Assembly (NCBI GenBank): GCA_003963305.1
Contig: RXJR01000023.1
Coordinates: 62,001-126,000 of the forward strand
DNA length: 64,000 bases
Source: Candidatus Melainabacteria bacterium
GTDB lineage: Bacteria > Cyanobacteriota > Vampirovibrionia > Obscuribacterales > Obscuribacteraceae
Reading direction: 5' to 3'
Part shown: positions 1 through 64,000 of the stretch, one piece after another
Layout of the letters: every line of letters begins with the position of its first letter
Position numbering within the stretch: position 1 is the stretch's first letter
Notes under the pieces: model-generated
Seen by the model: only the letters and a program-made list of their open reading frames with translations
The model's database searches: none
What the model was told of the DNA's origin: nothing
Translations under genes and position numbers: made by a program

Positions 1-55
1 TAAAACACACTGCAATCATACGGAACTTGAGCGGGTCGGCTTGTAATTTAAACGA
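1..55. repeat. Direct repeat copy 1 (GH26-like gene flank)
   Basis: These first 55 bases align without gaps to 828-882, with 39 of 55 positions identical by eye. The second copy begins two bases after the stop codon of the short GH26-like gene, so this copy probably also lies just after the stop of another paralogue left of the window. That placement is inference. No known regulatory motif is recognised in it. Confidence 0.55.
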
Positions 56-141
56 TCTGCTTAAGTGACGTCACTACGTACAAAGCTCGCACGAAAGTCC
101 ATCCAATAAAGCAGCAGCAGCTAAGTAGGAGCACCTCCAAC

Positions 142-825
142 ATGAGACTAGAGTCCGATGAACAATTCACGAAATTCTCCGCACCTGGCAAAGAGACAAT
201 GTCACTCGTATCTCTAGAAACCATGAAGGATGCACGCCTCACAAACAAAATGAATTCGGAACAACTTCCGACCGTTATTGTTTTCGACGATTCCAATCAG
301 CAACGCGTCGCAGACTCGAGTGCATTGGCAGGGAATCAAAGTCCACTACTGGACGATCCTGATTCGCCGTGGTACAAACTCAGTTTGCTCGGGGACCGTC
401 CAGTAAACAGCAAGGTGATTCCTGATCAACCGGTAGATAACGATGCGATGCAAGACGTGCAGGCTAATCCGCAGAACGCCGCATCGAACCAGCCGAAAAT
501 GCTCTGGAGTGCAGAACGCAACATCGAGATGTCACAAGTTGGTGGGCGCCAGGACACTCAACACTTCTGGCCGGGTGCAGACTATGTCGATGAACCGGAG
601 CCAGACCACTCTGAAAATGAAGGAAACGATTTCGAATCGATTGAGGAGTTAGCGAAACCGGTTGGAGACTTCGCTCGCCAGGTTGGCAACTCACTGATAG
701 CGCCGGAAACGTCCATCAATCGCGGTGAAGTAACTGCACAACAAATCGACGATTGGTGGCGAAGCGCATTCAGCATTCTCGAGAGAGGACACGGTGACAT
801 GAACATAAGAAGCGACGGGTTCTGA
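142..825 (+). CDS. Shortened GH26-like glycoside hydrolase relative, probably catalytically dead
   Basis: The last ~115 residues (about 113-227) match the second half of the GH26-like domains of the 765-residue protein at 2991: FWPGADYVD corresponds to YWPGAKYVD, APETSIN to VSETGVN, and DDWWRSAF to ADWWRSAF. The equivalent of the nucleophile Glu is kept (PETS), but the half of the barrel with the acid/base Glu is absent, replaced by ~100 residues of low similarity. No signal peptide is visible. An AGGAG ribosome site lies 10 bases before the ATG. It is flanked by the two copies of a 55-bp direct repeat, which suggests birth by tandem duplication followed by decay. It may be a pseudogene that is still open, or a binding-only relative. 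Confidence 0.6.
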   Translation: MRLESDEQFTKFSAPGKETMSLVSLETMKDARLTNKMNSEQLPTVIVFDDSNQQRVADSSALAGNQSPLLDDPDSPWYKLSLLGDRPVNSKVIPDQPVDNDAMQDVQANPQNAASNQPKMLWSAERNIEMSQVGGRQDTQHFWPGADYVDEPEPDHSENEGNDFESIEELAKPVGDFARQVGNSLIAPETSINRGEVTAQQIDDWWRSAFSILERGHGDMNIRSDGF

Positions 826-827
826 TC

Positions 828-882
828 TAAAACTAATTGCAAGCATACCTAACTTCAAGAACACAGCTTGAAATCTAAACGA
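828..882. repeat. Direct repeat copy 2 and orphan gene leader
   Basis: Gapless match (39/55) to bases 1-55. It is followed by a strong ribosome site (GAGGAGAGG, 883-890 region) and an ATG at 895 that opens a frame of only 28 codons, ending at 981 inside the 3' end of the opposite-strand hydrolase. This looks like the leader of a third tandem GH26-like gene whose body has been lost. The loss is inferred from the leftover leader only. Confidence 0.5.
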
Positions 883-901
883 GGAGAGGAAATAATGCTC
901 G

Positions 902-2644
902 CTACAATGTCGGAATCACGATATACGACTGATGTTGCGAATCGTGGAATATCGTTTGCCTTGCCACTTTCCAGTCATTAAGATCGGCATATGCATGTTG
1001 AATTGCCGAAGTATTTGGAGTTCGTCCAAAATGTGGGAAGTTTGAGCTGGCTATGGTTACTCTGATTCGATGTCCTTTTCTAAAGAGTGCAGCAGTCCAC
1101 CCAATATCAAGATTAAATTCGTAAACCTTTTCCGGTTCAAGCAAATCAGGCTCACTGAGCGAGTTTCTACGACTTGCCCTGACAATACTATTGACGATAT
1201 TTATCGACAATCCGCATTCTGCGACATCACACAACATTACAGCGAAGTCCGTATCATCTGCAGTTGATGATGCGTAGAATCTCGCTTTCACTAGCCCCAA
1301 TACGGTCAGATCTTTTTCGAGAACTTCTGACGTGTACACGAGAACATCATTTCGAATTTCATTCTTGCGCTGACTCATTGGACCCATAGGGGCCAGGTCC
1401 TCGACGCAACAGCTATGTCCGCCCTGACTCAAAACCGGCGCCGAGGGGTCATGCAAATATACATCCCAGGGCTCATCACCGGGAAGGTCAGTGGAGAGTG
1501 TTCCATCACCACTTAGTGAATTTGCTCTACCACCAGAATGCAAATAGTAAGTTCTATCAGTGGTACCAGTCGGAGGCCAGGAGTCAAAGCTGCTCCATTC
1601 ATTTGCGTTTAGAACAAATACTTGCACTTTCGGACCATCCTTGTGGTCTAAAGGTAAGTAGCCCATGTGCCTGTCCAACCAGTGCAATTGCAGCGGATTG
1701 ACTATGTTCCGCGCCTGACTGCCAAAATCACTCGATCCAACGTGCTGCTGCCACGGCAAATGGTGCCATGGTCCAATCACGAGTTTTTGTTCGCCTCGGC
1801 TGGGATCGGACTGCTGCAGCTTATCCATCTCAATAAAGTTGTTAATGGTTCCCGTAATGAACACGTCGTACCAGCCACCTACGTGCAAAACTGGAACAGC
1901 TACTTGCGAGTAACAGTTGCGGATCGATTTTGCACTCCAGTAGTCATCGTAGGTGTCATGGTCAAGCCAATCTACATAATATGGTGCGTACTTTCTAGCA
2001 TCGCATACGGTATCAACAACTGGAGTTGCAAAATATGGCCCAGGAAGCGACATGAATGTCGACCAGAGCTTCTTCTGTAAGTCAAAGTTACCGGCGCGGC
2101 GAGCCGTGTCCTGACACAGATACAGCACCCAGGACTGAATAAACGCTTGCGAAAAGGCGCCGCCCTCGTATGTCCAACGGTCGAAAAAATCTGAAGCAGT
2201 CATTGCTGGAATGATTGTCTTAAGCCCGCGTGGCTTAGTTGCAGCCGTCTGCAATTGAATTGCGCCAGGATATGAAAAACCATACATTGCCACGTTCCCG
2301 TTGGACCCTTCCAGATTCGCAGCCCACTCGACGGTGTCGTGGCCATCTGCAGCTTCAGAATCATATGGAGTAAAGACGCCTTCCGAGGAATAGCGTCCGC
2401 GGCAGTCTTGTATCACGACCATGTATCCGTAGCGGGCATACCAGGATGGATTCAGAAACACAGTGTTCTGTGCCATGGATTTGTCATACGGCGTCCGCAT
2501 CAACAGCACTGGCAACGGCTCAGCTACATCGGGGCGATAGATGTCAGCAAACAGCGTTACGCCATCGCGCATTCGAACCGGCAAGTCCTTCTGCACAGTT
2601 ATGTTTTTGTGCCGCACCGGCGGCACGGTGATGTCAACAGACAT
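902..2644 (-). CDS. CocE/NonD family (X-Pro dipeptidyl-peptidase S15-like) hydrolase
   Basis: Serine alpha/beta hydrolase of 580 residues, like cocaine esterase and related acyl hydrolases. The nucleophile is S124 in GFSYPG, the acid is probably D260 in VGGWYD and the base H295 in GPWHH, in the usual family order; the C-terminal third would be the jelly-roll X-Pro C domain (e.g. DIGWTAALFRKGHRIRV). Usual family length is about 550-600, so it appears complete. No signal peptide is seen, so it is likely cytoplasmic. The ATG is preceded by GGAG five bases upstream. It stands between two GH26-like genes on the opposite strand, with no clear functional link. Natural substrate unknown: esters or amides are both possible. 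Confidence 0.85.
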   Translation of the reverse strand: MSVDITVPPVRHKNITVQKDLPVRMRDGVTLFADIYRPDVAEPLPVLLMRTPYDKSMAQNTVFLNPSWYARYGYMVVIQDCRGRYSSEGVFTPYDSEAADGHDTVEWAANLEGSNGNVAMYGFSYPGAIQLQTAATKPRGLKTIIPAMTASDFFDRWTYEGGAFSQAFIQSWVLYLCQDTARRAGNFDLQKKLWSTFMSLPGPYFATPVVDTVCDARKYAPYYVDWLDHDTYDDYWSAKSIRNCYSQVAVPVLHVGGWYDVFITGTINNFIEMDKLQQSDPSRGEQKLVIGPWHHLPWQQHVGSSDFGSQARNIVNPLQLHWLDRHMGYLPLDHKDGPKVQVFVLNANEWSSFDSWPPTGTTDRTYYLHSGGRANSLSGDGTLSTDLPGDEPWDVYLHDPSAPVLSQGGHSCCVEDLAPMGPMSQRKNEIRNDVLVYTSEVLEKDLTVLGLVKARFYASSTADDTDFAVMLCDVAECGLSINIVNSIVRASRRNSLSEPDLLEPEKVYEFNLDIGWTAALFRKGHRIRVTIASSNFPHFGRTPNTSAIQHAYADLNDWKVARQTIFHDSQHQSYIVIPTL

Positions 2645-2990
2645 TCCGACTCCATTCGTACTGTTTCAGACCTGTCACCAGGCAGAATACAGCACTCGCT
2701 CCAAAAAAGTCTGGAAATGCACTAAGAGAGGGTTTCCCCTCTCAGCGCTTGCCCTTAAATTTTGCAGCAGAGGGACATAACATCTCCGCTCCTTCGATAA
2801 TCTTGCTCCAAGATTGTGTCGAAAAAATGTCAACTCCATGAAGCCAGCGATGAAAATCTTTCAGCTATTCCTTTTCACTTGCCACAGTTTCGACACACAT
2901 TCATCACAACAAGATCATAGATGTCATGGTTCACTGCAAATGTGATTTTTCCAATCGCACACTTACCACCCCTGCGAGGAACCTCTTACT
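2645..2990. other. Divergent intergenic region, 346 bp
   Basis: Lies between the divergent CocE-type hydrolase and the large GH26-like gene, so it must carry two promoters. It is AT-rich near 2760-2960. I see no convincing -35/-10 pair, repeat or RNA gene. The rightward gene has a GAGGAAC ribosome site ending about 10 bases before its ATG. Confidence 0.5.
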
Positions 2991-5288
2991 ATGCGAATGG
3001 ACGCCACCAGTGAACAACAGGCAGAATCCTCAGCCCGACGAATCGACCACAGCGCGCTCATCTCTCTCAGCGACTTTCAACAAGCACATGTGAAAAGTTC
3101 TGGTACGACAAAGGAGCCTGAAAAATTTCTGGACCTTGGAAAAAGCAGCGACTTGTACAAGTTGGATGATCCTCTGGCCGATTTCCATAAAACTCCCACA
3201 CATAGACTGACTAGCGATACTGAAGCTCACCAGCATAAGTTTCTTTTTGGCGGCAATGCTCATGGGACGCTCGACTCCTTAGAGTCAGCAATCGGCGGCA
3301 AAGCGAATCTTGAAATGTTCCCTGTAAAACCCGGCAACAGAGAACAAATGGATCATATCCGAACCGATTTAGCCAAGGGCGTCACGCCCGAAATTTCACT
3401 AAATGGAGAGTTCTTTCGTGGCGGTGATAAAGCCATTGCCACCGGACGATACGACAAACAACTGACACAAATGGCGCACGAATTGAGCCAAATGAAAAAC
3501 CCGGACGGGACCAAAGCCGAGATCTTAATGCGCTTTGGCAAAGAAATGGATCTTCAACACAAGTTTGTGGGGACCGGGCAGGATTATGTCAATGCCTTTC
3601 AAAGGGTACATGACGTGTTCCAAAATGCTGGTGCAGACAACGTAAAAATGGTCTGGTGCCCGACGAAAAAAGTCGATCCAAGCGAACTGGCAAACGAAGC
3701 GAACCCAGACAAGTATTGGCCCGGTTCAAAATACGTAGACGTGATTGGTCCCGATGGATACAGCCCAAAACACAAAGAAGAAAGTTTCCAAAAAATATTC
3801 GAACCGTTCGTTGACCTGGCAAAACGCACAGGCAAGCCATTTATGTCGTCGGAAACCGGCATACACACTGATGGTATGACAGAAAAGCAAAAGAGCGACT
3901 GGTGGCAAAAAGCCTTCGACTACGTAAAAAATGAGCGAGACAAGGGCACCGATATAATGGGTGTAGGCGGATTTTTCCGTCACCCGGAAACGAACGAGAC
4001 GTTGAGCGACAACCAGCGCAAAGTTCTCTCGCATACATTCATCAAGGCTGAAGGCACCACGGGCAGTGGCGGCGATGCTGTGAGACCACCTCACGAACCG
4101 CCTCACTCCGATCATCATGGACACGATCCTGATCATCATGGGCACCCCCCTGATCATCCTGGACATCACCCACCGACCGACCATGAGCCGCCCGGTCACG
4201 ACAGACCGCACCATTGTCACCCCCACCATCCGGGACACAAACCTCCAACCGACGGTCCCATCCCACCAGATCAGGGGCACAGACCGCCAATTGACGGACC
4301 GCTCCCACCTGATCACAGCCCCATCCCGCCAGTGATCGACCCAATTTACCACCCCCCACCTGATCACATCCCCGTCCCGCCAGTGGTCGACCCAATCGAT
4401 CCACCTCCGCCCCCGCCTGGGAGCAACCCGCCAGCCGACATTCTTTTCGGTGGCTACACGAGCGGCAGTTGGCGCGGTAATGAAGCGCGAGACGCGTTAG
4501 ATCGCGAAATCGGCGGAAAAGCGGAACTTGAACAATTCTATAGACCGATGGGAGGTTCCATTACAGACCTGAAAAATTACATTCAGGGCGATCTTGACCG
4601 AGGCATTTTGCCCGAGGTCTCACTCAACCCGAGAAAAAATGATTTCAACTATACCGACATTGCATCAGGTAAACACGACCAATACTTTCGCGACCTCGCG
4701 ACTCAGCTCGGAAACATGAAAGACGCAAAAGGCAATCCCGCCGAAATTTTGATGCGTCCAGGTTGGGAGTTCAATCTTCGCTGGATGAAAAACATGGGCA
4801 CAAGCGAACAGTACGTTGCTGCTTTCCAGCACATGCACGATATCTTTCAGCAGGAAGGAGCCAATAATGTCAAATTCGTATGGAGTCCAGGCTCCAAGTT
4901 AGACATGTCAGGACTTGGCAGCGAGCCCGATCTCCAACATTACTGGCCCGGAGCTAAATACGTTGACGTAGTTGGACCCGACGGATACTGCAATCGAGAC
5001 CAAAGTTTCGAGCAAATTTTCAACCCCGCAATGGATTTAGCCCAGCGCATCGGGAAGTCATTTATGGTCTCAGAAACCGGCGTTAACCGAGAAGCCATGA
5101 CGGAGGAACAAACCGCTGATTGGTGGCGCAGTGCTTTCGAAACACTCCAGCGAAGGCAAGCTGCGGGACTGGATGTGACGGGAGTTGCCGCCTTTATGAA
5201 GGCTGGAGATTTCGGCTGGGGCTACTTTGATTACAACATCAGTAAAGGAGCTGAACAAGACACACTTCGCGATACCTTCTTGCAATGA
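2991..5288 (+). CDS. Two-domain GH26-like glycoside hydrolase with His/Pro-rich linker
   Basis: 765 residues with two GH26-like (beta-mannanase-type, clan GH-A) domains at about 86-350 and 484-765. In each domain both catalytic glutamates are visible: acid/base E185 (RFGKEMD) and nucleophile E288 (SSETG) in the first, E593 (RPGWEFN) and E695 (VSETG) in the second. Each also has the W-x-P strand and Y-W-P-G-x-K-Y-V-D-V-x-G-P-D-G-Y block. Residues 366-480 are a linker of His, Pro, Asp and Gly repeats (H-H-G-H, P-P-D-H), which could bind metal ions; that is inference. No signal peptide or anchor is seen, so the route to polysaccharide outside the cell is unclear. The N-terminal 85 residues resemble nothing known to me. 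Substrate (mannan, glucan or other) cannot be read from sequence. Confidence 0.75.
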   Translation: MRMDATSEQQAESSARRIDHSALISLSDFQQAHVKSSGTTKEPEKFLDLGKSSDLYKLDDPLADFHKTPTHRLTSDTEAHQHKFLFGGNAHGTLDSLESAIGGKANLEMFPVKPGNREQMDHIRTDLAKGVTPEISLNGEFFRGGDKAIATGRYDKQLTQMAHELSQMKNPDGTKAEILMRFGKEMDLQHKFVGTGQDYVNAFQRVHDVFQNAGADNVKMVWCPTKKVDPSELANEANPDKYWPGSKYVDVIGPDGYSPKHKEESFQKIFEPFVDLAKRTGKPFMSSETGIHTDGMTEKQKSDWWQKAFDYVKNERDKGTDIMGVGGFFRHPETNETLSDNQRKVLSHTFIKAEGTTGSGGDAVRPPHEPPHSDHHGHDPDHHGHPPDHPGHHPPTDHEPPGHDRPHHCHPHHPGHKPPTDGPIPPDQGHRPPIDGPLPPDHSPIPPVIDPIYHPPPDHIPVPPVVDPIDPPPPPPGSNPPADILFGGYTSGSWRGNEARDALDREIGGKAELEQFYRPMGGSITDLKNYIQGDLDRGILPEVSLNPRKNDFNYTDIASGKHDQYFRDLATQLGNMKDAKGNPAEILMRPGWEFNLRWMKNMGTSEQYVAAFQHMHDIFQQEGANNVKFVWSPGSKLDMSGLGSEPDLQHYWPGAKYVDVVGPDGYCNRDQSFEQIFNPAMDLAQRIGKSFMVSETGVNREAMTEEQTADWWRSAFETLQRRQAAGLDVTGVAAFMKAGDFGWGYFDYNISKGAEQDTLRDTFLQ

Positions 5289-5376
5289 CCGCGAAAACCC
5301 TGAGATGTATCGGGCCGTTACCACGGTCACGGCTCGATTCTTGCTATAGTTTTAGTTCGCAAACACGGACACTAAA

Positions 5377-6066
5377 ATGGCAAAGATTCTACTTGTTGAA
5401 GACGATACAGTTCTCGCAGCGACCATCGAAAGTTGGTTAGTAAGCGAGCACCACATGGTTGACGTCGTGTATGACGGAGAAAGTGGTTGGGACCATCTTT
5501 GCCTCGGCGGATTCGATCTTGCCATTCTGGATTGGAATCTTCCCCAAGTTAGCGGCGTAGACTTGTGCAAACGTTATAGAAAACAAAAAGGTATAGCACC
5601 AATCATCATGCTAACGGGACGAAGTGCCATCGCTGAAAAGGAGGAAGGACTGGACTCTGGCGCTGATGATTATCTCACCAAACCGTTCAACATGAAGGAG
5701 TTGACAGCTCGAATCAGAGCGCTGCTAAGACGACCGCCGATGGTTCTATCGAACATCATGCAGGTAGACGATATCATCGTCGATTCTGCTAAGCATCGGG
5801 TCACGAAGCGCGGTACAGAAATTCACTTGAGCCCACGTGACTTTGCTCTTATTGAATTTCTCATGCGTCATCAGGATGAGGTTTTCAGCGCAACCGCTCT
5901 TGTTCAAAGAGTCTGGCAAACAGACAATTATGCAACCGGTGATGCTGTGCGTACCGCAATAAAACGCATACGACAGCAATTAGATGACAGTGCCGACGAG
6001 GGAAGTTCGATCATTGAAAACATTCCACGCGTAGGTTACCGACTACGCAAGACGCGACAACAATAA
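5377..6066 (+). CDS. OmpR/PhoB family response regulator
   Basis: Two-component transcription factor of 229 residues. The receiver domain (about 3-115) has the acidic pair E8-D9-D10, the phosphoacceptor D52 (ILDWNLP), T80 and K102 (LTKPF). A winged-helix DNA-binding domain follows (about 128-225), with LSPRDFALIEFLM and the C-terminal NIPRVGYRLR hairpin typical of OmpR/PhoB members. Length is normal. No histidine kinase is next to it, so it is an orphan regulator here. Downstream is a convergent permease with a hairpin repeat between them. Its targets are unknown. Confidence 0.93.
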   Translation: MAKILLVEDDTVLAATIESWLVSEHHMVDVVYDGESGWDHLCLGGFDLAILDWNLPQVSGVDLCKRYRKQKGIAPIIMLTGRSAIAEKEEGLDSGADDYLTKPFNMKELTARIRALLRRPPMVLSNIMQVDDIIVDSAKHRVTKRGTEIHLSPRDFALIEFLMRHQDEVFSATALVQRVWQTDNYATGDAVRTAIKRIRQQLDDSADEGSSIIENIPRVGYRLRKTRQQ

Positions 6067-6194
6067 TTGCCACGAGTTCAGGCAACAACTGTCGCCACGA
6101 GTTTACAGAGGACCAGAGTGCGCTTGCATCGACTGCTTTGCTCAGTAGTCGTAGTAAGTGCACGTACTGGTATGCTGACGAGCACAGGTTAAGT

Positions 6195-6261
6195 GCAGCC
6201 GTCCCGGCTGCGCCCATCATGGCGGATGCGGTCCATGCAGCCGGGACGGCTGCGCTCCATG
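6195..6261. repeat. Hairpin repeat pair (GGGAC-centred palindromes), head to head
   Basis: Two 17-bp elements, 6195-6211 (GCAGCCGTCCCGGCTGC) and 6237-6253 (GCAGCCGGGACGGCTGC), are inverted copies of each other; each is a 7-bp stem around three bases. The second is flanked on the right by CGCTCCATG and the left by GGTCCATG. The same design, with a two-base-pair compensatory change in the stem and the same S-TCCATG flank, recurs five times at 51967-52157. Both places are convergent gene ends. Likely a transcription-termination or REP-like element. Confidence 0.7.
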
Positions 6262-6283
6262 GGGCGGGACCATGAGGGAGTGG

Positions 6284-7693
6284 TCAGGCGGAGGGAATCA
6301 AATCTTCCGGCTTGGTTGCAGCTCCATCAGCCTTGGCTAATTTGCTGTGATGACGGCTGTAGGTGAAGTAGATAATCAAGCCCACTGGCAGGGTCACACA
6401 ATAAACCTGGAGAACCAGATGACCCAAATGTCCCATCAAGATTACGCAACCGACAGTAGCGAGTAACGCAACGAGCGGATTAACCAGCTTCAAACGCCAC
6501 GCACCAATTCCGACGAACATGAAGGCTACCAGCGTTCCCAGCACCATCATGTCGGCGATTTCGCCAAACGGCACCAGCCCTGCGGTAAGGGCAACGATTG
6601 TTCCGTTCAAAGCGATGCCGACAACCGGATTGCCTTTGTTTGTTTTCTTGAAAATGGGCGGAAGCAATCCGTCTTCAGCCATATTTCTGAAGATGCGCGG
6701 ACCGCCCATACAAAGAACCAGAAGGACGTTGAAGATACCGAGCACGGCACCAAAGGAGATAAATTTCGAGGTCCATTCTTCGCCTGCGTTAGCGAGCAGT
6801 TTTGCAAGCGGTGCAGCGGCTTCGTTGCCGACGAAGAGCGGATTTCCTACACCATTGATGAAACATGGTGCCAGTCCCGTAGCTACAGCCATGACTGTGA
6901 CATAGAGGAATGCCACGATGCCCACACACAGTACGGTAGCCAATCTCGTATCTTTCAAACTTTTGGATTCACGCGCAAATGTGAATAGCGCATCGAATCC
7001 GACATAAGGGAAAACCGCAAGAGCTGCGCCTTTCAAAACGCCATCCCAACCTTTCGGCATAAATGGAGTCCAGTTGGCAGGGTTTACGTGTCTTGCACCG
7101 ACCGCCAGGAACATGACTAGCAGACCCAGTTTCAGACAGACGAGTATAAAGTTCAACTTAGCCGATTTGCTGACGCCACCAAACATCAAAATCAGTGTGA
7201 CGACAGTTACAACCGCAACAGCAACGATGTTGATGCCAAAATGAAATCCGTCCGGTCCATTCACTGGTCCCGCCCAGAACTGAGGTAGCGTGTATCCCAG
7301 CGACGTCTTCAGATATTCGCCCCAGGCAATCGACACAGCCGACGAACCAAAGCTGTATTCCAGAAAGAGACCAAAGGCGACTATCCAGGCAAACAACTCA
7401 CCGAGCGAATGATAGACGTAACTGTATGCGGAAACACCGTGGGTGACGCGGCGAGAAAACTGGTCGTAGCAGACCGCCACCATCGAGATGACAAAGCCCG
7501 TGATTAAAAATGAGAGGATGCCTGCCGGACCCGCTTTACCGGCGATGATTCCCGGCATGGCAAAAATTCCCGCCCCGATCGTGGCGCCAATGCCGAGCGC
7601 TGTCAGCATTATCCAGCCGAGATGTTTCGGGGTGTCATCCGAGTCCGCTAATACAGCAGGGGTACAGCGAAACAATGATGTCATTAAGGGCAT
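6284..7693 (-). CDS. APC superfamily amino acid permease
   Basis: Inner-membrane amino acid transporter of 469 residues with about 12-13 hydrophobic segments. The N-terminus carries the APC signature GIGATIGAGIFAMPG (about 34-48), and a conserved P-Y-V-G-F-D-A-L-F-T-F-A-x-E segment lies mid-protein, as in cationic amino acid transporters (CAT-like, YfnA-like). Length is usual for the family. An AAGGAT ribosome site lies just ahead of the ATG; a second Met at codon 4 is also possible. It is a single gene. Substrate is not certain: cationic or branched amino acids are both reasonable. Confidence 0.9.
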   Translation of the reverse strand: MPLMTSLFRCTPAVLADSDDTPKHLGWIMLTALGIGATIGAGIFAMPGIIAGKAGPAGILSFLITGFVISMVAVCYDQFSRRVTHGVSAYSYVYHSLGELFAWIVAFGLFLEYSFGSSAVSIAWGEYLKTSLGYTLPQFWAGPVNGPDGFHFGINIVAVAVVTVVTLILMFGGVSKSAKLNFILVCLKLGLLVMFLAVGARHVNPANWTPFMPKGWDGVLKGAALAVFPYVGFDALFTFARESKSLKDTRLATVLCVGIVAFLYVTVMAVATGLAPCFINGVGNPLFVGNEAAAPLAKLLANAGEEWTSKFISFGAVLGIFNVLLVLCMGGPRIFRNMAEDGLLPPIFKKTNKGNPVVGIALNGTIVALTAGLVPFGEIADMMVLGTLVAFMFVGIGAWRLKLVNPLVALLATVGCVILMGHLGHLVLQVYCVTLPVGLIIYFTYSRHHSKLAKADGAATKPEDLIPSA

Positions 7694-7829
7694 TTTGTGA
7701 ATCCTTAAACAAACGGGTGTGACAAGCGGTTGACCGATAGACGCCTTGGATAATGGGGTGAAGCTTAGCCATTTCCTGGAAATGCTAGCATGACGGGTTC
7801 GAGACGTAATGAGCGAGGAGACGTTTTCA

Positions 7830-9068
7830 ATGAAAATCCAGAAAGCTGCGGTTGTAGGAGCCGGTGCAATGGGCTGCGGAATCGCTCAAGTGCTGAGCCA
7901 AGCCGGCATCGAAGTGATTTTGAAAGACATCGAGCAGTCATTTGTCGAACGGGGACTTGCCAACATCAAGCGTATGTACGACTCGCGCGTCAAAAAGGAA
8001 GTTCTCACCCAGCAGCAAGCCGATGAACTGTTCGGACTAATCAAGGGTTCAACTGATTTCAACGGGTTCAACAACGTCGACCTGGTCATCGAAGCCGCTC
8101 TAGAAAAGATCGACGTCAAGCTCGACATCTTCAAGACTCTTGACGAGGTATGCCCTTCCCGCGCCATCCTCGCTTCTAATACGTCAGCCCTGTCTATCTC
8201 TGAGATCGCATCCGCCACTAAACGCCCTGAGAAGGTGGTGGGCATGCACTTCTTCAACCCAGCTCAATTTATGAAACTGGTGGAAGTAATTCCAGGCGTC
8301 AAAACTTCAGATGAAACCGTCAAAGTAGCTCTTGACCTGTGCAAGCAACTCGGAAAAACTCCTGTCCGTGTGCGTGAGTGCCCGGGTTTCCTGGTCAACC
8401 GCATTCTCTTCCCTTATATGAATGAGGCCATCTACGTTCTGCAGGAAGGCTCAGCCACGCCTGAAGAGGTAGACCGGGCAGCTGTAGAATTCGGTTTGCC
8501 AATGGGTCCTTTCACCTTATTCGACATGACCGGCATAGACATTTGCGGTCACGTCGTCGAATTTCTCTATAGTGAATACGGTCCGCGCTTCGAAACCGCA
8601 CCGCTTTTGACATTGATGATGAAAGAAGGTCAGTTGGGTCAAAAATCCGGCGCTGGCTTCTACATGCACGAGAAGGGTCAACCGGCTCAAAAAGATGCGC
8701 CCAAGGCAATCAATCCAAAGCTGGAGAAATTGACAAAAGAAGTGGGTGCTCCTGCCGCGAAAACTTCAGGCAAATTCGATGTCTATCGCGTCCTTCTGCC
8801 AATGTTGAACGAAGCCCTTTATGCAATTCAAGAACAAGTTGTCACCGCTGGTGATGTCGACATAGCAATGGCAAATGGCTGCGGACTAAATCGCGGACTG
8901 CTCACGATAGCCGAAGAGAAAGGGCTGGACTGGTGTTTGAGCCAGATGGAAATGTATCAAAAGCAGCACGGCGAACGATTCCGTCCATCGTGGTTATTGA
9001 GACAGCTGGTGCGCGCTAACATCCATGATTTCTCGCAGCTCGGAAAAACACCAGCAGCGGTGCATTAG
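7830..9068 (+). CDS. 3-hydroxyacyl-CoA dehydrogenase (FadB/PaaH-like, stand-alone)
   Basis: NAD-dependent oxidation of 3-hydroxyacyl-CoA to 3-ketoacyl-CoA, in fatty acid or butyrate-type pathways. The Rossmann motif GAGAMGCGIAQ is near residue 9, the family catalytic His is in GMHFFNP, and the substrate Ser/Asn are in SNTSALSIS. A second C-terminal 3HCDH domain follows (VYRVLLPMLNEALYAIQE), giving 412 residues: the dehydrogenase half of FadB without the hydratase. I start at the ATG at 7830 because GAGGAG lies nine bases upstream; an in-frame ATG seven codons earlier (7809) has no ribosome site. No thiolase or crotonase gene is near it, so the pathway is not fixed by context. Confidence 0.9.
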   Translation: MKIQKAAVVGAGAMGCGIAQVLSQAGIEVILKDIEQSFVERGLANIKRMYDSRVKKEVLTQQQADELFGLIKGSTDFNGFNNVDLVIEAALEKIDVKLDIFKTLDEVCPSRAILASNTSALSISEIASATKRPEKVVGMHFFNPAQFMKLVEVIPGVKTSDETVKVALDLCKQLGKTPVRVRECPGFLVNRILFPYMNEAIYVLQEGSATPEEVDRAAVEFGLPMGPFTLFDMTGIDICGHVVEFLYSEYGPRFETAPLLTLMMKEGQLGQKSGAGFYMHEKGQPAQKDAPKAINPKLEKLTKEVGAPAAKTSGKFDVYRVLLPMLNEALYAIQEQVVTAGDVDIAMANGCGLNRGLLTIAEEKGLDWCLSQMEMYQKQHGERFRPSWLLRQLVRANIHDFSQLGKTPAAVH

Positions 9069-9138
9069 AGCTCAGAGTTAGCAATATCATTGCCAGAGGG
9101 TAAAATAACGATTGTGAGACTGTGAGGAAGGGGTTGCA

Positions 9139-10437
9139 ATGATCAAATGGTTCTTCCTGCTGCTGTTCCTCATCTTCGTCTACCACGTGCGCGAAGTATT
9201 TCCTCCCTTCATAGTCGGGGGAATCGTCGCTTATCTTCTCAATCCACTGGTTGCCTGGCTGTGCCGGAAAGTCGGCTGGATGAAACCGCCTATTGCCGTC
9301 GGTGTCATCTATTTCGGCGCGCTATTTACGGTTATCGCCCTGCTCGTAATTTTTGGACCACAGCTTGCCTCGGAATTTAAAGACATCTTCGACCAGCGCG
9401 AAGAGATGATTGGCAGCGTGCTCAATCAGATTTCCACGCAAACGCCGCTCAATTTCAACGTTCCGAAAGTAACTGCAGATGTAATGGCGAGTCTTGAGAA
9501 CGCTGGACGGCCGGCGGAGATAATGCATTTCGGCGGTGTTGTCTCCAAAAGCTTGCTTGCCATTTTGGTCTGCCTCGTATCCTCAATCTATTTGATTATT
9601 GATGGAGCCAGAGTCGGGAAATTCTTTCTGCGCTTCGTCCCGCACGAGCGCCGCAGCGCTGTCGTTGATCTTTCGTCACGCATGAACCTCATGTTGAGCA
9701 AGTACGTCAGCGGTCAGTTGATTCTAATTGTCATCATGTCGGGTGTTTCGTACTTCATCCTCACCTGCTTCGGTATCAAGTACGCCTTATTTATCGGCAT
9801 CTTCTGTGGTGTCATGGAAATAATACCTGTGCTGGGTCCGCTGCTTGGAATCGGTTTTGCCACTATTGTCGGGTGCACGCAACTACACTTCGATATTATT
9901 GCTCTCGGTATACCAGCGGCTCTCTTTCTCGCTCGCCAGATCGAAGACTACATCGTCGTTCCTAAAGTTATCGGTCATGCGGTCGAACTGCACCCGCTGG
10001 CAGTAATCTTTGCTGTGCTGGTAGGCGAACATATGGCAGGAGCGCTGGGCATGCTGATTGCCATTCCTGTTGCCGCATCTGTAAAACTGATTCTAGACTC
10101 CTCCTACCCGCTTGCTCCAGACGATCAAGTAGAACCAAAACAACACGGCGGCGCACTGGCCTGGCTCGTCGCAAAATACAAAGGCAACCCGCTCGACCGC
10201 AAACCGGAGCCGCCAAGCTCTGACGAGATTCAGCAAGAGGCTGCTGCTGATTGGGCACACACACGAAACGAAGTAACCAACGAAAAATTGGCAGAGCAAA
10301 TGATCGGTATGCAAGATGCAGAAGCGCATGAAATCAAAGAAGCAGCCCTGATCAAACTGGAAGAAAGAAAACAAAAAGCGGCCGAAGAAAAAGCTCGTAA
10401 AGCCGCGCTCTCAGAAGAGAACAAGATGCAGAGCTAA
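9139..10437 (+). CDS. AI-2E family transporter (PerM/YdiK-like) with charged C-terminal tail
   Basis: Polytopic membrane protein of 432 residues. The family pattern is clear: N-terminal pair of membrane segments (FIVGGIVAYLLNPLVAWL), a central soluble stretch, the KYVSGQ segment, and the late block E-I-I-P-V-L-G-P followed by R-Q-I-E-D-Y-I-V-V-P-K. Family members export small molecules or ions, and true AI-2 transport is shown for few, so substrate is unknown. The last ~95 residues are Lys/Glu/Ala-rich and probably form a cytoplasmic coiled coil, longer than in standard members. GAGGAAGGGG before the ATG is a good ribosome site. Confidence 0.88.
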   Translation: MIKWFFLLLFLIFVYHVREVFPPFIVGGIVAYLLNPLVAWLCRKVGWMKPPIAVGVIYFGALFTVIALLVIFGPQLASEFKDIFDQREEMIGSVLNQISTQTPLNFNVPKVTADVMASLENAGRPAEIMHFGGVVSKSLLAILVCLVSSIYLIIDGARVGKFFLRFVPHERRSAVVDLSSRMNLMLSKYVSGQLILIVIMSGVSYFILTCFGIKYALFIGIFCGVMEIIPVLGPLLGIGFATIVGCTQLHFDIIALGIPAALFLARQIEDYIVVPKVIGHAVELHPLAVIFAVLVGEHMAGALGMLIAIPVAASVKLILDSSYPLAPDDQVEPKQHGGALAWLVAKYKGNPLDRKPEPPSSDEIQQEAAADWAHTRNEVTNEKLAEQMIGMQDAEAHEIKEAALIKLEERKQKAAEEKARKAALSEENKMQS

Positions 10438-10475
10438 TTATGCTCGTGCTCACCCGGTTGATATCTTTCAGAACT

Positions 10476-11525
10476 TCACAGTCGATGCAACGATGAATTC
10501 ATCGAAATCGGCATCGGATCTACATTGTCTGTAGCGATAATCACTCCAATCAAACTGAAGTATGCCACCGCACCGCACATCAAGTGCACCGGCTTCAGCT
10601 GATTTGTTGAAATCAAACGCAAATAAATTAGCGCGGAAAATATTGCCACTATTCCCGAAGCAATAGCTTTGGGTTCAAGATCCCACGCCGTAAAGGCAAC
10701 TCCGAATGCGACCGGGAAACAGGCTTGAAAGACAAGCGCGCCTGTGATGTTTGCGAGCGCAAGCGTGTCTTTGCCGCTTCTAGCCCAGATGATCGAATTG
10801 ATTTTCTCAGGCAACTCAGTGGCAATCGGCGAAACAATAAGAGAAAGGAAGAGCGCCGAAAATCCAATGCCTTTCGCAATCGTTTCAATATGATCGACGA
10901 ACAAGGAAGCACCGCCGACGATACCAGCCAGCGCTATAAAAATCTGCGGAACGATCAGCCTGAGGCGTTTCGATTCCAGCTTGAGAACCTTTGCAAGATA
11001 CAGAGGCTCAGGTTCATCCCCCATTTCGGATTCACCTTTGATCGTCATATACACATATACAGGGTAGATGAGAAAAATGCCGGCAGCGACAAGCAGCCGC
11101 AAATTTCGATCAGGCCCCATGAACGAAGCGCCAAGAGCAAGACTATAGGCGATTATAAAGAAGCAGAGATCGCGGGTGAGCAAGCCGTTGTTTATCTTCA
11201 TCTCGCCCTTCCGTCGTCCGGTACGAGTGAAGACGAACATCGAAAGACCGCAGAGAGACAGCGTCAGAGTGCTCAGCATGAATGGGGCGCCGGCTATGGC
11301 GCCTATACCCACATCAGCCCCATGTTTGCCGCCGAACCAGAACACTGCCACTATCGGGATGAGCGTCTCCGGCAGAGCTGTGCCTACAGCCGCCAGAAGG
11401 CTGCCAACAACCCCTTCGCTCAGGCCCAGACGCTGTCCGAGCCACTCGACACCGTTGGTAAACAACTCCGCTGCTGCCACAATCAGCACCAGCGCTATAG
11501 CTAAAAGAGCATAATGTGCGAACAA
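10476..11525 (-). CDS. Sodium/calcium exchanger family (CaCA) membrane antiporter
   Basis: 349 residues with two inverted repeats of membrane helices. The alpha-repeat motifs are visible: GTALPET at 48-54 and S-P-I-A-T-E-L-P-E-K in the second half, whose glutamates bind the cation in known CaCA proteins. It probably exchanges Ca2+ (or another cation) for Na+ or H+ across the inner membrane. Length fits the bacterial YrbG/CAX group. The frame begins with TTG; the only nearby ATG is out of frame, and GGAG lies about 12 bases upstream, so the start is likely but not certain. Single gene, convergent with the AI-2E family gene. Confidence 0.88.
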   Translation of the reverse strand: MFAHYALLAIALVLIVAAAELFTNGVEWLGQRLGLSEGVVGSLLAAVGTALPETLIPIVAVFWFGGKHGADVGIGAIAGAPFMLSTLTLSLCGLSMFVFTRTGRRKGEMKINNGLLTRDLCFFIIAYSLALGASFMGPDRNLRLLVAAGIFLIYPVYVYMTIKGESEMGDEPEPLYLAKVLKLESKRLRLIVPQIFIALAGIVGGASLFVDHIETIAKGIGFSALFLSLIVSPIATELPEKINSIIWARSGKDTLALANITGALVFQACFPVAFGVAFTAWDLEPKAIASGIVAIFSALIYLRLISTNQLKPVHLMCGAVAYFSLIGVIIATDNVDPMPISMNSSLHRL

Positions 11526-11649
11526 GTTTTATTGGGTCTCCGAAGTTCGCACGTCTGTAGCAAGTTTCATAGATTTTACATCCGTGCTACATACAAAGCA
11601 TACGTGCAATACTAATCCTTGCCGAACTGCAATAGCAAGAGAGAATCAG

Positions 11650-11934
11650 ATGATAACCGTCGCAAATGTCGAGCATGTCGCCAAACTAGCCCGCCTGAGC
11701 CTTTCTGAAGATGAGAAGAAGCTTTATACAGAGCAACTTGGCAAAATCATCGGTTTCTTTGCAGAATTAAATGCAATTGATACAACCGGGGTGGAACCCA
11801 TGTCTCATGCGCTCTCCGTCACAAATGTAATGAGAGAAGATGAAGTGGAGACTCCTCCAGGGCACGAAATCCTTCTAAAGACTGCGCCAGCAAGGGATGA
11901 CGGATTCTTCCGCGTTCCCAAAATCGGCGAATAA
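11650..11934 (+). CDS. gatC: Asp-tRNA(Asn)/Glu-tRNA(Gln) amidotransferase subunit C
   Basis: Small subunit (94 residues) of the GatCAB amidotransferase, which stabilises GatA on GatB while mischarged Asp-tRNA(Asn) or Glu-tRNA(Gln) is amidated. The family pattern is complete: VEHVAKLARLSLSEDE, then L-x-x-I-D-T-x-G-V-E-P-M-S, and M-R-E-D-E-V ahead of the C-terminal F-R-V-P-K. I chose the ATG at 11650 because GAGAGAA precedes it; the frame extends further upstream without support. gatA and gatB are not in the window. A glutaminyl-tRNA synthetase gene is present at 25.6 kb, so in this organism GatCAB may mainly serve Asn-tRNA. Confidence 0.95.
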   Translation: MITVANVEHVAKLARLSLSEDEKKLYTEQLGKIIGFFAELNAIDTTGVEPMSHALSVTNVMREDEVETPPGHEILLKTAPARDDGFFRVPKIGE

Positions 11935-12111
11935 ATACTCGATCGATATTCAGACTAACGCAAATTTATCGATGCCAACGGCGATCCTTAGACGCTGTTG
12001 ATACTTGAGCCATGCTCGATCTTCGCGGGAATAGCTTATAGTAATCCTAGGACAGCTCTGAGCAAGAAAGCTGCTCGGCTATCATTTGGGATCTGCAAGA
12101 CAGGAGGCAAT

Positions 12112-13797
12112 ATGAACACCAGGTATGTATTCGTTACCGGTGGGGTCGTCTCTTCATTGGGGAAGGGCATTATTGCTGCCTCTCTGGGGCGGTTGCTCAG
12201 AGCCAGGAACATTTCGACGACGATTGTCAAGCTGGACCCTTATCTCAACGTCGACCCGGGCACGATGAGCCCATACCAGCACGGTGAGGTCTTCGTAACA
12301 GAAGACGGTGCCGAGACAGACCTCGACCTGGGCCATTACGAGCGCTTCATCGACGTCGACCTCAGTCGCATGAACAATGTCACAGCCGGCTACATCTATA
12401 AGAGCGTTCTTGAGAAAGAACGCCGTGGCGACTACCTGGGCGGCACAGTCCAGATGATTCCGCATGTCTCCAACGAAATCAAAAACTTCTTGCGAAAGGC
12501 GGCAAGCACATCTCTGGCTGAAGTTGTAATCGTCGAAGTAGGCGGAACGGTGGGCGACATCGAAAGTCTGATCTTCCTCGAAGCAATTCGCCAGATGCGA
12601 AAAGATATAGGTCGCGACAACGTTTGCTATATCCACGTCACTATGATTCCAAACTTGCGCACAACCGACGAGTTGAAGACCAAGCCGACTCAGCACAGCG
12701 TGGAAACATTGAGAGCACGGGGTATTCAGCCAGACATCCTGGTCTGTCGAACTGAAAGAAACATTCCGCCGGCAATCAAAGACAAACTGGCGCTCTTTAC
12801 CGACGTCGACTTGAATGCTGTGATTCAGTGTCGCGATGTTCAACATCTCTATGAAGTGCCACTGTTGATGGAACAGGAGGGACTGGCAGAGCGTGTGCTA
12901 GAGCGTGTTCACCTGCAAAACAACCCGCCTGACCTGGTTGAGTGGAAGCAGCTAGTAGACCGCGTCAAGCGTCCGACTAAGACTGTGACAGTAGCGATCG
13001 TAGGCAAGTACGTTATGTTGTCTGACGCCTACATCTCGGTTGTCGAATCTCTCAAACATGCTGGAGCCAAACTGGGCGCGGCAGTGAATATCAAATGGGT
13101 ACTGTCCGAAGACGTCGAAAAAAACGGAGCCCATGAATATTTGATGGGCGTCGACGGTGTGCTCGTGCCCGGTGGCTTCGGCGACCGAGGCATAGAAGGC
13201 AAGATACTTGCCGGACAATACGCGCGTGAACGCAAGATTCCTTATCTTGGTCTATGCCTCGGAATGCAAACGGCAGTAATTGAATTTGCTCGCAACGTAG
13301 CAAATATGGCTAGCGCAAATTCGACAGAGTTTGATCCAGCCAGTAAGTATCCGGTTATCGACTTGATGCCGGACCAGCACAATGTGACACTCAAGGGCGG
13401 CACGATGCGCCTGGGCAGATATCCATGCCACCTCAAGTCAGGAACGAAAGCGGCTGCGGTTTACGGTTCAGAACTCATACACGAGCGTCATCGTCATCGC
13501 TACGAAGTCAACAATTCACTGCGAGATCAACTCTCGAAATCAGGAATGATCTTCTCGGGTCTCTCTCCCGATGAGAAATTGGTCGAGATGATTGAACTGC
13601 CGGATCACCCCTACTTTGTCGCTTGCCAGTTCCACCCGGAACTCAAGTCAAGACCGGACAAAGCTCATCCGCTATTTGTCGGATTGGTTGACGCAATGAT
13701 CAAGAAGCACGAATTGGATGCACCGCCTGCGGTGAACGATAAAGGCGAAGATAAAATCGTTAAAGGCAAAGCTTCCGCAGTTCATCAACACAACTAG
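12112..13797 (+). CDS. pyrG: CTP synthase
   Basis: Makes CTP from UTP, ATP and glutamine in the cytoplasm, the last step of pyrimidine nucleotide synthesis. The synthetase domain begins with the P-loop-like [13 protein letters not shown] and has GTVGDIES and the [11 protein letters not shown] block. The class I glutaminase domain has the nucleophile C382 (GLCLGMQ) and H508-x-E510 (FHPEL). The ATG at 12112 is preceded by AGGAGG, so the 38 in-frame codons upstream are left out. It has 561 residues with a ~20-residue polar C-terminal tail beyond the usual end. The last 38 bases overlap the convergent DUF1643 gene. Confidence 0.97.
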
Positions 13798-14278
13798 AAT
13801 AGGGTCTTAAAATCCGGTCAGTCGGCGTATAGAGCGGATGCCGTGGTTGAGCCCTTTTAGTAGCGCCAAGACAAAGCAGTTTCTGGTCGTAGCCCGATAT
13901 CAGATCCAGCACCTCAGCGCTTCGCCCCAAAAGCTCGCCATGGTTGCCCCAGGCAAGAATGACTTGTTCTGCAGACGATACGGATTCCAAAATATACTCG
14001 TCGTTTAATTTACCAACAGGATCTCTGGCTTGCCGCAACTCTTTCGGATAAGTGGCGCAAAGGGCAAAAAGGTTGACGACCTCAAGTGAACCGAATCCAA
14101 ACCTTGTTGCCATGCCGATACAAGTGCGAATGGTCTGATCATTCTTTTCGGCATCAGCTTTACTGGGATTCAACATCAAAAACACAACTTGCGGTTTTTG
14201 TTTGTCCCACTTGCGCCACAACTTGTAGCGATATCTTCTGGTTCGATTGAATATAGCCCCGCTCTCCAACTCAGGCAT
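13760..14278 (-). CDS. DUF1643 domain protein
   Basis: A 172-residue protein matching DUF1643: R-Y-R-Y-x-L-W near the start, then [14 protein letters not shown]-x-T-I-R-T-C, V-V-N-L-F-A-L and I-L-A-W-G-N-H-G. The family has no established biochemical role; the mix of Asn, Asp and His motifs suggests an enzyme. The ATG follows the corA stop codon by two bases and uses GGAG inside the corA end as its ribosome site, so the two genes are probably translated together. The 3' end overlaps pyrG by 38 bases tail to tail. Confidence 0.85.
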
Positions 14279-14280
14279 GG

Positions 14281-15462
14281 CTATTTCTCCGGGGGTGATT
14301 GGCGCTCGAGTGAATTTTGACGCAGCAAGCTGTGCAATTCTTTCTCCGATTGAAAGGGCGTTTCTCCAAGCCACCCTTTCATCCACATAATCAAAAGTGT
14401 TATCAGAGCGATTATCAGCATGAGCAATAGTGCATAAGGATAACCAAAATACCATCGCAATTCAGGCATATTGAATGGCGAAGCAGTATTATCAAAATTC
14501 ATACCATAGATACCCGCCACCAGTGTCGGTGGCACACACAGAGTGGTGATAATAGTCAGAACCTTCATTACTTCATTCATACGATTACTGATGCTGGAGA
14601 GATAAACGTCCTGCAAATCAGCGCTCAGTTCACGATAGGTTTCAATGAAATCAAGAATTTGCACTGCATGATCGTAGCAATCGCGCAAATGAATCAATGT
14701 TTCCTTATGAAATGCGTCAGGCGTATCTCGCAATAGGCTGTTGACGGCTTCGCGCAGCGGCCATATGGACCGCCGCAGAAAGAGCAGGTCCCGCTTGATC
14801 TTGTGAATCTTACCAATTACTGCACGCGAAGGTTTCTCAATGATCAACTCTTCCAGATCCTCCAGAGAATCTCCGTAATTTTCAAGGATGGGGAAATAGT
14901 TATCGATAACTGTATCCAGAAGAGAATAGGCGAGATAGTCCGGACCAGACACTCGCAATTTACCGGTGCCTTTGCGAATGCGCTCGCGGGCTGGGTCCAT
15001 GCAGTCAATCGGCCCGTCCTGAAAAGTAACGACGAAATTTTTTCCCAGGAAAATGTTGAGCTGCTCGACTTTGATTTCATCATCTTCCCACTTCAACATA
15101 TGCGCGACTATATAAAACTGAGCGTCATATGTCTCGACCTTAGCGCGCTGATGGAAAGTCATCACATCTTCGAGCGCGAGGTTATGGATATTGAAAAAGT
15201 GTCCGAACTCCTTGATCACAGAGGCATCACCGAGCCCATCCACATTGACCCAGGTAACCGGATATTTGTTCAAAAGCGGCTCGAGTTCGCCCACAGTGGT
15301 GATCTCTTTCTCGACCAGCTCATTTGGTCCATAAGCGATCACCGTAATCACCGGATGCGGTGCATCCTTTTTTGCTTCAACACTGCCTGGCAGAGTATTT
15401 ATTGCATAAGAGGCTAACTGCTGATGCAGTCTGTCTTTACGACTTTTTCGAGAACGGCTCAT
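14281..15462 (-). CDS. corA: Magnesium/cobalt transporter CorA
   Basis: Divalent-cation channel of the inner membrane, forming a pentamer in known members. The large cytoplasmic N-terminal domain is followed by the invariant YGMNF motif (319-323) at the end of the first membrane helix, and a second helix (about 343-362) with the M-P-E-L loop between. The long basic N-terminus (MSRSRKSRKD) and 393-residue length resemble the CorA type found in cyanobacteria and thermophiles. The start is the internal ATG at 15462; the frame continues upstream but without a ribosome site. Coupled to the DUF1643 gene downstream. No M-box or other Mg sensor is visible ahead of it. Confidence 0.92.
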   Translation of the reverse strand: MSRSRKSRKDRLHQQLASYAINTLPGSVEAKKDAPHPVITVIAYGPNELVEKEITTVGELEPLLNKYPVTWVNVDGLGDASVIKEFGHFFNIHNLALEDVMTFHQRAKVETYDAQFYIVAHMLKWEDDEIKVEQLNIFLGKNFVVTFQDGPIDCMDPARERIRKGTGKLRVSGPDYLAYSLLDTVIDNYFPILENYGDSLEDLEELIIEKPSRAVIGKIHKIKRDLLFLRRSIWPLREAVNSLLRDTPDAFHKETLIHLRDCYDHAVQILDFIETYRELSADLQDVYLSSISNRMNEVMKVLTIITTLCVPPTLVAGIYGMNFDNTASPFNMPELRWYFGYPYALLLMLIIALITLLIMWMKGWLGETPFQSEKELHSLLRQNSLERQSPPEK

Positions 15463-15612
15463 GGATGACCTGTCTAGCGAGTGCCCGCAAGTAAGATACA
15501 TTGTCAAAGGCAGGCGCGCAACGGCTTCATTACCAAATTCGCATATACTTCCGCGTGACAAGCCGCCCAATGTATAATAGATTGTTGATAATTTCCTTGA
15601 GCTGGGCGTGAG

Positions 15613-16254
15613 ATGCGGGTTTTAGCCACTCTTCTGATTAGCACAGCAACTGTATTAACTTACAGCTGCCGATTGGTGCTGGCTGAGAATGAAGATGTCC
15701 AGGAGTGGCAGGCTCAGATAGCAGCGGGTAAATATGCCGGTCTCGAAAAACAAATTGAGGCAGCCCGGCAAAGCGCTTTAGAGAAAAGTGATTACGTTCG
15801 AGTCAGCGCCATCGAAGAATTGCAAAACGACATAAAACGCCGCAAGGCAGCAGCCAGCGGAGCTAAAGTCGACAACGCCGCCACCATGAATGAAGCGATC
15901 CGCATGCAGATGTTGCTGCTGCAAACAATGGTTGAGAAATTTGCAAAAAAGCATAATGGGAAATATCCGGTTGCTTTGAACGCGGAGTTCCAGAGCTACT
16001 TCCCAATGATTACAATCAACAAATCAACTTCGACAGCCCCCTTCTATAACCCATTTACAAAGAAACAGGAATGGTTTGTCATCAAGCCACTGACAAAACT
16101 AGACGAAGCTGGTGAAGAAGAAACATTACCGAAGGGGCAAATAGTTTACTGCCCGATCAAGAATGGAGCTTCTTATGCCATCATTGCCGGGGGCGCTGAC
16201 GGAAAGTTGATTCACAACAAAGATGGTCAGAACTTGATCATGACAAAGAAGTGA
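15613..16254 (+). CDS. Secreted hypothetical protein, pseudopilin-like tail
   Basis: 213 residues; I do not recognise the family with confidence. An N-terminal signal peptide (hydrophobic 3-23, cleavage near V-L-A-E) leads to an Ala/Glu/Lys-rich helical region (about 25-90). The segment A-I-R-M-Q-M-L-L-L-Q-T-M-V-E-K-F-A followed by H-N-G-K-Y-P and a small G-A-S-Y-A-I-I-A-G-G-A-D-G-K end resembles the globular part of pseudopilins, without a type IV prepilin leader. Likely periplasmic or cell-surface. It is the first gene of a tight group with a TPR protein and phosphate acetyltransferase. Confidence 0.75.
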   Translation: MRVLATLLISTATVLTYSCRLVLAENEDVQEWQAQIAAGKYAGLEKQIEAARQSALEKSDYVRVSAIEELQNDIKRRKAAASGAKVDNAATMNEAIRMQMLLLQTMVEKFAKKHNGKYPVALNAEFQSYFPMITINKSTSTAPFYNPFTKKQEWFVIKPLTKLDEAGEEETLPKGQIVYCPIKNGASYAIIAGGADGKLIHNKDGQNLIMTKK

Positions 16255-16273
16255 ACGCCACGAGGACAAGAGC

Positions 16274-16990
16274 TTGGCGCTAAAATCACTGGGCAAAATA
16301 TTACTTCTAGCACTGATAAGCATTAACCTTTTTGCCGGAGCATCGCACGCCGAGGGATTCCCCGGCAAAGGCGACGAAGACGCCTGGAGCGATGCGCTTC
16401 CATACTACAATCGAGGCAATCGCTACCTGCAGAAAGAGCAATATCAGCAGGCACTCGAAGACTTCAAGGTGGCGGTTGGCAAATACACGTTCGACCCGGA
16501 CTTCTATACCAATCTCGGTGTCGCCTACAGAAAAGTAGGTGACTACGCCAATGCGGAGGACGCGTACAAAAAATCACTGGCGCTAAACGACAAAGACTGG
16601 ATGCCCTGGAACGATCTCGCAAACGTCTACCTGAAGCAAGACAAGCTGAAAGAGACAGTCGCCACCTTTCAACGAGCACTCAAGTGCAATCCGCCCGCCA
16701 AAGACCGTGCTGCAATCGAACAAGACATCAAAGATATCAACAAGATATTGAGAATGCAGGCGCCACCACCCAAAGTAGCAAACACGGCAACGAAAACCAA
16801 GCAACAATCTCAAGCTCCCGCACAAGAACAATCACGCTCTCAATCTTCCAAACAATCGGCACAACATTCGCAGCCACTGTCAAAGACCGCGTCTCAGCCC
16901 CAGTCGCAGGAAGGGGCGCAGAGTAAGCCCTCTGACAAAAAGGAAATGAAAGGAAGCGGCTGGGACTACGTCTATGGCGGCAAAAACTAG
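16274..16990 (+). CDS. Secreted TPR protein with Gln/Ser-rich tail
   Basis: Begins at TTG with GAGGACA upstream. A signal peptide (residues 1-26, cleaved near S-H-A-E) leads to about three tetratricopeptide repeats (about 40-150: Y-Y-N-R-G-N-R-Y-L, F-Y-T-N-L-G-V-A-Y, W-N-D-L-A-N-V-Y). TPRs normally bind protein partners, so a scaffold role in the periplasm is probable. The last 80 residues are Gln/Ser/Lys-rich and likely unstructured, ending in S-G-W-D-Y-V-Y-G-G-K. Nineteen bases follow the previous gene and three bases precede phosphate acetyltransferase, so the three are probably co-transcribed. Confidence 0.82.
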   Translation: MALKSLGKILLLALISINLFAGASHAEGFPGKGDEDAWSDALPYYNRGNRYLQKEQYQQALEDFKVAVGKYTFDPDFYTNLGVAYRKVGDYANAEDAYKKSLALNDKDWMPWNDLANVYLKQDKLKETVATFQRALKCNPPAKDRAAIEQDIKDINKILRMQAPPPKVANTATKTKQQSQAPAQEQSRSQSSKQSAQHSQPLSKTASQPQSQEGAQSKPSDKKEMKGSGWDYVYGGKN

Positions 16991-16993
16991 TCC

Positions 16994-17971
16994 ATGTTTC
17001 TCGACTCGATGAAAAATTTAGTGCGCGGGCTGGGCGAAAGAATCGTCTATCCAGAAGGCGCAGAAGAACGCGCGATCAGAGCCGCTGAGCTTTTGCGCAG
17101 AGAGAATTTCGCCATTCCAATTCTACTTGGCAAGAAAGCAGATGTCGAAGGAAAAGCGGCATCATTGGATATTGACCTTACCGAAATTGAAGTTATCGAT
17201 CCGCAAGCACAAAACAACCTTAGCGAGTTTGCTGAGACTTATTACGAACTGCGCAAACACAAAGGAGTAACGCCGGAACAGGCGTTGCTCAAAATAAAAT
17301 TGCCGCACTACTACGGCGCCATGATGGTTCGTAAAGGCGAGGCTGACGGAATGGTCTCCGGTCTTAACAGCGAAACCAAACCGTTCATTCCCGCGTTTGA
17401 AATCATCCAGCTCAAGAAGGGGTTCAGAAGAGCATCCTCGCTTTTCGTGCTGGAGTGGCCGGAACGCTTGTTGTTTTTTGCGGATTGTTCGGTCAACATC
17501 GATCCTGATGCAGAAACGCTTGCAGACATTGCTCACGCCACCGCACAAACAGTGCAGTCATTTGGCTACGAACCGCGCATCGCCTTTCTGTCTTTTTCCA
17601 CTCGAGACAGCGCCAAAAGCCCACTTGTAGACAAAGTCAAAGAAGCCACGCGACTGGCAAAACAGCTTTGTCCGGGCACCGTGCTGGATGGCGAAGTACA
17701 ATTTGACGCGGCGCTCCTGCCCGAAGTTGCGAAGAAAAAGGCACCCGACAGCCCGTTCATAGAAGCAGGTGCAAACGTTTTTATCTTCCCAAATCTTGAT
17801 TGCGGCAATATCGCCTACAAAATCACAGAACGCCTTGGTCGCGCCACAGCCACCGGACCGATTTTACAGGGGCTCAATCATCCGATTAATGACGTATCTC
17901 GTGGATGTTCGTACGAGGATTTTGCCAACGTAGGCATTCTCACAGCAGCACTGGCGCGAATGCAAAAGTGA
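16994..17971 (+). CDS. pta: Phosphate acetyl/butyryltransferase family protein, probably Pta
   Basis: Interconverts acetyl-CoA and acetyl phosphate. At 325 residues it has the size of the catalytic domain of bacterial Pta without the N-terminal DRTGG extension. Conserved parts include R-I-V-Y-P-E-G-A-E-E-R near the start, A-D-G-M-V-S-G-L and the C-terminal N-V-F-I-F-P-N-L-D-C-G-N-I-A-Y-K block with G-P-I-L-Q-G-L-N-x-P-x-N-D-x-S-R-G. No acetate kinase gene is next to it. It is the last gene of the group beginning at 15613, and a small hairpin with a T-run overlaps its stop codon. A phosphate butyryltransferase role is less likely but not excluded. Confidence 0.9.
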   Translation: MFLDSMKNLVRGLGERIVYPEGAEERAIRAAELLRRENFAIPILLGKKADVEGKAASLDIDLTEIEVIDPQAQNNLSEFAETYYELRKHKGVTPEQALLKIKLPHYYGAMMVRKGEADGMVSGLNSETKPFIPAFEIIQLKKGFRRASSLFVLEWPERLLFFADCSVNIDPDAETLADIAHATAQTVQSFGYEPRIAFLSFSTRDSAKSPLVDKVKEATRLAKQLCPGTVLDGEVQFDAALLPEVAKKKAPDSPFIEAGANVFIFPNLDCGNIAYKITERLGRATATGPILQGLNHPINDVSRGCSYEDFANVGILTAALARMQK

Positions 17972-17990
17972 GCAGGCTTAGCTGCTTTTC
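17971..17990 (+). terminator. Possible Rho-independent terminator after pta
   Basis: AGCAG and CTGCT form a five-base-pair stem with the loop GCTTAG, directly followed by TTTC and preceded by AAAA. It starts at the pta stop codon. The stem is short, so confidence is modest. Confidence 0.4.
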
Positions 17991-18055
17991 TGCACGGATT
18001 TGGGGATTGGGAAACATTTTTTGACAGATTTATTCAACAGATTTCTGAAACGACT

Positions 18056-18093
18056 TTGTGGAATAAATTTGTGGAATAAAATGATGGAATAAA
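18056..18093. repeat. Three copies of a 12-bp TGGAATAAA repeat
   Basis: TTGTGGAATAAA occurs at 18056-18067 and 18069-18080, and TGATGGAATAAA at 18082-18093, a 13-bp period. It lies between pta and the thioredoxin gene. It could be a regulator site or a slippage repeat; nothing in the sequence decides this. Confidence 0.6.
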
Positions 18094-18139
18094 GTGTGAA
18101 ACAACTGTAAGAGGAACCGCGAGAGGCCCGCAGTAAACC

Positions 18140-18673
18140 ATGAATTCACTTGAAGCAACCAATAAACTTTGTGCCTACTGCAACCAGTACGATTTCACCG
18201 ATTTCAGTACTTGCCGGTATTGCGGCAACAAATACGGGACGGTTCCACCGCCGCCACCGAAGACCTACCTGACAGAAAAAACGCTGGCGGTCTGTGCAGC
18301 GGCAATTATCATGTTTGGCGTGGTCCATCATCAACGAAGCAAAGCAGAGTCAGTTCGTAAAACGACGCTAACTGAAATCAAACGAGAGATCACTTCTTCG
18401 CGCAGACCACGCGTGCTCGAGTTCGGTGCAGAGTGGTGTGGAGCCTGCAAAGCCTATGGACCGACGATTGAAGCAGCAAGAGCCAGATTTCCAGACATTG
18501 ATTTTGTGAGATATGACATCGACAACGCAAACACCGCCGAACTGGCTCAAGGTCTGGGCGTAAGTGCTATTCCAGTTACTTGCTTTTTCGACCGGCAGGG
18601 TCAGCTAACGGCTCAAGAAGTTGGCTGTATACCCGACGACGAACTTAATTCCAGGCTTAAATCGATTTTGTAA
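18140..18673 (+). CDS. Membrane-anchored thioredoxin with N-terminal zinc ribbon
   Basis: 177 residues in three parts. Residues 11-28 hold two Cys-x2-Cys pairs (C11, C14, C25, C28) like a zinc ribbon. A Pro run (36-40) and one membrane helix (about 48-63) follow. A thioredoxin fold (about 88-177) then has the active site WCGAC (C100, C103) and the cis-proline in S-A-I-P-V. By orientation rules the two ends would lie on opposite sides of the membrane, so the zinc ribbon is probably cytoplasmic and the thioredoxin periplasmic. That arrangement is inference. No partner gene is adjacent. Unusual combination; see findings. Confidence 0.85.
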   Translation: MNSLEATNKLCAYCNQYDFTDFSTCRYCGNKYGTVPPPPPKTYLTEKTLAVCAAAIIMFGVVHHQRSKAESVRKTTLTEIKREITSSRRPRVLEFGAEWCGACKAYGPTIEAARARFPDIDFVRYDIDNANTAELAQGLGVSAIPVTCFFDRQGQLTAQEVGCIPDDELNSRLKSIL

Positions 18674-18745
18674 GTTCAAACCTGGAGGTTACAGCACCAG
18701 AATTTTCCGCTGTTCCAGAACATCAGGGTATTGCGGAACACCAGA

Positions 18746-19396
18746 CTATTCCGGACAGGGTGCTAGAACGCTCGCTACAGTCTGCTCGACGGCCATGCGC
18801 CTGTGCATGTCAATCATCTCCGGACACAGCGGGTTCGTGCCGGTTGGCCATAGATGCTTGACGTTGTCGATGCTGCAGAAATAGAAAACGCACATTCCTA
18901 TTATGTTTACAGCTGCGTGCAGAGGGTCCAACTCGCGAAATTGTTTTGACTCAGAGCCCCTTTTCAAGATATCAACAAGTGGCGCATACAGCGACGTAAT
19001 AGCAATCTGGCTGTAGAACTTGCCCTTATTTTGAATTCCTTCGTAGAAAAAAATCGCCGGCAAATTAGGGTTGCCGCTGAGATCTCGCAAAAAGCTATCG
19101 ACGAAATTTCGCAATGACACTTCAGCATCCGAATTGTGTAAATCGGTCTTTTGCAGAGTTGCAACTCGCATCGAGACCGCACGCTCCAGCACTGCCTGGT
19201 AGAGCCCTTCCTTGTCACCGAAGTGATAGAAAATCATTGACTTCGTCACGCCCGTCTTAGCGGCAATAGCCTCAGTACGAGCGCCGAGCAGCCCGCCCCG
19301 CGCGAACTCTTCCTCAGCTGCGTCCAGGATGCGACCTTTCGTCGCCTCAGCGTCACGGACGAGGGGAGCATGTTTCTTTGAGGAAGTGGGACTCAT
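18746..19396 (-). CDS. TetR/AcrR family repressor of the adjacent efflux pair
   Basis: 216 residues. The N-terminal HTH is classic TetR: I-L-D-A-A-E-E-E-F-A-R-G-G, T-E-A-I-A-A-K-T-G-V-T-K-S-M-I-F-Y-H-F-G-D-K-E-G-L-Y (about 20-65). The C-terminal ligand-binding part resembles the TetR_C group with the C-terminal Leu/Phe-rich helices. The ATG at 19396 is chosen because GGAG lies six bases upstream; a TTG four codons earlier lacks support. It is divergent from the EmrAB-type operon, and a 14-bp palindrome overlaps that operon's likely start of transcription. It probably represses the pump and is released by a pump substrate; that ligand is unknown. Confidence 0.92.
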   Translation of the reverse strand: MSPTSSKKHAPLVRDAEATKGRILDAAEEEFARGGLLGARTEAIAAKTGVTKSMIFYHFGDKEGLYQAVLERAVSMRVATLQKTDLHNSDAEVSLRNFVDSFLRDLSGNPNLPAIFFYEGIQNKGKFYSQIAITSLYAPLVDILKRGSESKQFRELDPLHAAVNIIGMCVFYFCSIDNVKHLWPTGTNPLCPEMIDMHRRMAVEQTVASVLAPCPE

Positions 19397-19429
19397 TACA
19401 AACTCCAAAATTTAATCAACCATCAGGTC

Positions 19430-19459
19430 AGTCTAGCAGTCCTAAATTAGCAGTGTCAA
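19430..19459 (-). promoter_or_regulatory. Likely sigma-70 promoter of the tetR gene
   Basis: On the minus strand, TTGACA (19459-19454) and TAGACT (19435-19430) are 18 bases apart, about 35 bases before the tetR ATG. The -35 is perfect, the -10 keeps four of six consensus bases. Confidence 0.5.
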
Positions 19460-19495
19460 CGCCAGGTTTTTGGGATTCTATGGACATTCTTGAGC

Positions 19496-19524
19496 TTGAC
19501 ATAGCCTCACTTCGAGCATACCAT
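19496..19524 (+). promoter_or_regulatory. Likely sigma-70 promoter of the efflux operon
   Basis: TTGACA (19496-19501) and TACCAT (19519-19524) are separated by 17 bases. Transcription would start near 19531, right at the palindromic operator, which is the expected layout for repression. Confidence 0.6.
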
Positions 19525-19532
19525 AATAACAG

Positions 19533-19546
19533 ACCAACTGGTTGGT
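19533..19546. promoter_or_regulatory. TetR-type operator palindrome
   Basis: ACCAAC-TG-GTTGGT, perfect six-base arms around two bases, 24 bases before the ATG of the membrane-fusion gene and just downstream of its -10 box. Its size and position fit binding by the divergent TetR protein. Confidence 0.7.
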
Positions 19547-19570
19547 TGGTATCAAAAAGGGAACCTACAG

Positions 19571-21037
19571 ATGTCTCAACAGTTAGCAATTTCGGGAATA
19601 CCGAACATTCTCCCCAGAACAATCACAACAGAAGTGCGGGAGTCGAAGATTCGTGACGCGCAGCGAGCCGTACCCGGTGTTAGAGATGACGTTGCCGAAC
19701 CGGAGATAAAAGAAGAGCGTCAAAAGGTAGGGCAGCAAACCACTGCCGCCCCGGCAGAAGCGAAGGACGATGCTCTTAGATCAACAGTAAGCACAGGGCA
19801 GCCAAACAAAAAGCCGACAAATCATATAAAGAAAGCTTTGCTCATCAGCGCAGCAATCTTGGCGCTCGGCGGCGCGACCGTGGGCGGTTTGCGCTGGTAC
19901 AACTATGCAAGCACGCATGAAGAGACCGATGATGCCTACACCACAGCCCACATGCATGCAATCAGCTCACGAATCAACGACACCGTAGCCAAAGTGCTGG
20001 TAGACGACAACGAACACGTTACAGCCGGGCAGGTGCTCGTTCTGCTGGACCCCCGCGATTACGAAGTACGCGTGCAGTCAGCTTTAGCTGCACTGAAAGT
20101 CGCTCAACATCAGGCGGAAGCAGCACAAACGTCAATCAAACTCTCTTCAACAAACGCCGGTGGAAAAACCATTGAAGCCAGTGGAAATGTTTCCAACGCC
20201 GTTTCAATGATTTCGAAATCACAGGCGGCAGTGCTGGAAGCCAGGTCCGCGATCCCGCAGGCTCAAGCGGTGCTTGCTGAAAGACAGGCTGAAGAAGACC
20301 GATCGGAAAAAGATTACATTCGTTTCGAAAAACTTGCTCAACAAGGTGCTGTTTCGTGGCAACAACGAGACCAGGCGCTTCGCGACTTCAATGTAGCGAA
20401 GAATGCCACCGCAGCCGCTCAAGAAGATGTAAAACAAGCAGCAGCAAAACTGGAGCAGGCCGAACAATCTGTTAGCGCAGCACGAGCACAACTGGTGCAG
20501 TCACAAGGAATTGCGCAGCAAGCTGAAGCACTGCATGTGCAAACTCAAGTTGATACAAGCCAGTATGACGTCGCAAAAGCCAGCATTGCTCAGGCTCAAG
20601 CACAATTGAGCGACGCCCAGTTGCAACTGTCTTATACGAAAATCACATCCCCCGTAACGGGCCGCGTCGGAAAGAAATCAGTCGAAGCAGGCCAGCGAGT
20701 ACAGCCAGGTCAGCAGCTTATGAGCGTAGTCGCCGATGATTTGTGGGTTGTAGCAAATTTCAAAGAAACCCAGCTGGAAAAAATCCGCAAGGGAGAACAC
20801 GTAACCGTCAAAATCGATTCATTTCCGCATCAAGATTTTGAAGGCGTAGTTGATAGTGTTTCGCCCGGTTCCGGCGCCAGTTTCGCCCTCTTGCCGCCCG
20901 ACAACGCCACTGGAAACTTCACCAAGATCGTTCAACGTGTACCTGTAAAAGTCAGATTCGACCAATCTTCCATTAAAGGTTTCGAAGACCTGCTGGTGCC
21001 GGGAATGTCAGCCGTCGTAAACATCGCCGTGAAATAG
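19571..21037 (+). CDS. HlyD/EmrA-type membrane fusion protein
   Basis: 488 residues, the periplasmic adaptor of an MFS multidrug exporter. An unusually long cytoplasmic N-terminus (about 85 residues, Gln/Glu/Lys-rich) precedes one membrane helix (88-107). Then come the first lipoyl half (H-A-I-S-S-R-I-N-D-T-V-A-K-V), a long Ala/Gln coiled-coil hairpin (about 165-345), the second lipoyl half and beta-barrel (I-T-S-P-V-T-G-R-V-G-K-K-S-V-E-A-G-Q-R-V, W-V-V-A-N-F-K-E-T-Q-L). The last motif is typical of EmrA. AAGGGA precedes the ATG. It is twelve bases from the EmrB-type gene. Confidence 0.93.
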   Translation: MSQQLAISGIPNILPRTITTEVRESKIRDAQRAVPGVRDDVAEPEIKEERQKVGQQTTAAPAEAKDDALRSTVSTGQPNKKPTNHIKKALLISAAILALGGATVGGLRWYNYASTHEETDDAYTTAHMHAISSRINDTVAKVLVDDNEHVTAGQVLVLLDPRDYEVRVQSALAALKVAQHQAEAAQTSIKLSSTNAGGKTIEASGNVSNAVSMISKSQAAVLEARSAIPQAQAVLAERQAEEDRSEKDYIRFEKLAQQGAVSWQQRDQALRDFNVAKNATAAAQEDVKQAAAKLEQAEQSVSAARAQLVQSQGIAQQAEALHVQTQVDTSQYDVAKASIAQAQAQLSDAQLQLSYTKITSPVTGRVGKKSVEAGQRVQPGQQLMSVVADDLWVVANFKETQLEKIRKGEHVTVKIDSFPHQDFEGVVDSVSPGSGASFALLPPDNATGNFTKIVQRVPVKVRFDQSSIKGFEDLLVPGMSAVVNIAVK

Positions 21038-21049
21038 CGAGCCAATGTC

Positions 21050-22648
21050 ATGTCTACCGCAACAATGTCTTCTTCTGCCTCCGCCACCGCCAACGCCACC
21101 AGGGAATCGCCAGTCTCGCTGAGGAGCTGGCTGGCGGTCCTTGGTGCCGCTCTTGGCGCATTCATGGCAGTGCTAGATATTCAGATCGTAAACAGCTCGC
21201 TACAAGACATTCAAGGGGCGCTGGGAGCGACTCTCGATGAAGGAACCTGGATTGCCACATCATATCTAGTGGCAGAGATCGTCACCATTCCGCTGACGCC
21301 ATGGCTGTCAAAAGCTTTTTCCACAAGGCTCTATGTCATAGTGAACGGCTGTTTTTTCATCCTCTTCTCGATGCTCTGTGCATGGGCTCCAGACTTAAAT
21401 GGCATGATTATCTGCCGAGCTTTGCAGGGATTCACTGGCGGTATTCTCATACCGATGGCGTTCACAATTATTCTGACAAGCTTGCCGCCAAGCAAGCGCC
21501 CCATCGGCATGGCTATTTTCGCCATTACAGCAACATTCGCGCCATCGATCGGACCAGCGATCGGAGGCTGGCTTACAGACACTTACGGCTGGCAGTACAT
21601 CTTCTACCTGAATGTACTTCCCGGCATACTCTTCGTCACTACTTTGTGGCTGACACTGCCCAAAGAACCGCTCAATCTCAAGTTGCTAAAAGACGGAGAC
21701 TGGCTAGGCATCATCTCAATGGCGAGTGGTCTCGGTTGCCTTGAAGTCGTTTTAGAAGAAGGCAACAGAAAAGATTGGTTCGGCAACAACATGATTGTCA
21801 CGCTCGCCATCATCTCCGCTCTATCGCTAATCATTTTCTTCTGGCGTGAATTGACGGCGAAGAAGCCGCTGATCAATCTGAAGTTACTCGCTGAGCGAAA
21901 CTTCAGCCTGGCAAGTGTCGCCAATACGACACTTGGATTTGGGTTGTACGGATCGGTATACATAGTCCCTGTGTATCTGGCCCAAATACAAGGCTACAGT
22001 GCGCTGCAAATCGGAACGACAATGATGTGGCTTGGTTTACCGCAACTGCTGATTATTCCGCTGGTACCAAAACTGATGACCAGGGTAGACCCGCGTCTCT
22101 TGCTGAGTATAGGAATTTCGCTCTTTGCGACCAGCTGTCTGATGAATACAAATATGACATTCCTGAATGCAGGCGATCAGCTGATTCCGTCGCTGCTGGT
22201 GCGCGCCCTCGGGCAACCACTGATCATGGTACCGCTCTCAACACTGGCAACTTCCGGAATCGAAGGCAGCCAGGCGAGTTCCGCTTCTGCTCTGTTCAAC
22301 ATGATGCGTAACCTCGGCGGCTCAATAGGCGTCGCCTTGATTTCCACTTTCGTAACGCGACGTGAGCAATTCCATTCCAGCCGGATTGGTGAATCCATTC
22401 ACCAGGCAAGCCTGACTATGCAAGAGCACCTCAACGGTTTGACACAACAACTGGTAGCCAGGGGTGTCGACGCCGTCACTGCTCATGATCAAGCAATCAA
22501 AATCATCGATAACACTGTTCGCCGGGAAAGCTTCGTAATGGCTTACAACGACTCATTCTTAATCATGGGCGCAACACTCTTGCTGAGCATCATCGCTATC
22601 GCATTTCTCAAAAAACCGCGAGGTCCTGCGGCGGCGGGCGTTCACTAA
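21050..22648 (+). CDS. EmrB/QacA-type MFS drug exporter (DHA2 family)
   Basis: 532 residues with about 14 membrane segments, the proton-driven pump partner of the upstream adaptor. Motif D1-like F-M-A-V-L-D-I-Q-I-V-N-S-S-L lies in the first helix, and motif C appears as G-P-A-I-G-G-W-L-x-D-x-Y-G-W-Q-Y-I-F-Y-L-N. The long loop near the end (H-Q-A-S-L-T-M-Q-E-H-L-N-G-L) and final helix are typical of EmrB. With an outer-membrane channel supplied elsewhere, it would span both membranes. Substrates are unknown. Confidence 0.93.
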   Translation: MSTATMSSSASATANATRESPVSLRSWLAVLGAALGAFMAVLDIQIVNSSLQDIQGALGATLDEGTWIATSYLVAEIVTIPLTPWLSKAFSTRLYVIVNGCFFILFSMLCAWAPDLNGMIICRALQGFTGGILIPMAFTIILTSLPPSKRPIGMAIFAITATFAPSIGPAIGGWLTDTYGWQYIFYLNVLPGILFVTTLWLTLPKEPLNLKLLKDGDWLGIISMASGLGCLEVVLEEGNRKDWFGNNMIVTLAIISALSLIIFFWRELTAKKPLINLKLLAERNFSLASVANTTLGFGLYGSVYIVPVYLAQIQGYSALQIGTTMMWLGLPQLLIIPLVPKLMTRVDPRLLLSIGISLFATSCLMNTNMTFLNAGDQLIPSLLVRALGQPLIMVPLSTLATSGIEGSQASSASALFNMMRNLGGSIGVALISTFVTRREQFHSSRIGESIHQASLTMQEHLNGLTQQLVARGVDAVTAHDQAIKIIDNTVRRESFVMAYNDSFLIMGATLLLSIIAIAFLKKPRGPAAAGVH

Positions 22649-22705
22649 ACATTGATTCCGTCTAATTCATGGGTGAATTCTTAGCTAAAACAAGCAACGG
22701 ATTGC

Positions 22706-22744
22706 TTTACGGGCGGCTGTTAGACACATATTTTTGCCCGTAAA
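22706..22744. repeat. Inverted repeat between efflux operon and patatin gene
   Basis: TTTACGGGC (22706-22714) and GCCCGTAAA (22736-22744) are perfect nine-base arms with a 21-base spacer that includes a T-run. It could act as a weak terminator for the efflux operon or as a protein site. No T-run follows the second arm on the plus strand. Confidence 0.4.
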
Positions 22745-22830
22745 ATGTTAAGCTCAACATCTGTACCCCAGGTACTTTCCGACTTGCCCGAGTCGCTCAC
22801 AGTCACTCAATCGAGGTTGCGAATCTTATT

Positions 22831-23910
22831 TTGAAGATTTCAGTGTCACATTTGTCATCGTTAATCCACAGCCAGGCCAAAGGTTTGGCAGCGCTGAGCA
22901 TCGCCTTAAGCATCACAACTATCTCAACTGTTGGGGCGTTCGCTGCCGCGGAGCCGGAAAAAGACAGCCCCAAGTTGGTGCCGACCTCGCGTGCCACATA
23001 TGCTGACTATTTGAAGTGGAAAGAAAAACCGAAGGCAGTCGCACCGAAAATCGGTCTTGCCCTTGGCGGAGGCGGCGCTCGCGGTGCAGCCCATGTCGGT
23101 GTGCTTGACGTCTTGACGAAAGAAGGCATCAAATTCGACTATGTCACCGGCACCAGTATCGGTTCGATCGTCGGTGGATTATATGCTGCCGGTGTTTCGA
23201 ACGAAAAAATACAGAAAGACTTCGAATCAGGCAGTCTGATGAAACACTTTATGCCGGTTTCATTGCCGGTTCGAATCATTCTTGCACCTGTACTCTTTAC
23301 ACCACGCTTGCTAGGCGCCAAGCCATATGACGGGCTGTACAGAGGCAATCTCTTCCGCAACTACATGGACAAAAATTTCCCTGACAAACAACAGTTGATT
23401 CAGAATCTGAAAATTCCATACTCCGCAATTTCCTTGAACCTTCTGGACGGCAAACCGTACATGATTCAAGGTGGCGACCTCGGTTATGCAATGCAGGCGA
23501 GCTCTGCCGTGCCGGGGCTTCGTAAACCAGTTGAAATTGGTGGAAAGCTTTTGGTGGACGGCGGTGTTGTTTGTAACTTGCCGGTTAAACAGTGTCGAGA
23601 AATGGGCGCAGACATCGTTATCGCAGTGAATATCGATGAGCCTTTCTACGAAGATAAGCTCGAAACATTCAGACGTCCGGGCAGTGTTTCAAAGCGAATG
23701 CTAAAGTGGGATTTGTACACAATCGACCAGGCGCAGGAAGACATCGCCGACGTTGTAATTCACCCGAACACTGAAGGTGTCTCGTTGATTACAACCAGCA
23801 AAAAACTAGCCAAAAGAGCCTTTGAAGAAGGTCAAAAGGCCGCTCGCGAAGCTCTTCCGGAAATCAAGAAAAAGCTAGAAGCGACATCTGCACTGGTAGA
23901 CAAGGAGTAG
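22831..23910 (+). CDS. Patatin-like phospholipase, exported
   Basis: 359 residues, a lipid acyl hydrolase with the Ser-Asp dyad: oxyanion loop GGGGARG (about 79-85), nucleophile S109 in GTSIG, and D243 in VDGG. Residues 1-40 form a signal peptide or membrane anchor (A-L-S-I-A-L-S-I-T-T, cleaved near A-F-A-A-A), so it acts outside the cytoplasm, as in RssA/NTE-type proteins of envelope lipids. The frame starts at TTG; a GTG four codons on is nearly equal, and ribosome site support for either is weak. Confidence 0.9.
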   Translation: MKISVSHLSSLIHSQAKGLAALSIALSITTISTVGAFAAAEPEKDSPKLVPTSRATYADYLKWKEKPKAVAPKIGLALGGGGARGAAHVGVLDVLTKEGIKFDYVTGTSIGSIVGGLYAAGVSNEKIQKDFESGSLMKHFMPVSLPVRIILAPVLFTPRLLGAKPYDGLYRGNLFRNYMDKNFPDKQQLIQNLKIPYSAISLNLLDGKPYMIQGGDLGYAMQASSAVPGLRKPVEIGGKLLVDGGVVCNLPVKQCREMGADIVIAVNIDEPFYEDKLETFRRPGSVSKRMLKWDLYTIDQAQEDIADVVIHPNTEGVSLITTSKKLAKRAFEEGQKAAREALPEIKKKLEATSALVDKE

Positions 23911-23945
23911 AGAGCACCGCTAATGGTGCTTCGTTCTGATCAGTT

Positions 23946-24755
23946 ATGAATATTCTGAACGTCGCAGCGTATAAATTCATTGGTATTCCCGACAGAGAAA
24001 AGTTGCAGCCGATCCTCCAGGAAAAGTGCGAGCAACTAAAGCTGAAAGGCACCATTCTGCTGGCGGACGAAGGAATCAATCTGACCCTGGCGGGTGGCGA
24101 AGCACCGGTGCGAGCTTTCCTTTCTTATCTGGCAACGGACGAGATTTTTGCGCATCGCTTCAATGATCTGGAAATAAAAGAAAGCTTTTCAGAGCATCAA
24201 CCTTTCGGCAAAATGGTAGTGAGAATGCCGAAAGAGATAATCACTATGCGACATCCGATGATTCGCCCTGAATCAGGACGAGCTGCGACTATCGAACCCA
24301 AAACTCTGAAAAAATGGCTTGCACAGGGGCACGACGACGGCGGTCGCGAAGTCGTGCTTCTAGACACGCGCAATAATTACGAAGTCAAAGTCGGAACGTT
24401 CGAAGGCGCAATCGATTTTGATATCGTCAACTTCAGCCAATTTCCAGAGTGCGTGCAAGAGTCGCTTGCCAAAGAGGAAAATCCGCTCAAAGAAAAAACG
24501 ATCGTCACGTTTTGCACTGGAGGCATTCGCTGCGAAAAAGCGGCTCTCTACATGAACGAGTTGAACCTTCCCAATGTATATCAATTGCATGGCGGCATAC
24601 TCAATTATTTCGAGCAAGTAGGCGGTGACCATTGGAATGGCGAATGTTTCGTTTTCGATGAGCGCGTCGCCGTTGATCCACAATTGAAACCGACCAAGCA
24701 CGACTACGGCAAGCAAGCAGAAAAGATCTATCGCAGTCCAGCCGTCGACAAATAG
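23946..24755 (+). CDS. trhO: tRNA uridine(34) hydroxylase TrhO (YceA), rhodanese-like
   Basis: 269 residues. Members hydroxylate U34 of certain tRNAs to ho5U using oxygen. The N-terminal acylphosphatase-like part has G-T-I-L-L-A-D-E-G-I-N (35-45) and the rhodanese domain has D-T-R-N-N-Y-E-V at 140-147 and the catalytic C190 in FCTGGIRCEK, followed by G-G-I-L-N-Y. All match the TrhO group. The ATG lies 35 bases after the patatin gene. A hypothetical gene starts four bases later, so they may be co-transcribed. Confidence 0.93.
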   Translation: MNILNVAAYKFIGIPDREKLQPILQEKCEQLKLKGTILLADEGINLTLAGGEAPVRAFLSYLATDEIFAHRFNDLEIKESFSEHQPFGKMVVRMPKEIITMRHPMIRPESGRAATIEPKTLKKWLAQGHDDGGREVVLLDTRNNYEVKVGTFEGAIDFDIVNFSQFPECVQESLAKEENPLKEKTIVTFCTGGIRCEKAALYMNELNLPNVYQLHGGILNYFEQVGGDHWNGECFVFDERVAVDPQLKPTKHDYGKQAEKIYRSPAVDK

Positions 24756-24759
24756 TCCG

Positions 24760-25527
24760 ATGGAACTTGCATCCATAGTCGTTCTGGGAAGCGTCGCAAC
24801 AACGATTCTTGCAATCGCTTATCGCATCAATCTGAAAGCAAGATATAAAGCCACTCAGCCAACTGTCTTCGATATCGAGCTGACCGAAGCATATACACGC
24901 ATTGTCCAACTTCTATCGAATCAGTCCGTCGGCCACTACGAATGGAACATCTATAAGAGAAGTGAGAATAAGGCCATTCTCGTAGAAGTAACGTACCGTG
25001 AACCAGCTCAATTACTGCAAGCTAAAGGTGCGCTCACATTCACTTTCACAAAAATTGCTGCAAATCGAACATCGATTGACGTGTTCTACAAATGGGAAGA
25101 GTTCAGCGACGACAAACTTGCAAAAAAAGTGGAGAATCAAACAGAATCGTGGATGCGCGCGGCGTTGGCGAAGCAAGAACTGCCGATAAAGACCGAACTA
25201 AACACTGAATTCTTGACGAAACTTTCCGCAGAGAAAGCATATGAAACACTCTTGAATAGAATTTCAACAGGCTCGGACTTGCTAACAAAATGGACAATTT
25301 TGGAGAGGCAGCCGCCATCGACTCTTTGCGCCACAGTAGAAACGATTTCAGTGCAAAACAAGCAAGTCACATGCAAAGCAAAAATCGAAATCCGATTGGC
25401 TCAAAACGACAATAGAACCGCAATTAACTGCACCTATAGATTTGAGCCCGTATACGGAAGCAAGAAGATCGAGGAATTTAAGCAACTCACCGATGATTGG
25501 CTGCGACTCCTGGTTTGGACTTCATAG
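24760..25527 (+). CDS. Membrane-anchored protein with an internal duplication
   Basis: 255 residues with no family that I recognise. One membrane helix lies at 4-21 and the rest is probably a soluble domain pair. The two halves (about 36-135 and 145-250) resemble each other: L-T-E-A-Y-T-R-I matches L-S-A-E-K-A-Y-E, W-N-I-x-x-R matches W-T-I-L-E-R, and N-R-T-S-I-D-V-F-Y matches N-R-T-A-I-N-C-T-Y, each ending in a D/E-x-W-x-R helix. The pattern of an N-terminal helix, curved sheet and C-terminal helix looks START/SRPBCC-like, but that is only a guess. It follows trhO by four bases. Confidence 0.7.
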   Translation: MELASIVVLGSVATTILAIAYRINLKARYKATQPTVFDIELTEAYTRIVQLLSNQSVGHYEWNIYKRSENKAILVEVTYREPAQLLQAKGALTFTFTKIAANRTSIDVFYKWEEFSDDKLAKKVENQTESWMRAALAKQELPIKTELNTEFLTKLSAEKAYETLLNRISTGSDLLTKWTILERQPPSTLCATVETISVQNKQVTCKAKIEIRLAQNDNRTAINCTYRFEPVYGSKKIEEFKQLTDDWLRLLVWTS

Positions 25528-25621
25528 TTGCAACAATTTGGCACGCAGGGCTATGCGCTTCGGGGCTTTGCGATAAAATGATTAACTCGGATAAATCCAG
25601 CGCGACCAGAGAGGGCTCATC

Positions 25622-27337
25622 GTGACATCGTCAGCACCCGCACCAATCAAGACAGGCGACTTCATCAGAGACATTATCGATGAAGATTTGAAGGCTGGAC
25701 GTCACACTAAAGTACTCACGAGATTTCCCCCGGAGCCAAACGGCTTCCTCCATATCGGTCACGCCAAGTCCATTTGCTTGAATTTTGGACTGGCGCTTGA
25801 ATACCGTGAGAAATTGGGACACGGTACTCGCTGCCACCTGCGCTTCGACGATACAGACCCCGCCAAAGAAGACACTCTCTTCGAAGACGGCATCCAGGCC
25901 GACGTGCGCTGGCTCGGTTTTGACTGGGATGGGCTTTATCACGCCAGCGATTATTTCGAGCAGATGTATGACTATGCCGAATACCTGATCAAAGAAGGAA
26001 AAGCGTTTGTTTGCAGTTTGAGCGATGCTGAAATCAAAGAGTATCGCGGCAATGTCACTACGCCAGGAAAAAATTCTCCTTATCGCGATCGCAGTGTCGA
26101 CGAGAACCTGGATCTCTTCCGTCGCATGCGCAAAGGTGAGTTCAAAGATGGAGAACATATTCTGCGCGCAAAAATTGACATGGCAAATCCGAACATGAAG
26201 ATGCGCGATCCGATGCTCTATCGTATTAGACACACTGCGCACCATATGACCGGAGACAAGTGGTGCATCTATCCGATGTACGATTACGCTCATCCGATAT
26301 CAGATGCAATCGAAGGAATCACGCACAGCATCTGCACTCTAGAGTTCGAGAACAATCGAGAACTGTACGACTGGGCGATCGACAATCTCATAGACTACGC
26401 AAAATTTCCGAGCCGTCCGCACCAATACGAATTTGCGCGTTTGAATTTGAACTACACAGTATTGAGCAAACGCCGTTTGCTCGAGCTGGTAGAAGGTAAA
26501 CATGTGAGCGGTTGGGATGACCCGAGATTGCCTACAATAGCCGGGTTACGCCGCCGCGGATACACACCGGAAAGCATACGCAATTTCTGTTCCAGTGTTG
26601 GAGTAGCAAAAGCAAACAGCGTAGTCGATATGGCTCAACTAGAGTTTTGCATTCGTGACGATCTGAATCAAAGCGCACCACGTGTAATGGCAGTTCTCAA
26701 GCCATTGAAGGTCGTCATAACAAACTATCCGGACGACCAGGTGCAAGAACTGGAAGCGCCATACTTCCCGCCCGATATGGGCAAACAAGGCTCACGTAAA
26801 GTGCCGTTTTGCAAGGAAATTTACGTTGAGCAAGACGATTTCATGCTCGAACCGATAAAAGATTTCCATCGTCTCGCGCCAGGAAAAGAAGTGCGACTGC
26901 GCTATTCATACTGCATCACATGCACTGACGTCGTCAAAGATGCGAACGGAAACGTGACTGAGTTGCACGCGACCTATGACCCGGCAACACTGGGCGCAAA
27001 CCCAGAGGGACGCAAGGTCAAAGGAACCATACACTGGGTTAGCGCTCGCCATGCTGTAGATGCAGAGCTGAGACTGTACGACAGATTGCTATCAGTAGAA
27101 GCGCCGCCAGCAGGGAAGGACAGCGAATTTCTCAATGCAGTCAATCCGAACGCATTGCAGGTGTTGACTGGTTGCAAAATCGAGAGAAGCCTGGGCGAAG
27201 CGAAAGCAGGGGAGCGGTTCCAATTCGAGCGGCAGGGCTACTTTATCGCAGACGAGAAAGACCATAAAGCTGAGGCGCCGGTGTTTAATCGCATCGTCAC
27301 GCTGAAAGACTCATGGGCAAAAGCTCAAAAGAAATAG
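25622..27337 (+). CDS. glnS: Glutaminyl-tRNA synthetase
   Basis: Class I aminoacyl-tRNA synthetase (571 residues) that charges tRNA(Gln) directly. The HIGH motif is HIGH at 44-47 within [15 protein letters not shown], and the KMSKS equivalent is V-L-S-K-R-R. The [11 protein letters not shown] block and the two C-terminal anticodon-binding barrels ([15 protein letters not shown]) are those of GlnRS rather than GltX. Starts at GTG with AGAGAGGG upstream. Most cyanobacteria lack this gene and use GatCAB, so its presence beside gatC elsewhere in the window is notable. Confidence 0.96.
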
Positions 27338-27411
27338 CCCCGCCGCGCGAAGAGCATAGCCAAAGCGCGAAGGGAATAGCAAAGTGCGCGAAGGGACATA
27401 GGCAAACAGTC

Positions 27412-27654
27412 TTAAGATTCCGAACTGCCGGACGCTTCAGATTCTTCCTGCGCCTTTTGAGCTTTAGCCTCTGCAACTTTCTGCCGAATAGAGTCAGCAA
27501 GACTCATCGGTTGCACGTATGGCTCATCACCATCGCCGTCTGACGTGTCGATGGCGGCATCATCGCCAGCCATACTCTGTCGTATGCGACTGCCGAAATT
27601 GTAGGCAACATAGCCTACAACAAGACCCATAAGCACAACAAAAAATCTCGACAT
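27412..27654 (-). CDS. Small membrane protein, YtxH-like
   Basis: 80 residues. One membrane helix (about 3-20) with small residues (G-L-V-V-G-Y-V-A-Y) is followed by N-F-G-S-R-I-R-Q-S-M, an Asp-rich patch and an amphipathic Ala/Lys/Glu helix with a Ser-rich end. The layout resembles YtxH/gas-vesicle-GvpP type small proteins, but the match is weak. The ATG at 27654 is chosen for its GAGG site; the frame extends 16 codons upstream without one. Confidence 0.55.
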   Translation of the reverse strand: MSRFFVVLMGLVVGYVAYNFGSRIRQSMAGDDAAIDTSDGDGDEPYVQPMSLADSIRQKVAEAKAQKAQEESEASGSSES

Positions 27655-27812
27655 CACGCCACCTCGACCTGCTCTTACAACTACCATACCGCGAGTCAGC
27701 ATTTTGTAGACAACATTTTATGCCGAATAGAAACTATTAGGAGAGCCTCAATTGCACCTAAAACCATTCAGCCTGTCGACTAAATCGATGCAAGAAGTCG
27801 AGCTGACTTAGT

Positions 27813-28610
27813 CTATTCGGTTCTCTCAAGCACCCAGGGGTGATCGGATGGTGACAGGTCCCGGCGGAGAACAAGGCTACGAGCTAACACTGGCAGAACC
27901 CTGGCAGGTTCGCATTGGTATATTCCAGCACCGAAGGCTGGATTCGCCTCGACGACAGCCCATCCCTTGCCTCGAATCAATCCAATGTCTACAACACACG
28001 CGGGAGGCAACGGAACTGTTTCATCTTCTAACAAGCTCTCGATGAAAATGGATCGCTCGTTGACATTATTATCAGATTCAACAAACGAGTCGTCGATCAA
28101 CTCACCATCAAAAGAATACGGAGATGAACACATAACCTTGCGTTCCAGAACAAAGTACCGACATTCCAGTTCCCAATCAACCACATCAGACAAAATTACA
28201 GGTGAGGTCTTCGGAAGTAGTTGTGATGCCTCGATCGCAGCACCAGACTCATAGACTTTGGCAGCGAAACACTTATCATCAGCGGGCTTAGCAAAGGTCT
28301 TCATGTTCAAACGTCGAGCTTCACCGAGCGTAGTCAATTCTACTTTTCTCTTCAAATATTGCGCAGGAAGATTTGACAGCCACGAGAACGTAGGCTCGAT
28401 AAGAGCAAGGTCCAGTGCATCCGCGATAGCCGCTACGAACAGTGGTTCCCCATACGCAGTGATACCAGATGCAGAGGCATGATAGGATTCAGGCACGCGC
28501 CAGTTTGTGAGTCGATGGACATTCCATCCAACTTCCTTTGCTGCAGATTCTATCGCCGCAGAACTCTGATTATGGCGAGGTGACAAAAACAGATCCAATG
28601 GACTCTCCAA
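27813..28610 (-). CDS. ATP-grasp protein, R2K-like (DUF4343 type)
   Basis: 265 residues. An N-terminal Rossmann-like part (L-D-L-F-L-S-P-R, G-I-T-A-Y-G-E-P-L-F) is followed by an ATP-grasp core: K-V-Y-E-S-G-A, V-V-D-W-E-L-E-C-R-Y-F-V-L-E-R-K-V and the metal-binding end V-V-D-I-G-L-I-R-G-K-G-W-A-V-V-E-A-N-P-A-F-G-A-G-I-Y. R2K-clade enzymes are predicted peptide or amino-acid ligases that modify proteins, some in phage-host conflict; none is tied to a known reaction here. The start is uncertain: TTG at 28610, or TTG at 28598 behind GGAG. Divergent from the TPR-CHAT gene. Confidence 0.75.
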   Translation of the reverse strand: MESPLDLFLSPRHNQSSAAIESAAKEVGWNVHRLTNWRVPESYHASASGITAYGEPLFVAAIADALDLALIEPTFSWLSNLPAQYLKRKVELTTLGEARRLNMKTFAKPADDKCFAAKVYESGAAIEASQLLPKTSPVILSDVVDWELECRYFVLERKVMCSSPYSFDGELIDDSFVESDNNVNERSIFIESLLEDETVPLPPACVVDIGLIRGKGWAVVEANPAFGAGIYQCEPARVLPVLARSLVLRRDLSPSDHPWVLERTE

Positions 28611-28698
28611 TAAAGCAACCGCATTAAATTATGGGCCGCTGTACAATATCTTATTACGGTAGAGATTTACGCGCCACAAATCCTTATCCATAGCAATT

Positions 28699-31600
28699 AT
28701 GAAAAAAAGCGACTTTGCAAACGTAAGAACACTTCTAAATAAATTCTTCGCATGCGCGATTTCAGCAGCTCTTTGCACAGCACAAGTACCTGTAAGTGCT
28801 GAGCAAGCCAAATGGGAAAAACTGTACAAAGAGGGCTCCGAAGGCTACATACACGGCAAATACGACCAAGCAGAATTAGCTCTTCGAGACGCTCTGAAAG
28901 AGTGTGCTTCTAGAGACAAGGATTACGCCAAAACTGAAATCATGTTGGCCGATGTATTAGAGGCTAAACGTAAATACAGTGAAGCCAAGACTCTATTCAT
29001 GGACGCACTGGAAATTTCAATCAAATCCACTGGCGAGGATAGCTCAGATACCGCTAGTGCACTCTGGAACCTGGCGACTTTCTACTCAAACAGACTACAC
29101 TACGCTGAGGCAGAAACGCTGTACGAAAAGATCATTAGCTTGAGAAAGAAAAATCTCGGCTTAAACAACGCCAAAACCGCTGATGCTATGGCGGATCTCT
29201 CAGAGTTATATGTAACACAACGTCGTTTTACAGAAGCAGATACTTTGAATAAGCAAGTGCTGGATATCAGGACAAAGCTGTTCGGGCATGAAAGTGCTGC
29301 CGTTGCCGCATCACTAGCTCAAATAAGTAACAGGCTCGGACAGCAACATCGATACGCCGAGGCAGAAATTCCAATGAAAGAGGCTCTGTCGATATATCAA
29401 AAGCTTTATGGGGAAGATGATTCAAAAACTGTAGACGTTTTGAGAGGCCTGGCCGACCTTTACCGTGTTCAAGGCAAATCGAAAGAAGTGCAGGAATACT
29501 TGGACCGCATCGCGGCTTCTGAAAAGAGAAAAGGAAAATCCGCAGGTCATCGGGATCTTTATGTCAAAGGTAAATACTTGATCAGCAAGGGACGCTATGC
29601 CGAAGCGGAGCCCGTGTTTCGCGACTATCAAAAATTGGACGACAAACCCATGCCGAACACTTTGGTTTTCAAAGAACGGGCAGCGCAGCAAGCCGCCATG
29701 CTTGTGGCACTATGCTCCGATCTTCATCTAGACGAATTCAAACCCTTAGAACAAAAGATCACTGGCGATGCGGATCCTAAGGCTCCTGAGTACGATCAAG
29801 AAGCAGCCCTGTCATCGGCAGACCGATTCAGGTTGCTGCTTGCCCTGTACCAATTTGGAGTTGAGAATCCAGATAAAAATACGGTCAGGGCGATGCTCAA
29901 ATGCATCGACATGGTCGACAAAAATAGCTTTGACTCAGACTCTCTGGTGACTTCGCAAGCATTTCTTTTTACAATTCTTCGGTTTGCATCAATGAACCGT
30001 CGTTCCTTCGAAATGTGCAAACAATGCTCTCGGCAATATATTGAATTTGTCGAGAGCATTATATCGAAGAAAAACATCGATCAGAAAATCTCGCTTAAAA
30101 ACATGGTCGTTAAAGATGCGGCAGGAAAAGCAGAAGAACATCATTTAAGTCAACAAGTTTGGAACTCCGAGCCGGTCGCAGTAGAATTTTTGACGCGCTC
30201 AATTCTAACCATGGCATACCTCTCTAGCGATCTTGAAGAAGCGGGCGATCCAGACGGACGCATCAAATCCAGACAACTGAATGCTCTTGCAGTGCGCGTC
30301 TTAGAGCGATTCTCGCTCCAAATGGATGCACAAAAGTGCTGCGACTTGCTGCTAGAGATAGCGGAAAGCTGCAAAATGGAAGGCGATTACGCGCAAACCA
30401 AACTTGTTCTCTCTAGACTGATCTCACTTGAACAGTCACATCGAAGCGCTGCAACTCAACGAATTCGTGCCAATGCATTAATCTCTCTAGCGGATGTCAA
30501 CCTGCAGGAATGTGACTATCGCTCCGTAATAGATACAGGGCAAGAAGCAATCAATCTAGCTATTATGAAAGAGCCACAGATGTCCGTACAAAGAGCGTCC
30601 GTACTCGAAGACATGGCGCAGGCTGCAGTAATGATGCAGTCAGAGAAAGCGGTTGACTATGCAGGCGAAGCAATCAAGGTACTAAAATCTACCACCTTAC
30701 AAGGTATTGAAGATCTCCCGGCTGCCGCTTCCATAGATCCCAACACATTCAAAGCAAGACTCATTTTCGCGAAGAGCTTGATAGCGACTGGCCAACCAGA
30801 CGCGGCCATTACCGAGTTGCAGCATATTTTTCCTTCGGGCACTGAGACAGACGATGATCGTGCCTCAATGGAAAAATGGCTAGATGTAGCAGAAGTTTGT
30901 GCCACCCTTGGGGACGCCCAAATGACGAAGCGTGATTTTCCTACTGCAAAAATAAATTACGCAAAAGCGCTCGACGTGCATCGCCAGAGCCGAACCAAAT
31001 ATTCGACTATGCAGCAAATAGACGATATGTTTAACATCGCGATTTGCAATGCGAACCTGGGCGATCCAATTTCTGCCGCAAGTTTATGCGATATGGCCGC
31101 AGCGCGACTAATGACTTACAGCCTTGAAGTCTTTCCGGACCTCTCATTTGCGGAACAAAGGAATTTTGTCCAGCAATTGAGCTATTATTCCAGCCTCCTC
31201 ACTTCTTTACGACATTCAGATTCGGATATCAAAAGTACTTTCGGCTATTTACTCCAATGGCGAGGACTTCTAGTCAGTGCTTTGCGCAGACAATCGGTGA
31301 TGGCGGATCAGTCGCATGACAATCAACGTGAACCCCTGGTGGAAAAGTGGAGAGAACTCAAGCGCGAAATATCAAAACTGGCAAGTTCCAGTGGCGCTTC
31401 CGACGAAGCGCTGAAATCTAAGATTGCGGAATATTCCGAGCAAAAGGAAGACCTGGAACGCCAACTTCTTTCAGGCACCGCTCATAGTGGCACCGATGAC
31501 CTCAAAGGCATGACTGCCGATTTGTTTATGCAAAAGTTGCAAGCAACTGAAGCCTACATTGAACTGAGCAGCTATCAACCACTCAATTCAAATTCCGCCC

Positions 31601-32946
31601 ATTACTACGCAATAGTTGCAACACCATCGACTCTAAGATTTATTGACATTCCCGATGCTGAATCAATCAACAACGCACTTCGACAGTGGCGGCAGATAGG
31701 AATGTACAAACAGTACGGGCCGGGTATCACTTTAAATACGAATACTTTTCGGGACCTGAAATTTGACGCAGCTCAACTCTCCGAAAGTTCGAGCGATAAC
31801 TCATTCTCAACACTGCAGACAAAACTCTGGAAACCAATAGCTAAATGGTTGCCCGGTTCCGTAGATCGTATCATTCTCTGTGATGATGGTGAATTATCAC
31901 GATTGCCCTGGGAAATGTTAGTCAACGAAGGGTCTGGAAGAACGTTCCTGACGGAGCGCGTCGACAGTCCGCGCGAACTGCTCGGACTCAGGAGTGGTTC
32001 GGATATTGCTAAGGCTACAAGCATTTCTGCTGCTCAGACTCAGCCTCACAATCGCGGTCAGCTCCAAACTAAAGTGACGGATCCTGCTCAATCATCGTAT
32101 TTAGCTCAGGCATCGGCTGCAGCTCAGCAAGCGCCTAAAACGGAAAAAGTTTTGCTCGTCGGTGCGATCAACTACAAAAATCAGGGTCTGAAGTTAGAGG
32201 GAACCGACAGAGAGATATCAGCTATCAGCAAGCTCCTGAGCAACCCGGGTACACAAGCTGGTGGCAGCGCCTCAGAGCGAGAAGTTGTGATTCTCACAGG
32301 TAATCAACCTACACCAGACAAAATAAAAGCGCTTCTGCCTGAAGTGTCGATTGCACATTTAGCGACCCACGGATTCTTTGCAGTAACGTCAAAAGATTCA
32401 AATACACCGGGATTACACCGCGCTATGCGCATTGCCAGCACGGCAATCGGTGACGCCATTGCTGTGCGAAACCCACTGGTCTCCTCGGGCATACTGCTGG
32501 CAGCCGAGCCAACAAAAGATAACGCCACCTCTGATTCTTCACAAGCAAACGCTGCCACTACCGGCAATGCAACCGTGGACAGAGCCGAAGAAGGCGAATT
32601 GACTGCCGAAGAGCTCGTAGAGCTTAATTTGAACAAGTGTAAGTTAATCGTGCTATCCGCCTGTGAGACAGGTCGCGGCACGGAGGAGCGCGGTCAGGGA
32701 GTCCTGGGTCTCAGGTCTGTCTTGATGGCTGCAGGTGCAAAATCACTACTTCTTTCGCTCTGGTCAGTCGATGATGAAGCCACGAGTTTCTTGATGACCG
32801 AGTTCTACAAACACCTGTTGGAAGGGAAATCTGAGGCTTTGTCACTGCAACTTGCCAAAACAGCAGTGCGCACTAATCCCCAACACCCCAATTGGAAAGC
32901 ACCATGCTATTGGGCCGCCTGGGCGCTTGTGGGAAAGGGCTGGTAA
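28699..32946 (+). CDS. Exported TPR-CHAT protein (caspase-like protease family)
   Basis: 1415 residues. Residues 1-35 look like a signal peptide (cleavage near V-S-A-E). Many TPRs follow: a block at about 40-270 of the Kinesin-light-chain type (A-E-x-L-Y, A-x-A-L-x-x-L-A) and another at about 560-800. The last ~380 residues are a CHAT domain with the catalytic pair H1224 (LATHGFF) and C1322 (LSACETG), both intact, and the final S-L-W-x-V-D-D and P-x-Y-W-A-A-W motifs. A Ser/Thr/Ala insert lies between the two catalytic residues. CHAT proteins are caspase-related proteases in cell signalling or defence; with a signal peptide this one would act outside the cytoplasm. Single gene. Confidence 0.92.
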   Translation: MKKSDFANVRTLLNKFFACAISAALCTAQVPVSAEQAKWEKLYKEGSEGYIHGKYDQAELALRDALKECASRDKDYAKTEIMLADVLEAKRKYSEAKTLFMDALEISIKSTGEDSSDTASALWNLATFYSNRLHYAEAETLYEKIISLRKKNLGLNNAKTADAMADLSELYVTQRRFTEADTLNKQVLDIRTKLFGHESAAVAASLAQISNRLGQQHRYAEAEIPMKEALSIYQKLYGEDDSKTVDVLRGLADLYRVQGKSKEVQEYLDRIAASEKRKGKSAGHRDLYVKGKYLISKGRYAEAEPVFRDYQKLDDKPMPNTLVFKERAAQQAAMLVALCSDLHLDEFKPLEQKITGDADPKAPEYDQEAALSSADRFRLLLALYQFGVENPDKNTVRAMLKCIDMVDKNSFDSDSLVTSQAFLFTILRFASMNRRSFEMCKQCSRQYIEFVESIISKKNIDQKISLKNMVVKDAAGKAEEHHLSQQVWNSEPVAVEFLTRSILTMAYLSSDLEEAGDPDGRIKSRQLNALAVRVLERFSLQMDAQKCCDLLLEIAESCKMEGDYAQTKLVLSRLISLEQSHRSAATQRIRANALISLADVNLQECDYRSVIDTGQEAINLAIMKEPQMSVQRASVLEDMAQAAVMMQSEKAVDYAGEAIKVLKSTTLQGIEDLPAAASIDPNTFKARLIFAKSLIATGQPDAAITELQHIFPSGTETDDDRASMEKWLDVAEVCATLGDAQMTKRDFPTAKINYAKALDVHRQSRTKYSTMQQIDDMFNIAICNANLGDPISAASLCDMAAARLMTYSLEVFPDLSFAEQRNFVQQLSYYSSLLTSLRHSDSDIKSTFGYLLQWRGLLVSALRRQSVMADQSHDNQREPLVEKWRELKREISKLASSSGASDEALKSKIAEYSEQKEDLERQLLSGTAHSGTDDLKGMTADLFMQKLQATEAYIELSSYQPLNSNSAHYYAIVATPSTLRFIDIPDAESINNALRQWRQIGMYKQYGPGITLNTNTFRDLKFDAAQLSESSSDNSFSTLQTKLWKPIAKWLPGSVDRIILCDDGELSRLPWEMLVNEGSGRTFLTERVDSPRELLGLRSGSDIAKATSISAAQTQPHNRGQLQTKVTDPAQSSYLAQASAAAQQAPKTEKVLLVGAINYKNQGLKLEGTDREISAISKLLSNPGTQAGGSASEREVVILTGNQPTPDKIKALLPEVSIAHLATHGFFAVTSKDSNTPGLHRAMRIASTAIGDAIAVRNPLVSSGILLAAEPTKDNATSDSSQANAATTGNATVDRAEEGELTAEELVELNLNKCKLIVLSACETGRGTEERGQGVLGLRSVLMAAGAKSLLLSLWSVDDEATSFLMTEFYKHLLEGKSEALSLQLAKTAVRTNPQHPNWKAPCYWAAWALVGKGW

Positions 32947-33024
32947 TGACCTCGCGAAAAATCCGGTGATTTCAAAGGCTCTGTCACCATCAATCGGGCT
33001 GTGACTGGGCTCAAATTTGGACTA

Positions 33025-33600
33025 TCAATGGACTTTCCGAGATTTGGAGGACTGACTGGCTTTGATGATTTGAGCCAGTTTGTCTTCGGTCAACGGGTCT
33101 TCTTTGCTGTCTATGTAGCCTTCCCAACGCACAATGCCATCGGCTGACACGACCAGCACCAGTGGAATCCCTTTGACGCCGACGGTCTTGTACATCTTTT
33201 TGTCAGGCGCCGAAGCAACACTAAAGTCGACCGGATTCTTCTCAAGATATTTTTTGATAACATCCTCGGGCTCATCCGAAATTCCGACTGAGACTAAATC
33301 TGCACCAAATTTCTCTTGAAACTTGTTGAGTATGGGGCGCGCTCTGTGGCAATCAGGACACCACGTCGCCCAGAATTCTATAAGTGTTACTTTGCCTTTT
33401 CTATCTGGGAGAGAACCGCTTACCCATTGCGCCACCTTAATTGCGGGAGCTTTCTTGCCACGCAAATCGCGTGTCGCATGCAATTTCTTATCTTTCACGT
33501 ACGGCGGATAGCCGGCTTCCTGGGCAGACTCCGCTAAAGCAGCGTTGCATAAACTCGACAGAATCAAACTCGCGCAAAAGACTGTATTCAGGACCTTCAT
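33025..33600 (-). CDS. TlpA/ResA-type periplasmic thioredoxin
   Basis: 191 residues. A signal peptide (1-24, cleaved near A-L-A-E) leads to a thioredoxin fold with the active site WCPDC (C81, C84) and the cis-proline in V-K-G-I-P-L-V. The F-W-A-T-W-C-P-D-C-H block and redox fold are typical of TlpA/ResA proteins that reduce or assemble extracytoplasmic proteins. I start at the ATG at 33600, six bases after GGAG, rather than at an ATG two codons earlier that overlaps that site. No cytochrome maturation genes are near it. Convergent with the TPR-CHAT gene. Confidence 0.9.
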   Translation of the reverse strand: MKVLNTVFCASLILSSLCNAALAESAQEAGYPPYVKDKKLHATRDLRGKKAPAIKVAQWVSGSLPDRKGKVTLIEFWATWCPDCHRARPILNKFQEKFGADLVSVGISDEPEDVIKKYLEKNPVDFSVASAPDKKMYKTVGVKGIPLVLVVSADGIVRWEGYIDSKEDPLTEDKLAQIIKASQSSKSRKVH

Positions 33601-33739
33601 AATCATCTCCTTGTCCGACTGTGCAATTTTAGCAACTCAGTGCGCCAGAACAGCGAGAACTGTCTACTTTTTGCGTCCACGAGGTATATTGGAGATGGTG
33701 ACTTGTTTTACCATTACCACTTACCAGAAGGTCAACAAT

Positions 33740-34246
33740 ATGAATACGCTGATGAGCCCGCAAGCCTCGCTTGCGGTCGGAATCGCGCTCATGGTTTTGG
33801 GAGTTTCATTCTTCTACAAAGCCGTAGTCGCGATAATTAACGGCAGAATGCCGTATTGGACTGGATTTCTTCCACTCACAATTATTTCGCCACTTTTAAT
33901 TCACTTACCAGGCAGCAAAAACTCACTGATCAAATTTACTGAAGGCATGTGGGTGATGGCAGTCATGGCACCAGTCTTCCTGGTTCTATCTGTACTATGC
34001 TTACTATCCGGCGCAGAATATGCAGGACTTCCAGCAGTTGAACAAGTGAACAGCGCATTGCATGGTGGCACGGATGGTACCGCTGTAATTGCATTTAGCA
34101 AGACGCGCGGCTTCGCATTTCCTCTGCTTGCACACTCTAGTCCAGCATTGAAACGAGTTTTTGGTTCGTCTATTAATCTCGATCCGAAACAGGAACTTGT
34201 TCCAAGAAACAGCGAAAGTTACCAGCAACAAATCGACAATAAATAG
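33740..34246 (+). CDS. Hypothetical protein with three membrane segments
   Basis: 168 residues; family not recognised. Hydrophobic helices are at about 10-32 (S-L-A-V-G-I-A-L-M-V-L-G-V-S-F-F), 40-55 and 68-92. The remainder (about 95-168) is polar. The ATG at 33740 is chosen because AGAAGGT lies eight bases upstream; an in-frame ATG at 33695 is directly behind GGAG with no spacing. It is divergent from the TlpA-type gene. Confidence 0.6.
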   Translation: MNTLMSPQASLAVGIALMVLGVSFFYKAVVAIINGRMPYWTGFLPLTIISPLLIHLPGSKNSLIKFTEGMWVMAVMAPVFLVLSVLCLLSGAEYAGLPAVEQVNSALHGGTDGTAVIAFSKTRGFAFPLLAHSSPALKRVFGSSINLDPKQELVPRNSESYQQQIDNK

Positions 34247-34268
34247 TCTAAGACCTTACGTTGCAAAC

Positions 34269-34925
34269 CTATTTCCGTTTGGAAATCAGACCGTTCATGA
34301 TCTGAAACAGCTCGTTAAGATCGCTCTGCCGAACCAAAAATGTCAACTCAGTAAAAGTCGAGATCAACTCGACGATATTGATTCGCTTCACTGCAACTGA
34401 TCGCAGCAACGCAAAGTACATATTGGGCGTATCTATGTACTCATCACCAAACTGCACAGTAAGAGCGGCCAAATTCTCGAGCAACAACTTCGGTTTCTCG
34501 GGTCTGAATGATTTACTTATCGATGGCATTAGCGTCATAGGAGCAAACACGGAAATCTCGCTTGCACCGTAAGTGACCGTGAAGAAATCAGCATGCGAAA
34601 GCTCTTTATCGACTATTAGCTTCTGCGCCTTCAGCTTGTTGGAAGGAGTCTTATTGAATGCCACCTCAGCCAGATTGGACTTAACAGCTATTCCATCCAA
34701 TTTCACAGCCGGCAGAAGCGGATCCTCGTCAGTCAATTCCTGACTGATTCTCGATAGCGCAACGACAATGCTGCCGACCTGAACAGATTTGCGAGCACGC
34801 TTCTCTACTTCGGGTTGAATCCGTTTTGCGTAGGCAGAAAGATTCAAGAGACGACGCGAAAGAATCGTCAGCTCTGGCTCTGACGAAAAAAGGATGTTTC
34901 GGACTATGTCGGTGACCTTCAGCAT
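34269..34925 (-). CDS. ACT-domain regulator-like protein (COG2150-like)
   Basis: 218 residues. The N-terminal half (T-D-I-V-R-N-I-L, E-L-x-I-L-S-R-R-L-L-N-L-S-A-Y-A-K-R-I-Q-P, G-S-I-V-V-A-L-S-R-I) looks helical and may bind DNA. The C-terminal end has a ligand-binding ACT pattern: S-V-A-V-K-R-I-N-I-V-E-L-I-S-T-F-T-E-L-T-F-L-V-R-Q-S-D-L-N-E-L. Archaeal and some bacterial proteins with this layout are predicted regulators of amino acid metabolism. A few bases separate it tail to tail from the membrane protein at 33740. No amino acid pathway gene is adjacent. Confidence 0.65.
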   Translation of the reverse strand: MLKVTDIVRNILFSSEPELTILSRRLLNLSAYAKRIQPEVEKRARKSVQVGSIVVALSRISQELTDEDPLLPAVKLDGIAVKSNLAEVAFNKTPSNKLKAQKLIVDKELSHADFFTVTYGASEISVFAPMTLMPSISKSFRPEKPKLLLENLAALTVQFGDEYIDTPNMYFALLRSVAVKRINIVELISTFTELTFLVRQSDLNELFQIMNGLISKRK

Positions 34926-35034
34926 AATTGTTATAAATATAACAAATTACACGTATTTGATTCAAATGCTCAAAAATTTTACAACAATCATTGTTGACGA
35001 TAGATTGTAATCTCCAAATCAGAGGAGAAATTCA

Positions 35035-35532
35035 ATGCCGATTTCAATCAGAGAGGCGACATCGTTTGACGCCCATACTCTCTATCAAATGATCTATGAA
35101 CTTGCTGCCTACGAAAAAGAAGAGCAGAGCGTCAAAGTAACAGTAGCGGATCTGGAACATCAATTGAGACAAGCGTCCCCTCCATTCGGATGCTTAATTG
35201 CAGAATTAGACGGTGCGCAATGCGGATTTGCTCTCTACTTTTATGGTTATTCGACCTGGGAGGGCACGCGAACGCTTTATCTGGAAGACTTGTACGTCAA
35301 TCCAAACTATCGAGGTCGGGGGATCGGGCTAGAATTGATGCGCAGGCTAGCTCGCCATGCAGAGGCTGAAAAGTGTCATCGGTTTGAATGGTCAGTACTA
35401 AACTGGAACGAGCCGGCGATAAATTTCTACGAGACGCTGGGTGCCGAACCAATGAGCGACTGGACACGATACAGGATGAATGCAGATTCGATGGCACAAT
35501 TGCTCGACTCACATTCGCAAAAGACAGCTTGA
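35035..35532 (+). CDS. GNAT acetyltransferase, spermidine/diamine-like (SSAT group)
   Basis: 165 residues. The Gcn5 fold has the acetyl-CoA loop R-G-R-G-I-G and the SSAT features F-A-L-Y-F-Y-G-Y-S-T-W, L-Y-L-E-D-L-Y-V and W-S-V-L-N-W-N-E-P-A-I-N-F-Y, as in spermidine/spermine or thialysine acetyltransferases. It would therefore acetylate a small amine such as a polyamine; the substrate is inferred by motif only. GAGGAG precedes the ATG. Followed by an ankyrin gene 66 bases on. Confidence 0.9.
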   Translation: MPISIREATSFDAHTLYQMIYELAAYEKEEQSVKVTVADLEHQLRQASPPFGCLIAELDGAQCGFALYFYGYSTWEGTRTLYLEDLYVNPNYRGRGIGLELMRRLARHAEAEKCHRFEWSVLNWNEPAINFYETLGAEPMSDWTRYRMNADSMAQLLDSHSQKTA

Positions 35533-35598
35533 GCATACATACTAATTGAGAGTTCTTGGAATAATGTCGAAGACCCCCCAACTAGTGCTCGTCTCTTC

Positions 35599-37356
35599 AT
35601 GCCAAAGTCGAAAGAATTAAACTTAAATGTAGCGGATGCCCGCCAAGCAGTCGATTTCATATCCGCAGTGCAGGCTGGAAAAGTGGACGAAGTGAAAAAT
35701 TTCCTTGCCACCGGGCTGTCACCAGACACGCGCGATGCGATGAACAAGCTCGCGCCCGGAGATCCAAGCTTTAAGCGGCGAGAGAAAATGTCACATAGAT
35801 GTGTAGGGTTGTCAGCACTGTCATCTGCTGCATGTCTTGGGCAGACAGAGATTTGCAAAATTTTGCTAGATGCGGGTGCGAGTATAAACATTCAGGAGCC
35901 CCAAAATGCGATGCGAACACCGCTGATGATTGCCGTCGAATACGGACAAATCTCAGTTATGCATCTGCTGCTGGAAAAGAATGCAGACTGCCTCGCATCA
36001 GACATAGTCGGCAACACGGCACTTAAATTGACCAAATATTTAAAAGATCCTACCGAGGCTAAACAAGCTATCGAAGCACATCTCAATAAGCAAAAGGATC
36101 GCATGACAGTGGCTCAAGCAGTGATCCACAATGACACTGCTCAACTCAAGAAATTACTATCCGCTGGACACTCTCCCGATGAGTTTCATTCTGATGGTTA
36201 CTCAGCCCTTTTTTACGCGAGCATAGTCGGCAGTCTTGAAATTCTGGAGCTTTTGCTCGAGTCCGGCGCCGACTTGAATATAGGCGCTAACGGTAAGCAA
36301 CAGCCACTAACGGTCTTGTCCTACAAAGATGACGAGTTGTGTCACATTACTGCAAAAGAATATTTTGATAAGAAAGCAGAACGAACTATATATTCCAATC
36401 GACTGCTTTTTGGAGAAGCACCGATATTCGCAGCGTGCGAAGTAGGCAGAACAGATGTTGTTCGTCGGCTAATCAAAGCAGGTTGTGATGTAAATGCAAC
36501 AACAAAAATCGGAAGTGTTTCACCACTCATGCTGGCTATAGTTTCGCAGAATGAAGAGCTCATCGAATTTTTAATTGAAGCTGGAGCGAACCTGACACAT
36601 CGAGACTCACGTCAAGCAACCATACTTGAATGGGCTTCCAAAGCCAATCATGGACCGGATGATACATCAGTCAGAAATCTGATTCGCGAAAAGCTTGGAA
36701 TGAACAATGCCAAACAAGACTTCAAAGAAGCATTTAAAAAGTTCAAAGAGATTGAGGCAACACCTGCGTTTCAGTCCACTATCGAATACCTAGCTGATGT
36801 CTGTCAAACCAAGTCATATCCATGGAAAAAAAAGAAGGGTGTCCATCGGTTCTACGTCAACGTAAAAGGCTGGGACAACATAGGTCAGACGTTTGGTAAG
36901 GGCGCAGAATATGTCAAAGGCGCCCCAAAGGATGAGAAAGACCAACGCAAAAGAGAACTTGCAGATGCAATGCAAGAGCAAGTACGCTCAAGAGGTTTCC
37001 TACTCATTTCACACAAAGATGAAGAAGGCTCCGCAATGTTTCTGCTGTTCCCGACTTTGAATAAGTATGAGGTAATAGCGGCTTGCGGTACGGATGGAAT
37101 CAATTATGGTCACGGCAACGCGGAGATCATTCAGCTGCTAACAGAAATGGAAGAAGAACATCCATTCATCCTATCAGACTGCATGCATAATGCGGTTGGT
37201 GGACGCTTTACGAAAGCCATCGCCGAGCCACATCAACTCGCCAGCTTTTTGTACTCATTCTGCCCTGATCTCGCAGACGGTGAAATCGTGTGCGATGAAG
37301 ATGATATTGCAAAGGAGCTTGAAAAGAACCAGAGATTTTACTTGTGGTGGGGTTGA
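35599..37356 (+). CDS. Ankyrin-repeat protein with C-terminal DUF4253-like domain
   Basis: 585 residues without a signal peptide. Ankyrin repeats run through about 15-385 in two groups (C-V-G-L-S-A-L-S-S-A-A, T-P-L-M-I-A-V-E-Y-G-Q, Y-S-A-L-F-Y-A-S-I-V-G-S-L-E-I-L-E-L-L-L-E-S-G-A-D, S-P-L-M-L-A-I-V-S). The end (about 500-585) matches DUF4253: P-F-I-L-S-D-C-M, G-G-R-F, P-x-x-L-A-S-F-L-Y-S-F-C-P-D, and the final Y-L-W-W. The domain's function is unknown. Ankyrin stacks normally bind protein partners, so a targeting role is inferred. Start is supported by position only; no strong ribosome site is seen. Confidence 0.75.
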   Translation: MPKSKELNLNVADARQAVDFISAVQAGKVDEVKNFLATGLSPDTRDAMNKLAPGDPSFKRREKMSHRCVGLSALSSAACLGQTEICKILLDAGASINIQEPQNAMRTPLMIAVEYGQISVMHLLLEKNADCLASDIVGNTALKLTKYLKDPTEAKQAIEAHLNKQKDRMTVAQAVIHNDTAQLKKLLSAGHSPDEFHSDGYSALFYASIVGSLEILELLLESGADLNIGANGKQQPLTVLSYKDDELCHITAKEYFDKKAERTIYSNRLLFGEAPIFAACEVGRTDVVRRLIKAGCDVNATTKIGSVSPLMLAIVSQNEELIEFLIEAGANLTHRDSRQATILEWASKANHGPDDTSVRNLIREKLGMNNAKQDFKEAFKKFKEIEATPAFQSTIEYLADVCQTKSYPWKKKKGVHRFYVNVKGWDNIGQTFGKGAEYVKGAPKDEKDQRKRELADAMQEQVRSRGFLLISHKDEEGSAMFLLFPTLNKYEVIAACGTDGINYGHGNAEIIQLLTEMEEEHPFILSDCMHNAVGGRFTKAIAEPHQLASFLYSFCPDLADGEIVCDEDDIAKELEKNQRFYLWWG

Positions 37357-37390
37357 CAACCAAACCTTCGAACTATTCTGTGCACCGCTG

Positions 37391-37421
37391 TTTACGGCGT
37401 TTTTACGGCGTCTTTACGGCG
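37391..37421. repeat. Three TTTACGGCG repeats, 11-bp period
   Basis: TTTACGGCG at 37391-37399, 37402-37410 and 37413-37421. It lies between the convergent ankyrin gene and the Gly/Ser-rich gene, with the last copy running over the stop codon of the latter. It could be a binding or processing site; nothing decides this. Confidence 0.6.
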
Positions 37422-38001
37422 CGTAGATGGTATTAAATCCGCCACCATTGCGAATCATCTGACTAGCGGAATTTTCTACATTCGCCATTCGCCCGCCTAA
37501 CAAACCATTCGTAGCGGAATAACGGATACCGGGGTCTGGTTGCCCAACGTTTGCTTGACCCTGAGAAGCGGCATACCGCTCCATCATCGTTCGGCGCAAA
37601 ACTCCTCGGGCGAAAGTTTGTTCAGCTGGCGTGGTTTGCCCCCACCCAGAAGATTGCTCGGAACCGCCCCAGCGACTCCCCAAGCCGGATGAAGACTGTT
37701 CGGAGCCGCCCCATCTACCTGATGAACTCGATTCGCCCCACCTGCCGCCGCCACTTGACTCAGACGAGCCCCAGCCGCTTGAAGGCTCCATACGGCTACC
37801 ACCATAGTGACTGCGAGCCTCGGACGCGTGGTAACCATTTTGGGGTTGCGCGGGCATGTGCAAGTCGCCATGGTAGTGGCTAGCAGCCTCGCTGGCACGA
37901 TAGCCATTTGGCTGATCTGGATTGGGCTGTCGCCAATTTTGAGCAGACGCCGTGGAGCAGCTTAAAAATGCCGCAAAAATAGCAAAAGTAATTCTTCGCA
38001 T
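37414..38001 (-). CDS. Secreted Gly/Ser/Trp-rich protein with WGGSEQSSG repeats
   Basis: 195 residues. A signal peptide (M-R-R-I-T-F-A-I-F-A-A-F-L-S-C, cleaved near A-S-A-Q) is followed by two N-G-Y-(R/H)-A-S-E-A-x-S-H-Y repeats (about 30-65), then a Gly/Ser/Trp stretch with W-G-G-S-E-Q-S-S repeats (about 73-120) and a more ordered C-terminal end (T-F-A-R-G-V-L-R-R-T-M-M-E-R-Y). Low complexity suggests a surface or matrix protein. The ATG at 38001 is chosen as the first residue of the signal peptide. Not assignable to a family. Confidence 0.7.
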   Translation of the reverse strand: MRRITFAIFAAFLSCSTASAQNWRQPNPDQPNGYRASEAASHYHGDLHMPAQPQNGYHASEARSHYGGSRMEPSSGWGSSESSGGGRWGESSSSGRWGGSEQSSSGLGSRWGGSEQSSGWGQTTPAEQTFARGVLRRTMMERYAASQGQANVGQPDPGIRYSATNGLLGGRMANVENSASQMIRNGGGFNTIYAP

Positions 38002-38202
38002 ACGCAAACTCAACTCAACGTGGATGACATTGTTATGCCCGGTAGAACTCAATCGAATCGGCTTTCAGTCGAAAAAACCGCACGAAAAACAGCAAAATCA
38101 AGGCGCTCTGTGGCACAACGAGATCCGCTTTGGCAATATCAGACATCCCTTACCTGGAAACACTCACTATTACTTCAACTCGGGCTGATATGTCCTTACG
38201 GT

Positions 38203-38291
38203 CCCTTACTTGAATGTAATTAATTCCATGACAATGACCGCTCACCAGTTGGCACTCGGCCCGCATGTATTTAACTACATTCAAGTAAGGG
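38203..38291. repeat. Inverted repeat, 21-bp arms, MITE-like or RNA hairpin
   Basis: Left arm 38203-38223 and right arm 38271-38291 are reverse complements with one mismatch in 21; the spacer is 47 bases. The arms begin CCCTTACTTGAATGTA. It sits in a ~395-bp gap between two leftward genes (38002-38396) that otherwise holds nothing I can name. No transposase gene or target-site duplication is evident. A small mobile element or a strong RNA hairpin are both possible. Confidence 0.65.
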
Positions 38292-38396
38292 TCAGAGAAC
38301 TAACATACCTGTTGCAATCATTTCTGGTGAGAGTTAACGCTGTCTTGCACCAAGTACAGTGGCAACAGCGAACACAGAAATTTTCCAAATCTTTGT

Positions 38397-39068
38397 TTAC
38401 TGATCGATCTTCTTATGCGACCGGACCCACTTGAGATTGTGAGCTGCCGGCTCATAGGAGGGATCCAATTTGCTAGCATCTTCAAAGCATTTTTCCGCTG
38501 CAGCGAACTTACCGTCGAGCACGTGTAACACGCCGTCGTTATTGAGTGCTGTATGTGGAAAAGAGTAAGCACGTTTTGTTCCGCTGTTAAATTCGGTTTC
38601 GCTTTTGACGAAAACAACTGGCGGTGCCTGCTTGTCCGGCGCCAAAACAATCGAAGTGCCACGCGGATGTCCCTGACTGAAGTCAAAATCAAAAACGAGA
38701 TAAGCGTCCCCGGTGGGCACGTATAAAAGCGGCCTCTTATCTATTGCTCGGATGGCCGCACTATCACACATGCTAAAACCGGAGCTCTTCACAATGCGCA
38801 CAACGGAAGCCTCACCGTTTCGCGTCGTCTTAAACGCTATTTGGATTCGATTACTTCCGTCTTTCGGTGGATACCAGGAGCGAACAATCTTTCGATCTAG
38901 ACTATCCAGACAGGCGCAATCAAAGATTGGCTTTCCGCTGGCAAGTGCTTGGTTCATGGACATGAGCAAATCGCGTTGTTGACTTTCTGCCAGAGTCTCA
39001 CACGCCCCAAGGAGAAGGCACATGAGCGTCAGAAGAGGTGCAAGTGTTCGTTTGTTGAAATACTTCAT
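38397..39068 (-). CDS. Probable lipoprotein with TonB-C-like domain and TPR
   Basis: 223 residues. The N-terminus is a lipoprotein-type leader with L-L-G-A-C as lipobox. The central part (about 60-125: I-V-R-S-W-Y-P-P, R-I-Q-I-A-F-K-T-T-R-N-G-E-A-S-V-V-R-I-V-K-S-S-G-F, A-A-I-R-A-I) fits the TonB C-terminal/energy-transducer fold, often found without TonB function. A TPR-like end (F-A-A-A-E-K-C-F-E-D-A) follows. The ATG at 39068 is the first Met ahead of the leader; an upstream TTG is also in frame. Function unknown; probably attached to the membrane. Confidence 0.7.
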   Translation of the reverse strand: MKYFNKRTLAPLLTLMCLLLGACETLAESQQRDLLMSMNQALASGKPIFDCACLDSLDRKIVRSWYPPKDGSNRIQIAFKTTRNGEASVVRIVKSSGFSMCDSAAIRAIDKRPLLYVPTGDAYLVFDFDFSQGHPRGTSIVLAPDKQAPPVVFVKSETEFNSGTKRAYSFPHTALNNDGVLHVLDGKFAAAEKCFEDASKLDPSYEPAAHNLKWVRSHKKIDQ

Positions 39069-39253
39069 TCTGTTATCAAAAAACTGTTTCAAAAGACGTC
39101 ATTAACGTTAAAAGTACCACAGTAAAAAACATTGCGAGCTTGAGGACGGAACGTTTGAACGCTAAAGACTCTGCCAAGGAGGACTCAAACAGCGGTAAAT
39201 ATTCAAAACGGGTAAAATAATAGCTTCCATTCTGAACTTTGTTGAGGTGATTC

Positions 39254-39691
39254 GTGGAACCGCTCATCGACCACATCCAGATAACCGTCAAAGATATCAC
39301 CGCTGCCGAGGGATTCTATGAAAAACTTCTGCCTCTGCTCGGATTCCAAGCCAACAGCAAGGGCAGTGCTGTAATTGACGAACATGAATTTCATGTCGTG
39401 GAGTGGAAGCATCCGCGATTATGTTTTGCCATTACGTCGCCCAGAAAGGCTTTTGCACACGATACTGTCAATCGCAGAAAGCCAGGAGCATTGCACCATC
39501 TTGCTTTTAAGGCCGCATCAAGGGAAGAAGTAAACGAGCTCTACGATGAACTGACGAAGATTGGTGCCACAATAGTAAGCCCTCCGCGAGACTATCCTGA
39601 ATATACGCCTGCAGGTTATTACGCCGTTTATTTCAAAGATCCGGACGGTATCAAGTACGAAATCGTGTACTACCCGCCTTCGCCGAATTAA
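39254..39691 (+). CDS. VOC superfamily (glyoxalase/dioxygenase-like) protein
   Basis: 145 residues, two beta-alpha-beta-beta-beta modules typical of vicinal-oxygen-chelate proteins. H7 in L-I-D-H-I-Q-I-T-V, H67 or H77 in the middle (A-L-H-H-L-A-F-K) and E near the end in K-Y-E-I-V-Y are candidate metal ligands. The last part F-K-D-P-D-G-I-K-Y-E is a family hallmark. Reaction not predictable (glyoxalase, dioxygenase or binding). Begins at GTG with GAGGTG upstream. Confidence 0.85.
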   Translation: MEPLIDHIQITVKDITAAEGFYEKLLPLLGFQANSKGSAVIDEHEFHVVEWKHPRLCFAITSPRKAFAHDTVNRRKPGALHHLAFKAASREEVNELYDELTKIGATIVSPPRDYPEYTPAGYYAVYFKDPDGIKYEIVYYPPSPN

Positions 39692-39828
39692 TAATCACCG
39701 ATCTTACTGGTAGCAGAAGCTGATGCAAAAGCTTATCAGATAAGGAATGCACTACCAGCAGTTTACTAGCGAAAAATTTCACAGCTTTCTTTAGGACAGC
39801 AATATAAAACCATTCGAGGAGGAACAAG

Positions 39829-40410
39829 ATGAGAGCACTAATTGCGGTGGCAGTACTTTTAGTAACCCTGACTGTTCCGGGAATGGCAGAAAACAAAAAA
39901 TATCCGAAAGCGAAAGTGAGTTTCGAAGATTACAAAGCTCTAGTGACAGAGGTTGAACCTCACAGAGCAAGTCGGCTGGTCGATCTGGATCAGTTTCTAA
40001 AAATGAGCCAGGAACCGGGAGTCATAATCTTGGACAGCCGCTCAACATTTCGATTTGATCGAATTCACCTTAAAGGCGCTAAACACCTTAGTTTTACAGA
40101 CTTCACGCAGAACAACCTGGCAAAAGTAATTCCGTCCTTCGACACGAAGATACTTATTTACTGCAACAACAACTTCGACGGCAACCAAACAGACTTCGCT
40201 TCAAAAGTGGCGGCACCACGCCCAAAAGCAAATAATGCAATTGCGTCTCAGATCGCATCGCAAGACAAACCGAGAATGATGGCTCTAAATGTTCCCACTT
40301 ACATAAATCTATACGGCTATGGCTACCACAATGTGTACGAATTGAATGAACTCGTTAAGGTCAACGATCGGCGGGTCGCTTTTGAAGGTACCATCGCGGA
40401 AGCGAAGTAG
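39829..40410 (+). CDS. Exported rhodanese-like protein with atypical active loop
   Basis: 193 residues with a strong ribosome site (GAGGAGGAAC). A signal peptide (1-20, cleaved near G-M-A-E) precedes a rhodanese fold: D-S-R-S-T-F-R-F-D-R-I-H-L-K-G-A (69-84) and the loop C112 in I-Y-C-N-N-N-F-D-G-N. Standard rhodaneses have C-x-x-G-x-R/S-S; this loop lacks that shape, so sulfur transfer is uncertain and a redox or binding role is possible. It would be periplasmic. Followed by the 549-residue secreted protein 30 bases on. Confidence 0.8.
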   Translation: MRALIAVAVLLVTLTVPGMAENKKYPKAKVSFEDYKALVTEVEPHRASRLVDLDQFLKMSQEPGVIILDSRSTFRFDRIHLKGAKHLSFTDFTQNNLAKVIPSFDTKILIYCNNNFDGNQTDFASKVAAPRPKANNAIASQIASQDKPRMMALNVPTYINLYGYGYHNVYELNELVKVNDRRVAFEGTIAEAK

Positions 40411-40440
40411 TGGACAGAGCACACTTTTCAGAGAGCTACA

Positions 40441-42090
40441 GTGACAGCACCGAGCCACATCAGCAAATTGAAAATCGAGACGATTGTCGCTCTTGTCACT
40501 GTTAGCTTATTGGGCAGTGCAATTTCGGCAGCGGCAAGAGAGCCTAATTACGTCATCTTTTCTTTTCAGACATCAGGTGGGTTTGCCCCGCCGGGTAAAA
40601 ACATCGGTGAGCCCACTGAGGATGTCTGGGACGCCGAGGAGCGCCGTCTTGTTGAGCAGCTGCGGCAAGAGTTCGGGGAACAGCGCCCTGGTCATCAGCA
40701 ACATATCGGTTTTTCAGTTGATCTCACACCGACCTTGAACGTGAGTCCAGAGCAACTCAAGACGGAAGTTAAGCTAGCTCTTGATCTCGCCGAGCTTAAC
40801 AACATACCTGTACTTTTCCATCTGGACGATCAGCATTTTTGGTGGCAAAGCCCCGAACTTAGCCGAAGTGCGGATATGGTTGAATGGTCCGATTTCCCGA
40901 AGAAAGGGCAGACGCACGGACCTGTTGTCCCCAATTACTGGCTTAATTGGGGCACACCAGTAGCGGTCTACCCTGCGCCTCCACCGTGCTTCGCCTGCGG
41001 CGCCTTCCGAGAGGCGCTTAGTAAGCGGCTTGAAATCGTTGCTTCGCTCACCGTGCCAAGGCTTAGCGCTTGGAGAAAGCAAGGGAAGGAGTATCTGCTG
41101 GCGGGTGTGGTAGCCGGAAATGAGACCCAGGTTCCGGACTTCAGTCACGGATATCCGGGCTACACAGGCGTTGGAGAGGCGGTTGGTGTTAATAAAGCAC
41201 AGAACCCGCCTCCGGTTGTGCGCATGTCGCCAGGCGAAATGGTACCCATCGGCTATCACTCGCTTTACGCAATGGGATACAACTGGGACTCCCTGCAGCG
41301 ACTCGCTCGCGCGCAGAACAAGAGCCTGGATCAAACAGTGAAGCAACTGTTCGACAAAGTGGCGCATGATTATGCCGAGTTCCAGGCGCAAACTCTCAAC
41401 GCAGCTGGTCTGCCGAAGAGTTTGATTTACACGCATTTCACAAGTGCAAATCACAGCGTGAACGAGTCCGCCAACGCTCCGCCATCGGCAGGTAGACCAG
41501 GTTCGAACAACCTGGCGCCTCCTATATCTAGTGCGATAAATGCATACAGCCGACCCGGCTTCACGGTCGTGCATGATGGTGTTGACCTCGATGCACTGGA
41601 AGCACAACTCAAAAATGCTCATGCTCCCGAAGACGGCAGGTCATGGGCTGTCGTTGAAAGCTACATATCCACTGGGCAGCCGGGGTTACCGCAGACACAG
41701 CAGCAATACGAAGAATACCTTGGTGGATTGTTTTCTCATGGAGCCAAGCTGGTAAACGTCCTGGGCTGGAATATTCCATCAGGGGAACCATTCGCCGTTA
41801 GAGGATCGGCAGCAGTGCCCGTCGTAAAAAAGTGGCTGGCAGGCGCGAACCTGCCGCCCACCTGGCACCGCTCGAAAGCTGCCGAGGAAACGAAAGAATC
41901 GATGCAAGCTGAATTTAAGGCACTGCAGAAGGTGGCAGCTGATGCGGTAGCGCGCGGATGTGATCCGCGTCAAGTGCAGGCGTTAATCGATTCCTTCAAC
42001 AAAGAATGCACACCACTGGCAAAGACAGGGCATCTTCCGGAGGCAAGAGCCATTATCGAACGGACAATCGCAAGACTGCGTGCATTGTGA
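40441..42090 (+). CDS. Exported protein, possible clan GH-A-like hydrolase
   Basis: 549 residues starting at GTG. A signal peptide (about 10-32) is followed by what looks like a TIM barrel: strands end in N-I-P-V-L-F-H-L-D-D (121-130), N227-E228 in A-G-V-V-A-G-N-E and W-A-V-V-E-S-Y. An N-E pair and a later Glu are the pattern of clan GH-A hydrolases, but no named family is recognised. A CFACG motif lies at 183-187. Composition is richer in GC than neighbours (by eye), a possible sign of transfer. The last ~70 residues are helical. The stop lies against an acyl-carrier-protein remnant on the other strand. Confidence 0.6.
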   Translation: MTAPSHISKLKIETIVALVTVSLLGSAISAAAREPNYVIFSFQTSGGFAPPGKNIGEPTEDVWDAEERRLVEQLRQEFGEQRPGHQQHIGFSVDLTPTLNVSPEQLKTEVKLALDLAELNNIPVLFHLDDQHFWWQSPELSRSADMVEWSDFPKKGQTHGPVVPNYWLNWGTPVAVYPAPPPCFACGAFREALSKRLEIVASLTVPRLSAWRKQGKEYLLAGVVAGNETQVPDFSHGYPGYTGVGEAVGVNKAQNPPPVVRMSPGEMVPIGYHSLYAMGYNWDSLQRLARAQNKSLDQTVKQLFDKVAHDYAEFQAQTLNAAGLPKSLIYTHFTSANHSVNESANAPPSAGRPGSNNLAPPISSAINAYSRPGFTVVHDGVDLDALEAQLKNAHAPEDGRSWAVVESYISTGQPGLPQTQQQYEEYLGGLFSHGAKLVNVLGWNIPSGEPFAVRGSAAVPVVKKWLAGANLPPTWHRSKAAEETKESMQAEFKALQKVAADAVARGCDPRQVQALIDSFNKECTPLAKTGHLPEARAIIERTIARLRAL

Positions 42091-42104
42091 TATTTGATCT
42101 GCGT

Positions 42105-42194
42105 CAGTCGATACGGAATATCTACACCGAACTCTTCCTCGATAGCGATCACAAGCTCAACTGTCTCAAGTCCCATTCCTACGCCTCCGCCCAT
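42105..42194 (-). pseudogene. Remnant of an acyl carrier protein-like gene
   Basis: The minus-strand frame from the ATG at 42194 reads G-M-G-L-E-T-V-E-L-V-I-A-I-E-E-E-F-G-V-D-I-P, which matches the helix II region of acyl carrier proteins after the phosphopantetheine site (consensus L-G-L-D-S-L-D-L-V-x-x-x-E-E-x-F). Here the usual Ser is Thr. The expected ~35 residues before it and ~30 after it are missing; the frame runs on into the end of the gene at 40441 without similarity. It overlaps the PhyH gene's stop codon by 16 bases. Most likely a broken gene cut by rearrangement. Confidence 0.45.
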
Positions 42195-42874
42195 TCAATG
42201 CCTGAAGGGAGAGCAGTGCCGGCATACTCCAGATGCAACACTCGTCGATGGTCCGGCACCTCCGCTATCGAAGAGCTATGTAAAATCAGCGGACGCATCG
42301 CGATGATGTCACCAGGATCCGCCGGACACACGAATGCAGCATGGCTGTCGCGAAAACTTCCGACTTGATCCGGCTCTAGAATTCCTCCGAGATGTGAACC
42401 GGCAATGAATTTGATAGCACCGTTAGCTTCTGAGCATGCATCAAGATGTATCCGCAAAGAAACCATTTTCTCCAGGATCGAGGCTGGCGGCTGAACGTGT
42501 AATATTTCATCCTTTGTCGACCAGGGACCATATCCTTCTAAATCAACTTTATTCTGAACTGGAATACTCAAGTCTTGATGCCAGGTTACGTACCAATTCG
42601 ACGCAGGTGTTTTGTCGAACAAAATAGCCCTCACCGGCAGTGGCGAACCTCCAAGAATCTGCTGAGCAATTTTGAATACAACGCCCGAATTTGCGAAGGT
42701 CCTGAGTGCTGAACAACGCTTGAGTAGATTTCGAAGACCAGGTACGGACTTTTCTTTGCGCGCCTCTTCTACAATATCGATGAGCTGCTCAATTTGAGGA
42801 GAGGGCACAACAGCATTAAAGACCGCAAAGCCGTCTCTTTCAAAGTCGGAAAGCTTTTCTAAGACCTGTTGCAT
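42179..42874 (-). CDS. Phytanoyl-CoA dioxygenase (PhyH) family oxygenase
   Basis: 231 residues. Fe(II)/2-oxoglutarate oxygenase: the iron ligands are H99 and D101 (W-H-Q-D) with H199 (L-I-L-H-S), and an Arg for 2-oxoglutarate at 210/211. Also typical are G-S-H near 159-161 and the D-G-F-A-V-F-N opening. Members hydroxylate lipid-CoA, amino acid or peptide substrates; this one is not specific. Start at ATG 42874 rather than a TTG three codons earlier. Overlaps a broken acyl-carrier gene, suggesting carrier-bound substrate originally; that is inference. Confidence 0.88.
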   Translation of the reverse strand: MQQVLEKLSDFERDGFAVFNAVVPSPQIEQLIDIVEEARKEKSVPGLRNLLKRCSALRTFANSGVVFKIAQQILGGSPLPVRAILFDKTPASNWYVTWHQDLSIPVQNKVDLEGYGPWSTKDEILHVQPPASILEKMVSLRIHLDACSEANGAIKFIAGSHLGGILEPDQVGSFRDSHAAFVCPADPGDIIAMRPLILHSSSIAEVPDHRRVLHLEYAGTALPSGIEWAEA

Positions 42875-42970
42875 AACTGTCAAATTCTATCACTTCGCAC
42901 AGTACGCTCGGAAATAGTCACGAAGAAAGCGAGCAGGAGATAATAGAGCTGAGAGCGCTTCCAAAAGTTT

Positions 42971-43405
42971 ATGTCTGACAAAAATCCCGAAACGCAAACT
43001 GAAACTGATCAAGGTGGTATCGCCCGCCGTCCGCCCACACGCGTTGGTACTGGAGGCGATTCTGAGAAATACGTATGTAGTTCCTGTAGGCGCCGGGTGG
43101 CACGCGCGAAACCAGTTCTGCCTTGTATGGCTGCGTATGTTTGTTGGAATTGCGAACGTTCCGGAAAGTGGATGCCTATCTTAGAATCTGAAATTGAAAA
43201 CCGGGTCTTCGCACCATGGTCCGACGCAGACGTTGCACATGCAAACGAATATCAGCGGTCCGCCAAATCGCTGCCATTCATTTGTGCCCTGGGCCACGCG
43301 TTGGTAGCGTACTGCGACGGCTATGTTTGCCCGAGATGCAATCACAAGTGTCTCTCATGGACCTATCCGTGGATTCTTGACGGTACTTGGAAAAAGGTAT
43401 TCTGA
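42971..43405 (+). CDS. Zinc-ribbon protein of unknown function
   Basis: 144 residues, cytoplasmic. Two Cys clusters: C-S-S-C (residues 36-39) with C-W-N-C about 20 residues later, and near the end C-G-x-x-... Y-V-C-P-R-C with a further Cys (H-K-C). Four-Cys ribbons of this kind bind zinc. No enzyme motif is seen. Followed 95 bases later by an ATP-grasp gene with the same direction; a functional link is possible but not shown. Confidence 0.65.
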   Translation: MSDKNPETQTETDQGGIARRPPTRVGTGGDSEKYVCSSCRRRVARAKPVLPCMAAYVCWNCERSGKWMPILESEIENRVFAPWSDADVAHANEYQRSAKSLPFICALGHALVAYCDGYVCPRCNHKCLSWTYPWILDGTWKKVF

Positions 43406-43500
43406 TGCTTCTGTCGATTGCGTCATGAATCCACTTCACAGGACACAAAACCGGGCTTATAATCCAGTATCCTTGGCGAACACGCCGCTCTTGCTTTCAA

Positions 43501-44406
43501 ATGATTATCGTTTATTGCCAATCTCCATTAGATAAAAAGCAGCCTGATGAAATGTATCGAGCTGAAGCCGAGGCATCTGCATCAATTGGTTTTGCAAGAC
43601 GGCTGATAGATTTTGAGGCGCTGGCCAACGAAGAGAACATCGAAAAATGTTTGCGGTTAATACCTCACTCGGCAGTGAAACTCTTCGGAGTTTATCGCGG
43701 CTGGATGATGTCACCCTCCAAATACGAGAAACTGTTCAATGGGCTCGCAGCGAAAGGCATAACGCTTATAAACAATCCCGAACAGTACAAGCATTGCCAT
43801 TACTTACCTGAGTGGATTTCAGAGATTGGCGACCAAACACCACGATCGTCAGTGCTAGCGCTTGATTCGGCGGAGCAACTTTCTTCTGAACTGCTCAAAG
43901 ATTGTCTTGCCAGCTTTGGCTCCAACCCAATTATCGTCAAAGATTTCGTGAAGTCAGAAAAGCACCACTGGGAAGATGCATGCTTCATCCAAAATGCATC
44001 AGATCTAGAGCACGCAATGAAAGTATGTCGGCGATTTCTTGAACTGCGCGGAACGGACCTCGAAGGCGGTCTAGTATTTCGCAAATTCATGAACTTCAAA
44101 AAGCTCGGAATCCATCCCAAAAGCAAAATGCCATTGACTGAAGAGTTCCGTGCTTTTGTGTTGGAAGGACGTCTTATGTCAGTCATGAAATACTGGGATG
44201 AAGTGCAATATCCGGCTGAAGCAGTAAGTTTCAACTCGCTACTAAATTCGGTGGCATCAGTACCTAGCAACTTTTTTACTGTAGATTTTGCTCGGCTTGA
44301 AACTGGTGAATGGATGATTATTGAATTGGGCGATGGGCAAGTTGCGGGCTTACCAGACAACATGGATACCACGAATTTCTACAAGGCACTCCGGCAGCTT
44401 GACTAA
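43501..44406 (+). CDS. ATP-grasp protein, R2K clade-like
   Basis: 301 residues. N-terminal part M-I-I-V-Y-C-Q-S-P and R-L-I-D-F is an alpha/beta domain; the ATP-grasp core has I-I-V-K-D-F-V-K-S-E-K-H-H-W-E-D-A-C, G-L-V-F-R-K-F-M and the metal-binding end W-M-I-I-E-L-G-D-G-Q-V-A-G-L-P. This matches predicted R2K-type ligases that attach amino acids or peptides to proteins. It is unlike the DUF4343-type one at 27813 in sequence but of the same superfamily. Sits between the zinc-ribbon gene and a toxin-antitoxin pair. Confidence 0.8.
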   Translation: MIIVYCQSPLDKKQPDEMYRAEAEASASIGFARRLIDFEALANEENIEKCLRLIPHSAVKLFGVYRGWMMSPSKYEKLFNGLAAKGITLINNPEQYKHCHYLPEWISEIGDQTPRSSVLALDSAEQLSSELLKDCLASFGSNPIIVKDFVKSEKHHWEDACFIQNASDLEHAMKVCRRFLELRGTDLEGGLVFRKFMNFKKLGIHPKSKMPLTEEFRAFVLEGRLMSVMKYWDEVQYPAEAVSFNSLLNSVASVPSNFFTVDFARLETGEWMIIELGDGQVAGLPDNMDTTNFYKALRQLD

Positions 44407-44500
44407 CTGGTCATTCCTGCGTGAATCCGTCAACGATTACTGGCATCAAACAAACTCCAGATTTCGACTGAATTCCGGGGTAGTAACCATGCCGCTTACC

Positions 44501-44545
44501 GTTTTTAGCACCTGGAGCGTTTTTAGCGCTTATAGCGTTTTTAGC
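44501..44545. promoter_or_regulatory. Three GTTTTTAGC repeats, exact 18-bp period, ahead of the toxin-antitoxin pair
   Basis: GTTTTTAGC begins at 44501, 44519 and 44537, with the intervening bases also G/C-A-T similar (AGCG flanks). It is 44 bases before the antitoxin ATG, followed by TATCAT at 44556-44561 that could be a -10 box. Spacing of about two helical turns suits cooperative binding by the antitoxin, giving autoregulation. Binding is inferred. Confidence 0.5.
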
Positions 44546-44588
44546 GTTTACATGCTATCATGACAACAAGTACCGCAAGAGCCTTGCT

Positions 44589-45020
44589 ATGTCACTAACT
44601 CTATTACCGCCAAAACATGAAGTCTACAAATTAGCGCTCATGCCAACAAAGCGCCGGAAACCTACTTTGGTCGACGCTGACGGTAGAGAAACCGAGCTGC
44701 CAGCAGAGATACTCGATCTCTTGTCTTTCGTCGTCGATGCATGGAAGCGCGGACATGGGGTGACTGTCACGGTTCAGTCGAAATTGGTTACGACTCAAGA
44801 AGCAGCCGATCTCATTGGCTGCTCCAGACAGCATGTTGTTTCATTGATGAATTCTGGAGCTTTGCCTGGAAGGAAAATCGGAACTCACCGCCGCATAAAA
44901 CTGGAAGATGTTCTGCAGTTTATTCAAGAAGACGACAAACGACGGGATGCCACAATGGCCGACCTTGTCGCATTAACGGAAGAAATTGGCGGCTACGAAA
45001 ACCAACGAGAGACGAGGTAG
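44589..45020 (+). CDS. HTH (excisionase-type) antitoxin
   Basis: 143 residues. The core is an excisionase-family helix-turn-helix (about 68-115): T-T-Q-E-A-A-D-L-I-G-C-S-R-Q-H-V-V-S-L-M-N-S-G-A-L-P-G-R-K-I-G-T-H-R-R-I. The C-terminal D-A-T-M-A-D-L-V-A-L-T-E-E-I-G-G-Y-E tail is the part that would wrap the toxin. Together with the overlapping PIN gene this is a type II toxin-antitoxin layout: antitoxin first, 35-base overlap. Three 18-bp spaced repeats ahead of it are candidate operators. Confidence 0.85.
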   Translation: MSLTLLPPKHEVYKLALMPTKRRKPTLVDADGRETELPAEILDLLSFVVDAWKRGHGVTVTVQSKLVTTQEAADLIGCSRQHVVSLMNSGALPGRKIGTHRRIKLEDVLQFIQEDDKRRDATMADLVALTEEIGGYENQRETR

Positions 45021-45582
45021 CAGCGCGGATATAACGGATGCCGTTCTCGGCCCTCTACGATGCGATCCGTTCGAAGTTCGCGACGTGCTAATGGTTGCGG
45101 CGCGGACCAGAGTCTTTCGCGTGCTCTGGAGCGATGACATCTTGGACGAGTGCGTGCGCAATTTGATAAAGGATGGCCGTGCAACCAAAGAAAACATGGA
45201 ACGCATGGTTACAACGATGAAACGACTTCACCCAGACGCGACGGTAACGGGATATCATCACTTAATTTCGTCCATGACTTGTGACGAAAAAGACAAACAC
45301 GTTTTGGCTGCCGCTGTCGTCGGCAAAGCTGATGTAATCGTTACGTATAACATTGGTGATTTCCCGCAAGCATCCGTCGAACCTCATGCCATCGAGATTC
45401 AAACTCCTGATGAATTTATCCACCACGTGTTGGATCTTGCACCAGCCGCATTTATTAAGGTCTTTTGCGACAACGCGGCCCTAAGGCATAAACCGCCTGT
45501 GACGCCAGAAGATGTGGCCAACCATTTAGAGTCAGGTCTACTGCCAATCAGCGGAGCATACATAAGCGAACTCTTGAAGTAA
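44986..45582 (+). CDS. PIN-domain ribonuclease toxin (VapC-like)
   Basis: 198 residues. PIN features: V-L-W-S-D-D-I-L-D-E-C-V-R-N-L-I (second acidic position), V-T-G-Y-H-H-L-I, C-D-E-K-D-K-H-V-L-A-A-A-V-V-G-K-A-D-V-I-V-T-Y-N-I-G-D-F-P (third and fourth), P-D-E-F. The first motif, usually L-D-A-N-V-L, appears as T-D-A-V-L with D18 kept but an apparent one-residue shortening. It starts at TTG overlapping the antitoxin by 35 bases, with GGAAG nearby; start uncertain. Would cleave RNA unless held by the antitoxin. Shortened first motif may weaken it. Confidence 0.82.
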   Translation: MAATKTNERRGSSADITDAVLGPLRCDPFEVRDVLMVAARTRVFRVLWSDDILDECVRNLIKDGRATKENMERMVTTMKRLHPDATVTGYHHLISSMTCDEKDKHVLAAAVVGKADVIVTYNIGDFPQASVEPHAIEIQTPDEFIHHVLDLAPAAFIKVFCDNAALRHKPPVTPEDVANHLESGLLPISGAYISELLK

Positions 45583-45672
45583 AACGGGACCCGCTACGCC
45601 GTTGCTGCAATGAATAATGATGCAGGAGAAGAAGACGAGCGTTCCCAAAAGAGCATGCGTACTCACCCAAAA

Positions 45673-45705
45673 TTCTCAGCGAGAACTGGAGATTTCCGCT
45701 GAGAA
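45673..45705. repeat. Inverted repeat 3' of tmRNA
   Basis: TTCTCAGCG (45673-45681) and CGCTGAGAA (45697-45705) are perfect nine-base arms with a 15-base spacer. It is ~110 bases after the mature 3' end of tmRNA and also downstream of the toxin gene, so it could stop transcription from either side. No clear T-run. The remaining bases of the 45583-45812 gap show nothing I can name. Confidence 0.45.
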
Positions 45706-45812
45706 ATGATCGTGACGATCCACAAAAGCGGCCGCACCTACGCACAATCTCCTTATTGAGAATGCACGAAAGTCTGAACCTACAATAGTTTGAGCACTGT
45801 TTGAAAATAAAA

Positions 45813-46204
45813 TGGTGGAGGCGGCGAGAATCGCACTCGCGTCCAAAGAAGCCGTGACATAAGCATCTACAAGTTTAGTTTGATATTTTCCCAGTCACCG
45901 TTTCCGATCCGCTGGTAGAGGCCCAAACAGCCATCCGGGATTGTGATTATGTCTTAGACCAGGCTATCAATCGCTAATTTTGCCTGGTGGCAACCACCGT
46001 GGTTGACCCAATAAGTGCGGGTGGTCAAGCTCTTATCGAGTCCAGCAAACCTAAGTTATTAGTTAGGCAGCCAGCGCAACGCGCTGGGCTGGGAATTTTA
46101 CGATGTTATTTGCATCTGTATTTTGCTCTGCTTTTTTACGAGGAACTAAGCGACCTCGACCTGCAGCCCATGACCCAACAACCCTGTCGAATCTAAACGC
46201 CCCC
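45813..46204 (-). ncRNA. ssrA: tmRNA (transfer-messenger RNA)
   Basis: 392-nt RNA that rescues stalled ribosomes. The 5' end GGGGGCG (46204-46198) pairs with the 3' strand CGCCTCC just before ACCA at 45813, forming the tRNA-like acceptor stem. The T-arm with G-A-T-T-C is present near the 3' end, the 5' part has A-T-T-C-G-A-C-A-G-G-G of the D-region, and CCA is encoded. The tag frame lies inside (46113-46063). Normal length is 350-400 nt. Single-piece, not permuted. Followed on the same strand upstream by prmA. Confidence 0.93.
46063..46113 (-). other. tmRNA tag-peptide reading frame
   Basis: Sixteen codons plus TAA encode ANNIVKFPAQRVALAA. The N-terminal ANNIV and hydrophobic LAA end match cyanobacterial tags (for example ANNIVPFARKVAPVAA-like). 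A standard Ala-Ala end is recognised by ClpXP-type proteases. The first codon is GCA, as usual. Confidence 0.9.
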
Positions 46205-46319
46205 ATGTATGGGGTAAAGGCTCAAAAAACACTCTTTATGCGATTTTCAGGGTTCAAAAGCAGCCGCTGTGCGGCGCTCGATTCGTATCAACACTTTGAT
46301 TATACCAAAGATATACCCG

Positions 46320-47270
46320 TTAAGACGGCGCAAATGAGAGCAAGTTCCTGGCTGGAACACTTCGCGCAATCACAATACCGGCCCACATTCCCTGGATCTT
46401 CTCGTCGCGCACGACCCACTTTCTCTTCTTCAATTCCTTCGCCAACATAGGCAGTTTTTCCTTAAGAATTCCTGCACAGATAACGAAACCGCCTGGCGCC
46501 AAAAGCCGCTCATAATCAGGCAAAAGCGAAATTATGTCTTCGCAAGTCAAATTGGAAAATATGACATCAAAATCTTTGCGGGTGACGGCTTCTATACCAC
46601 CGGTAATTAACTCGACACGTTTTTGTACCTTGTTGAGTTCAAGGTTTTTGGCGGCATTTTCGATGGCTACCGGATCAATGTCGACCCCGATGATCACCGC
46701 CTTCGGGCCGGTTTGCAAGGCACTAGCGATGGCTAGAATGCCGCTTCCGGTTCCAACGTCCAAAATGCGCTGCGGATGCGGTTGCATTTCAAAAGCGGTT
46801 AAGCAGTACTGAGTAGTTGTGTGCAAACCAGTACCAAAAGCCATTCCCGGCTCCAACACCAGAACCTTGCGAACACCAATTTCTTCAGGCGTCAATTTAT
46901 CGAGCAACCATGGAGGGCAAACCATAAACTGATTGCCGACCTCGAATGGCTTAAGCCCTTCCTTCCAACGAACCAGCCAATCTTCTTCTTCAACCGATTT
47001 ATGCCGCAACGACTTCAAAGATTCGCCGAGCCCATACTCTTCGAGACTGGTTTGAATCTTTACGAGCAACTCTTCCGACAATTCGATTTCATCGAAAGTA
47101 GCTCTTACAACGATATCTGCATCAGGATCTACTTCAATAATTTCGCACCCGGTCGAACCGCACTGAATCATTAACCAGGAAGCCATATCTTCGTGCTCAG
47201 GCGAAGTCTCGAATTCGACGGTTGCCCATTTTCTTTTCAGTTGTTGAACTGGTTCTGCACGATGATCCAT
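46320..47270 (-). CDS. prmA: Ribosomal protein L11 methyltransferase
   Basis: 316 residues. SAM-dependent enzyme that methylates ribosomal protein L11. N-terminal substrate-recognition domain (about 15-85), then a methyltransferase domain with the SAM motif D-V-G-T-G-S-G-I-L-A-I, the P-G-M-A-F-G-T-G-L-H-T-T-T block and S-N-L-T-C (post-I motif). These are PrmA signatures. The ATG is preceded by AGGAATCC-type sequence; start uncertain by a few codons. 115 bases separate it from tmRNA on the same strand. A further C-terminal tail V-P-A-R-N-L-L is extra. Confidence 0.94.
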   Translation of the reverse strand: MDHRAEPVQQLKRKWATVEFETSPEHEDMASWLMIQCGSTGCEIIEVDPDADIVVRATFDEIELSEELLVKIQTSLEEYGLGESLKSLRHKSVEEEDWLVRWKEGLKPFEVGNQFMVCPPWLLDKLTPEEIGVRKVLVLEPGMAFGTGLHTTTQYCLTAFEMQPHPQRILDVGTGSGILAIASALQTGPKAVIIGVDIDPVAIENAAKNLELNKVQKRVELITGGIEAVTRKDFDVIFSNLTCEDIISLLPDYERLLAPGGFVICAGILKEKLPMLAKELKKRKWVVRDEKIQGMWAGIVIARSVPARNLLSFAPS

Positions 47271-47694
47271 TTGAGGATTCCTTTACTTAAATACTGCGAG
47301 TAGCGCTTACGAATTGGATTTGACACCATATAGAGTGTCAAACCGGTTTAACCAGTCGCCCGATGGCGTACATGCCCTAGCGGATGCCTCTGACAAGGTT
47401 AGCGCAACCGCGCCGCTCCGTCACTGTAATTTTTTCACCGAGGGGCCCGGTCCTCATTGACAACCCTCCCAGCCGTTCGCAGCCTCGGAGAGCCGACACC
47501 CGCGACACCCGCGACACCTGCGACATTCGCGACATCCAGTTGGCTTGGGCTCATCTAAGTTTCATCCGAGGGTTAAGGAGGCACTGCCGCCAGATTGTAA
47601 AGGTAACAAGAGCTCGCAGCGACTCAATCGCTCAACACGAAGTCAAGGGTCATATGCTTATAATTATGACTGTACTCCCAGGGATGACAGGACC
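47271..47694. other. 424-bp gap with tandem repeat and possible promoter
   Basis: Between divergent prmA and the hydrolase operon. It contains the 9-bp tandem repeat at 47495-47539. A TATAAT at 47659-47664, about 30 bases before the operon's ATG, could be its -10 box, but no good -35 is seen 16-18 bases upstream. An in-frame open stretch ahead of the ATG has no ribosome site. Confidence 0.5.
47495..47539. repeat. 9-bp tandem repeat, five copies
   Basis: GACACCCGC, GACACCCGC, GACACCTGC, GACATTCGC and GACATCCAG in direct tandem. Non-coding, ahead of the hydrolase-kinase operon. A slippage repeat or protein site. Confidence 0.8.
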
Positions 47695-48636
47695 ATGGTC
47701 GGTTTAGAAGTTGCGGCAGCGATTGCTCTGTTGATAGCCCTGTATTTGGTGGCATCACCACGTTTCGGCGAGCGCGCATATCACCACGCCCTCTTCGCCC
47801 CCTGGAAGTACCCGGTCGGCAACTACCATGGAGACCTGGGCAGCAGCGGTCGATTTGAGGATGTTTTCTTCGACGCCATTGATGGCAAGAAATTGCACGG
47901 CTGGTTTTTCCAAGGCTCAAAGAATAAGACGGTGCTGGTTAATCACGGCAAAACAGGAAACATCACCGACCTCGAACAGTTGATGTTCATGCTGCTGGAT
48001 ACAGGCGCATCTGTATTCATCTATGACTACCGCGGCTTCGGACGCAGCGAAGGCTCGCCATCACTGAAAGTAATTTGCGAGGATGGCATCAATGCCTATC
48101 AGTGGCTGGTTAACGAAAAAGGCATAGAACCCAGAGACATCGTCGCTTATGGAGAATCTCTGGGCGGCATCGTTGCATGCCATCTGGCGGAGCAAACCGA
48201 CATCGGCGGTTTGATATTGCAGTCATCATTCTCATCCCTGCGCAAGATTAGCATCGAAAATATGTCGGCGTTGAAGTATTTTCCGCAATCACTGTTTCCA
48301 ATCCACGGAAACAACTCGATGACATTGAGCAGATTCAAGAAGCCGGTTCTAATCCTGCATGGCGCTCTAGATGAGGATATAAACATTCAACATTCGCACG
48401 AGTTGCACACGGCAGCTTCCGCATCAAAAGAGTTCATTATTTTGCCGCACACTTTGCATGACGAAATCGATAAGAGAGATGGAGAATTGTTCGTGGGCTC
48501 AGTAACAAGTTTTCTGGAAAACTTAGAACACACGACGCATGGAACGATGCATGGAACGACACACGGAATAACGCACGAAACGACTCACGAAAAAACGCAT
48601 CCAGCGCAACCACCAGTGCAATCAACGCATACCTGA
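47695..48636 (+). CDS. Membrane-anchored alpha/beta hydrolase with Thr/His tail
   Basis: 313 residues. One membrane helix (about 3-20) then an alpha/beta hydrolase of the BAAT/acyl-CoA thioester or YfhR/Bem46 group: V-N-H-G-K-T-G-N, I-Y-D-Y-R-G-F-G-R-S-E-G, nucleophile Ser in A-Y-G-E-S-L-G-G, and late D (H-G-A-L-D-E-D) and H (L-P-H-T-L-H-D). The last ~40 residues are a T-H-G-T/T-H-E-T repeat encoded by 12-bp repeats (48536-48600) and then T-H-P. ATG at 47695 is chosen as the first Met before the helix. Its stop overlaps the kinase ATG by one base, so the genes are coupled. Confidence 0.85.
   Translation: MVGLEVAAAIALLIALYLVASPRFGERAYHHALFAPWKYPVGNYHGDLGSSGRFEDVFFDAIDGKKLHGWFFQGSKNKTVLVNHGKTGNITDLEQLMFMLLDTGASVFIYDYRGFGRSEGSPSLKVICEDGINAYQWLVNEKGIEPRDIVAYGESLGGIVACHLAEQTDIGGLILQSSFSSLRKISIENMSALKYFPQSLFPIHGNNSMTLSRFKKPVLILHGALDEDINIQHSHELHTAASASKEFIILPHTLHDEIDKRDGELFVGSVTSFLENLEHTTHGTMHGTTHGITHETTHEKTHPAQPPVQSTHT
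48536..48600. repeat. Degenerate 12-bp repeat coding for the Thr/His tail
   Basis: Units such as ACGCATGGAACG encode T-H-G-T, T-H-E-T and similar tetrapeptides at the hydrolase C-terminus. Length variation between strains would be expected. Confidence 0.75.
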
Positions 48637-50093
48637 TGGCAAAACTAGAACTAACGTTTCCGTACAGAACACTGTCGAAGAAAACAGCTATTTTTTGCTG
48701 CATCATCTGGGGGATTGCAGGCTATTACATGGCGACAATTCTAGCTGCATCGCTCCATGTTCTGACAGCGTCATTCTCGCCTTTCGCGGCATTCCTTCTC
48801 GATTTACTGTTCGCGGTAAGCACCGCCGCGATTTACGCCTACATTCCGTTTCGCTTAGTGAGCACGTCGATGCAGGGTGGAACAATCACGGCAAATCGGG
48901 ACGGATTGGGAATGCCAGGCACACTCTTCGGCAATCCGAGACTGCGAGACTGGAATCAACTCAAACTAGCCGAGATCGCAAACGGAAGAATATACCTCAC
49001 ATTTGAAGGACTGGACCAGGTCACGATTGAAACATCCCAACTAAACACTGAGCAAACCGAGCAATTCCTGCTTGCTCTAGAGGTATGGGGACATAGAGCG
49101 GTCCTCGCAAATTCGTTGCTGGAAGTGCGGGACAAAATTCAAAACGATAAAGTTGGTATAGAAGATCATTCCTACACACAGATGTGGGAAGAAGAGCTAA
49201 ATAGACGATTCAATTCAACAACGTTTGTACCACTAGAACCAGGTCACAAGCTTCGATCGGATTCGTTCAGCGTAAATAAGCAACTGGCTTTTGGCGGATT
49301 CTCTGCGGTGTACCTGGCCGAAGATAACAACCGGAATCAGGTCGTAATCAAAGAATCTGTAGCCACCACAAATGATGCTGCACACGACAAAGCGCTGGAA
49401 TTATTCCGGCGCGAAGCCTCTTTACTGAGCGGTCTGGACCACCCGCAGATCGCTAAAGTCCTGGACAACTTCGTTGAATCAGGACGGAATTATCTTATTC
49501 TCGAATATATTCAAGGCGAGAATCTACGCGAATATGTAAGGAAACGTGGTTCTCTGAAAGAAGAACTGGTTATTGACCTGATGATTCAAATGGCAGATGT
49601 ACTCAACTATCTGCATGAGAAAACACCACCAATTTTGCACCGAGACTTTACTCCGGACAACATTGTAATCCGAGCGAATCATTCACTTGTAGTAATTGAT
49701 TTTGGTGCTGCAAATGAATATATCGGCACAGCTACGGGCACTTTAATCGGCAAGCAATGCTACATGCCACCAGAACAGGTGCGCGGCAAGAACGACGCGA
49801 CTAGCGATCTCTATGCATTAGGCTGCACTGCGGCGTTCTTGTTGACGGGTAAAGATCCCGAAGCACTTCGATGCTCTCACCCTCAGGCGTTAAATAACAA
49901 AGTGTCGGATCCAATCGATCAACTGATTGCACAACTAACGCAACAAGATTCGAAGCAGCGCGTTCGATGTGCGAAAGAACTTAAAACACTGCTTGAAGAT
50001 TTAAAAGGAAAACCCGCTAGAACAGCAATTGGAACCACAGACGCGACGAGAACCGAACTGCCAGAGAAAAGACAGATGGATGGGCAGCAGTGA
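48636..50093 (+). CDS. Membrane-anchored Ser/Thr protein kinase
   Basis: 485 residues. Two membrane helices (about 18-42 and 49-74) at the N-terminus, a small beta-rich region (75-150), then a protein kinase domain (about 205-465). Key residues are K239 (V-V-I-K), E260, H335-R336-D337 (HRDFTPDN), D355-F356-G357 and M-P-P-E-Q in the activation segment. The Gly-rich loop is F-G-G-F-S-A-V. It is a complete active-type kinase with HRDFTPDN in place of the common HRDLKPxN. The final part is Thr-rich and unfolded. Coupled to the hydrolase and followed by a second kinase, likely one operon. Confidence 0.92.
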   Translation: MAKLELTFPYRTLSKKTAIFCCIIWGIAGYYMATILAASLHVLTASFSPFAAFLLDLLFAVSTAAIYAYIPFRLVSTSMQGGTITANRDGLGMPGTLFGNPRLRDWNQLKLAEIANGRIYLTFEGLDQVTIETSQLNTEQTEQFLLALEVWGHRAVLANSLLEVRDKIQNDKVGIEDHSYTQMWEEELNRRFNSTTFVPLEPGHKLRSDSFSVNKQLAFGGFSAVYLAEDNNRNQVVIKESVATTNDAAHDKALELFRREASLLSGLDHPQIAKVLDNFVESGRNYLILEYIQGENLREYVRKRGSLKEELVIDLMIQMADVLNYLHEKTPPILHRDFTPDNIVIRANHSLVVIDFGAANEYIGTATGTLIGKQCYMPPEQVRGKNDATSDLYALGCTAAFLLTGKDPEALRCSHPQALNNKVSDPIDQLIAQLTQQDSKQRVRCAKELKTLLEDLKGKPARTAIGTTDATRTELPEKRQMDGQQ

Positions 50094-50136
50094 GGCTGCT
50101 CCGATTCCGAGAATAGCACGGACCGTAAAAATCAAT

Positions 50137-51954
50137 ATGGAACAGGACGAAACAAAAGAACTCTTTTCGGAACTCAGCAAGGCGTTACAGGGTCCGCAAC
50201 CCAGCGAGGCGGTGAGGGATTGCACACTACCTGTAGTGGCGCCGCATGATTACAGATTGCGATGGAATGACGAAGCAATTCAGTTCGAAACACCAGAAGG
50301 CATGAAGCACCTGGCATGGAAAGACGTTGTACAGGCTTCAGCATCACAGACACATCCCGGAACTAGATTGCTAGGACGAACGATAGATCTCACAGATCGA
50401 AGCGGCACGACTCACAAGATTGCGTTTTCTGACGTTGCAAACAAAAATCGCTGGCTCGATTTGATCGGCACCATTCAGTACTGCAGCGAAGCGAAGATGA
50501 TCAATCTCTCTGAGCAAAGTTACAATGATGCCCGCGATGTCGTGGTGCCGCTCTGGTCATCCGGTCAGCTGGTCAGCGATCAGAGCAAAATGCAAAAAGT
50601 TGTGAGCGTAGTTATTACACTATTCGCAGTCGCATGGATTATTGAATTTTTGCTCGAAGCGGGCCCAGCCGGAAAAGTTTTCAGCAACGGTTTGTACTAC
50701 AGCGCCATGCAATTCGTCAAGTTCCTGCCATTACTATTCCTACCTGTTTACGCCCGCATGGTGCCGGTCTCGCAAATTCGCTGTAATCCAGAAGAACTGC
50801 GCTGCGAAGCCATAGTTGGCGGACACACAATGGTGAAGCGTAAGTTGCGCTGGAAAGACATACGAAGTATCCAGCTTGGTCCTGAGAAACCTGGACAACG
50901 ACTGCTAGACCGAGAACTGTGCTTCAACCAGAATAATGGCGGCTCATACAAAATCAAACTCGAGAACATTGGCTCCGCTCAGAACTGGCGCGAACTGCTT
51001 GCCAGCATATTTCACATGTCTGGTCTGCAAGTTGAGAATGCAGATTCAAACCTCTTCGATCAGGTAAATCCAGATCAAAAGGATCCCAGCTATACCCAGA
51101 TTTGGCTGGATTCGCTGATGGCACCAGCGCGTCGAGAGAAGTTACTACAGCTGGAAACAGGAGTGTCTCTTCAGGGCGGTAAATACATTCTTGAACAAAA
51201 GCTGGGTGCTGGTGGACAGGGCGCAGCTTACTTAGCGAAAAGAGACGATGGTGTCATGGTCGTGCTGAAAGAATACATTTTGCCGATTTATGTGGATGCT
51301 AAAGTCAAAAGAAAGTCTCTGGAGAATTTCGAAAATGAAGCTCGTATGCTTCAACAATTGGATTCACCGCTGATTGTCAAACTGCTTGGATTTTTTGTCG
51401 AAGATCATCGGGGTTATCTCGTTCTAGAACACATTAGTGGAGTCAACCTACGCGATTACGTTGCAGAGAAGGGACCAGTTACGGAAACAGAAACAGTTCG
51501 CTACGGAATTATGCTCTGCGATGCTCTTATCGAACTGCACGCAAAAAAACCGCCCATAGTGCATCGAGACTTCACGCCCGACAATGTGATCGTATCCGGC
51601 GATTCCATAAAGATCATCGATTTTATGGTTGCACAGCAAAATGAAGAAAGCGCTACCGGTACGGTGGTCGGTAAACATGCATACCTTCCACCTGAGCAAT
51701 TCCGAGGCAAAGCAACGACGCAGAGCGACATCTATGCGCTTGGCTGCTGTCTTTTCTATCTGCTGACTGGGCAAGAACCAGAACCGCTATCGACATCGCA
51801 CCCCATACTTATTAATGACACCATAAGCGGTGCACTCGATTCGATCGTGGCGAAAGCAACTGAGTTAGAATGCGATGATAGATACAAGTCGGCGTTCGAA
51901 CTCAAAACAGAGTTGACGAAATGGCAAGAGAACGCAGCGCAGACATCGGAATAG
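50137..51954 (+). CDS. Second Ser/Thr kinase, PH-like N-terminus, atypical DFM motif
   Basis: 605 residues from the ATG at 50137; two earlier in-frame ATGs (50029, 50080) fall inside the previous gene and lack better ribosome sites. The N-terminal ~315 residues hold two PH/EH-like beta domains (about 35-115 and 205-290) around two membrane helices (about 150-200). The kinase domain (about 347-600) has K378 (V-V-L-K), H476-R477-D478 (HRDFTPDN) and D495-F496-M497: the DFG Gly is Met. The Gly loop is G-A-G-G-Q-G-A. All residues for ATP and Mg2+ are present, so activity is possible. Forms a pair with the kinase upstream. Confidence 0.9.
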   Translation: MEQDETKELFSELSKALQGPQPSEAVRDCTLPVVAPHDYRLRWNDEAIQFETPEGMKHLAWKDVVQASASQTHPGTRLLGRTIDLTDRSGTTHKIAFSDVANKNRWLDLIGTIQYCSEAKMINLSEQSYNDARDVVVPLWSSGQLVSDQSKMQKVVSVVITLFAVAWIIEFLLEAGPAGKVFSNGLYYSAMQFVKFLPLLFLPVYARMVPVSQIRCNPEELRCEAIVGGHTMVKRKLRWKDIRSIQLGPEKPGQRLLDRELCFNQNNGGSYKIKLENIGSAQNWRELLASIFHMSGLQVENADSNLFDQVNPDQKDPSYTQIWLDSLMAPARREKLLQLETGVSLQGGKYILEQKLGAGGQGAAYLAKRDDGVMVVLKEYILPIYVDAKVKRKSLENFENEARMLQQLDSPLIVKLLGFFVEDHRGYLVLEHISGVNLRDYVAEKGPVTETETVRYGIMLCDALIELHAKKPPIVHRDFTPDNVIVSGDSIKIIDFMVAQQNEESATGTVVGKHAYLPPEQFRGKATTQSDIYALGCCLFYLLTGQEPEPLSTSHPILINDTISGALDSIVAKATELECDDRYKSAFELKTELTKWQENAAQTSE

Positions 51955-51966
51955 AGCAGGAATAGA

Positions 51967-52157
51967 GCACGCGGGACGAGTGCGATCCATGTGACAGCGG
52001 ACAATCAAGCACGCGGGACGCGTGCGTTCCATGTGACAGCAGACATCGAGCACGCGGGACGCGTGCGGTCCATGTGACAGCAGACATCGAGCACGCGGGA
52101 CGCGTGCGGTCCATGTGACAGCGGACAATCAAGCACGCGGGACGCGTGCGGTCCATG
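51967..52157. repeat. Hairpin repeat array, five units of 41-42 bp
   Basis: Units begin at 51967, 52009, 52050, 52091 and 52133. Each has GCACGCGGGACGCGTGC (7-bp stem, GGA loop), then GNTCCATGTGACAGC and ACAATCAA or ACATCGA. Unit 1 has one stem-breaking change (CGAG), unit 2 one change in the flank. It ends directly at the rpoD stop codon, in a convergent gap with the kinase gene. Same family as 6195-6261, with stem pairs CG-CG and GC-GC exchanged in a compensatory way. Could stop transcription from both sides. Confidence 0.85.
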
Positions 52158-53390
52158 TTAGTCGATGTAGTCGCGCAGGCGGCGTGAACGCTGCGGGTGA
52201 CGCAGTTTACGCAGTGCCTTCGCTTCAATCTGACGAATACGCTCTCTGGTCACACCGAACAGCTGTCCGACTTCTTCCAGCGTGCGCTGGCGTCCGTCAT
52301 CCAGACCGAAGCGCAGTCGAAGCACATCGCGCTCTCTGTGCCCTAGCGCAGCCATTACCTGAATGATGTCCTCACGCAAAAGCTGGTGCGTAATCGAAGT
52401 CGCCGGCGTTTCTGAATCCTGGTCTTCGATAAAATCGCCCAACCTGCTGTCGTCTTCTTTGCCCACTGGCGTTTCGAGCGATACAGGCTCCTGCGCAACC
52501 TTCATAATGTCACGCAGTTTCGCAACGGTGATTTCCATTGCGTTGGCAATTTCCTCTTCGGTAGGCTTACGACCGTAAGTCTGCTGCAGTTGCCGTGTCA
52601 CTTTCTTGAGCTTGTTAATCGTCTCAACAACGTGCACAGGAATGCGAATTGTTCGCGCCTGGTCAGCAATAGATCTGGTGATTGCCTGTCGAATCCACCA
52701 TGTTGCGTACGTACTGAATTTGTATCCACGTTGATGGTCAAACTTCTCAGCCGCTCGAATCAATCCCAAATTTCCTTCCTGAATCAAATCAAGGAAAGCC
52801 ATACCTCGATTCGCGTATTTCTTGGCGATCGAAACAACCAACCTCAAGTTGGCCCGCACCAACTGACGCTTTGCAATAGCACCCTCTGAACCCCCAGCCT
52901 CGATACGGCGCGCCAGCTCAATTTCCTGGTCGGCTTTGAGCAGCGGAATAGAGCCAATTTCGCGCAAGTACAGGCGAATCGGGTCGTCATCACCTGCGCC
53001 CTTGACGACGTCTTCAAGTTTGGTGGGAAGTTCTACTTCCTCATCGTCTTCAATAGCGCCACGAAAGATATCGTCGGCTTCTGGTTCGTCTTCGTCTTCA
53101 TCTTTCTCTTTGACGGACTCTTTAGACACCGCGGGCGATGCAGTCGCCTTCTTTCCGCCCTTTTTATCATCCACTTTAGCGAGAAGCTGTTTCAGTCGGA
53201 TAATTACGGCTCCGGGGATTTCATCTTTACCCTTTAAGTTTTGAACGCTCTGACCAAACTCTGGATCATTGCTCCAGGTCGACTGACACTTAGGGCACTC
53301 ATCCAGGTGTTGGCAAACGGCTGAGGTCGATTCAGGCTGAGGCTCATCCAGGAGGGATGTCAGCATTGGTACGACTTCACTACACTTCAT
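52158..53390 (-). CDS. rpoD: Primary sigma-70 factor with N-terminal anti-sigma-like zinc finger
   Basis: 410 residues, group 1 or closely related sigma. Regions 1.2 (about 135-160, [11 protein letters not shown]), 2 ([29 protein letters not shown]), 3 (E-E-I-A-N-A-M) and 4 ([20 protein letters not shown]) are all present. Region 1.1 is not recognisable: residues 1-40 instead match the zf-HC2/anti-sigma zinc finger, with C3 and H28-x3-C32-x2-C35 as zinc ligands, followed by a Lys-rich then acidic linker (about 75-130). This may sense redox or metal. Length otherwise normal. ATG supported by GAGG site. Confidence 0.95.
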
Positions 53391-53493
53391 CGATTCACCT
53401 CGAACGGGAGTTCCTTCCTCTATTTTATTCCACTATTTTTAAAGGTTCTCTCTCGATGTGAGATGATACCCCAAAACAAAGGACAGAAAAAGA

Positions 53494-54111
53494 GTGGTCA
53501 AGGAGAGCGAAATCAAGTTCGGAAGCGACTTGTACGGCACCATTAATGGTGCAGGAAAGCGCGGACCGGTGATTATTTCTCACGGAGCCGGGCGCGGACT
53601 GGATGCCCCAATTCTGGTCAAAACTGCTGAACAACTGGCAGAGCTGGGTTTTCGGGTCCTTCGCTTCAACTTTAGTTATATCGGAAAACGCCCCGCGCCA
53701 TCGGCCGGCGGAAAAAAAGAACAGCCTGAACTGGTGAGCGCAATCGAATACATGCGACAGTATGGAAATCCCATCCTGGTCGGAAAATCATTTGGCGCCA
53801 GGGTCGGCTCATTTGTAGCCGCCGAAAGAGACGACATTCGCGCTCTTGTCTTTTACGGGTTACCAATTTGCGGTATGGGCAAAAATCCCAAGCCCCGCGA
53901 CTGGTCACATCTGGGCAACATTAAAGCGCCAATTTTCTTCATTACCGGCAATAACGACAAATTGTGCCCTCTGGAACGGCTCGCGGAAGAGCAAAAACAC
54001 GTTGCCAGCGAATTCGCATCACAGGTAGTACCAGGCGACCATTCATTCAACCCCAGGGGCGAAGACGCAGCCATCAAGTTGTGCGTCGACTGGATTAATG
54101 CGCTGAATTAA
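53494..54111 (+). CDS. KANL3/Tex30-type alpha/beta hydrolase
   Basis: 205 residues. Small alpha/beta hydrolase with I-I-S-H-G-A-G-R-G-L-D near the start, nucleophile Ser in V-G-K-S-F-G-A-R, D in I-T-G-N-N-D and H in P-G-D-H-S-F. These fit the KANL3/Tex30 family of uncharacterised hydrolases. No signal peptide, so cytoplasmic. Begins at GTG with AAGGACAG upstream. Divergent from rpoD, 103 bases apart, so the two may share promoter space. Confidence 0.88.
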   Translation: MVKESEIKFGSDLYGTINGAGKRGPVIISHGAGRGLDAPILVKTAEQLAELGFRVLRFNFSYIGKRPAPSAGGKKEQPELVSAIEYMRQYGNPILVGKSFGARVGSFVAAERDDIRALVFYGLPICGMGKNPKPRDWSHLGNIKAPIFFITGNNDKLCPLERLAEEQKHVASEFASQVVPGDHSFNPRGEDAAIKLCVDWINALN

Positions 54112-54129
54112 TGGAAGGTGGCTTTAAAT

Positions 54130-54192
54130 GCCTGCTTTAATCGCCTGCTTTAGTCGCGGCTGATGTAGTCGCAGGCTGCTCTAGTCGCAGCC
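54130..54192. repeat. Degenerate 13-16 bp repeats (GC-TAGTC units)
   Basis: Units end in TTTAATC, TTTAGTC, TGTAGTC and TCTAGTC, each preceded by GCCTGC- or GC-rich bases. In the convergent gap between the hydrolase and a secreted gene. Likely replication slippage. Confidence 0.55.
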
Positions 54193-54221
54193 ACAGTCTC
54201 TGGTCTTACAGTTTTATGGGC

Positions 54222-55499
54222 TCAGCGTGAGGCTGCTGCCTGCGTACTCGGTTTTGTATGGCTGAATAAGGACTGGTTCTTGGTGTGACTGAAGAACGAG
54301 CCTGGAACACTCGCGCCAGCCACTTCCTGGTCGATGTCCACACGTTTCATGTTTGGAGAAATGTACTTTTGCTTCTTTTCGTGTGTCAGCTTCCACCAGT
54401 GGAATTCAGGCGCACCCTTGCTGAACTGCGTACACAATTTCCAAGTATCCGAAGTGCGCGGATCCATCGCCAGAACGTGCTGTTCGTCAGTGACAAGTAG
54501 CACGTTCTTGCTGTGACGGCTCATACCGGGTAAATCCATAGCCACAGAGGCTTGCTTTCCGTTGATTGTGATTTTCACAGTTGGGCTGAATGCCTGGTCC
54601 GAAGCTCCCACTACGACAGCTTTTCCATTGACTTTGAAGGCGCTGTAGAGGTCAGGAGCGGTGTAATAATTCCCGCCCAGTGCGGCAAATTCAAGACACG
54701 TCATATCTGTAAACGCCTTCAGAACAGTGTTTTTGACATAACCGTCGGTGACATTGACCGCGGCAGCAGTCGGGAGAAGGTTTCCGCCATTGAAGAAGTC
54801 CGCGTCCTTCAGGGCATCGACTTTGACGCCTCCAGCCAACTGCGTGACCTTTGCCGTCAATGGTATGACTTTGTCGACATGGTCCGTCATGGCAGGCAAC
54901 GACTTCAACGTGTCTGCCGGCAGTAAGTCGTTTTCTGTCGCAACGCCCTGCAACGGCTTTTTCTTACTGAGATCAGGCTTCCCGACCATAGACAGCAGTC
55001 CGGACTGGTCGATGGACGCTTTCAGGTAGGGGCTGGTAGGGTCATACTTGCGGAACAGCTCCGCCGCCTGAGCATAAAGCGTTGCGGCCTGAGCATTTTG
55101 GCGCAACAGCCTTCGCGTCTGCGCTTCAGCATACTTGGCTTGAGCCTGGAACCTGCCGTTGTTTGCCATGCCGAAACCGGCCTCGGCAATGCGGAACTGC
55201 TCAGCTGCTCCGTACAAGTTGTTGACGGCCAACGCCGACACGCCCTGCTTGTAGTACTGAGAAGCCTGCCATTCACGCAGGTTCGAAAATAACGGCGCAG
55301 CCACCTCGGCTTTACCTTCTAACTTCATACGAGATTGTTGAACAGGCGAGTTGTCAAGCTGCGGTTTCTGCGGCTGCAACATGGTTATATCGTTGCTCTC
55401 GACCGAATATGCCGCTGGCACTGCGCCCAAAAACAGCGCTCCCAGAAGAGCGGCGGACATACGAGCGGCTGGCGAATAGCCAGATGACCTGAGTCGCAT
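54222..55499 (-). CDS. Secreted TPR-like protein, unknown
   Basis: 425 residues. A signal peptide (about 14-32, cleaved near A-Y-S-V) leads to a helical region with TPR-like pairs (about 78-150: A-S-Q-Y-Y-K-Q-G-V-S-A-L-A-V-N-N-L-Y-G-A-A-E-Q-F, A-Q-A-K-Y-A-E-A-Q-T-R-R) and a beta-rich second half (about 230-380: T-V-L-K-A-F-T-D-M-T, V-K-I-T-I-N-G-K). It ends in repeats F-S-H-T-K. No family is recognised. Periplasmic or surface location is likely. A tRNA gene precedes it on the same strand, 243 bases upstream. Confidence 0.7.
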   Translation of the reverse strand: MRLRSSGYSPAARMSAALLGALFLGAVPAAYSVESNDITMLQPQKPQLDNSPVQQSRMKLEGKAEVAAPLFSNLREWQASQYYKQGVSALAVNNLYGAAEQFRIAEAGFGMANNGRFQAQAKYAEAQTRRLLRQNAQAATLYAQAAELFRKYDPTSPYLKASIDQSGLLSMVGKPDLSKKKPLQGVATENDLLPADTLKSLPAMTDHVDKVIPLTAKVTQLAGGVKVDALKDADFFNGGNLLPTAAAVNVTDGYVKNTVLKAFTDMTCLEFAALGGNYYTAPDLYSAFKVNGKAVVVGASDQAFSPTVKITINGKQASVAMDLPGMSRHSKNVLLVTDEQHVLAMDPRTSDTWKLCTQFSKGAPEFHWWKLTHEKKQKYISPNMKRVDIDQEVAGASVPGSFFSHTKNQSLFSHTKPSTQAAASR

Positions 55500-55742
55500 C
55501 TGAAAAACCCTGACGGTTTCGGACCTGATTCACACTACATATCATGCCCGTCTTATCCGCATTGTAATCAAAATTGCCATTAAAATGCTGGCTGGCAATT
55601 TTGGTTCAAATGCGCGTCACTGCCCGTTTTCATGACAGCAGTCGGCTGACACCACGCGCGATGCGAATCAGGCTGCCTGAAAAGGAATTTCTAAGATGTG
55701 ACTGTTCCAGAAATTCTATATTCGAAATCTGGGATTAAAACC

Positions 55743-55825
55743 TGCCGAAGGTCGGAGTCGAACCGACACGCCCGTGAAGGCGGATGATTTTGAGTCAACT
55801 GCGTCTGCCATTTCGCCACTTCGGC
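55743..55825 (-). tRNA. tRNA-Leu (anticodon CAA)
   Basis: 83 nt, closely matching E. coli-type tRNA-Leu(CAA). Acceptor strands GCCGAAG and CTTCGGC pair, the T-arm reads GTCGG-TTCGACT-CCGAC, and a short variable arm (CCGCCTTCACGGGCG region) is present. The anticodon loop is CTCAAAA, with stem GTTGA/TCATC holding one T-T mismatch. CCA is not encoded. It reads UUG Leu codons. Confidence 0.95.
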
Positions 55826-55851
55826 GCAGGAGTGATTTTTCATTCTACACT

Positions 55852-56598
55852 ATGACTATGGAAGCACAACGGAAACACGTAAAAGTCAACAAAATGAGAC
55901 CAAAAAATTCGCAAAGCCGCACCGTGCGGTGCTTGATTACGGGGTTCGACGCATTTGGAAAACACGCCTCAAACCCCAGCCAGCGAATCGCTGAACTACT
56001 GCCGAACCAATTTGAGATTCCAAGGACCAACTTGTCAGTTGAAATCGACACGCTAGTCATACCGACATGTTGCAAACAGTCATGGCGTCTGATTTCGAAA
56101 CAACTGGCAAAAGACGACTATTCGTCGTTGATTATGGTAGGCATGGCTGGCGGCAGGAAACGCATAGCGCTGGAAAGATTCGCCCTGAACATTCGCGACT
56201 ATGGGATTAAGGACAACAACGGTCACAAGTACGACGGCACCCCAATTTATGAAGGTGAGCCGGAAGCATTGAAAACGGACTTGCCGCTGACCCATCTGCG
56301 AGACACGCTGCGCAAGAAAAACATTCCTGCAGAGGTTTCAAATTTCGCGGGCAGCTTCATCTGCAATGAAGTCTACTACCAGGGTTTGCGCTACAAAGAA
56401 AAAAACGGCGGGTTGAGTTCAGTGCTGTTTGTGCACGTTCCTCAAATCAAAGACCTGGCGAATACACTGGTGGAAGCTGAGCATGAAGAGATCACTGCAA
56501 TAAAATCGCCGGCGGCACGTAACAAGGCAGCACTGAACCTTATGACAGACTGCGTTCAAGACATAGCCGCTTACTGCAGCAAGCTCAGCTCTTCCTGA
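55852..56598 (+). CDS. pcp: Pyroglutamyl-peptidase I (peptidase C15)
   Basis: 248 residues if the ATG at 55852 is used; the frame continues upstream but enters the tRNA gene, so a later start is needed. Cytosolic enzyme that removes N-terminal pyroglutamate. Family signs: L-I-T-G-F-D-A-F-G near the start, catalytic Glu in L-E-R-F-A-L-N, Cys in F-I-C-N-E-V-Y-Y and His in F-V-H-V-P. Other ATGs at 55858 and 55894 are possible. It overlaps the next gene by 28 bases, tail to tail. Confidence 0.9.
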   Translation: MTMEAQRKHVKVNKMRPKNSQSRTVRCLITGFDAFGKHASNPSQRIAELLPNQFEIPRTNLSVEIDTLVIPTCCKQSWRLISKQLAKDDYSSLIMVGMAGGRKRIALERFALNIRDYGIKDNNGHKYDGTPIYEGEPEALKTDLPLTHLRDTLRKKNIPAEVSNFAGSFICNEVYYQGLRYKEKNGGLSSVLFVHVPQIKDLANTLVEAEHEEITAIKSPAARNKAALNLMTDCVQDIAAYCSKLSSS

Positions 56599-57650
56599 TG
56601 ACTTTTAGTCTCAAAAGATTCGTAAGGGATGCGATTCTGATTTGCGATCCCCATTGCAGTCCACTCCAGGCGGCGCGCTTCGATCGGCTTCTTGTGACTG
56701 ATTAGAGAGACGTATTGTTTGACCGAGTCGACAAATCTGACTTGATCCGACTTGAACTTACTGCCGCGTAAGAGTGTCATCGACTGCTTAAACCATCTCT
56801 CTGCGGCGTCTTCATCGTTAGAGGCTTTGCAGAAATAGCCCATAGCCGCAGCAAATTTTTGATCTGTCTCATTTTCCGGCACCGAATTTTTGAAAAGCTT
56901 ATAGCCCGCCAGTCCCTGCTCTGTGCCGCACAGTTGCAGCATGGTCTGAAAATCGGTATACGGTCCGTGTCCAATAAGAACATTGGATAGAAGCAAAGAC
57001 GCAATCAGCTCTTTTTTATTCATATAGCCCGCGAGCATCAAGGTATCTTGGTTAGCACGCTGCCCCTGCCCCGTCAGCATGGCGGCTTGCAAGTCGAGGT
57101 AGACGGCACGCTCGTTTCTTGGCGATAAGCGTCGCACACTATTGATGATTGAAAGCGCTTCGGGCAACTGGTAATCACAAATCAGTGCATCTGCCAATGA
57201 AAGGGATACATTCAGATCCGGCTTTCTATAGAGGCTCTCCAGAGCCAGTTCTGAACGCAGCAACGAAATTGCTTCATGAACATTGCCATGACGCATCTTG
57301 TCTTTCGCCATCAAATGGAAAATCAGCTGGTGTTGTGACACCGCCAAAATTGGCATTAAAAGAAGCATGGCAAGCGTCATTCGCCACTTGAAGGCATCTT
57401 TTTTATAGCGAATCGATTTGCGCGCCGGAAAAAGTTCGGGGTCGGTCCAGCGCACAGCGTCGCCTTCAGCCAGAGCTACAAGCGAGCAGGAAAGGGCATC
57501 TGCGCGATCCAACTCTCCACGTCGCACATAGTGATCAATCAAGAATCGAATATCAGAAAACACATCTTTCGGCTTCCCCTGATTAAGGCGCAGTCTTGTG
57601 CAGGCAGCCTCAAACTCAGGGATGAAGCGACTCGAGAAGGCTTTGATCAT
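56571..57650 (-). CDS. Membrane-associated TPR-like protein, unknown
   Basis: 359 residues. A cytoplasmic ~85-residue N-terminus, one membrane helix (about 90-108: M-T-L-A-M-L-L-L-M-P-I-L-A-V-S), then a helical repeat region (about 115-330) with paired helices that look like TPR or Sel1 (H-E-A-I-S-L-L-R-S-E-L, A-L-S-I-I-N-S-V-R). No motif for a specific role. The ATG at 57650 is used because GAAGG lies nine bases upstream; a GTG three codons earlier is in frame. Ends inside pcp. Confidence 0.68.
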   Translation of the reverse strand: MIKAFSSRFIPEFEAACTRLRLNQGKPKDVFSDIRFLIDHYVRRGELDRADALSCSLVALAEGDAVRWTDPELFPARKSIRYKKDAFKWRMTLAMLLLMPILAVSQHQLIFHLMAKDKMRHGNVHEAISLLRSELALESLYRKPDLNVSLSLADALICDYQLPEALSIINSVRRLSPRNERAVYLDLQAAMLTGQGQRANQDTLMLAGYMNKKELIASLLLSNVLIGHGPYTDFQTMLQLCGTEQGLAGYKLFKNSVPENETDQKFAAAMGYFCKASNDEDAAERWFKQSMTLLRGSKFKSDQVRFVDSVKQYVSLISHKKPIEARRLEWTAMGIANQNRIPYESFETKSHQEELSLLQ

Positions 57651-57790
57651 CAACAACACCTTCGTTACTAACCAGTGGATTAGAACAAAAACGCGCAGCG
57701 GTTTAAATAGGGTTTTACCTAGTCAAGGCTCAGGTTTCGAACTATGCGGTTGAGCCCAACTCAAAAGTGACCATTCCTGGCCAGCGTCAC

Positions 57791-58015
57791 TCAGAGTCGC
57801 GGTCCTTTGGGTGTATCGCACCAACCAGTTCGTTCACAGCTCGAACACACGTCCTTACCGCCTACAATGCACTTGTCGCAGACTTTCTCATGACAAACAG
57901 AACATTTTTTGCCGCCCGTTCCCGGCAATCCGGTCAGGAATGCGCCCAGCGGCGACCCACAAACAGTGCAGGTAAAGCCAAGTGGATTCTTCGGAACGAT
58001 TGGAGGTAATTTCAT
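57791..58015 (-). CDS. Small zinc-finger protein with six or more Cys
   Basis: 74 residues: C-T-V-C-G (16-20), C-S-V-C-H (38-42), C-D-K-C (46-49) and C-S-S-C (57-60). Eight Cys in four pairs suggest two zinc sites, in a FYVE-like or double-ribbon cross-brace. No other domain. It stands alone, divergent from glpK by 66 bases. Confidence 0.6.
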   Translation of the reverse strand: MKLPPIVPKNPLGFTCTVCGSPLGAFLTGLPGTGGKKCSVCHEKVCDKCIVGGKDVCSSCERTGWCDTPKGPRL

Positions 58016-58081
58016 AATCCAAATGAGATAGTCAAGGTTGCATACTAGAATCTTAACTCCAAACCGCGATTAATGTGATTT

Positions 58082-59566
58082 ATGAAAAACTACATTCTCA
58101 GCATCGATCAAGGCACGACTAGCTGTAGAGCTATCGTCTTCGACAAAACCGGCAAGACCATAGCAGTCGGACAGAAAGAATTCACGCAATCTTTTCCGCA
58201 GCCGGGATGGGTCGAACACGACGCCGAGGAAATTTTGGCGACGCAAATAGAATGCATTAAAGAGGCAATAAAAAAGGCGGGCGTTAACGCTGACGAAATT
58301 GCCTGCGTAGGCATCACTAATCAGCGAGAAACCACCGTTGTCTGGAATAAAAAAACAGGCAAACCTGTTTATCCGGCAATCGTCTGGCAATGCCGTCGCA
58401 CGCAAAAGCTTGCCGAAGAATTGCGCGATAAATCGGATGAGTTCAGAGAAAAAACTGGACTCGTTCCAGACGCATATTTTTCCGGTCCGAAAATTCGTTG
58501 GATTTTAGACAACGTCAACGGCGCTCGCAAACTTGCGAATGACGGAGAGTTGGCCTTCGGAACTATAGATTCATGGCTGATCTGGAATCTAACAAGCGAG
58601 AAGAATCATTTCACCGAACCTAGCAATGCATCACGCACGATGCTCTACAACATAAGGACAATGGAATGGGATGACCATCTGTTGTCGCAGCTGGAAATCC
58701 CCAAGACGATGATGCCGCAGGTGATACCATCAAACGGCAGCTTCGGACACACAGACGAAAAACTATTAGGGTTCAAAGCACCTATCAGAGCTAATCTAGG
58801 CGATCAACAAGCCGCCCTCTTCGGACAATGCTGCTTCGATACCGGCATGGGCAAGTGCACATACGGCACCGGCAGCTTCTTGCTCACAAACATCGGCACA
58901 GAAGTTAAGTTGGTGCCGGGGCTTTTGACCACAGTAGCATGGCACCTCGAGGGAACAGCACCGATCTATGCGTTCGAAGGAGCAATCTTCGTCGCAGGTG
59001 CTGCAATTCAATGGTTGCGGGATGGGCTGGGCATCATCGAATCCAGTGCCGACACACAGAAACTGGCAGAGTCTCTGGAGTCGAACGAAGGAGTATTCTT
59101 CGTTCCGGCTTTTGTCGGTCTCGGGTCGCCTTACTGGAACTCAGACGTGCGCGGAACAATCGTCGGACTGACCAGAGGCACAACCCGCGCGCACTTCGCA
59201 CGCGCGGCACTAGAATCGATGGCATTCCAAATTGCAGATGTCGCCAGAGACATGTCAAAGCATGGAATAAGCATCAAAGAGTTGCGAGTCGACGGTGGCG
59301 CAACACGCAACGACTTCATGGTGCAATTCCAGGCTGACTTGTTGAAGGTGCCGGTGATCCGCTCTGCTCAAACCGAATCAACAGCCTGGGGGGTCGGTGC
59401 ATTAGCGGCGCTGACTTGCGGGCTGGTGAAAGACTTCGCTGAATTGTCTGCGGACTGGCAGCTTGATTCCAAAATCATGCCTCAAGTGGATCGGGCAAAC
59501 GACTATGAGGGCTGGCAAGCGGCGATTCGCGGCGCCTTTGCAGTAGCAGAACACAAACGATTTTAA
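58082..59566 (+). CDS. glpK: Glycerol kinase
   Basis: 494 residues. Phosphorylates glycerol to sn-glycerol 3-phosphate with ATP in the cytoplasm. FGGY fold with [13 protein letters not shown] near the N-terminus, [19 protein letters not shown] and G-T-G-S-F-L-L-x-N, and the [14 protein letters not shown] block; the C-terminal [13 protein letters not shown] is the FGGY signature. Length and order are normal. No glpF or glpD neighbour. Its stop codon and that of nrdB overlap in the shared TTAA. Confidence 0.97.
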
Positions 59567-60780
59567 TCCCAGCTCAAAGTACCACCTGTCTGATAGTCGA
59601 TGACGCGCGTTTCAAAGAAATTCTTTTCCTTACGCAGATCCAGCATTTCGCTCATCCAGGGGAATGGATTTTGCGCACCGGCGTACAGCTCAGGCAGACC
59701 AATTTGATTCAACCGGCGATTAGCAATGAATCTCAAATAGTCGTAGAACATATTCTGATTCAAGCCAAGCACGCCTCGTGGCATGGTGTCCTGGGCATAA
59801 CGCAATTCCAATTCGACGGCTTGCTTGATCAGATCTACGATTTCACTCTGAAAATCAGGAGTCCACAAATGCGGATTTTCAGCCTTAATTTGGTTGATCA
59901 AATCAATTCCAAAATTGAGGTGCATAGACTCATCACGCAAGATGTACTGAAATTCTTCCGAAGCACCAGTCATTTTGTTCTGGCGCCCAAAACTGAGCAT
60001 CTGAACAAATCCAACGTAGAAGAACAGGCCTTCCATGATTACGTAATAGCCAATCAAATTACGCAGGAACCGGCGATCGGTTTCTGGAGTTCCGGTATTG
60101 AAATTTGGATCTGAAAGTTCCTGCGTGAACTGGAGTTCAAATGCATCCTTATCATGGATCACAGGCACTTCGCGATACATGTTGAAGATCTCGCCTTCGT
60201 CGAGCCCAAGGCTCTCGATGACGTACTGATACGCATGAGTATGCACAGCTTCATCAAACGCCTGGCGCAGAAGATACTGTCGGCACTCAGGATTCGTGAT
60301 GTGTCGGTAGATCGCAAGCACGAGATTATTTGCGACGAGTGAATCTGCAGTCGAAAAGAAACCGAGATTTCTCTTGATGATCATACGCTCGTCTTCGGTC
60401 AATCCATTCGGGTTCTTCCACAAGGCAATATCACGACTCATATTGATTTCCTGCGGCATCCAGTGATTGGCGCATGCGTCGAGATACTTCTGCCAGGCCC
60501 ATTCGTATTTGAAAGGCACAAGCTGATTTAAATCGGCGCGACAGTTGATGATGCGCTTTTCGTCCACCTTTATTCGTGCGGCGTTGAACTTTATCTCTTC
60601 CATGCCTGTGACACCATGACCAGTGGCTGATGAGACTGCTGAACTACTCGCAGCCGCTGTGTTCGGCGGTGCAAACGAAATTCCAATCGGCTGTCCACTA
60701 TTCTGTCCAAGTGCCTGTCCAGCAGTTGAATTTCCAACACCCTGCTGTGCAGTCGCTGCGCCATCGCCAAAATCGAGCAT
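59563..60780 (-). CDS. nrdB: Ribonucleotide reductase class I, beta subunit
   Basis: 405 residues. Houses the di-metal site and radical: ligands D146, E177 and H180 with the radical Tyr at Y184 (EAVHTHAY), and further E and H in [11 protein letters not shown] Tyr rather than Phe argues for an Ia/Ib-type radical, not Ic. The first ~60 residues are Gly/Ala/Ser/Gln-rich and absent from standard NrdB. The C-terminus ends [12 protein letters not shown]. It follows nrdA by 46 bases, and the operon is under the riboswitch. Confidence 0.95.
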
Positions 60781-60826
60781 ATTAGTTACCCTCAGTTTCT
60801 AGTTTTTAGTTGAAAAATACCGGAAG

Positions 60827-63634
60827 TTATTGGCAAGATTCGCATTCTGGATCGGTGATCAAGCATGCTTTGCCCATTTGCACAGGCGCAGATACAGCCA
60901 CCGTAGATGACACCGCGTTCAGCGCGCCTGTCTTAACAGTAGACTTTTCCGCACTGGTAGCACTTGTCGTACGCAAGTAATACGTTGTCTTCAAACCTGA
61001 CGTCCAAGCCAGTTTATACATCTCGTCGAGCTTCTTGCCACTTGGCTCTGACATGTACAGGTTCAAACTCTGAGATTGATCGATCCACTTCTGGCGTCTG
61101 GAACCTGCTTTGATCAACCAGCTCGCATCCACCTCGAAAGCGGTTGCATAACGGGCCTTCACATCAGCCGGTATCCGCTCGATTGGCAAGACACTGCCGT
61201 CGAAGTACTTCAAGTCATGCACCATCACTTCATCCCACAAACCAAGCTCTTTGAGCTCGTCTACGAGATAACTGTTGAGCACCGTGAAATCGCCCGAGAG
61301 GTTTGACTTAACAAACAGATTCTGGAATGTGGGCTCAATCGACTGACTGACGCCGACAATGTTCGATATGGTGGCAGTCGGTGCAATCGCGAGACAGTTG
61401 CTGTTACGCATTCCCCATCTAGCGATGTGTTCACGAACTGCGGTCCAATCAAGCTTTCCGCCACGAGTGACATTTACAGGAGTACTGCGAGCGGCTTGGA
61501 GAAGTTCAAGAGAATCTTGCGGAAGGATGCCCTTATCCCAAAGAGAACCGGCGTAACTCTGGTATGCACCACGCTCCTTAGCCAGCTGACTGCTAGCTAG
61601 AATCGCATAGAAACTGATGGCTTCCTGCGAATAGTCGGCAAAGTCAACTGCTGCCTCTGAAGCATAGGGGATCCTCAACAGAAGCAATGCATCCTGAAAT
61701 CCCATCAATCCAAGACCGACAGGGCGGTGCTTCATGTTCGCCTGACGAGCTTTAGGCACGCTGTAATAGTTGATATCGACAACGTTATCGAGCATACGCA
61801 TAGCGATGCGACAGGTGTTTTGCAGCTTCTGAAGATCAAGGGCACCATCGGTGATGTGAGCAACCAGGTTGACGGATCCGAGATTGCAAACCGCCGTCTC
61901 AGTATCAGATGTATTCAAAGTGATTTCGGTACAGAGATTCGAACTGTGAACTACACCTACGTGCTGTTGCGGGCTGCGTAAGTTGCAGGGGTCCTTGAAA
62001 GTAATCCATGGATGACCGGTCTCGAACAACATCGACAGCATCTTCCGCCACAATGAAACAGCCGGAACCTTCTTGAACAGTTTCAGTTGACCAGCTTGCG
62101 CTTTCGCTTCGTACTCTTCGTACTTGTCCTTGAACGCTGGTCCAAATAGATTATGCAGGTCCGGAGTCTCATCCGGGCTGAACAAAGTCCACTCAGAATC
62201 TGACAGCAAGCGCTCCATGAACAAATCTGGAATCCAGTTTGCCGTATTCATATCGTGGCAACGACGGCGATCATCGCCCGTATTTTTGCGCAGTTCCAGA
62301 AACTCCTCGATATCGAGGTGCCATGTTTCGAGATAGCTGCAAACAGCACCCTGCCTCTTGCCACCCTGATTAACAGCAACAGCAGTGTCATTGACGACTT
62401 TGAGGAACGGCACGACGCCCTGGCTCTTGCCGTTGGTGCCTTCGATATGAGCGCCGAGGGCACGAACAGGAGTCCAGTCGTTACCGAGTCCGCCGCTGTA
62501 TTTAGACAGCAATGCATTTTCCTTGATCGAATCGTAGATTCCAATCAAGTCATCGCTAACGGTGGTCAGGAAGCAAGAAGATAGCTGCGGGCGCTGGGTG
62601 CCGGAATTGAACAGCGTTGGAGTCGACGAAACGAAATCGAAGCTAGACAACAAGTTATAGAACTCGATAGCACGTTCTTCTCGTTCAACTTCGTTGAGCG
62701 CCAGACCCATGGCTACGCGCATCCAGAAAGCTTGCGGCAGCTCGATGCGAGTTCCGTCAATGTGGATTAAATAACGGTCGAACAAAGTTTGCAAACCGAG
62801 ATATTGGAAATTCAAATCGCGATCTGGCTTGATTGCTGCACCAATTTTAGCGAGGTCGAATTGTCCGAGACGGGCATCGATACGGCCGGCAGCAACTCCT
62901 TTTGCAACGTATTCAGCAAAATAGGATGGGTAGAGCGCCTTCATCTGCTCATGAGTGGTCGGGGCGCCAATCACTTCCAGACGAATCTGATCGAGCAACA
63001 AACGGGCAGTCGCATAAGCGTAGGCAGGATCATGCTCAATCAACGCCCGCGCACTAAGAATGGCTGATTTGTAGACTTCAGCCTGAGGTACACCGTGGTA
63101 CAAACTGGCAATTGTGGCATCGAAGATTTTCTCGACAGACACCGCATTGCCCAACGATGAACACGCTTCTTCAATAACTGTTTTCAGACGGGCAACATCC
63201 AATGGTGCGCTTGTACCATCCGGGTTCGTAACGTCGATTGCGAAACTCGGTTGGCGCACGTTGTCGTGGGCACGTTCTCTGGCGCGAGCTTCGCGATAAA
63301 GAACATAACTTCTCGCCACTTCATGCTCACCGGCACGCATCAAGGCCAGCTCGACCTGGTCCTGGATATGCTCGATATGCAAGATGCCGCCTTCAGGCAA
63401 ACGACGCTCGAGCACTGAACAAACCTGCGCTGTCAAACGCTGCACTATATCGCGCACCTTGGAGCTAATGGTGCCACCACTCTCGCCCTCAACGGCGATA
63501 AAGGCCTTGGTAATCGCAACTGAAATCTTGGCTGGATCGAAGTCGACAACTGTTTGATCGCGCCTCAAAACCTTGTATTCAACTGCCGTTTTTGCCGCCG
63601 AATCAGGCAATTTGTTTGCGGTTACTTGACTCAT
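60827..63634 (-). CDS. nrdA: Ribonucleotide reductase class I, alpha subunit
   Basis: 935 residues. Reduces ribonucleotides to deoxyribonucleotides with NrdB. Two N-terminal ATP-cones are visible (about 20-125 and 128-215), more than the single one in many enzymes. The catalytic barrel has the N-L-C-T-E motif and a first-Cys region L-S-S-C-F-L, and the C-terminus has C-E-S-C-Q, the redox-relay pair. The ATG at 63634 is preceded by GGGAG; the frame extends 48 codons upstream into the riboswitch platform, so it is left out. Under the cobalamin riboswitch, terminator and competing hairpin at 63664-63869. Confidence 0.96.
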   Translation of the reverse strand: MSQVTANKLPDSAAKTAVEYKVLRRDQTVVDFDPAKISVAITKAFIAVEGESGGTISSKVRDIVQRLTAQVCSVLERRLPEGGILHIEHIQDQVELALMRAGEHEVARSYVLYREARARERAHDNVRQPSFAIDVTNPDGTSAPLDVARLKTVIEEACSSLGNAVSVEKIFDATIASLYHGVPQAEVYKSAILSARALIEHDPAYAYATARLLLDQIRLEVIGAPTTHEQMKALYPSYFAEYVAKGVAAGRIDARLGQFDLAKIGAAIKPDRDLNFQYLGLQTLFDRYLIHIDGTRIELPQAFWMRVAMGLALNEVEREERAIEFYNLLSSFDFVSSTPTLFNSGTQRPQLSSCFLTTVSDDLIGIYDSIKENALLSKYSGGLGNDWTPVRALGAHIEGTNGKSQGVVPFLKVVNDTAVAVNQGGKRQGAVCSYLETWHLDIEEFLELRKNTGDDRRRCHDMNTANWIPDLFMERLLSDSEWTLFSPDETPDLHNLFGPAFKDKYEEYEAKAQAGQLKLFKKVPAVSLWRKMLSMLFETGHPWITFKDPCNLRSPQQHVGVVHSSNLCTEITLNTSDTETAVCNLGSVNLVAHITDGALDLQKLQNTCRIAMRMLDNVVDINYYSVPKARQANMKHRPVGLGLMGFQDALLLLRIPYASEAAVDFADYSQEAISFYAILASSQLAKERGAYQSYAGSLWDKGILPQDSLELLQAARSTPVNVTRGGKLDWTAVREHIARWGMRNSNCLAIAPTATISNIVGVSQSIEPTFQNLFVKSNLSGDFTVLNSYLVDELKELGLWDEVMVHDLKYFDGSVLPIERIPADVKARYATAFEVDASWLIKAGSRRQKWIDQSQSLNLYMSEPSGKKLDEMYKLAWTSGLKTTYYLRTTSATSAEKSTVKTGALNAVSSTVAVSAPVQMGKACLITDPECESCQ

Positions 63635-63663
63635 TAATCGAACTCCCGAATGTGAAAGCTGAG

Positions 63664-63696
63664 AAATAAAAATCCTTCTGGTATGAGCCCAGAAGG
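63664..63696 (-). terminator. Rho-independent terminator ahead of nrdA
   Basis: In the transcript CCTTCTGG, loop GCTCATA, CCAGAAGG: a perfect eight-base-pair stem followed by ATTTTTATTT. It lies between the riboswitch and the nrdA ribosome site, so it would end transcription of nrdAB when formed. Confidence 0.85.
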
Positions 63697-63740
63697 AAAA
63701 ATCATCGGCACGGATATGTATCCGCTGCATATGACGTTTC

Positions 63741-63759
63741 CCTTCTTGCCTCGAGAAGG
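63741..63759 (-). promoter_or_regulatory. Competing hairpin (antiterminator candidate)
   Basis: In the transcript CCTTCT (63759-63754) and AGAAGG (63746-63741) pair across a seven-base loop. Its second arm, AGAAGG, is also complementary to the first arm of the terminator (CCTTCT), so the two structures compete. This fits a switch between termination and read-through under riboswitch control. Not shown by experiment here. Confidence 0.55.
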
Positions 63760-63769
63760 TTCGTCCGTT

Positions 63770-63869
63770 ATCTGGCATTCAGGTGGGTAGCCTGGCTTCT
63801 CAATCTCAATGGACTGAAGTTACAGTTGCGGGACAGCGGTGGAATCTCACCACACTTCCCCCACCAGAT
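63770..63869 (-). ncRNA. Cobalamin riboswitch aptamer
   Basis: The transcript carries GGGGGAAG, then GGTGAGATTCCACCGC, TGTCCCGCAACTGTAA and the B12 box AGCCAGGCTACC (minus strand 63797 down), the conserved order of cobalamin aptamers. Outer strands ATCTGG (63869-63864) and CCAGAT (63775-63770) are complementary and close the core, as do GGTGGG and CCCACC. It lies ~140 bases before nrdA. Additional 5' parts may extend toward the window end. Normally cobalamin binding turns the downstream genes off; that matches a B12-independent enzyme here. Confidence 0.85.
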
Positions 63870-64000
63870 CTCAACTACACGCTGTACATGTAATTCGATC
63901 CCTGACGTTGCTGAATGCTCAGCAAAGGAATTTTATTGTTGCGCTCCTTTTGGATTTACAACTCAGTAACAACACTTGCGTATTGCACGATTTGAAGGTA

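Follow-up and report, generated by a model that had tools for sequence, protein, structure and literature searches.

A cobalamin riboswitch predicted to attenuate transcription of a class I ribonucleotide reductase operon in non-photosynthetic Cyanobacteriota

Among the cobalamin (B12) riboswitches described so far, that of Priestia megaterium metE has the same architecture as the element reported here, and in that case the architecture was proven by mutation (PMC10653944). Control of ribonucleotide reductase (RNR) genes by B12 is also on record. The Streptomyces nrdABS operon is under such control (PMC4991794, citing Borovok 2006), and B12 control has been predicted for delta-proteobacterial nrdDG, on the reasoning that the B12-free isozyme is switched off in the presence of B12 (PMC545781). 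No report of riboswitches in the lineage studied here was found in the literature searched. We analyzed a stretch of 64,000 nucleotides (hereafter the window), corresponding to C23:62001-126000 of a 7.48 Mb draft genome that is 95% complete, and consider it very probable that a transcription-attenuating cobalamin riboswitch represses its B12-independent class I nrdAB operon, the class II enzyme NrdJ then supplying the deoxyribonucleotides.

The aptamer, together with P12/P13, was located with cmscan at 63729..63886 on the minus strand, where the adenosylcobalamin (AdoCbl) model RF01482 matches at 63886-63729 over its full length (1-149/149) with 61.2 bits against a gathering score of 50 (E 8.4e-9). 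RF00174, of the same clan (CL00101), matches at the same place with 43.8 bits, also above its cut-off. The initial annotation had read a B12 aptamer with a clear B12 box from this leader and had named an Infernal search with the Rfam cobalamin model as the check; both models bear the reading out, and the element it placed at 63664-63869 is real, but that span missed the first 17 nt of the aptamer. Both parts of the conserved core are present in the nrdA leader, namely the B12-box segment AGCCAGGCUACCCACC (63782..63797 (-), assigned from the sequence and the Rfam alignment) and a UCCCG within the P5/L5 region GCUGUCCCGCAACUG (63823..63837 (-), assigned from the sequence), UCCCG being the L5 consensus (PMC10653944). 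The P13 hairpin, CCUUCU-CGAGGCA-AGAAGG (63741..63759 (-)), was drawn from the Rfam alignment and folding, and L13, its loop, is presumed to pair with L5 in a kissing interaction. By inspection, L5 UCCCG and L13 CGAGG form four of five pairs, one of them G-U; given that L13 reads CGAGG in the window's leader, one of the five kissing pairs is mismatched. The L13 sequences of relatives are CGAGG, CGCGG, CGUGG, and CGGGG. A pattern scan gave no sigma-70-like promoter upstream.

Three helices compete for the sequence between aptamer and gene. In the P13 hairpin (63759-63741), AGAAGG at 63746-63741 serves as the 3' arm. The complementary CCTTCT (63696-63691) provides an intrinsic terminator with its first arm, just as had been noticed at the outset. 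This terminator is the stem-loop CCUUCUGG-GCUCAUA-CCAGAAGG (63674..63696 (-)), identified by folding and recovered independently by the pattern scan; ATTTTTATTT follows the stem-loop (63696-63674), and the U-rich tract occupies 63663..63673 (-). Between P13 and the terminator lies a linker with an inner stem. The competing pairing proposed in the initial annotation is real and conserved, but it extends beyond AGAAGG/CCTTCT to a helix of 10 bp, one of them G-U, in which AGAAGGGAAA and UUUUCCUUCU close the inner stem to give the antiterminator hairpin (63691..63746 (-), from folding and covariation). Because the segment that closes P13 on its 3' side can instead pair with the terminator's first arm, P13, antiterminator, and terminator are mutually exclusive. 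P13 folds at -5.0 kcal/mol (P12+P13, -9.8 kcal/mol), the terminator at -12.7 kcal/mol (-15.2 with flanks, z = -5.4 against shuffles), and the antiterminator hairpin, more stable than P13 with or without P12, at -24.8 kcal/mol (z = -5.4 against shuffles). When the whole leader is folded without ligand or constraints, the structure of lowest energy contains the antiterminator, so the default state would be ON and the gene should be expressed without ligand.

In the mechanism that we propose, the absence of cobalamin, the presumed ligand, would allow the 3' arm of P13 (AGAAGG) to leave P13 and pair with the first arm of the terminator, and RNA polymerase would read through the resulting antiterminator into nrdAB. 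Upon binding of cobalamin, the L5-L13 kissing loop would keep P13 closed, the terminator would form some 30 nt ahead of the nrdA start codon, and transcription would end there. Deoxyribonucleotide synthesis would then fall to NrdJ, the class II enzyme encoded in the same genome, which depends on adenosylcobalamin.

Translational cobalamin riboswitches are known, e.g., that of E. coli btuB (PMC10653944), and the element could likewise act on translation or RNA stability and not mainly on termination. We regard this as improbable, given that a clear terminator with a U tract stands between aptamer and gene, that none of the three helices includes the ribosome-binding site, probably GGGAG at 63643..63647 (-) and 8 nt ahead of the ATG, and that terminator and competing helix are kept in nearly all of the 29 riboswitch-bearing nrdA leaders of the order. 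Activation of nrdAB on cobalamin binding, in the manner of the A. halodurans cobT riboswitch, is less probable still: activating corrinoid riboswitches exist, and in that type P13 and terminator share sequence and exclude each other (PMC10653944), whereas here the pairing of the P13 3' arm with the first arm of the terminator is the repressing layout, and activation would be senseless where the enzyme needs no B12 and its partner does.

Across the order, a search of 53 genomes found 60 cobalamin riboswitches. Those that precede nrdA occur in 29 of the 43 genomes with a readable leader, which represent 12 genera and each of the order's two families; the 14 further full nrdA leaders gave no cobalamin riboswitch, even at E up to 1. 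For the covariation analysis, an automatic search of the 29 leaders for P13 and antiterminator mis-assigned a few P13 stems (e.g., in G012 and G041), so the permutation test was run on manually curated arms from 26 leaders (23 distinct pairs). Antiterminator arms pair better with their own than with a swapped partner (mean -10.5 vs. -8.1 kcal/mol), and the total for own-arm pairing was reached by none of 2000 permutations of the 23 distinct nrdA leaders. Three pairs beyond the near-invariant core gave 37 observed against 20.5 expected (0/5000 permutations), in a test that ignores kinship, with the arm changes occurring between genera. That several relatives carry nrdA without the element might suggest a decayed remnant devoid of regulatory function, but the aptamer is full-length and passes the gathering score, and compensatory changes have arisen in its expression platform across genera, which makes decay very unlikely. 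A chance origin is ruled out by the Infernal E-value, the shuffles, and the covariation.

Riboswitch matches before nrdB-nrdA, a pair with the opposite gene order, were also obtained in two genomes (G100 and G086; L203, L204) from a different family of the class, f3. Judging from these matches, class I RNR is probably under B12 control outside the order as well.

The riboswitch is located upstream of nrdA, which starts at 63634 and is followed by nrdB, and profile searches agree with the earlier reading of these genes as a class I RNR. The large subunit NrdA (60827..63634 (-), 935 aa) matches NF005544 with 1642 bits (cut-off 965) and the small subunit NrdB (59563..60780 (-), 405 aa) matches NF005550 with 694 bits (cut-off 309), both far above the thresholds; active-site and R2 motifs were inspected by eye. 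The longest nrdA open reading frame (983 aa) starts at 63778 and runs in frame through the expression platform. This start was rejected, because it falls within the riboswitch and conservation points to 63634 instead; automatic annotation would likely add a false extension of 48 codons here (window 63635-63778 (-)) and likewise in the related genome G036. No nrdS is present after nrdB, where the next open reading frame (58082-59566) is on the other strand and appears, by its sequence, to be glycerol-kinase-like. Elsewhere in the window, a tmRNA gene was found at 45813-46204 (-) with 135.9 bits. The NrdA of 'Cyanobacteria bacterium SZAS-4' shares 90% identity with that of the window, which, together with the other close matches, assigns the genome to the non-photosynthetic cyanobacteria. 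The nearest NrdA sequences outside the group, at 64-67%, are from Betaproteobacteria and other Proteobacteria, a pattern suggestive of ancient horizontal transfer of the gene.

The initial annotation had predicted a B12-dependent class II RNR elsewhere in the genome and had named a search for B12 uptake or synthesis genes as a further check. The enzyme was found at C24, where an NrdJ_Z-type RNR scores 724 bits with TIGR02504 (cut-off 400) and its gene adjoins a dCTP-deaminase-like gene. Since the genome also carries this B12-dependent RNR, nrdAB is predicted to be off when B12 is plentiful. There is also a second, divergent class II-like RNR of 1022 aa at G000:C10 (L094:4520-7588), which at 302 bits falls short of the NrdJ_Z cut-off (400) but scores 350 bits with a B12-dependent RNR model; both class II proteins carry NPCGE and a C-terminal four-cysteine motif. 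Most genomes of the order have this divergent protein in addition to the ordinary NrdJ. The search for B12 genes recovered MetH and two methylmalonyl-CoA mutases as B12-using enzymes, and CobS and a CobA/BtuR-like protein for salvage. The adenosyltransferase match of the latter is weak (90.6 bits), and no PduO-type adenosyltransferase was found. This divergent CobA/BtuR-like gene (G000:C22:114738-115735, about 90 bits to PF02572) is adjoined in most genomes by a hotdog thioesterase paralogue that shares about 30% identity with the thioesterase under riboswitch control discussed below, and the same pair is seen in many relatives.

Across the order, 27 of the 29 genomes that have the nrdA riboswitch encode an NrdJ-type RNR, compared with 6 of the 14 that lack it (Fisher p 0.0007, kinship ignored). 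Given the six genomes in which NrdJ is accompanied by an nrdA leader without riboswitch, the pairing is not obligatory, and the proposition that the riboswitch strictly follows NrdJ was rejected. No class II RNR was found in G007 (88% complete), which has the riboswitch, nor in G013, G014, G031, and G038, all without the nrdA riboswitch and three of them only 65-71% complete. In G014 (96% complete), NrdJ, mutase, CobS, adenosyltransferase, and riboswitch were all not found and nrdAB is kept; the same absences, again with nrdAB kept, apply to its sister G013 (71% complete). The order can be viewed as a natural experiment, in which the switch is retained in most lineages that have a class II RNR and is missing from one that has nrdAB but none of the tested B12 markers.

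Some of the bare leaders contain other candidate control sites. Box-like palindromes with 2-4 mismatches were seen in the nrdA leaders of G020, G013, and G014, with two NrdR-box-like palindromes in each (L183, L184, and L186, respectively). The window's own nrdA leader has no NrdR box (best 6 mismatches), and some riboswitch-bearing nrdA leaders also score 3-4 mismatches. These counts are only suggestive of a possible swap of regulators in which NrdR boxes may have replaced the riboswitch.

The 31 cobalamin riboswitches of the order with other targets were surveyed by checking one example of each type against Pfam. A hotdog acyl-CoA thioesterase follows the riboswitch at 13 loci in 9 genera, metE at 4 loci, prpB-like and citrate-synthase genes at 2 loci, an acyl-CoA dehydrogenase/ECH_2 hydrolase operon at 2 loci, and nrdDG at 1 locus, while the remaining riboswitches mostly precede cobalt or corrin genes. 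The genome of the window itself has a second cobalamin riboswitch, at G000:C20:108110-108222 (-), which precedes a thioesterase of 131 aa (PF03061; L092:4598-4993 (-)). Of 14 orthologues of this protein scoring above 150 bits in the order, 13 lie directly behind a cobalamin riboswitch; the only other one belongs to G013, which yielded no B12 marker. The literature searched held no report of a thioesterase as a cobalamin riboswitch target.

G023 (L130, L171) and G027 (L146, L153) have convergent operons with a cobalamin riboswitch on each. One contains the prpB-like and citrate synthase genes, and the other contains acyl-CoA dehydrogenase and ECH_2 hydrolase genes followed by two more, which look like 3-hydroxyisobutyrate dehydrogenase and enoyl-CoA hydratase; this second operon resembles a B12-free propionate shunt or valine breakdown. 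In G046, a relative of the window's genome that also has the nrdAB riboswitch, a cobalamin riboswitch stands before a class III RNR (NRDD, 569 bits) and a radical-SAM activase (G046:C58, L156:1001-4411). It can be speculated, with somewhat less than even confidence, that the window's riboswitch belongs to a wider B12-shortage regulon comprising the thioesterase, metE, nrdDG, the methylcitrate-cycle-like genes, and the acyl-CoA dehydrogenase/hydroxyacyl-CoA hydrolase operon, which together would relieve a build-up of propionyl- or methylmalonyl-CoA when methylmalonyl-CoA mutase lacks B12. In such a regulon, the short-chain acyl-CoA thioesterase at C20 would free CoA from propionyl- or methylmalonyl-CoA under the same shortage. 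The conserved thioesterase, outside the window, is the less expected part and, if the regulon holds, would be a newly recognized cobalamin riboswitch target. The order would then offer a testable picture of how its members cope with loss of B12, the conserved thioesterase included.

The findings extend B12-riboswitch control of the choice of RNR to non-photosynthetic, Obscuribacterales-like Cyanobacteriota. In layout, the closest relative is the P. megaterium metE riboswitch, in which the P13 3' arm likewise pairs with the 5' arm of the terminator, L5 reads UCCCG, the antiterminator is more stable than P13, and the outcome is repression of a B12-independent isozyme (PMC10653944). The two differ in that the gene controlled there is metE and not nrdAB, and in that the metE kissing loop has five complementary pairs, as opposed to the four, with their G-U, and one mismatch here. 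In logic, the locus follows Streptomyces coelicolor nrdABS, for which PMC4991794 describes a cobalamin riboswitch before class I nrdAB, a class II nrdJ in the genome, and repression of the B12-free enzyme by B12, as is predicted here. The Streptomyces precedent invoked in the initial annotation is therefore documented, but the nrdS gene found there, for an AraC-type regulator, has no counterpart after nrdB here, and Streptomyces belongs to another phylum; the comparison made here is one of regulatory logic. Delta-proteobacterial nrdDG similarly represents a B12-independent RNR repressed when NrdJ can work (PMC545781), with a class III enzyme there and class I here. Given a layout shared with P. 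megaterium metE and a logic shared with Streptomyces nrdABS and delta-proteobacterial nrdDG, we contend that a familiar form of regulation has here been found in a further lineage, and the evolutionary evidence for it is strong.
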